In this document: in pieces, positions 1-20,749 of the stretch
How the letters are laid out: each line of letters begins with the position of its first letter
Numbering within the stretch: position 1 is the stretch's first letter
From: a virus
Reading direction: 5' to 3' (one strand)
Virus record (IMG/VR): IMGVR_UViG_3300045993_000344
Coordinates: 1-20,749 of that record
Length of the DNA stretch: 20,749 bases
Position numbers and translations under genes: made by a program
Notes under the pieces: model-generated
Seen by the model: the letters and a program-made list of their open reading frames with translations, nothing else
Databases searched by the model: none
Told to the model about the DNA's origin: nothing

Positions 1-1099
1 CCGAGGGCAGCGACCAGGACCGACACTGCGCCTGACGAGGCAGACCCAGCGCGTCGTCGGTATAGGTCACCCGGTCGGAGTGCCAAGCGGCAGGAAATGG
101 CGACACTTTGGTCGTGATGACCTCTGTTACCCGGGTGGCTGCGGCGAACAACCGGTCACCCTGCACAATCAGGTCAGCCTGCGACACCGCGTCAAGATAG
201 ACCGGTGGCGCGCGTCTGATTCCCACCGAGGCGATGGATGCCGGCCCGGTGGACGGGTTGGTCTTTGTGTACCTGCCCGCGCCCTCGGTCGGCGGGGTGT
301 CCTGGTTGCGGACGAACCGCATCCAGTTCGGCACACCCCACACGTCGTTGGTGACCTTCCGATCCTCGGCGACCATGCCCACCTTGAGGTCACCCACGGC
401 GAACGTCCACTCGCTGGGTCGGTTCTCCGGCTGCACGTATGGGCCACTGCGGAACGCACCGTCTTGGTCGCACCACAACCCCCGGTAACCGATCGCAGCC
501 AGGAGTTCGTTGGCGACCTTGATCCACGTCGGTGCGTTCGATGAGTCCTGCACCCATACCATCGCCGTCGCCAGCGTCTTGGCCGAACCCGACGAGTCGA
601 GCAGCACAGGCGAGACGATCCCGGCCGCCACGAACACCGCCCGGACAGCGGCCAGTACGTTCGCGCCCGCGGCCACCGAGTAACTGTCCCCGATGCAGTC
701 CTGCAGCAGGTACAACTGGTCGAACCCGCTAACCACCCATGACTGCGGGGTCTCACCGAGTGCAGTGTCCGGCGTGGTCATCAGATAGACACCCTCGTTC
801 CAGCGGACGCCGTCCAGACCCGCGGACGGGCTCGACAGCAGCTGGAACGGGCGGACCCGGTCATAACCCCATGCGAGCGCCCGGGAGATCGTCAGGTTCT
901 CGAGGGTGCCGTGGACGTTGGCGAGATTGTCACGCTTCACGATCCAGCCGGAGCAGTCCGCGCTGATGTCTTCGACCAGCGTCAGGTCCTGGTCCAGGAG
1001 CTCCACACCGAAGTCGACCTCGAGGTCGGTGGCCACCAACAGCGCCGTGACCTGCGCGTCGGTGTAGCCGGTGCGGGGAGCGGTGGTCAGCGGCTGCAT
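1..1099 (-). CDS. Minor tail protein, partial (C-terminus beyond window edge)
   Basis: An uninterrupted minus-strand frame runs from an ATG at 1099 to the left edge, giving 366 residues without a stop, so the gene is truncated by the window. It begins MQPLTTAPRTGYTDAQ and its ATG overlaps the stop of the upstream gene as TGATG, indicating translational coupling. The sequence is rich in beta-prone stretches, Trp and Gly, with no signal peptide or membrane segment and no recognisable enzymatic motif. Its place, second after the tape measure gene, is where actinophages encode baseplate or tail-tip proteins. Role in the tail tip is inferred from synteny; the specific family (tail-associated hub or Dit-like) is not determined. 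Confidence 0.8.
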   Translation of the reverse strand, partial: MQPLTTAPRTGYTDAQVTALLVATDLEVDFGVELLDQDLTLVEDISADCSGWIVKRDNLANVHGTLENLTISRALAWGYDRVRPFQLLSSPSAGLDGVRWNEGVYLMTTPDTALGETPQSWVVSGFDQLYLLQDCIGDSYSVAAGANVLAAVRAVFVAAGIVSPVLLDSSGSAKTLATAMVWVQDSSNAPTWIKVANELLAAIGYRGLWCDQDGAFRSGPYVQPENRPSEWTFAVGDLKVGMVAEDRKVTNDVWGVPNWMRFVRNQDTPPTEGAGRYTKTNPSTGPASIASVGIRRAPPVYLDAVSQADLIVQGDRLFAAATRVTEVITTKVSPFPAAWHSDRVTYTDDALGLPRQAQCRSWSLPS

Positions 1100-1485
1100 C
1101 AGACCGACTCGTCATAGGTGAGCTCGGTAAAAACCAAAGGTAGGATCGCGCACCGCACGCCATTAGCAAGGACGTACTCCGGGTCACAATCGAGGAAGGA
1201 CCCGAAGACCCTCCGTCCGTCGTCGGTGCGCAGCAGCAGTAACCGGCCGCGCCACCCGTCCAACAGAGCCACCTGCGCGGGGGTCAACCACTGCAACGTG
1301 ATCGGGTGCGTCCGGGTGTCCGTTGCCGTGGTGATGATGCGGACCCGGCCAGCTGCGTAGGTGCGGAACTCGCCGTCAAGGTGCGCTTTCCTCTCATCCT
1401 TCGGGTACGACGCGTGGACGGTCACCCCTGGGTTGGTGACGTCGCACAGGATCGCGCCGTCGAATACGACGTTGATGGTCGCCAT
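1099..1485 (-). CDS. Minor tail protein, probable distal tail or adaptor component
   Basis: Encodes 128 aa starting MATINVVFDGAILCDV. The ATG overlaps the tape measure stop (TGATG), and the stop overlaps the ATG of the next tail gene in the same way, so three tail genes are tightly coupled. The protein has alternating hydrophobic beta-like segments (RVRIITTATDTRTHPITLQW, RGRLLLLRTDDGRRVFGSF) and no catalytic motif. A small beta-rich protein directly after the tape measure is typical of siphovirus distal tail or tail-tube-adaptor proteins. That it is a real structural gene is well supported by context; the exact role is inference. Confidence 0.8.
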   Translation of the reverse strand: MATINVVFDGAILCDVTNPGVTVHASYPKDERKAHLDGEFRTYAAGRVRIITTATDTRTHPITLQWLTPAQVALLDGWRGRLLLLRTDDGRRVFGSFLDCDPEYVLANGVRCAILPLVFTELTYDESV

Positions 1486-4325
1486 CAGTTCTGCCGTTGC
1501 ATGGTCTGGATGGTGCGGACCTGCCGGTCCAATGCGGTGCCGAATCCGGGGATGAGGGTCCGCAGGATCAGGGTTTGCTCGGCGAGGTCTGCGCGGACTC
1601 CCCCCATGTCGACGACCGGACCAGCCGACGGCTGTGAGGTAGGCCCGACCTGCCCGCCGGCGGAGAACCGCATCGCGTTGTACGCGTCAAACGTGGCCGC
1701 GCCGTACTTGGACACCGCAGCAGCTTTGACCACGTACTCGCCCTTGCTGAGGCGCGCGTCGATGCTGTCGCTGGTCCCGGTGCCAGGACCAACAACGAAC
1801 CCACCGGTAGCGCCGCCTGGCTTGACCGGTCCCGATGTTGGTGGCCGGTTGATGAGGCTGTTCGTGACCGTGTTGAAAGTGGCGACCTCGATGGTGACGG
1901 ACTTGCCGTGCAGCACGTCGATCTGCCGTTGTAGTGCCGCGATCTTGTCTCTGCCCGCCTGGGTGTTGGCGTTAATCCCGGGGACCTTGCCCTGACGGAT
2001 CGAGTTGATCTGCGCCTGCAACGCATTAGCCTTCGCCTCAGCGGCAGCCTTGTCGAGCTGCACTTGCGTCCTTTTCACTGCCGGGATCTTCAGGATGCCG
2101 TCCGCGTAGGCATTGGCAGCCGCCTTGGTCATCCCGAACTTGATTCCCGTGGCGACCAGTCCCGCCCGTGAGGCGATCAGCGAGGCCCGCATCTTCTCCT
2201 CAGAGCCGGTCTCTGCGTAGACGCTCTTGGCTAGGTTCAGCGCCTCGGCTGCCACATTGTCGAGAGATGCAGCGTTGTCGCGGCCCTTCTGGGTGTTCAC
2301 ATCCAGGGTCTGGCCGTTCTTCTTGACCGCCGCCTCAGCATCGACCTGCGCCTGAATGAAGCCACGGGTGGCTGACCTGGTGGACAGGACCACAAGGCCG
2401 GCGTCCTGTAAGGACTGGATCTCCTTGTCGAGGGCGTCCTTGGTCGCGGTCGTCGCGGTGGCGAGATCCTGCTGCTCGGCGGTGAGAGTGGCGGCACCGC
2501 CGGCCGCGCCCTTCGCGTCATTGGCAGCACCGGCCAGCGCCTCACCGTAGGCGGGCATCAGTTTCATCAGCTTCGTGGTCTCAGCACCGGTCAGGCCCAG
2601 TTTCTTGGCCATCGAGTCAAACAGGGCGGAGGCTTGGCCCGGTTTGCCGTCCGTGACCATCTTGCCCAGTGCGGTTCCGATGTTGGTGAACACCGCAGCG
2701 GACTGCGTGCCACCGTTGATGGCGCCGAACATGCCGTCGACGCTGTCGCTGAACGTGTCCAGCGCAGACTTGTCGGTGAGCCGCTTGAACGCCGTCGCGA
2801 GGTCGTCGACCGGGCTGCTGCTGTCGTCCAGCCCCTTGAACAGTGTGTCGATGGCGGCAACGCTGGTCGCCGCACTGCCTGAGGCGTTACCTGCATCGAG
2901 AAGTGCCTTGGTCGTCGCCTCGACACCAGGAACAGCGGCCGCGGTGGCGTTGGTGATCGCGGACAGTGCCGCGGCGACAGCCATCAGGGTGCCACCGATC
3001 GCGGCGGCCTTACCGAGCCCCCGCAGCGCGGCACCAGAACGCCCGGACATCACGTTGAGCTTCTCCATCGCGGCCTTGGTCTCCGCGATCTTCGGCACCA
3101 CAGTCATGAACGCGCCAACGGCAAGAAGCCCGCCCGCAGCGACAGCACCCAGACCGACCGCGCTCTTTTGTACCGGCACGGGCAGTTTGCCGTACCAGTC
3201 GACTGCGCCCTGCAGGTTCTGGGTCATCGACCGCAGCATCCCGTTCGCACCAGAACCGGCGTTGATCAGGACCGTCGACAGCGACCCGCCGAGGCGCTCG
3301 ACGTCACCCTTGAGGTTGTCTGTCAGCATCGCGGCCTGACGGGACGCGAACCCGGCATCGTTGACCTTGGCTGCCCAGTCAGCAACAGCGGGTGCCCCGC
3401 CTTCGTACAGGACCCTTGCCGCGGTGACCTGCTCGTTGCCGAAGATCTGACCGAGCGCGGCGTTGCGGGTCGCATCATCGAGGGGGCCGAGCCTCTTCTG
3501 CAGCTCGCCGGCTGCGCCCTGCATCCCAATGAACTCGCCGTTGGCGTCGTACATGTTCAGGCCAAGCTCTTGCATCCGCTTGGACACGATCCCTGACGGC
3601 GAGGTCAGGGTGAGGAGCATCCCGCGCATCGACGTGCCGGCCTGCTCACCGATGATCCCTTGCTGGGCGAACATGGCCAGGGTGCCTGTGGTCTCCTCGA
3701 TCGAGACACCGAGGCCCTTGGCGACAGGACCCACGTACTTGAGCGCCCCGGCCAGCTGCTCAACGCTGCCCATCGCCTTGCCTGCGCCAGCCGCCAGCAG
3801 GTCAGCGACATGGGGGATGTCCTTGCCCGCCAAACCAAACTGGTTCATGGCCGTGGCGGCGATCTCAGCAGCGGTGGCCACGTCGAGCTGGCCAGCAGCG
3901 GCCAGGTCAAGGGCACCGGTCAGCCCGCCACCAAGGATGTCCTTGGTGGACACGCCAGCCTTGCCCATCGCGGTAATGGCCTGCGCGGCCTCGGTGGCGC
4001 TGAACTGTGTTGCGGCGCCCGCGTCGATCGCAGCCTGACGAAGCGAGGCGAGGGATGACCCGGTGGCCATCGTGCCCGCCTGAGCCTGAGACATAGCTGC
4101 GTCGAAGTCAGCGAAAGTCTTTACAGCCAGGCCGATCCCGGCAGCCATGACGCCCCCGGTGATCATCATCCCGGTGCCGACCTTGTCCCATGAGGCCTTG
4201 TTCTTGGTCGAAGAGTCCATCGAGTTCTTGGCGAAGTCCTTGGTGGACTGCTGTGCCTGCTTCATTGAAGCGATGAATGAGGAGACGTCGGCCTTCAGGA
4301 TCGCCTTGACGCTACGATCTGCCAT
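1485..4325 (-). CDS. Tape measure protein
   Basis: 946 aa, the longest gene here. It sets tail length and fills the tail tube before DNA ejection. The N-terminal part resembles the TP901-type tape measure family: an Ala/Gly/Met-rich helical region with ATQFSATEAAQAITAMGKAG and the GEQAGTSMRGML segment. Two hydrophobic stretches in the middle (AVGLGAVAAGGLLAVGAFM and GGTLMAVAAALSAITNATAA) are typical membrane-insertion segments. The C-terminal part carries GGFVVGPGTGTSDSIDARLS followed by KGEYVV, a motif common at tape measure C-termini. No lytic domain was seen. At about 1.5 angstrom per residue (family rule) the tail would be about 140 nm. The start has a strong ribosome site AAGGAGG four bases before the ATG. 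It lies directly downstream of the chaperone genes. Confidence 0.96.
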   Translation of the reverse strand: MADRSVKAILKADVSSFIASMKQAQQSTKDFAKNSMDSSTKNKASWDKVGTGMMITGGVMAAGIGLAVKTFADFDAAMSQAQAGTMATGSSLASLRQAAIDAGAATQFSATEAAQAITAMGKAGVSTKDILGGGLTGALDLAAAGQLDVATAAEIAATAMNQFGLAGKDIPHVADLLAAGAGKAMGSVEQLAGALKYVGPVAKGLGVSIEETTGTLAMFAQQGIIGEQAGTSMRGMLLTLTSPSGIVSKRMQELGLNMYDANGEFIGMQGAAGELQKRLGPLDDATRNAALGQIFGNEQVTAARVLYEGGAPAVADWAAKVNDAGFASRQAAMLTDNLKGDVERLGGSLSTVLINAGSGANGMLRSMTQNLQGAVDWYGKLPVPVQKSAVGLGAVAAGGLLAVGAFMTVVPKIAETKAAMEKLNVMSGRSGAALRGLGKAAAIGGTLMAVAAALSAITNATAAAVPGVEATTKALLDAGNASGSAATSVAAIDTLFKGLDDSSSPVDDLATAFKRLTDKSALDTFSDSVDGMFGAINGGTQSAAVFTNIGTALGKMVTDGKPGQASALFDSMAKKLGLTGAETTKLMKLMPAYGEALAGAANDAKGAAGGAATLTAEQQDLATATTATKDALDKEIQSLQDAGLVVLSTRSATRGFIQAQVDAEAAVKKNGQTLDVNTQKGRDNAASLDNVAAEALNLAKSVYAETGSEEKMRASLIASRAGLVATGIKFGMTKAAANAYADGILKIPAVKRTQVQLDKAAAEAKANALQAQINSIRQGKVPGINANTQAGRDKIAALQRQIDVLHGKSVTIEVATFNTVTNSLINRPPTSGPVKPGGATGGFVVGPGTGTSDSIDARLSKGEYVVKAAAVSKYGAATFDAYNAMRFSAGGQVGPTSQPSAGPVVDMGGVRADLAEQTLILRTLIPGFGTALDRQVRTIQTMQRQN

Positions 4326-4341
4326 CGTCGCCTCCTTGGTC

Positions 4342-4347
4342 TAGCGT
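4342..4347 (+). promoter_or_regulatory. Candidate -10 element (TAGCGT) for a leaderless transcript
   Basis: TAGCGT fits the actinobacterial TANNNT -10 pattern and sits exactly six bases before the ATG at 4354, the spacing expected when transcription starts at the start codon. No convincing -35 is visible and there is no Shine-Dalgarno before the ATG. It faces away from, and nearly abuts, the tape measure ribosome site on the other strand. Inference only. Confidence 0.4.
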
Positions 4348-4353
4348 GCAGGT

Positions 4354-4536
4354 ATGAGCGATACGCGGGTGAGTGCTAAGGACCGGGAGTCCAGGGGCTG
4401 GCGCATCGGCGTATTCGGGCTGCTGATCGCCGGATTCGCGTTGGCCAACCACGCACCTGGTTTGATCCTCGTCGGCCTTGTGGTCGCGGCAGCCGGGGGG
4501 ATCATGTGGGGGGCTGGGATGGCACGGCGGGAGTGA
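4354..4536 (+). CDS. Small two-helix membrane protein, antisense to the structural operon
   Basis: 60 aa beginning MSDTRVSAKDRESRGWRIG. Residues about 17-33 and 35-55 are two hydrophobic helices separated by a short NHAPG turn, with small-residue packing and a basic MARRE tail, so a small hairpin membrane protein is predicted. It is the only plausible gene on the plus strand and occupies the otherwise empty space between the tape measure start (4325) and the chaperone stop (4502), overlapping the latter by 35 bases tail to tail. It lacks a good Shine-Dalgarno; TAGCGT six bases upstream suggests leaderless expression. Function unknown. A chance open frame remains possible because GC-rich DNA produces many, but hydrophobic composition and placement argue for a real gene. 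Confidence 0.5.
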   Translation: MSDTRVSAKDRESRGWRIGVFGLLIAGFALANHAPGLILVGLVVAAAGGIMWGAGMARRE

Positions 4537-4909
4537 CCGGCTTGAACGTGATGCCGAACCGCAGCCCGTCTGGGTGCTTGAGTTCGCGCTTTGCTGTCTG
4601 TTCCTGAGCCCTGCTCAGTGCCGTGACGGCGTGGTCCCTGACCGGGCCATCAACCACGTACTCGCCTGTGCGGTACGGGTTGTCGCCGTCGTGCAGCGGG
4701 TCCATCGCCTCATCGCGTGGTATCCCGAGGTCGTTCAGTCTCGCCTCGTAGTCCAAGAGAGCGCCCGCGAGCAGGGTGTCGCTGCGCCGCCACCGGGCAC
4801 CGGGCTTGCGGGTACCGCGCAGCACCGACAGCGGCACACCCCAGGAGCGGGCGGCCTGCAGATCGGCTAAGACGCCGCCGTTTTCAGGGCGACGGAGGCA
4901 GCGAGCGAG
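4502..4909 (-). CDS. Tail assembly chaperone, -1 frame extension (gpT-like part of a gpG-gpT fusion)
   Basis: This frame is open from the slippery site at 4909-4915 to the TGA at 4502 and lies one base back relative to the upstream chaperone frame. After a -1 shift it continues LARCLRRPENGGVLADLQAA and then RSWGVPLSVLRG, a sequence style typical of actinophage chaperone extensions. The shift would yield about 304 aa spanning 5415 to 4502 (169 residues before the slip, 135 after). An internal start near 4837 could be proposed, but no good ribosome site was seen. By analogy with lambda G/GT, the long form recruits the tape measure and tail tube subunits during assembly and is not in the mature tail. 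Confidence 0.85.
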   Translation of the reverse strand, partial: LARCLRRPENGGVLADLQAARSWGVPLSVLRGTRKPGARWRRSDTLLAGALLDYEARLNDLGIPRDEAMDPLHDGDNPYRTGEYVVDGPVRDHAVTALSRAQEQTAKRELKHPDGLRFGITFKPVTPAVPSQPPT

Positions 4910-5415
4910 AAAGGGACATCCACCGTCTCACCGAACGTAATCCGGTTGGAGGCGTTGACCGCACCCATCCACTGCCCCTCACCAACAGCCTGACGAAGCG
5001 CGCCCCACTTCGCCGGGGTCAGCACCGGGTCAACACAGCAGATGGACAGCAGAAGCTCGTTGGTGGCGTCCTCGTCCAGATCCTTGGACGCGATACGCAC
5101 CGACTTCAGGTCGGCCTCACTCAGCCCGCGGAGGCGGAACGGGTGGCGGCCGGCGTCGATGACCTTGGCCAGGGCGTCCATCTGTGTGGCGATCCGCAGA
5201 GGTTCACCAGCACTCACACTGATGAGGCGGTCATCGGGGTTGTCCGCGGCGGCCTTGTTCGCGGCCAACAGTTCGACCTCGAGGGACTTGAAGCGGCCGT
5301 ACTCGGCGCCCTTGGAGGACAGGGTGATGACGGTTTCGGGGCGGGTGGCGCCGGCGATCCAGTCGTCGATGCTGAACGTCTTGTCGTCGGGGGTGGGCAT
5401 GTCGATCTTGGTCAT
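4867..5415 (-). CDS. Tail assembly chaperone, short form (gpG-like)
   Basis: 182 aa from the ATG at 5415 (MTKIDMPTPDDKTFSID). An in-frame upstream start at 5469 exists, but GAGGAG nine bases before 5415 supports the shorter form. The protein is acidic and helical, with no catalytic motif or membrane segment. It lies between the major tail protein and the tape measure gene, the fixed place of tail assembly chaperones. Its 3' end contains CCCTTTC in the phase needed for a -1 ribosomal slip, and the -1 frame is open well past the stop, which identifies it as the short member of a frameshifting chaperone pair. Confidence 0.92.
   Translation of the reverse strand: MTKIDMPTPDDKTFSIDDWIAGATRPETVITLSSKGAEYGRFKSLEVELLAANKAAADNPDDRLISVSAGEPLRIATQMDALAKVIDAGRHPFRLRGLSEADLKSVRIASKDLDEDATNELLLSICCVDPVLTPAKWGALRQAVGEGQWMGAVNASNRITFGETVDVPFSLAASVALKTAAS
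4909..4915 (-). other. Programmed -1 frameshift slippery heptamer CCCTTTC
   Basis: Read on the minus strand, the zero-frame codons are GTC CCT TTC, so C CCT TTC is an X XXY YYZ heptamer in the correct phase. It lies 14 codons before the zero-frame stop at 4867-4869. A -1 slip leads into the frame that stays open to 4502. An A-run (TGAAAAC, about 4880-4886) further downstream is a weaker alternative slip point. Confidence 0.85.
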
Positions 5416-5457
5416 GGTGGCTGTCTCCTCGGCTGTTGGCTGTATGGCTGTTGGTGA

Positions 5458-5485
5458 CGCGGGCGACACAGCCGAGCCGCCCGCG
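5458..5485 (-). terminator. Hairpin after the major tail protein gene
   Basis: Perfect 8-bp stem CGCGGGCG/CGCCCGCG with a 12-base loop, starting 14 bases after the tail tube stop and ending before the chaperone ribosome site. No U-run follows, as is common for GC-rich actinobacterial hairpins. It could act as a partial terminator, attenuator or 3' mRNA stabiliser. Confidence 0.5.
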
Positions 5486-5499
5486 CCACAACAAGAGGC

Positions 5500-6021
5500 C
5501 TACGCGACGAGCGCGACCTTCTCCGCGTAGAAGTAAGGGCTGATCTTCTGAGACATCTTGAACACCGCGTTCGTCGCGTCCCCAACCTCCGCACGCCCAC
5601 CCAGGACCACGCCCCACACGGACACGAACTGCCCGACAACGTCCGCGGTCTGGTAGGCCAGCGCGCGCCGGATCACGAAGTACACCTTGCTGCCGGGCAC
5701 CAACTTCTCGAACGCCGCGTTCGTCGCCGAAGCCGCAGCGGCCTGAGGGGTGTACACGTATACCAGGTTGTCCAGACTCCTCTTGATCGCGCCGAGTTGC
5801 TCCCAGTCGTCTGGGGTGCACGCGCGGGAGTCCACAAAGGTGGCCTGGTCGAACTTGTCCTGAAAACTGCCGTCGCGGGTCAGGTAGCAGGTGATGTCCA
5901 CGCTGGACACCGCGGCAAGCTCGGTGATCTTGGGGACGTTCGGGTCAGCGAGGGTGGTCACCATGGTGACCTTGAGCATCCCGTCGACCGGGACTGATGG
6001 GGGCAGAACGATGGCGACCAT
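5500..6021 (-). CDS. Major tail protein (tail tube)
   Basis: 173 aa starting MVAIVLPPSVPVDGMLKVTM. The ATG has AAAAGGAG seven bases upstream and follows the preceding stop by one base. The protein shows alternating beta-strand and polar segments typical of siphovirus tail tube subunits, for example LKVTMVTTLADPNVPKITEL, GSKVYFVIRRALAY and FVSVWGVVLGG. Size and position between tail terminator and tail assembly chaperone fit the tube protein. It forms stacked hexameric rings around the tape measure. A GC-rich hairpin follows directly. Assigned by synteny and general character rather than by a diagnostic motif. Confidence 0.85.
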   Translation of the reverse strand: MVAIVLPPSVPVDGMLKVTMVTTLADPNVPKITELAAVSSVDITCYLTRDGSFQDKFDQATFVDSRACTPDDWEQLGAIKRSLDNLVYVYTPQAAAASATNAAFEKLVPGSKVYFVIRRALAYQTADVVGQFVSVWGVVLGGRAEVGDATNAVFKMSQKISPYFYAEKVALVA

Positions 6022-6022
6022 G

Positions 6023-6289
6023 TCACTTCTCCTTTTCGGTGGCCGCCGGGGCGGTGGCCTTGGTGGTGCTGGGCTTGCGGGCGGCACGCTTGCGTGCCGG
6101 TTTGGGTGCGACCTCGGCGGGCTGGCCACCCTTGTCGGTGCGGTGCTTGGCCGGGCGCGGGATCCCCGTCAGGTTTGCCGGGTACTTGGTCAACACCTCG
6201 TGCGCGGCAAGGTCGACCGCCGATTCGGGGACGTCGTACTCGTGACCCGTGGACAGGTCGCGTACCCGGATGAACTGGATGAAGGCCAT
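6023..6289 (-). CDS. Small protein with basic Ala/Lys/Pro-rich tail
   Basis: 88 aa from the ATG at 6289, preceded by AAAGGGG at seven bases. The first 45 residues (MAFIQFIRVRDLSTGHEYDV onward) look like a compact beta fold. The remainder is a low-complexity tail alternating Lys, Arg, Ala, Pro and Thr, like histone H1 or other nucleic-acid-binding tails. It sits between the tail terminator and tail tube genes, where related phages often carry a short hypothetical protein. Function not known; a structural or assembly role is suggested only by location. A longer in-frame extension upstream has no ribosome site and would overlap the preceding gene. Confidence 0.78.
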   Translation of the reverse strand: MAFIQFIRVRDLSTGHEYDVPESAVDLAAHEVLTKYPANLTGIPRPAKHRTDKGGQPAEVAPKPARKRAARKPSTTKATAPAATEKEK

Positions 6290-6326
6290 GGTGGATCCCC
6301 TTTCAGGGCAACAAAGTTGGACAGGA

Positions 6327-6749
6327 TTAGACGTTGAAGACGTCGAACAGGATCGGGACATACCACCGCGACGGGGCCACGGACGGGTCCTCACGGACCG
6401 AGCCGGGGTCGGTTGACTCGGACACCAGCCCGCTCGAGGCGGACAACCTGGCCCCGGTCAGGGCCGCGCGGACCTTGGACGCAGCAGTCAACGCCCGGTG
6501 CACGTCCCCACCCGCGCACGTGACCTGGAACGAACCGGCCAATATTGACGGGACACCAACCGCACGGTCAGACGTCAACCACCCGGGCGAGAAGTACAGC
6601 ACCGCGTACATGTGCGACCGCCCGTCAGGGTCCACACCCGGCGCGTTCTCACCCGCGTCATCGACCGACCCGTCCATCACGTCAAGGTTCGTGCAGGTCC
6701 GCAGCGCCGCCAAGGCAGCGTCATGCAAGACGGACACGTCCAGGGTCAC
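6327..6749 (-). CDS. Tail terminator protein
   Basis: 140 aa using a GTG start at 6749 that overlaps the preceding stop as GTGA. The N-terminal helix (VLHDAALAALRTCTNL), central beta segments (MYAVLYFSPGWL, FQVTCAGGDVHRALTAASKV) and final strand (SRWYVPILFDVFNV) match the general layout of siphovirus tail terminators, which cap the growing tail tube and join it to the head. Position between the gp10-like protein and the tail tube gene agrees. Assigned by synteny and fold-like pattern. Confidence 0.72.
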   Translation of the reverse strand: MTLDVSVLHDAALAALRTCTNLDVMDGSVDDAGENAPGVDPDGRSHMYAVLYFSPGWLTSDRAVGVPSILAGSFQVTCAGGDVHRALTAASKVRAALTGARLSASSGLVSESTDPGSVREDPSVAPSRWYVPILFDVFNV

Positions 6750-7099
6750 AGCAGGCCCTCGGTGATCTTGCCGAGGGCGTCGGCGAACTCTCCGGCATGC
6801 CTATCGAAAGCGGGCCCGAGGAAAGCATGCGGTCCTATCCGGCTCGTGCCCAGCTCGACCCATGCCGCGTAGGAAGCGGTCGGACCGATCTCGGCGGTCA
6901 GGCCTTTGAGGTCTCGGCTGATGCTGTTGCGCAGGTTGCCGGTGTCGACGGGGGCGAACATCTTGGCGTCGCGTTCGATGTCAGCGCTGGACTTCTCCAG
7001 GACCTTGCGGGCCAGGGGAACCATCCGCCCGGGGACCTTGCCGAGGTCGACAGCCAACGTGTTGAGCTCGGACATGTCCATCTCGAAGCTGTCACCCAT
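6746..7099 (-). CDS. HK97 gp10-like tail completion or neck protein
   Basis: 117 aa. The central segment SADIERDAKMFAPVDTGNLR, followed by NSIS and then YAAWVELGTSRIGPHAFLGP, is the recognisable signature of the HK97 gp10-like family (APVDTGNLR with a later VE.GT and PfL.PA motif). These proteins belong to the head-tail joining region or tail completion. The gene starts at an ATG with GAGAGGGG upstream, 12 bases after the preceding stop, and overlaps the tail terminator start by four bases. Confidence 0.88.
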   Translation of the reverse strand: MGDSFEMDMSELNTLAVDLGKVPGRMVPLARKVLEKSSADIERDAKMFAPVDTGNLRNSISRDLKGLTAEIGPTASYAAWVELGTSRIGPHAFLGPAFDRHAGEFADALGKITEGLL

Positions 7100-7111
7100 G
7101 ACGTGCCCCTC

Positions 7112-7540
7112 TCACCCAAGGTTGGCGGTGCACACGAGGTCCCGTTGGAAGACCTCGGACCCGTACTGGACGTCTTCGATGTAGAGCGTGGTCCCGACCA
7201 TGGCGGCGTCTTTGGCGGCTTCGATGACCACATGGCAGTTGACGTCCACCAGCGGGGACCCTGCGGGCAGGGACACCCGGTAGGCGCGTTCGGCGACGGT
7301 CTGGCCGGCTTGGGGTGCGGCCTTGGCGCGCATGAACGCCTGGACCCGGCACACGCACGGGCTGGGGATCACGATGGCGGGCGGGTTTGGGATTGTGGAC
7401 TCGGTGACCGGATCCCATCCGGGCGGCCCGATACCGGGGGTCTCGACCCGGCATGTGGCGGTCATTGATCCTTCAGCTACCGGCTGGTGGTGGGTCGACC
7501 AGTCCGGGTGGATCACCCTGGTAGTCGGGAACGGGGCCAC
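7112..7540 (-). CDS. Head closure / head-tail connector (DUF6093-like)
   Basis: 142 aa from a GTG at 7540, one base after the preceding stop; no strong Shine-Dalgarno is visible, so coupling is likely. The protein has a Pro-rich N-terminus, the segment VCRVQAFMRAKAAPQAGQTV, and ERAYRVSLPAGSPLVDVNCH, the kind of sequence found in actinophage DUF6093-type connector proteins. It occupies the second slot after the capsid gene, where head closure proteins lie. Family assignment is from memory of the pattern and was not verified by search. Confidence 0.72.
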   Translation of the reverse strand: MAPFPTTRVIHPDWSTHHQPVAEGSMTATCRVETPGIGPPGWDPVTESTIPNPPAIVIPSPCVCRVQAFMRAKAAPQAGQTVAERAYRVSLPAGSPLVDVNCHVVIEAAKDAAMVGTTLYIEDVQYGSEVFQRDLVCTANLG

Positions 7541-7541
7541 G

Positions 7542-7904
7542 TCAGAGCCCGTTCACCTGATGCTCGGTCCACTCCGGAGGCCACGGGTACGGGTCGAAGT
7601 TCACGATCTCAAAGCAGAAGTCGTCATCCTCGGCCTGGTCGCGGAGCCGGTCGGCGTGGACCCGCAGCGCGTCGGCGGTCTTGGCTCCGTCGGTGGACAG
7701 GTCCTGGGTCTTGATGACCTTGGAGACCAGGACCTCGGAGTCGGCGATCGCGTCCAGGGCGTCAGCTGCGGCGCGGCGGACACTGCCGGCGTTGATGGCG
7801 AGGAAGCCTTCGACCTGCGGGTCTTCCAGGATCATGCTGGCCGGGTCGGTGTCCGCGATCAGGAGACGGACCTGGCCGAGCGGGACCGTGTAGTCGATGG
7901 CCAT
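7542..7904 (-). CDS. Head-to-tail adaptor (connector) protein
   Basis: 120 aa, mainly helical, beginning MAIDYTVPLGQVRLLIADTD and containing an acidic-basic helical core (RRAAADALDAIADSEVLVSK). It is the first gene after the major capsid protein and its terminator-like hairpin. GGAG eight bases before the ATG is the likely ribosome site. Proteins of this size, position and helical content attach below the portal ring (HK97 gp6 / lambda gpW-gpFII functional analogues). The role is inferred from position and general pattern. Confidence 0.75.
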   Translation of the reverse strand: MAIDYTVPLGQVRLLIADTDPASMILEDPQVEGFLAINAGSVRRAAADALDAIADSEVLVSKVIKTQDLSTDGAKTADALRVHADRLRDQAEDDDFCFEIVNFDPYPWPPEWTEHQVNGL

Positions 7905-7936
7905 GGTGCGTCTCCGTCCGGTGGAAGTGGTGGTGA

Positions 7937-7979
7937 CTCTGCGCCGCCCAGCCCAGGGATGATGCTGGGCGGCGCAGAG
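7937..7979 (-). terminator. Strong hairpin after the major capsid gene
   Basis: A perfect 16-bp inverted repeat, CTCTGCGCCGCCCAGC paired with GCTGGGCGGCGCAGAG, with an 11-base loop. It begins 11 bases past the capsid stop on the minus strand and lies in the 86-base gap before the connector gene. No U-tract follows. It probably reduces read-through or protects the 3' end of the capsid message. Confidence 0.65.
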
Positions 7980-7990
7980 AGGGTGACCGG

Positions 7991-9157
7991 TCAGACGCCC
8001 GGGGTGCCCGTCGCACCGGTCGACCCGTAGGTGTGGATCGGGTCGAGCGCAGCGCTACCGGTGATGTGCCGAACTCGGTACCAGACGCCGTCGACCTCGA
8101 AGTCGCCCTCTTCGGGAGCGATCGAGCCGCCTCCGACACGGGATCCCGTGTTGGACGAAACCCGAAGGTCGGGACTCTCATGTCCGGCGAGGAACGCGAC
8201 CGCGACCGCTGGCCGGGCTGCGCCCTTCGGGTCGGGCAGGACGAACCACGACGCGCCCGCAAGGAGCGGGTTCACGACCAAGGTGACCGCGCCCTTGAGG
8301 GGGTTCGGCTCATCGACACTCTTGGTGCCCGACGTGGTCCGCACCATCGTGGCGTTCAGGATCCGCGCCGCGGTGAACTGCAATGCGGAACCGACCATGA
8401 GGATCAGGCCGGAGTGGGGAAGGATGTTCCCGTCCTTGTCACGTCGCCCCGAGATGGACTCGATGGCCGTCTGTACCGCAGCCGACGTCAGCGCCGCCGT
8501 CGAACTGTTGTCAAAGGCCGTGTACCCGAGAGTCCCGGCCGCCGCGGCGTCGTAGGCCTTGAAGTAGCCAGCCAGTGGCGCGCCCGTCACCGCGGTCGTG
8601 ATCGCCTCAAGGGCTGCGTACTCCTCTGTCAGCTGCGATGCCCGACCGTACCGGTTCGGGATCTGACGCAGCTCGTCGATGTCGTCGTTGATCCCGGCTT
8701 CCCACGAATACCCGAACCGGCGGCCGAACTTCTTCGCCGAGATCGCGAACTCGTTGGTGTCAACGTCGGCACCTGGGTACTCGGTGAGCTGCGGGACAAC
8801 ATCGAGGCGGGTTTTGCCACCCATGATGTCGATGAGCTTCTTGTACTTGAAGTTCCGGACCGTGGTGCGGGTCGCGAAGTTCTGCCACACCCCAGGCACG
8901 TCGCCGTAGACCCCGAGGAGCTCACGGTCGAGCAGGTCGCCAGTGGCCGACACAAACAGGTCGGACGTGGTCAGGGCTTCGTTGACGACCAGGGCGGCCA
9001 TCTTGTCCCCGCCCCACGCCTTGGCCCACAGCTCGGCGGACTCCTTCAGTGCCTTCGCGCGGGCAGGGTTGAGGCGGCGGTGCGCCTCGTTGGTGGTGCC
9101 CTTCAGGCCTCCACCATCGGTCAGGCCGAAGCTTTCGGCCAGCTGGAGAATCGTCAT
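7991..9157 (-). CDS. Major capsid protein (HK97 fold)
   Basis: 388 aa beginning MTILQLAESFGLTDGGGLKG. The region DLLDRELLGVYGDVPGVWQN and the following RTTVRNFKYKKLIDIMGG resemble Mu gpT-like capsid subunits of the HK97 fold. A beta-rich stretch (FAISAKKFGRRFGYSWEAGI) and the late segment PAVAVAFLAGHESPDLRVSS also fit. The ribosome site GAGGAG lies eight bases before the ATG. It is preceded by protease-scaffold and DUF2190-like decoration genes, the usual order in this capsid module, and followed by a strong hairpin, consistent with very high expression. The fold is inferred, not modelled. Confidence 0.92.
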   Translation of the reverse strand: MTILQLAESFGLTDGGGLKGTTNEAHRRLNPARAKALKESAELWAKAWGGDKMAALVVNEALTTSDLFVSATGDLLDRELLGVYGDVPGVWQNFATRTTVRNFKYKKLIDIMGGKTRLDVVPQLTEYPGADVDTNEFAISAKKFGRRFGYSWEAGINDDIDELRQIPNRYGRASQLTEEYAALEAITTAVTGAPLAGYFKAYDAAAAGTLGYTAFDNSSTAALTSAAVQTAIESISGRRDKDGNILPHSGLILMVGSALQFTAARILNATMVRTTSGTKSVDEPNPLKGAVTLVVNPLLAGASWFVLPDPKGAARPAVAVAFLAGHESPDLRVSSNTGSRVGGGSIAPEEGDFEVDGVWYRVRHITGSAALDPIHTYGSTGATGTPGV

Positions 9158-9169
9158 CTCAGTGTCTCC

Positions 9170-9511
9170 TCAGAACTGGTCGACGCGGACGGAGATGACG
9201 CCGGCGGCGGCACCTTTGGTGGCGAGTGCAACACCAAACTTGGGGTTGGTGTTTGTGGTGTTCAGGGCGTTGCCTGGGGTCGTGATGTACACGTAGTCCC
9301 CGACGGCCGCGACAGCGCCGGTCACGGAGACGTTGTGGACGCCCTTGAGCTGGCAGGACGCGAATCCGGCAGGGTTGCCGCCGTCACCTTCCTTGGTCTG
9401 GGTGACGGCGTTGATCCCGGCGCCGATGTGGACCGGCGCACCGGACACGGTGGCCGCGGGGACGGGCAGCGACAGGTAGTCGCCGTCCTCGAACTTGGTG
9501 TTGGTAGCCAT
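9170..9511 (-). CDS. Capsid decoration / head fiber protein (DUF2190-like)
   Basis: 113 aa, Gly/Ala/Val/Thr-rich and beta-structured, from MATNTKFEDGDYLSLPVPAA to a final VISVRVDQF. Segments SGAPVHIGAGINAVTQT, GAVAAVGDYVYI and NPKFGVALATKGAAAGVISV match the pattern of small DUF2190 proteins (entry into a beta-barrel, 'G.ALt' near the end). These are found next to capsid genes and are thought to decorate the head. The start is supported by AAGGAGG eight bases upstream. It lies between the scaffold stop and the capsid start with minimal gaps. Confidence 0.85.
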   Translation of the reverse strand: MATNTKFEDGDYLSLPVPAATVSGAPVHIGAGINAVTQTKEGDGGNPAGFASCQLKGVHNVSVTGAVAAVGDYVYITTPGNALNTTNTNPKFGVALATKGAAAGVISVRVDQF

Positions 9512-9514
9512 GGC

Positions 9515-9976
9515 TCAGGCCTCCTTGGTGATCTGGTGGCCGAATGCAGAGGCCACGGCTTTGTCGACGTCGGCCTCGGTGACCTGGCCGTTGGGGGTGC
9601 CGCTGGGGCCGAAGCTGGTGACCTTGCCGACGCCGAGGGCCTCAGCGATGGATGCGACCTCGGTCTCAGCCGCGGTGCGGGCGGCCTCCACGAGGGTGCG
9701 GAACGCGGCCTCGTCGAACACGCCAGCCTCGGTGAGGGTGACATTCGCGACGGCGGCCTCGATGACGCGGGACGCGACCGTGGCGGGGATCATCGTGGAC
9801 TCGCCGACCATGGTGGTGGCGATGGGGCGCGCGGTGTCGCGGGCGACGGACTGCGCGCGCTCGGTTCGGGCGGTGTCACGCTCTGCAATGGCTGCATCAC
9901 GCTCAGCCTCTAGCACGGGAACCCGGCTAGAGTCCGCCTCGAGCTGGCTCAGTCGAGCCTCCTCGATCTGTGGCAT
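9515..9976 (-). CDS. Capsid scaffold protein from an internal in-frame start
   Basis: Inside the protease-scaffold frame, the ATG at 9976 (MPQIEEARLSQLEADSSRVP) is preceded by AAAGGAG with a six-base spacer, one of the best ribosome sites in the window. It would make a separate 153-aa protein equal to the C-terminal part of the larger gene. The product starts with a coiled coil (about residues 1-50, heptad-like Leu/Glu/Arg/Ala), then an Ala/Val-rich helical part, as expected of a scaffold. This is the same arrangement as lambda C/Nu3, in which scaffold is translated from within the protease gene. Confidence 0.7.
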   Translation of the reverse strand: MPQIEEARLSQLEADSSRVPVLEAERDAAIAERDTARTERAQSVARDTARPIATTMVGESTMIPATVASRVIEAAVANVTLTEAGVFDEAAFRTLVEAARTAAETEVASIAEALGVGKVTSFGPSGTPNGQVTEADVDKAVASAFGHQITKEA

Positions 9977-10987
9977 GGTTTTCTCCTTTGGTGGCCCAGC
10001 CGGGATGACTGGAACGTTGGGGGCCGCGGATTCTTTCGCGGCAGGGACCTTCATCGCGGGGCAGTCGCAGCCCTTCATCGAGCAGGCGCCCGTGTTGGGG
10101 GCGTCTTTCATGTCGGCGTGCGCTGACCCGAGGTGCTTGCAGGTCGCGCACTTGACCTTCGCGGTGAGGAACGCGGGCATGCCGGCTTCGATGGCGGCGG
10201 CGATGGTCTCGGGCTGGTCCCACAGGTCACGGGTGTACAGCTGCGGCGCGCTGGCTTCGAGGCTGGTGGTGAAGGCATCGAGGGCGTCCCCGACAGCCCC
10301 GGACATCGCGATGCGTTCCTCGCGGGACAGCCTGCCGTCGCCGAACATGTCGTCCGCGACACACGTGAAGTTCAGGTGCATCCGCGATTCGATCCACTGC
10401 CCGACGTTGCGGGACTCCTGGAGCCGGACCAGGGACGCGGCCGGGGTGAACCCGGACTCGGTGGCCGTCTTCGCGGACTCCAGAACCTGGAGGATCTTCC
10501 CGCCACGGCCGGCATGCGTGACGAAGTCAGCGCTCAGTCCCTCCACAAGCTCGGTGATGATTGGCATCGACACGCCTTCGAACTCGCCCGCCTCAACCTG
10601 CGCGGTCGCGCAGATGGACACACCGATCGTGTCTTTCATCTCCACGATCACGTCGCGGTAGGGGGAGAACACCTGTGCCTCAGCGACGAGCCCGGTCCCG
10701 TCCCAGGTCGCGTCGGTGGTCAGGACTGCTGCGATGTCCTGCACTTGCCGGCCGACGTTGCGGCGGTCGTAGGACTCGTTCTCACCAACGTGGTTGAGCA
10801 TCATGTGGAGCCCCTGCGGGAACACCTTGGCTTTGCCTGCCGCCTCGAGGACCTGAGGGCTGTAGTAGCCCGAGCTGCCGACTCCTGCGGTGCAGAGCGC
10901 GACTTTGAGTTTCCCTGAGGTGGTCATGGATACGTCGGCCGCAGAGAGCGTGGCGATCGACTCGGTGAGCTGGATGCGCTGCGGCAT
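9515..10987 (-). CDS. Prohead protease fused to scaffold, with a Cys-rich linker
   Basis: 490 aa. Residues about 1-205 form the protease part: H66 in MLNHVGENESYDRR, S124 in IGVSICAT and E146 or E149 in ITELVEGLS lie at spacings close to the HK97 prohead protease (U35) triad His-Ser-Glu. A Cys/His cluster follows at 280-309 (CATCKHLGSAH, then ACSMKGCDCP), likely zinc-binding. Residues 338-490 are the scaffold part, which also has its own start. The ATG at 10987 has GGAG six bases upstream. The protease cleaves scaffold and capsid N-terminal parts during head maturation. Position between MuF-like and decoration genes agrees. Confidence 0.88.
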   Translation of the reverse strand: MPQRIQLTESIATLSAADVSMTTSGKLKVALCTAGVGSSGYYSPQVLEAAGKAKVFPQGLHMMLNHVGENESYDRRNVGRQVQDIAAVLTTDATWDGTGLVAEAQVFSPYRDVIVEMKDTIGVSICATAQVEAGEFEGVSMPIITELVEGLSADFVTHAGRGGKILQVLESAKTATESGFTPAASLVRLQESRNVGQWIESRMHLNFTCVADDMFGDGRLSREERIAMSGAVGDALDAFTTSLEASAPQLYTRDLWDQPETIAAAIEAGMPAFLTAKVKCATCKHLGSAHADMKDAPNTGACSMKGCDCPAMKVPAAKESAAPNVPVIPAGPPKEKTMPQIEEARLSQLEADSSRVPVLEAERDAAIAERDTARTERAQSVARDTARPIATTMVGESTMIPATVASRVIEAAVANVTLTEAGVFDEAAFRTLVEAARTAAETEVASIAEALGVGKVTSFGPSGTPNGQVTEADVDKAVASAFGHQITKEA

Positions 10988-11046
10988 GGGCTACTCCAAT
11001 GCGGTGCGGGGTGACTTGGCGGATGGAGCAGAGTTACGAAGAAGAT

Positions 11047-12132
11047 TCAGGCAGCCTTGAGTGTGGGCACCGCCGGGGTCGGCGTGGCCTTGATCCCGAG
11101 ATCCTTCACGGGGCGGGTCTGCCACGATGTCCGCCAGTCCGGGTTGTCACGCTTCACCGCAAGCCGGTCCCAAATGCCAGGGTCAGCCTTGACCGCGGCC
11201 AGACGCTGCGGCCCCATGATCCCCAGTTGTGTCGCCTCGGGCTGGTCGGCGAACCACGCCTTCGCGTCGGGGAACATGTCGGCGGGCTCGTCCATGGCGA
11301 TGCCGAGGTCCTTCCAGGACTTCACCAAAGGCGAGGGGCTGCAACGGCAGGACGGGTGACCGTCCGGGCCGGACACGTCGACGCCGAACACCTCACCATG
11401 CTTGGCCAGGCACGCGGGACATGTCCTCGAGGAGAGTTCACACTGCCAACGCCAACCGTCCAACGTGTCAGCGTTGACGGTGCGCCCCAGCCGGGACGCT
11501 GACCGGTGCGCGTCGAGGATCTCTGTGCGACTCACGTTCAGCGCCCGAGTCAGGCCACCGTTGAACGCGCCCTCGGTCCTCTTGACCATCTCGGCGGCGG
11601 TCTGGCGGGGGTTGTCGCCGACGGCCACGCCGCGGATGAGCTCTCGGCGGATCGCCTGGTACGCGTCGCCACTGATCGGGTACGTGGACGCGGTGATCTG
11701 CTCCGTAGACCGCTTCACCATCGCGGCGATCGAGTCTGCGTCGACCCTCGACCACCCTGCGACGATGGCCCGCTCGCTGGCTGGGAGTTGGGACGCGATG
11801 ATGGCCTGCTGGGCTTCGCCGGCGGCGCGCACAATGTCGGGCAGGTCAGTGCCGATCCGCACCCCGGCCTGCGTGGTGGTCGCGTCCAACGCGTCGGCAA
11901 TGTGAGCGAGGGCCTTACTCAGTCGGGTCGACCTCAGGGCTTGGGCCCGGGTGACCCTTCCATCCTTGGCAGCGGACACAAGGTCCGACGTGGCCTCGCG
12001 CAGGTCAGTGCCGATCTCCTCGAACGCATCGACCCACGCCTTGACCAGGTCGCGTGCTTGCTCGTCGACGATCGCGTCGGCCTGCTTACGCAGCCCCTGC
12101 GAGAGCCGCAACGTCTCAGCGGTGACAGCCAT
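11047..12132 (-). CDS. MuF-like minor head protein
   Basis: 361 aa. The ATG overlaps the portal stop as TGATG. The first 180 residues are helical. The segment GGLTRALNVSRTEILDAHR is followed by DGWRWQCELSSRTCPACLAK and HPSCRCSP, the familiar phage Mu F / SPP1 gp7 signature with Cys and His residues C231, C238, C241, H259, C262 and C264, probably binding zinc. Such proteins associate with the portal and are packaged inside the head. The C-terminal 95 residues include a Trp-rich stretch and a Pro/Ala/Thr tail without toxin-like motifs. Confidence 0.92.
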   Translation of the reverse strand: MAVTAETLRLSQGLRKQADAIVDEQARDLVKAWVDAFEEIGTDLREATSDLVSAAKDGRVTRAQALRSTRLSKALAHIADALDATTTQAGVRIGTDLPDIVRAAGEAQQAIIASQLPASERAIVAGWSRVDADSIAAMVKRSTEQITASTYPISGDAYQAIRRELIRGVAVGDNPRQTAAEMVKRTEGAFNGGLTRALNVSRTEILDAHRSASRLGRTVNADTLDGWRWQCELSSRTCPACLAKHGEVFGVDVSGPDGHPSCRCSPSPLVKSWKDLGIAMDEPADMFPDAKAWFADQPEATQLGIMGPQRLAAVKADPGIWDRLAVKRDNPDWRTSWQTRPVKDLGIKATPTPAVPTLKAA

Positions 12133-13775
12133 CAGGGTGCAGTCGGCGGCGGGTTGGGCTCGCCGCCGTTCAGCAGCCCGGCCGGGTCGTCGCCGCGCCG
12201 GAACGCGTCCACAGCGGCCTGCCCGGCGTTCATCCCCGGGTCAATCCAGTTGCCCTGCTCGTCGACCAACTGCTCAAGGAGCTCGTCGATGTCCCGGACA
12301 CCCAGCAGCTCAAGGATCAGCCGGGCTGTGGTCAGCGGCGGGAGCTTACCCGTCCCGTCAGCCTTCACAATCGCCTCAAGCAGGGCGGGAACGTCGGGTT
12401 GGTTGATCGGCGGGAACGTGATGTCGATCGTCCGGGCCTGCCCGGCGGCAAGCTCAATAACCTCGGCGCCGCTGCCCGGGTCACGGCGCACCGTGCCCTT
12501 CAACGCGCCCTGGGGCGCCTTGATGGCCTGGTCGATGACGTAGGACAGGATCCGGCGGTGCATCTCGGACCACCGGTCGCGGCGCATCCCCATGCCCAGC
12601 TCGGTGGGCTGATCCAGTGTGGCAGCCACCGCGCGGGCCCCGGTCTGGCCCGGGTCGCACAGCAGCATCGTGACCGGCACATCGACCGCGGCCGCGACCA
12701 TCGCAGCCAGCGGGCGCCCGGAGTCGGAGTCGATCGTCGCCCCGGTCTTGGGAATCGCCTCAAGGCTCGCGCCCTCGGACACGATCGCGGTCGCGCCGAC
12801 ACCCCGCGACGCACCCGTGCGGACGTCCACTGTCGGTGCGGCGGACAGCTTGTTCCGGACCTGGGCCGAGTTGCGGCCCTTGGCTGTGGCCTTCCATGCG
12901 AACCTTGACAGCGCCTTGACCAGGCGCGCCCAGTCCTCCAGGAACTCCTTGTACGACCGGGCCCACGCCAACGCGCTGTACCCGTCGCCGATGCCGAACT
13001 TCCACCCCTCGAGACGGTTCACCGATCCGTGTAGCACCGGGGACGCCCACATGACCTCGGCGCCGTTGATGCTCTTGGGCCGCATCAGGGGGTAGTACCC
13101 CAACGCCGGGTAGTACGCCTTGCTCGTCTTGGTCTCAGTGCGGCCGGTCCCAAGGTTGACACTTGTGGACGTCCACGACCGCTCGTAGTACCACGGGTCG
13201 TCGCGGTCATCGGGGTTGGTGATGACGTCCAACACCTCGTCGAACGGCAACGACCGGACCTGCACCCGCCCGGTCAACGGGCTGGTGAAGCAGGTCAGGA
13301 AGATGTTGCCGTCGGTGAAGAACGCCCGCTCCAACTCCTCACGGGCCTGCGATGAGGTCAGTGACGCCCGGTTCGACTCGTCGTCCAGGAACCCCTGGAC
13401 CACGGCGTTGACATCCTGCTCGCCGGCGTCGGTGTCACCACGGGCGGCGATGCTCACACCCTGCGCCCAGATGTACGCGATGCGCAGGTTCGACCCGCGA
13501 CCCATCAGCGGGTTCACCACGGTCATCACCCGGCACAGCTCCGCGCTACGGCGCAACCCCTCACGGGTGAACTGGGAGTCGAACGCGCTCGACATGCGCA
13601 ACCAGCCGACGTCCTCCAGCGCAAGCTGCGCGTCGGCCAACGACTCGGACATCACCTCGAGGGTGTTCTCGGCCTGTGCGAGCTGCTCCACCAGGTTCAC
13701 CTCGCGCGACACCTCGGCTTCGGCGATGCCGGCGGCGCCATCCAGGAGGGCAGAAGGTCGGTCGAACAGGCCCAT
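12132..13775 (-). CDS. Portal protein
   Basis: 547 aa. Starts MGLFDRPSALLDGAAGIAEA with GAGGAGG five bases upstream, 15 bases after the terminase stop. The N-terminal region holds a helical segment, then RMSSAFDSQFTREGLRRSAE and VVNPLMGRGSNLRIAYIWAQ; the centre has VQVRSLPFDEVLDVITNPDD and the WYYERSW segment, typical of actinophage portals; the Ala-rich helix AAMVAAAVDVPVTMLLCDPG and the Pro-rich C-terminus complete it. It forms the dodecameric ring at the capsid vertex through which DNA is packaged and ejected. Neighbouring terminase and MuF genes confirm the assignment. Confidence 0.94.
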   Translation of the reverse strand: MGLFDRPSALLDGAAGIAEAEVSREVNLVEQLAQAENTLEVMSESLADAQLALEDVGWLRMSSAFDSQFTREGLRRSAELCRVMTVVNPLMGRGSNLRIAYIWAQGVSIAARGDTDAGEQDVNAVVQGFLDDESNRASLTSSQAREELERAFFTDGNIFLTCFTSPLTGRVQVRSLPFDEVLDVITNPDDRDDPWYYERSWTSTSVNLGTGRTETKTSKAYYPALGYYPLMRPKSINGAEVMWASPVLHGSVNRLEGWKFGIGDGYSALAWARSYKEFLEDWARLVKALSRFAWKATAKGRNSAQVRNKLSAAPTVDVRTGASRGVGATAIVSEGASLEAIPKTGATIDSDSGRPLAAMVAAAVDVPVTMLLCDPGQTGARAVAATLDQPTELGMGMRRDRWSEMHRRILSYVIDQAIKAPQGALKGTVRRDPGSGAEVIELAAGQARTIDITFPPINQPDVPALLEAIVKADGTGKLPPLTTARLILELLGVRDIDELLEQLVDEQGNWIDPGMNAGQAAVDAFRRGDDPAGLLNGGEPNPPPTAP

Positions 13776-13790
13776 GGTGCCTCCTCTCGG

Positions 13791-15302
13791 TCAGTAGGGG
13801 GAGATGCCGGCGTAGTCGTCGAACTCCTCGAGCAGGTCATCGGACTCGATCAGCGTCCCGTCCAACAACGGGACCAGCAGCAGCCGGTGCAACGCCTGGG
13901 ACAGGGCGTCGACCTGGTCGTCGTGGGCGGCGGCCGGGAAGTCCCGGGCCTCCTGGACCAGTCCGGCGACCCACGGCGCGATCTTCGGGTCGGGCAGGTG
14001 CACGTTCCCGGCATGCACCAGCGGGGTGATCGCCACGGCCCGGGCGTACTTGGACCCCTCAGGTTCGACCGGGATCAGCCCGCCGAGCTGGGAGCGCAAC
14101 GCGTTCAGGATCGCGGGCCCGTTGGCCTTGTCCTCCACGAGCTTCGCTGTGGCTTGCGGCCACCGCGCACTCATGGCCTTGATCGCCATCAGTGAGTCGG
14201 TGAACGTCATCCGGTCCCGGACCTGGTCCAGCAGGAACGCGTCGACGCCGCGGCGCAGCCAGACCTGGCCGACGACGAAGTCGGAGCCCTTGGTGTCCTT
14301 GAACGTGAAGTCCCAGGACTGGCACAGCTCGACGTCGGCGCCGTTGGCGTTCGGGATCCGGCACACACCGTCCGTGGACTCCAGCCACAGGGGCTGGTCG
14401 TAGAACACCCACCAGTCAGCCGGCAGGACGTTCCCCGCGTCCGGGGTGGGGCGGCCCTGGTACAGGCTGGCCCAGGTCCGCGGCCCCGCGGTGCGTTTCC
14501 GCTGCTCCCACTGGGCGGTGGTCCGGCCACGAGCAGAAGCCATGAACTGGCCGGGCTCGCGGCCGAGCAGATCCGTCTCACCCTTGCCGGGGTCGTGGTC
14601 GGCCTGGGCGGGGATGTTGATGACGTCCCACGTGTCGCCGTCCTCGGCGGCCAGCAGCCGGCCCGCGAGGTCGTCGTGGTGCCAGCGGGTCAGGATCAAG
14701 ATCACCGGCGCGCCCGGGGCCAACCGGGTGGACGCGGAGTCGGTCCACCAGTCCCACACGGCGTCCCGGTACGGCAGGCTGTCGGCCTCTTTGCGGTCCT
14801 TGATCGGGTCGTCGATGATTAGCACGTCGGCTACCCGCCCGGTCACCCCAGCGCCCACACCTACCGATACGACGCCACCCTCGTGGCCCTCGATGGCCCA
14901 CTCGTGGACCGCGCCGTGGTCGGGTGCGATCCGCAGGCCAAGGTCGGGGTGGGAGGTGATCCGGGACCGGATCGCGCGCCCGTTGCGGTTGGCCAGGCCT
15001 TGGCCGTAGGACGCGGTGACGATCCGCAGGTCCGGGTTGGTGGTCAGCAGCCAGGTGGGGAAGTCCCCGGCGACCCGCACACTTTTGCCCTCCTGGGGGG
15101 CCATGCACACGATCAACCTGGAGTCGGGGGTGTTCGCGACCCGGACCAGTGCCTGGTCGATCAGGTCCAGCGCGGGGGTCTGCACGGTCTTGGAGCTCAG
15201 GTGCGCGGCGAGCTCGCCCGGGCTGGCCCACCGCCGCCGGGGCGGCTCGAAGGACCGGGCGGCGTGCTCCCACAGGTCAGCGGGCGCGTCGGTGACCTGC
15301 AC
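13791..15302 (-). CDS. terL: Terminase large subunit
   Basis: 503 aa from the GTG at 15302, chosen because GGGAGG lies six bases upstream; another GTG at 15338 would add 12 residues but has no ribosome site. The ATPase part has a Walker A-like APQEGKS (68-74), Walker B VLIIDD (160-165) and LTRWH (204-208) coupling motif. The nuclease part has D331 in SWDFTFKDT, E390/D391 in VEDKANG and D461/D462/D465 in HDDQVDAL, as in RNase H-fold terminase nucleases. It pumps DNA into the prohead and cuts concatemers. It lies directly upstream of the portal gene, with no small subunit adjacent. Confidence 0.96.
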   Translation of the reverse strand: MQVTDAPADLWEHAARSFEPPRRRWASPGELAAHLSSKTVQTPALDLIDQALVRVANTPDSRLIVCMAPQEGKSVRVAGDFPTWLLTTNPDLRIVTASYGQGLANRNGRAIRSRITSHPDLGLRIAPDHGAVHEWAIEGHEGGVVSVGVGAGVTGRVADVLIIDDPIKDRKEADSLPYRDAVWDWWTDSASTRLAPGAPVILILTRWHHDDLAGRLLAAEDGDTWDVINIPAQADHDPGKGETDLLGREPGQFMASARGRTTAQWEQRKRTAGPRTWASLYQGRPTPDAGNVLPADWWVFYDQPLWLESTDGVCRIPNANGADVELCQSWDFTFKDTKGSDFVVGQVWLRRGVDAFLLDQVRDRMTFTDSLMAIKAMSARWPQATAKLVEDKANGPAILNALRSQLGGLIPVEPEGSKYARAVAITPLVHAGNVHLPDPKIAPWVAGLVQEARDFPAAAHDDQVDALSQALHRLLLVPLLDGTLIESDDLLEEFDDYAGISPY

Positions 15303-15514
15303 GGGGACCTCCCGCCGATGGGATGTTATGCCCCTCACGGGCTGGGTGACTGACGACTCTAGGTGTGTTGGTGTCAGGCCGGCAGCGAGTGAGGGTGTCA
15401 GGTGAAGCCCGGGAGCGCGTGCTCAGACCGGGTCTTGGTGATTGTTCGTCGCGCTTGCTCGCGAGCGTACTCGCCTTTGATGTCAAGTGCAGGTTGAAGG
15501 TTTTGTTCCGCGTG
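15303..15514 (-). promoter_or_regulatory. 212-bp noncoding leader upstream of the large terminase with repeats and a promoter candidate
   Basis: This is the only sizeable gap in the packaging module. On the minus strand it contains TTGACA (15481-15486), a GCGAG/CTCGC inverted repeat with a four-base centre (15461-15474), an overlapping GCTCGCGAGC palindrome (15457-15466) and two CCTGACACC direct repeats (15370-15378 and 15394-15402, 24 bases apart). No convincing -10 at 17-18 bases from TTGACA was seen. It may hold the late promoter, an operator or the packaging site; none is proven. Confidence 0.4.
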
Positions 15515-16153
15515 TCACACCCAGACTCGGACGATCGCCTCCTTAAGCCGGGCCATCCCATCAGCGTTCATGCCTGCCCGACGCTGCTCGGTCTCACGCC
15601 TGGCCGCCGCCTCATCAGCGTGCAACCTGCGAGCCATCGTCCGCCACTCACCACTCGGCCATGTGTGGCTTGGGATCCCAGAGCACGTCAGGCTGGACGG
15701 CAGCATGTCATCGTCCCGGCGGATCGTGGCCTCCACTGTGCCGGGGCACGGCATGCCGTTGGTGGTGCCGGGGCATGGGCCGACGTCCTGGTGCCTTGGC
15801 GCGTTCTGTGCGGCGATGACTCCGAGGTCGGCGGCGGAGCCTTCCAGGTCGGCGAGCGCTTTGGGGTAGCCGGCGAGCCAGTCTGTGTGGATCAGCAGGA
15901 ACCCGCACAGGGACTCGACGTCGACGGCGGGTAGGCGGTGCAGTTTGCGGCCGGTGATGACCAGCCGGGACCAGCTGGCCAGCCGGGTGTGTGCCTTGGC
16001 ACGCTTGTCGAGCACGTCAGCGGACACAGGCAGCGGCGGGTCCACCATCGACGTCAGCACGTGGCTTCCTGCTGCCCGTCGGGCGGGTTCGAGGGTGTCG
16101 TCCCACGCGTCCCTGATCGACTCCAGCGCGATGCGAATGCGGTTGGCGCTCAT
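15515..16153 (-). CDS. Hypothetical protein with zinc-ribbon-like Cys cluster
   Basis: 212 aa from the ATG at 16153, preceded by GGAGGAG and overlapping the upstream stop as ATGA. Residues 1-115 are helical (IRIALESIRDAWDDTLEPAR at the start; SWSRLVITGRKLHRLPAVDV later). Residues 127-163 carry CPGTTNGMPCPGT and LTCSGIPSHTW, giving C127, C136, C157 and H163 as possible metal ligands. The C-terminal 40 residues are basic and helical (RRLHADEAAARRETEQRRAG). It lies between the small and large terminase candidates, so a role in packaging or late regulation is possible. No named family recognised. Confidence 0.82.
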   Translation of the reverse strand: MSANRIRIALESIRDAWDDTLEPARRAAGSHVLTSMVDPPLPVSADVLDKRAKAHTRLASWSRLVITGRKLHRLPAVDVESLCGFLLIHTDWLAGYPKALADLEGSAADLGVIAAQNAPRHQDVGPCPGTTNGMPCPGTVEATIRRDDDMLPSSLTCSGIPSHTWPSGEWRTMARRLHADEAAARRETEQRRAGMNADGMARLKEAIVRVWV

Positions 16154-16734
16154 GCTGCTCCTCCGGTGATGGCGCGCAGGTGCGTGGGGACCACGGTGGC
16201 CACGAGCTCCTGCTGGGTGGGGGTCAGGTGCAGGTCGGCCAGGATCCGGCGGATCACGTCGGCGACCAGGGCGCCCTGCTGCTCGGCCAGGCGGATCGCC
16301 CGCTCGGCGACACCGGCCCGAAGAGCGGCCACGGCGTACTGGGCGAGGCGGTTGGACGCGTCGGTGAGCATCACGTACGCGATCGCAGGTTTCGCTTCCC
16401 GGGTGGTGCCGCGGTCGTCGCCGCCTTCCTTGACCCGGGTCACACCCCAGGTCAGGTCGTTCTTCTCGATGAGCCGGACCTCTTGGCGCCAGTAGTCGAC
16501 CTCGCCGGCGGTCCACTGCACGAGCTCGAGCAGGGCGGGGCCGGGTTCGATGTCGCGGCGGGCGGCGAACAGCTCGACTGCGGCGCGGGCCTGGGCTTCC
16601 TGGATGCGGGCGGCGGCTGCGGCCCGGGATTGTGGTGATGCCCCGCCGTGCATGCGGCACCGGGCGGCGCCGGTCATGGGTGGGTTGGGGCAGGTCCCCC
16701 CGGCGCGGGTCTTCGCACCGCACGGGTCGCTCAT
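16150..16734 (-). CDS. Probable terminase small subunit with N-terminal HGG-type zinc motif
   Basis: 194 aa. The N-terminus CGAKTRAGGTCPNPPMTGAA followed by RCRMHGGASP is a well-known Cys/His motif (C5, C15, C26, H29) found at the front of phage small terminases and some other phage DNA-binding proteins. The rest is helical, with AAAAARIQEAQARAAVELFA and ERAIRLAEQQGALVADVIRR. It overlaps the genes on either side by ATGA. A small terminase recognises the packaging site and recruits the large subunit. The position two genes upstream of the large subunit fits, but the HGG motif alone is not specific, so the call is moderate. Confidence 0.7.
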   Translation of the reverse strand: MSDPCGAKTRAGGTCPNPPMTGAARCRMHGGASPQSRAAAAARIQEAQARAAVELFAARRDIEPGPALLELVQWTAGEVDYWRQEVRLIEKNDLTWGVTRVKEGGDDRGTTREAKPAIAYVMLTDASNRLAQYAVAALRAGVAERAIRLAEQQGALVADVIRRILADLHLTPTQQELVATVVPTHLRAITGGAA

Positions 16735-17051
16735 GACTCACCCGGCTCTGTCTGCGTGTCGGCCCAGGTGTAGGGCTCCGCGTTGATCCGGCCCCGGCGC
16801 AGATCGGCGAGCATGGCTTGCAGGGTGATGCGCTGGGTGTCCCATGACTCCGCGGCCTTCTGGTACTCCGCAACCACGTCGTCAAGACGCTGCTCGACTG
16901 CTGCGACCTCGACGTCGGCGACAGCCATGCACGCCTCAGTGATGGCGACGCGGGTGGAGAGGGTGACCCAGTGCTCGGGTTTCCCTATCGGGCTGAGATC
17001 CATGATCGCTTCGAGGTAGGTGTTCATCCGTGCCGGGTCGTCGTCGCTCAT
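16731..17051 (-). CDS. Hypothetical coiled-coil protein
   Basis: 106 aa, starting MSDDDPARMNTYLEAIMDLS. Both ends overlap neighbours by four bases (ATGA), which makes it a confident coding gene in a tightly coupled cluster. Residues about 35-90 form a long charged helix (AVADVEVAAVEQRLDDVVAE, then YQKAAESWDTQRITLQAMLA) likely to be coiled coil. No catalytic or metal motif. Function unknown; it lies between RusA-like and small terminase genes. Confidence 0.8.
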   Translation of the reverse strand: MSDDDPARMNTYLEAIMDLSPIGKPEHWVTLSTRVAITEACMAVADVEVAAVEQRLDDVVAEYQKAAESWDTQRITLQAMLADLRRGRINAEPYTWADTQTEPGES

Positions 17052-17320
17052 GACGGATCCTCGAGCGCGGTGCGAAGCGTGACGACTGCGTACCTGTAGG
17101 CGTCGGCGTAGATGTTGCTTCCCCGATACCCAGCATCTTCGTCCTCCGCTGACTTGATCCTGAGCCGCTCGAGATACGCCACGGCCGCCCGGACCCGGGC
17201 CACCTGCGCGAGGGCGGCGTCGCGCTCAGCCTCCACAGCCACGAGAGCCTGGATCGCCCCGACGTAGCTCTTGATCGCGTCAGGATCCTTCGCCGGCGAG
17301 GGATGCTCGAACACGGTCAT
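17048..17320 (-). CDS. Hypothetical helical protein
   Basis: 90 aa from the ATG at 17320, which overlaps the RusA-like stop as ATGA and has GGGAGG ten bases upstream. It starts MTVFEHPSPAKDPDAIKSYV and is mainly one amphipathic, Ala/Glu/Arg-rich helix (ALVAVEAERDAALAQVARVR) followed by a Tyr-rich segment (YRGSNIYADAYRYAVVTLRT). No family recognised. A longer in-frame extension to 17497 exists but would run backwards into the RusA-like gene and has no supporting ribosome site. Confidence 0.78.
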   Translation of the reverse strand: MTVFEHPSPAKDPDAIKSYVGAIQALVAVEAERDAALAQVARVRAAVAYLERLRIKSAEDEDAGYRGSNIYADAYRYAVVTLRTALEDPS

Positions 17321-17802
17321 GACGCGGCCACCTCCCGCGCATAGGACTCGCTGCGGACGTCCGCGCTCATAATGTCGATGACGGCGCCCGGACGATCCAG
17401 GGCGAGGAGCTCGCCGAGCCAGACCTTGTGAGCCATGAGACCCACCACCTGCGAATCGTCGGCCCAGATGCCTGAGTCGGTGATGGAGTCGAGGCATGCG
17501 CGGACGAGCTTGTCGATGTCGCCGACTGAGTGCGAGCTGGGAAACGGTGGGGATGATGCCTTGACGGTGTCTGAGTTGCGCCCTGTGCCGAAATGATTGG
17601 CGGGCCGGGCGAATGTGAATGTGATCTGCACGCTCACCGGGTCGGCTTTGAAAGGCTCACTAAGGGCGAGAGCGACTAAAGCCCGGGATCTGACATTATC
17701 GCGCCAGGGGTCCAATGTGGCGCCGTTGTCGGCGCGCATTGCCCAGCGGGTGCGGATCTTTGATCCTTGGGTGATTGGTTTGCCGTAGACCGTGAATTGC
17801 AT
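17317..17802 (-). CDS. RusA-like Holliday junction resolvase
   Basis: 161 aa starting MQFTVYGKPITQGSKIRTRW. The core GDIDKLVRACLDSITDSGIW followed by ADDSQV is the RusA signature: D95, D97 and D115 or D116 correspond to the metal-binding acidic residues, and K98 to the conserved lysine. The N-terminal beta strand with GKP and the VSVQITFTFARP strand also fit. RusA enzymes cut four-way DNA junctions as dimers, in phages resolving branched replication intermediates before packaging. GGAAGGA seven bases before the ATG sets the start; an upstream in-frame opening to 18273 is judged non-coding. Confidence 0.93.
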   Translation of the reverse strand: MQFTVYGKPITQGSKIRTRWAMRADNGATLDPWRDNVRSRALVALALSEPFKADPVSVQITFTFARPANHFGTGRNSDTVKASSPPFPSSHSVGDIDKLVRACLDSITDSGIWADDSQVVGLMAHKVWLGELLALDRPGAVIDIMSADVRSESYAREVAAS

Positions 17803-17834
17803 GGGGTCGTCCTTCCTGGGTGGAGTGAGTGGGG

Positions 17835-18092
17835 TCAGAGGGTTGGTGCGCGTTGGAGAAGCCGGTCTTCGCCCTTGCCTCTCTTGCGCCATGGCCGGGG
17901 ACCTGGGCCGTGTCGGTAGCCCCATCGGATGAGGTTGTCGATGCTCCGAGGTGTGAGGTCGGACGCTTGCTGTGCGGCCTGTTGGAGTTCTTCGACTGGG
18001 TGCCATTGGTCGTCTAGGAGCTCGTCGAGGATCGCGAGGTAGGCCGGTCGGGTGCGGATCATGGTCATGGGGTTGTATGGCGGGAAGGTCAT
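17835..18092 (-). CDS. Small winged-helix-like DNA-binding protein (candidate)
   Basis: 85 aa from the ATG at 18092, preceded by AAAGGA at a good distance. After a short N-terminal extension (MTFPPYNPMT) it has AYLAILDELLDDQWHPVEEL, then QQAAQQASDLTPRSIDNLIR, then WGYRHGPGPRPWRKRGKG. The layout helix, 'W.....EL' helix, recognition-like helix after TPRS and basic wing-like tail is that of short winged helix-turn-helix proteins in phage replication modules. It sits directly downstream of the repeat-rich region at 18150-18263, so it could bind there. The DNA-binding role is inference from pattern. Confidence 0.75.
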   Translation of the reverse strand: MTFPPYNPMTMIRTRPAYLAILDELLDDQWHPVEELQQAAQQASDLTPRSIDNLIRWGYRHGPGPRPWRKRGKGEDRLLQRAPTL

Positions 18093-18150
18093 CTCGGTTC
18101 CTTTCGGGGGACGGTGGGGGCACTCGGTGGTGCGGGCTGTCGCAGTGCGC

Positions 18151-18200
18151 GCGTCCGTACTCCCCGGTACTACGTACCTGGGGGAGGGGAGTACGGACGC
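18151..18200. repeat. 15-bp perfect inverted repeat with nested palindrome
   Basis: GCGTCCGTACTCCCC (18151-18165) pairs perfectly with GGGGAGTACGGACGC (18186-18200) across a 20-base centre. The centre itself has GGTAC-TAC-GTACC (18166-18178). A TTTT run follows on the plus strand, but there is no plus-strand gene to terminate. Origin, operator or transcript structure are all possible. Confidence 0.7.
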
Positions 18201-18262
18201 TTTTGCGCGGTCTGTAGGCCCGGTTTGGCCTACGGACGGGCCTACAGTCGGGAGTACGGACG
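18152..18262. repeat. Four copies of TACGGACG / CGTCCGTA (iteron-like)
   Basis: CGTCCGTA lies at 18152-18159 and TACGGACG at 18192-18199, 18231-18238 and 18255-18262. Two copies are part of a 14-base direct repeat GGGAGTACGGACGC (18187-18200 and 18250-18263). The cluster ends seven bases before the helicase stop and fills the 177-bp gap 18093-18269. Adjacent replication genes make an origin or a replication-linked operator plausible; not shown. Confidence 0.55.
18212..18247. repeat. 11-bp perfect inverted repeat
   Basis: CTGTAGGCCCG (18212-18222) and CGGGCCTACAG (18237-18247) flank a 14-base centre that contains a TACGGACG copy extending into the right arm. It lies between the two larger repeat units of this intergenic region. 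Confidence 0.65.
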
Positions 18263-18269
18263 CGGGTTG

Positions 18270-19811
18270 TCATGCGTCGTCCTCAAAAGCGCGGACGAGG
18301 AAGTGTTTTTGGGCGTTGTGGGCGCCGGGTTCGATCCGTAGGCAGCCTTCGAGGAGGAGGGAGTCGATGGCGGAGGCGACGTATTTGTCTTTGCCGAGGC
18401 CGGAGTCGAGCAGGGTGCGTTTGGTGGCGCCGGGGTTGATCTGGACGTATTTGGAGACTTTGACCATGTAGCCGGTGAGGCGGGGCCGGCCGTCTGCAGT
18501 GGGGACCCAGGTGGATTCGGTTAGTGACCAGGTGACGGCGGTGGGTGAGCGGGCCGGGTTGGGGGTCATGTGGAGTTCGGCGACGGTGTGTCCGACGGGT
18601 CCTACGTCTCCGTGTCGGTCTTTTGCGACGACGATTCTTGAATGCCCGGCTTGGCCTATGGCGAATGATTTTGCGGCGAGCATGGAGTAGGCGGCGCCGG
18701 TTATTCCGGAGAGTTTGTGTTGGCCGCCGATGGCGAATCTTCCGCGGTTGTCTGCGTCTTTGACTACGTGGTCGATTTGCATGACGCCTGGGCCGAGGTT
18801 GGCGATGCGTCGGGGTAGGAGCTCGAACCAGTGGGCGATGTCTTCGTTGTCCATGAGTGAGAGGTTGTGCATGGTCATGGCTTCGGTGACGCCGTCGATG
18901 ATGACCAGGCGGCAGTCTTTGGTGGCGGTTTCGATGTGGGTCCAGGCGGCGGGGTTGAACGCGGTCTCGGGGCTGATGTAGCGGACGAGGCGGTCGACTT
19001 CGGCGGGGTTGGCGCCCATGTCTTCGCAGCGGGCCAGGAGGGTGTCTGCGCGGTCTTCGAAGTCGATGTAGGTGCAGGGGTGGCCGATCTCGATCTCTTG
19101 GATGAGGCCGGCGAGCATGGCCCAGGATTTGCCGGTGGTGGATTCTCCGGCGATGGAGTGGATGCGGTGGGGGTAGATGAGGCCTTGGCCGGTGTCGGTG
19201 GTCAGGACGGTGGCTTTGGGGCGGTCGACGCCGCTGTCGCGGATGTCGGCTAGGTCGACGGGTGCCCAGGTGTTGGTGGTGGTGGCGCGGTCGGTGCCGG
19301 GGACTGTGGTGGGGATGGTGGTGACGAGGTTGGTGGCGGCTTGGACGAGGGCGGGGATGTCGTTGTCGCCGGCTCCGGTGTAGCCGAGTGCGGTGATGGC
19401 TGTGCCGGCTTCGACGAGGTGGCGCAGGGTGGCTTGTTCGGCGACGATTTGGGCGTAGTAGCTGGCGCTTGAGGGTGCGGCGACGGCGTTGATGAGTTCG
19501 TAGAGGTAGGCGGAGCCGCCGATGCGACCGAGGTCTTTGGTTTTGGCGAGGTGGTCGGTGACGGTGATGGCGTCGACGGGTTCGAGGTGGGCGTAGAGGT
19601 CTGTGATGGTGTTGAAGATGACTTCGTTGGCGGGGCGGTAGAAGTCCGGTCCGGCGACCAGGTCGACGCAGTCGGCGATGGCGGTTTTGGACATGAGCAT
19701 GCCGCCGAGGACGGCTCGTTCGGCGTCGGCGTTGTTGGGTGGGGTTCGTTGTTCGTGGTCCCGGTTGCTGGGGACTGTGTGGAGGTGGTGCCGGTGGTCG
19801 TCGTTGCTCAC
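18270..19811 (-). CDS. Replicative helicase: DnaB N-terminal domain fused to RepA-like ATPase and winged helix
   Basis: 513 aa from a GTG at 19811 with GGAAG eight bases upstream. Residues about 25-130 match the DnaB N-terminal helical domain (NNADAERAVLGGMLMSKTAI; VDAITVTDHLAKTKDLGRIG; GGSAYLYEL). Residues about 195-430 are a RepA/AAA_25-type ATPase rather than a DnaB C-domain: Walker A GESTTGKS (222-229), YIDFED (248-253), Walker B LVIIDG (302-307) and DHVVKD (347-352). The C-terminal 75 residues look like a winged helix (YVQINPGATKRTLLDSGLGK, then YVASAIDSLLLEG). It should unwind DNA at the phage replication fork; the N-domain could engage a DnaG-type primase. The coding strand is markedly G-poor compared with other genes. 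Confidence 0.9.
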   Translation of the reverse strand: MSNDDHRHHLHTVPSNRDHEQRTPPNNADAERAVLGGMLMSKTAIADCVDLVAGPDFYRPANEVIFNTITDLYAHLEPVDAITVTDHLAKTKDLGRIGGSAYLYELINAVAAPSSASYYAQIVAEQATLRHLVEAGTAITALGYTGAGDNDIPALVQAATNLVTTIPTTVPGTDRATTTNTWAPVDLADIRDSGVDRPKATVLTTDTGQGLIYPHRIHSIAGESTTGKSWAMLAGLIQEIEIGHPCTYIDFEDRADTLLARCEDMGANPAEVDRLVRYISPETAFNPAAWTHIETATKDCRLVIIDGVTEAMTMHNLSLMDNEDIAHWFELLPRRIANLGPGVMQIDHVVKDADNRGRFAIGGQHKLSGITGAAYSMLAAKSFAIGQAGHSRIVVAKDRHGDVGPVGHTVAELHMTPNPARSPTAVTWSLTESTWVPTADGRPRLTGYMVKVSKYVQINPGATKRTLLDSGLGKDKYVASAIDSLLLEGCLRIEPGAHNAQKHFLVRAFEDDA

Positions 19812-19911
19812 CGTGTCTGCTTCCGGTCGTGTCGTGTGTGTCCCGGTGATGACGACCTATGGCCGGGATCGGTGTGCTGCAGCTTTACGCCCTGGTGTCG
19901 GGGGCGGGGGT

Positions 19912-19955
19912 GGTGCACGCGGGGACCTGGGGGAGAGGTGCGACCCGCGTGCACC
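19912..19955 (-). terminator. 12-bp perfect hairpin between the Arr-like gene and the helicase
   Basis: GGTGCACGCGGG (19912-19923) and CCCGCGTGCACC (19944-19955) form a perfect stem with a 20-base loop, starting five bases after the Arr-like stop. It lies in a 149-base gap (19812-19960) that holds no gene. No U-run follows. It may end the small-gene transcript, structure the helicase leader or bind a regulator. Confidence 0.5.
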
Positions 19956-19960
19956 GGTCT

Positions 19961-20341
19961 TTAGGGAGGCACGATTCGCTCGATCGCCCGAAGTTGGGAC
20001 CGGGACAAGGTCACGCGCCGGTCGTACACAACCAGGACTCGGGCAGCCGGGACACCCCATGAGGGGGCGGGGTCGTTCGCTGGGGCGTCTAGTGGGGTGT
20101 CAACCTCGACCCGATAGAGCGCGCCGTGCGGCCAGCCTGCGGCGAACAGCCGGGCGTACTCGCGGTCGGTGGTGACGTAGACCAAGGTCGGGTCGTTGTC
20201 GTCCTCAGCCAGCGGCGCACCTGCCTTGCGCGCCTCGCAGGTTGGGCAGCCGTCGACCAGGTGCGAGGTGCGATCAGGGTCGGGAGTGATGAGGTCGCCG
20301 GGTTGTAGGTCGGGCACCCCGCCGTGCCAGAGCCGGATCAT
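19961..20341 (-). CDS. Arr-like ADP-ribosyltransferase-fold protein (candidate)
   Basis: 126 aa from the ATG at 20341, with AAGGAG seven bases upstream and an ATGA overlap with the preceding gene. The order LWHGGVPDLQPGDLI (H6), LVYVTTDREYARLFAAG (Y55) and GALYRVEVDTPLDAPAND with a late Asp parallels rifampin ADP-ribosyltransferase Arr (HGT..dL..GD, vY.Ta...A, r.Y.Ve...p...dpN), which uses His, Tyr and Asp around NAD. An inserted HLVDGCPTCEARKAG (C32, C35) has no counterpart in Arr. If active it might modify a host or phage protein, or a small molecule. Similar small hypotheticals occur in actinomycetes and their phages. Coding status is firm; enzymatic function is inference. Confidence 0.72.
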   Translation of the reverse strand: MIRLWHGGVPDLQPGDLITPDPDRTSHLVDGCPTCEARKAGAPLAEDDNDPTLVYVTTDREYARLFAAGWPHGALYRVEVDTPLDAPANDPAPSWGVPAARVLVVYDRRVTLSRSQLRAIERIVPP

Positions 20342-20502
20342 GAGGGTTCTCCTTGGGTGGGTGGTGGTTGTGGTGGCCTGCCAGTGCCGCGGCACTGGGA
20401 GTCTGGGCGGCCTTGGGTGTGTCCGTGGCGGCGTAGCCGGCCGTTGGGCAGGATGCGGATGGTCCGGTCGCACACCGGGCAGGTGCCGGTCAGGGGGCTC
20501 AT
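20338..20502 (-). CDS. Small zinc-finger-like protein
   Basis: 54 aa, starting MSPLTGTCPVCDRTIRILPN, with C8, C11, H26, H28 and C37 as probable metal ligands and a basic GRLRRHGH segment between them; the C-terminus is Pro/Gln-rich. This CPxC...nGrlrrHGh...C pattern is common in short actinophage hypotheticals. The ATG overlaps the upstream stop and the stop overlaps the next ATG, both as ATGA. It is too short to stand on length alone, but the coupling and motif make it convincing. Its gene contains an 18-bp perfect palindrome. Confidence 0.8.
   Translation of the reverse strand: MSPLTGTCPVCDRTIRILPNGRLRRHGHTQGRPDSQCRGTGRPPQPPPTQGEPS
20381..20398. repeat. 18-bp perfect palindrome
   Basis: CCAGTGCCGCGGCACTGG reads the same on both strands with no spacer. 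It lies inside the small zinc-finger-like gene, covering the codons around its third cysteine. It could be an operator-like site or chance. Confidence 0.5.
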
Positions 20503-20660
20503 GGGGTGCGCCTGTTGGCTTGGTCGCGTTGCTGCTTCTCGCGGGCGTGGGCGCGTGATGGTGTGGTGAGGTGCTCGATCTTGTCGGCGGTGGTAGGCCC
20601 GATGCGTGCCCCGCAGGCGAGACAGATGGTCTTCCCTGCTTCGACCTTGAAGGGGCTCAT
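20499..20660 (-). CDS. Small CxxC protein
   Basis: 53 aa, beginning MSPFKVEAGKTICLACGARI, with a single C13-x2-C16 knuckle and a highly charged helical C-terminus (RAHAREKQQRDQANRRTP). AGGAG eight bases before the ATG and ATGA overlaps at both ends support translation. Half of a zinc site is visible, so metal binding may require dimerisation. No family recognised. Confidence 0.75.
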   Translation of the reverse strand: MSPFKVEAGKTICLACGARIGPTTADKIEHLTTPSRAHAREKQQRDQANRRTP

Positions 20661-20749
20661 GACGCGTACTCCTGCACGGTCGTGTTGCGGATCATGCGGT
20701 CGAGCAGGTCGCGGCGATTTCGGCCGAGATTCTTCTCGAGGGTGTTCCG
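20657..20749 (-). CDS. C-terminal fragment of a gene entering from the right edge
   Basis: The last 30 codons of a minus-strand gene: RNTLEKNLGRNRRDLLDRMI followed by RNTTVQEYAS and TGA. The frame is open to the window edge and its stop overlaps the next ATG as ATGA, which fits the coupled small-gene cluster. The visible part is a charged helix; nothing more can be said about function. Confidence 0.65.
   Translation of the reverse strand, partial: RNTLEKNLGRNRRDLLDRMIRNTTVQEYAS

Follow-up and report, generated by a model that had tools for sequence, protein, structure and literature searches.

The intergenic region at positions 18093-18269 of the window (the entire 20,749-nucleotide stretch of viral DNA analyzed here) is, with a probability of roughly three in four, the replication origin of the phage, bound by the helicase encoded immediately upstream, which would act as a self-recruiting initiator. 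As read from the sequence, this region holds an iteron array of regular geometry, placed at the 3' end of a gene for a helicase of three domains, and across the relatives of that helicase this place is conserved and the iteron sequence changes. We infer that the helicase binds the iterons, that the strands are opened and primase is recruited there, and that the region is active as an origin. The winged helices of the helicase would bind three direct iterons, spaced about one helical turn apart, and then the inverted copies, with a RepA/AAA_25-type ring assembling at the array; an extruded iteron hairpin may aid strand opening, and the DnaB-type N-terminal collar could bring in the host DnaG primase.

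Iteron array in the window and its closest relative

The original prediction described four kinds of repeat in this region, all of which are present: a perfect 15-bp inverted repeat (18151-18165/18186-18200) with a nested palindrome, GGTACTACGTACC, at 18166-18178; a perfect 11-bp inverted repeat (18212-18222/18237-18247); a direct repeat of 14 bases (18187-18200/18250-18263); and the octamer TACGGACG, which occurs four times (at 18152 on the minus strand and at 18192, 18231 and 18255 on the plus strand) and is absent from the rest of the 20,749 bases. Against these four copies, 0.46 are expected in the window, and one of 100 whole-window shuffles reached four. Taken alone, the 15-bp inverted arm is less exceptional, because at least one shuffle reached 20. 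Repeated 8-mers occupy 34 positions within 18093-18269, whereas 500 shuffles of the same DNA average 3.8 and none exceeds 20, and the strand is predicted to fold far better than its own shuffles (z -5.6).

In fact, the repeats listed above are parts of a larger array of six iterons that closes in a hairpin. The true repeat unit is an 11-bp iteron, G[A/T]C[C/T]GTANNCC (in detail, G[AT]C[CT]GTA[ACG][GT]CC over the window and its closest relative), of which the octamer is only a part, being absent from two of the six copies (GTCTGTAGGCC and GACTGTAGGCC). All six iterons lie directly 3' of the helicase stop codon, and no further copy is found in the 20,749-base record. In minus-strand order, three direct iterons at 12-bp steps (iteron 1, GTCCGTACTCC, 18251-18261; iteron 2, GACTGTAGGCC, 18239-18249; iteron 3, GTCCGTAGGCC, 18227-18237; all on the minus strand) are followed by one inverted copy (iteron 4, GTCTGTAGGCC, 18210-18220, plus strand), one direct copy (iteron 5, GTCCGTACTCC, 18188-18198, minus strand) and a second inverted copy (iteron 6, GTCCGTACTCC, 18153-18163, plus strand). 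Iterons 5 and 6 lie in the first and second arms, respectively, of the hairpin (18151-18200, minus strand), which has a perfect 15-bp stem and the inner palindrome GGTACGTAGTACC, and which has comparable hairpins in relatives.

The window array shows the clustered short, mostly direct repeats, adjoining a replication gene and rare elsewhere, by which an iteron-type origin is recognized. The main departure from textbook iteron origins is the missing AT-rich stretch: no AT-rich unwinding region is found at the window array, where the GC content is 0.61-0.69 in 120-bp windows, and the arrays of the family as a whole are not richer in AT (GC 0.68 in array regions versus 0.69 in the rest). There is also no DnaA box near the window array; such boxes are common, not universal, in iteron-type origins. 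Among the relatives, DnaA-box-like 9-mers number five in 16 kb of array region versus two in 392 kb elsewhere, at three loci, as counted with a pattern that was picked after it had been noticed. GC skew leaves no mark at the array and is uninformative as an origin marker.

No DNA similarity of positions 17800-18500 to known phages is found. The closest relative is a contig (L001) whose helicase is 78% identical to that of the window. Conservation of the repeats in related phages, on which the original prediction had been staked, is borne out by this contig, which keeps the array with exactly the same six-iteron spacing and in which the gene for an 85-residue protein also adjoins it. The 11-bp iteron occurs exactly six times in the window and exactly seven times in the 5.5 kb examined of L001, in all cases within the arrays, and the first six copies start at the same distances from the helicase stop codon in both: 0, 12, 24, 41 (inverted), 63 and 98 (inverted). 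Iteron positions G1, C3, GTA5-7 and CC10-11 are unchanged in every copy, and the differences between the window and L001, at positions 2, 4, 8 and 9, are mostly made in concert across the copies. When viral contigs were searched with the pattern GACCGCGCAAAAGCG, 111 stretches matched; of the matching loci that were fetched, only the window's own stretches and the L001 contig carry the array. The two loci also differ beyond the 85-residue gene, where the window has a RusA-like resolvase gene (17317-17802) and L001 a different gene (1960-2493), RuvC-like by eye and with no Pfam match above the cut-off, an apparent exchange of junction-resolving enzymes at one site.

Arrays across the helicase family

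A search based on the helicase returned 12 genome loci and 45 viral-contig loci, the named phages matched being MinS1 and Dagobah, and with the window 58 loci were examined, some of them near-duplicates. With an array defined as at least four copies of one 8-mer within 400 bp around the helicase stop codon (shuffle mean about 2), the automated count places an array at the 3' end of the helicase gene in 51 of the 58 loci, and for 42 of these no other sequence window in the same locus equals the array. Three arrays missed by this count (L149, L155 and L158) are recognized by eye, giving a total of about 54 of the 58 loci, and no array is found in the sequence examined of L163, L175 and L176. In L146, a complete iteron array with a hairpin (CGTGCCCC, nine copies) lies about 2.7 kb downstream of the helicase stop codon.

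The iterons themselves vary by locus (CCTCGTCCC, CCTCGCCCC, CCCCGTCCC, CGTTCCCC, TGGTTCCC, CCGATCCC, GCGTCCC and others), and a common plan recurs, with direct copies 10-12 bp apart, often one inverted copy, and then a hairpin made of an iteron and its inverse. Iteron hairpins with a stem of at least 9 bp are found in 34 of the 44 array regions of the non-redundant set, which was used for the later comparisons, versus 64 of 1083 other windows. The loops of the array hairpins (L135, L138, L159, L161, L166 and others) are often CTATAG or TCCCTACG/TCCCTTCG. The helicase gene is constant and the gene that follows the array varies, from the 85-residue reading frame of the window and L001 to a RuvC-like gene in L116 and others elsewhere.

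Relatives of the helicase are also encoded on two plasmids, pKRAD02 of Kineococcus (12.9 kb) and p-XQ-29-C of Streptomyces (7.9 kb). All seven copies of GGTGGTTCC in pKRAD02 (L180) fall within the helicase gene itself, at its 3' end (1815-1966), and in p-XQ-29-C an array of CCTGCCC begins at the helicase stop codon and closes in a hairpin. These plasmid arrays are more in keeping with a replication module than with an operator of a phage or a packaging site. The second plasmid is no proof that the module suffices for replication, because an additional rolling-circle-type Rep is apparently present, as judged by eye (Pfam gave no match). Where array copies fall within the coding 3' end of the helicase gene, the protein acquires a repetitive tail, for example of repeated VVPG; such in-gene arrays are clear in pKRAD02 and are seen by eye in L188, L189 and L191.

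Several loci show features of their own. L149 carries a separate dense repeat, CGACAGCG, 16 copies in 300 bp, about 2,400 bases upstream of the helicase stop codon. One contig of Janibacter terrae (NZ_BCUV01000006.1) has two helicase loci (L127 and L128) that are separated by about 44 kb and have the same match score; they may be tandem prophages or stem from the assembly. The helicase of MinS1 (L123/L200, MZ923504), a Microcystis phage reported as a cyanophage, is 73% identical to that of a viral contig (L157), and a table in the MinS1 paper lists many reading frames with best hits in Nocardioides and other actinobacteria; the host assignment of this phage may deserve a second look.

Candidate iteron-binding domain and alternative readings

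The proposed initiator is a helicase of 513 residues (18270-19811, minus strand), composed of a DnaB collar (residues 24-125), a RepA/AAA_25-type motor (residues about 209-353) and a C-terminal winged helix. Pfam matches are to the DnaB N-terminal domain (E 3.9e-28) and to AAA_25 (E 8.7e-08), and the nearest solved chain to the N-terminal domain is 2r5u (E 5.5e-36). In a DnaB replicative helicase, this N-terminal domain would precede the C-terminal ATPase of DnaB; here only the former is found, no Pfam model of the latter is listed, and the ATPase matches AAA_25 instead. The match to phrog_19 likewise covers only residues 18-268. As the example of gp46 of Lactococcus phage F13 illustrates, a phage protein of the AAA_25/RepA type can act as a 5'-3' helicase (PMC8965321). 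For the C-terminal domain (residues about 446-507; 18291-18476, minus strand), which is proposed to bind the iterons, a winged-helix fold is predicted with confidence by AlphaFold2 (pLDDT 91.5), and the best Foldseek matches are mostly winged helices of the MarR type, at a probability of 1.0 and with E-values of 0.006 or above. The third helix of the model is the putative recognition helix (residues 475-488; 18348-18389, minus strand), and it tracks the iteron sequence across loci.

This relationship is illustrated by comparing, over 43 loci, the distances between recognition helices (residues 473-485) with the distances between iterons, for which the consensuses were set by hand (rho 0.535; 0 of 500 permutations). 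The correlation persists when ATPase distance is controlled (partial 0.473), compared with -0.03 for the remainder of the winged helix. An automated scan, repeated with a descriptor that replaces the hand-set consensus, places the top 13-residue windows at residues 462-474. With 15 loci added (both plasmids, plus 13 drawn from a new sample of genomes), the segment starting at residue 473 ranks first of 336 and the partial correlation falls to 0.331. Among ATPase-distant pairs, Walker A windows correlate better with iteron distance than does the recognition helix (0.38 versus 0.24), and shared ancestry therefore explains part of the signal. A one-residue rule linking Arg479 to a CG in the iteron, which holds in all 32 Arg loci of the first 43-locus set (Fisher 9.8e-8), breaks down in the added loci, where by eye CG is present in about one of four Arg loci and in one of about seven non-Arg loci.

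The main competing account also takes the array to be an origin, but has the iterons bound by a separate protein (the 85-residue product, for instance, or an initiator of the host), with the helicase loaded afterwards; overall, we consider it unlikely. This is the arrangement of O and P in phage lambda and of RepC and RepA in plasmid RSF1010. The 85-residue reading frame (17835-18092, minus strand) comes right after the array in both the window and L001, DnaA-box-like sequences lie beside the arrays of three relatives, and RSF1010 has a separate iteron binder, RepC (PMC4234260). The original prediction had likewise put forward the 85-residue protein as the one that binds this DNA, a suggestion that has lost ground: in L116, L118 and most other loci the gene is not found next to the array, which is followed by different genes, and because the next gene varies in this way the product is an unlikely binder. 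It has no family match at the curated cut-off, and its single-sequence model (pLDDT 52.8) is too poor for a fold to be called. A fixed host initiator would not explain why the iterons differ between elements, and the iteron sequence follows the recognition region of the helicase. The C-terminal winged helix of the helicase is thus the better candidate.

Quite improbable, in our view, is a second account, in which the array serves regulation, as an operator or otherwise, and a repressor, or the winged helix of the helicase itself, acts there to control transcription of the genes downstream of the helicase. Its inverted repeats do lie within an intergenic gap, and the structural matches of the winged helix are, as described above, mostly MarR-type regulators. 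However, the array lies behind its conserved neighbor and not in front of it, the genes that follow vary, the array of L146 is about 2.7 kb away and that of pKRAD02 is inside the helicase gene; in addition, a scan of 17700-18700, limited to promoters of the sigma-70 type, finds no promoter-like site. The original prediction had named an operator beside an iteron-type origin, and of these two readings the origin has gained from the arrays in most loci, the shared spacing in L001 and the two plasmids, and the operator has become the less likely.

The chances are poorer still that the array serves in partition, packaging or integration, or that it terminates transcription or acts as an RNA element. 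Hairpin-bearing repeats are characteristic of sites of this kind, and in the window this DNA lies upstream of the genes for terminase, but a partition site would be expected next to partition genes rather than a helicase, and plasmids would not be expected to carry a packaging site. Against a terminator or RNA element, no run of T follows the hairpin, a terminator scan finds no terminator-like site at the array and Rfam gives no match for the region. Finally, the idea that the repeats reflect repeated codons in a small gene, one that begins at an ATGA overlap with the helicase stop codon, can practically be set aside: both the window and L001 keep the frame open, and the repeats of L001 read DRKPDRKPDRKP in frame, but the iterons lie on both strands, the arrays of other relatives are unrelated in sequence, and the differences between the window and L001 fall 8, 18 and 9 times at first, second and third codon positions (77 of 147 at third positions in the helicase control), a lack of third-position preference that a small gene does not explain.

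Proposed module and comparison with known systems

If the array is read as an origin to which its own helicase binds, a large set of proteins that now carry just the annotation 'AAA family ATPase' or 'helicase' acquires a function open to testing, and the place where replication of such elements starts can be predicted. The more than 40 distinct helicase-iteron pairs are natural material on DNA choice by winged helices and on the separation of origins among mobile elements, and compact replicons for actinobacterial vectors are suggested. More tentatively, and with the odds somewhat against it, the family could represent an unnamed, widespread module of actinobacterial phages, prophages and plasmids in which a single polypeptide carries a DnaB collar that recruits primase, a motor of the RepA type and a winged helix that binds the origin, with recognition helix and iteron diversifying together and giving each element a private origin specificity. 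If so, iterons would be predictable from the protein sequence and compatibility between elements would be explained. The arrangement was not found described for this helicase family when an open-access library was searched in full text, a scope outside which most subscription papers fall.

The closest parallels are the self-loading initiator helicases SaPI Rep and SCCmec Cch2, whose C-terminal domain binds iterons directly downstream of the helicase gene; the isolated domain of Cch2 binds its own putative origin (PMC7581432). The present family shares the position of the iterons, to which an origin role is ascribed here by inference, and a C-terminal domain on the helicase, a predicted winged helix that would bind them. 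In contrast to those staphylococcal elements, which have DUF927 and Primase_Cterm/D5 motors, the motor is of the RepA/AAA_25 type with a DnaB collar, the elements are actinobacterial phages, prophages and plasmids, and the array includes an iteron hairpin. In the alpha protein of phage P4, as described in PMC4234260, a winged helix on the helicase polypeptide binds origin repeats, the role proposed for the domain studied here; however, alpha has its own Toprim primase domain, whereas the DnaB collar may recruit the host primase.

ORF904 of plasmid pRN1 also has a C-terminal winged helix, and pRN1 needs a stem-loop directly downstream of orf904 (PMC4234260), of which, as with the hairpins here, the structure and not the sequence is conserved. 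Whereas pRN1 lacks iterons and has a primase of the archaeo-eukaryotic type and an SF3 helicase, the present arrays combine iterons and hairpin. A RepA-type helicase, iterons and hairpins are likewise found together in the RepA/RepC/RepB' and oriV system of RSF1010 (PMC4234260, PMC8965321), in which the iteron binder RepC and the primase RepB' are separate proteins, whereas here the helicase itself carries the DNA-binding domain. For primases fused to RepA- or DnaB-type helicases, C-terminal winged helices have been proposed to serve in origin recognition (PMC5862659). The best explanation of the arrangement would be that the module works like these known systems, but with a motor of another family.
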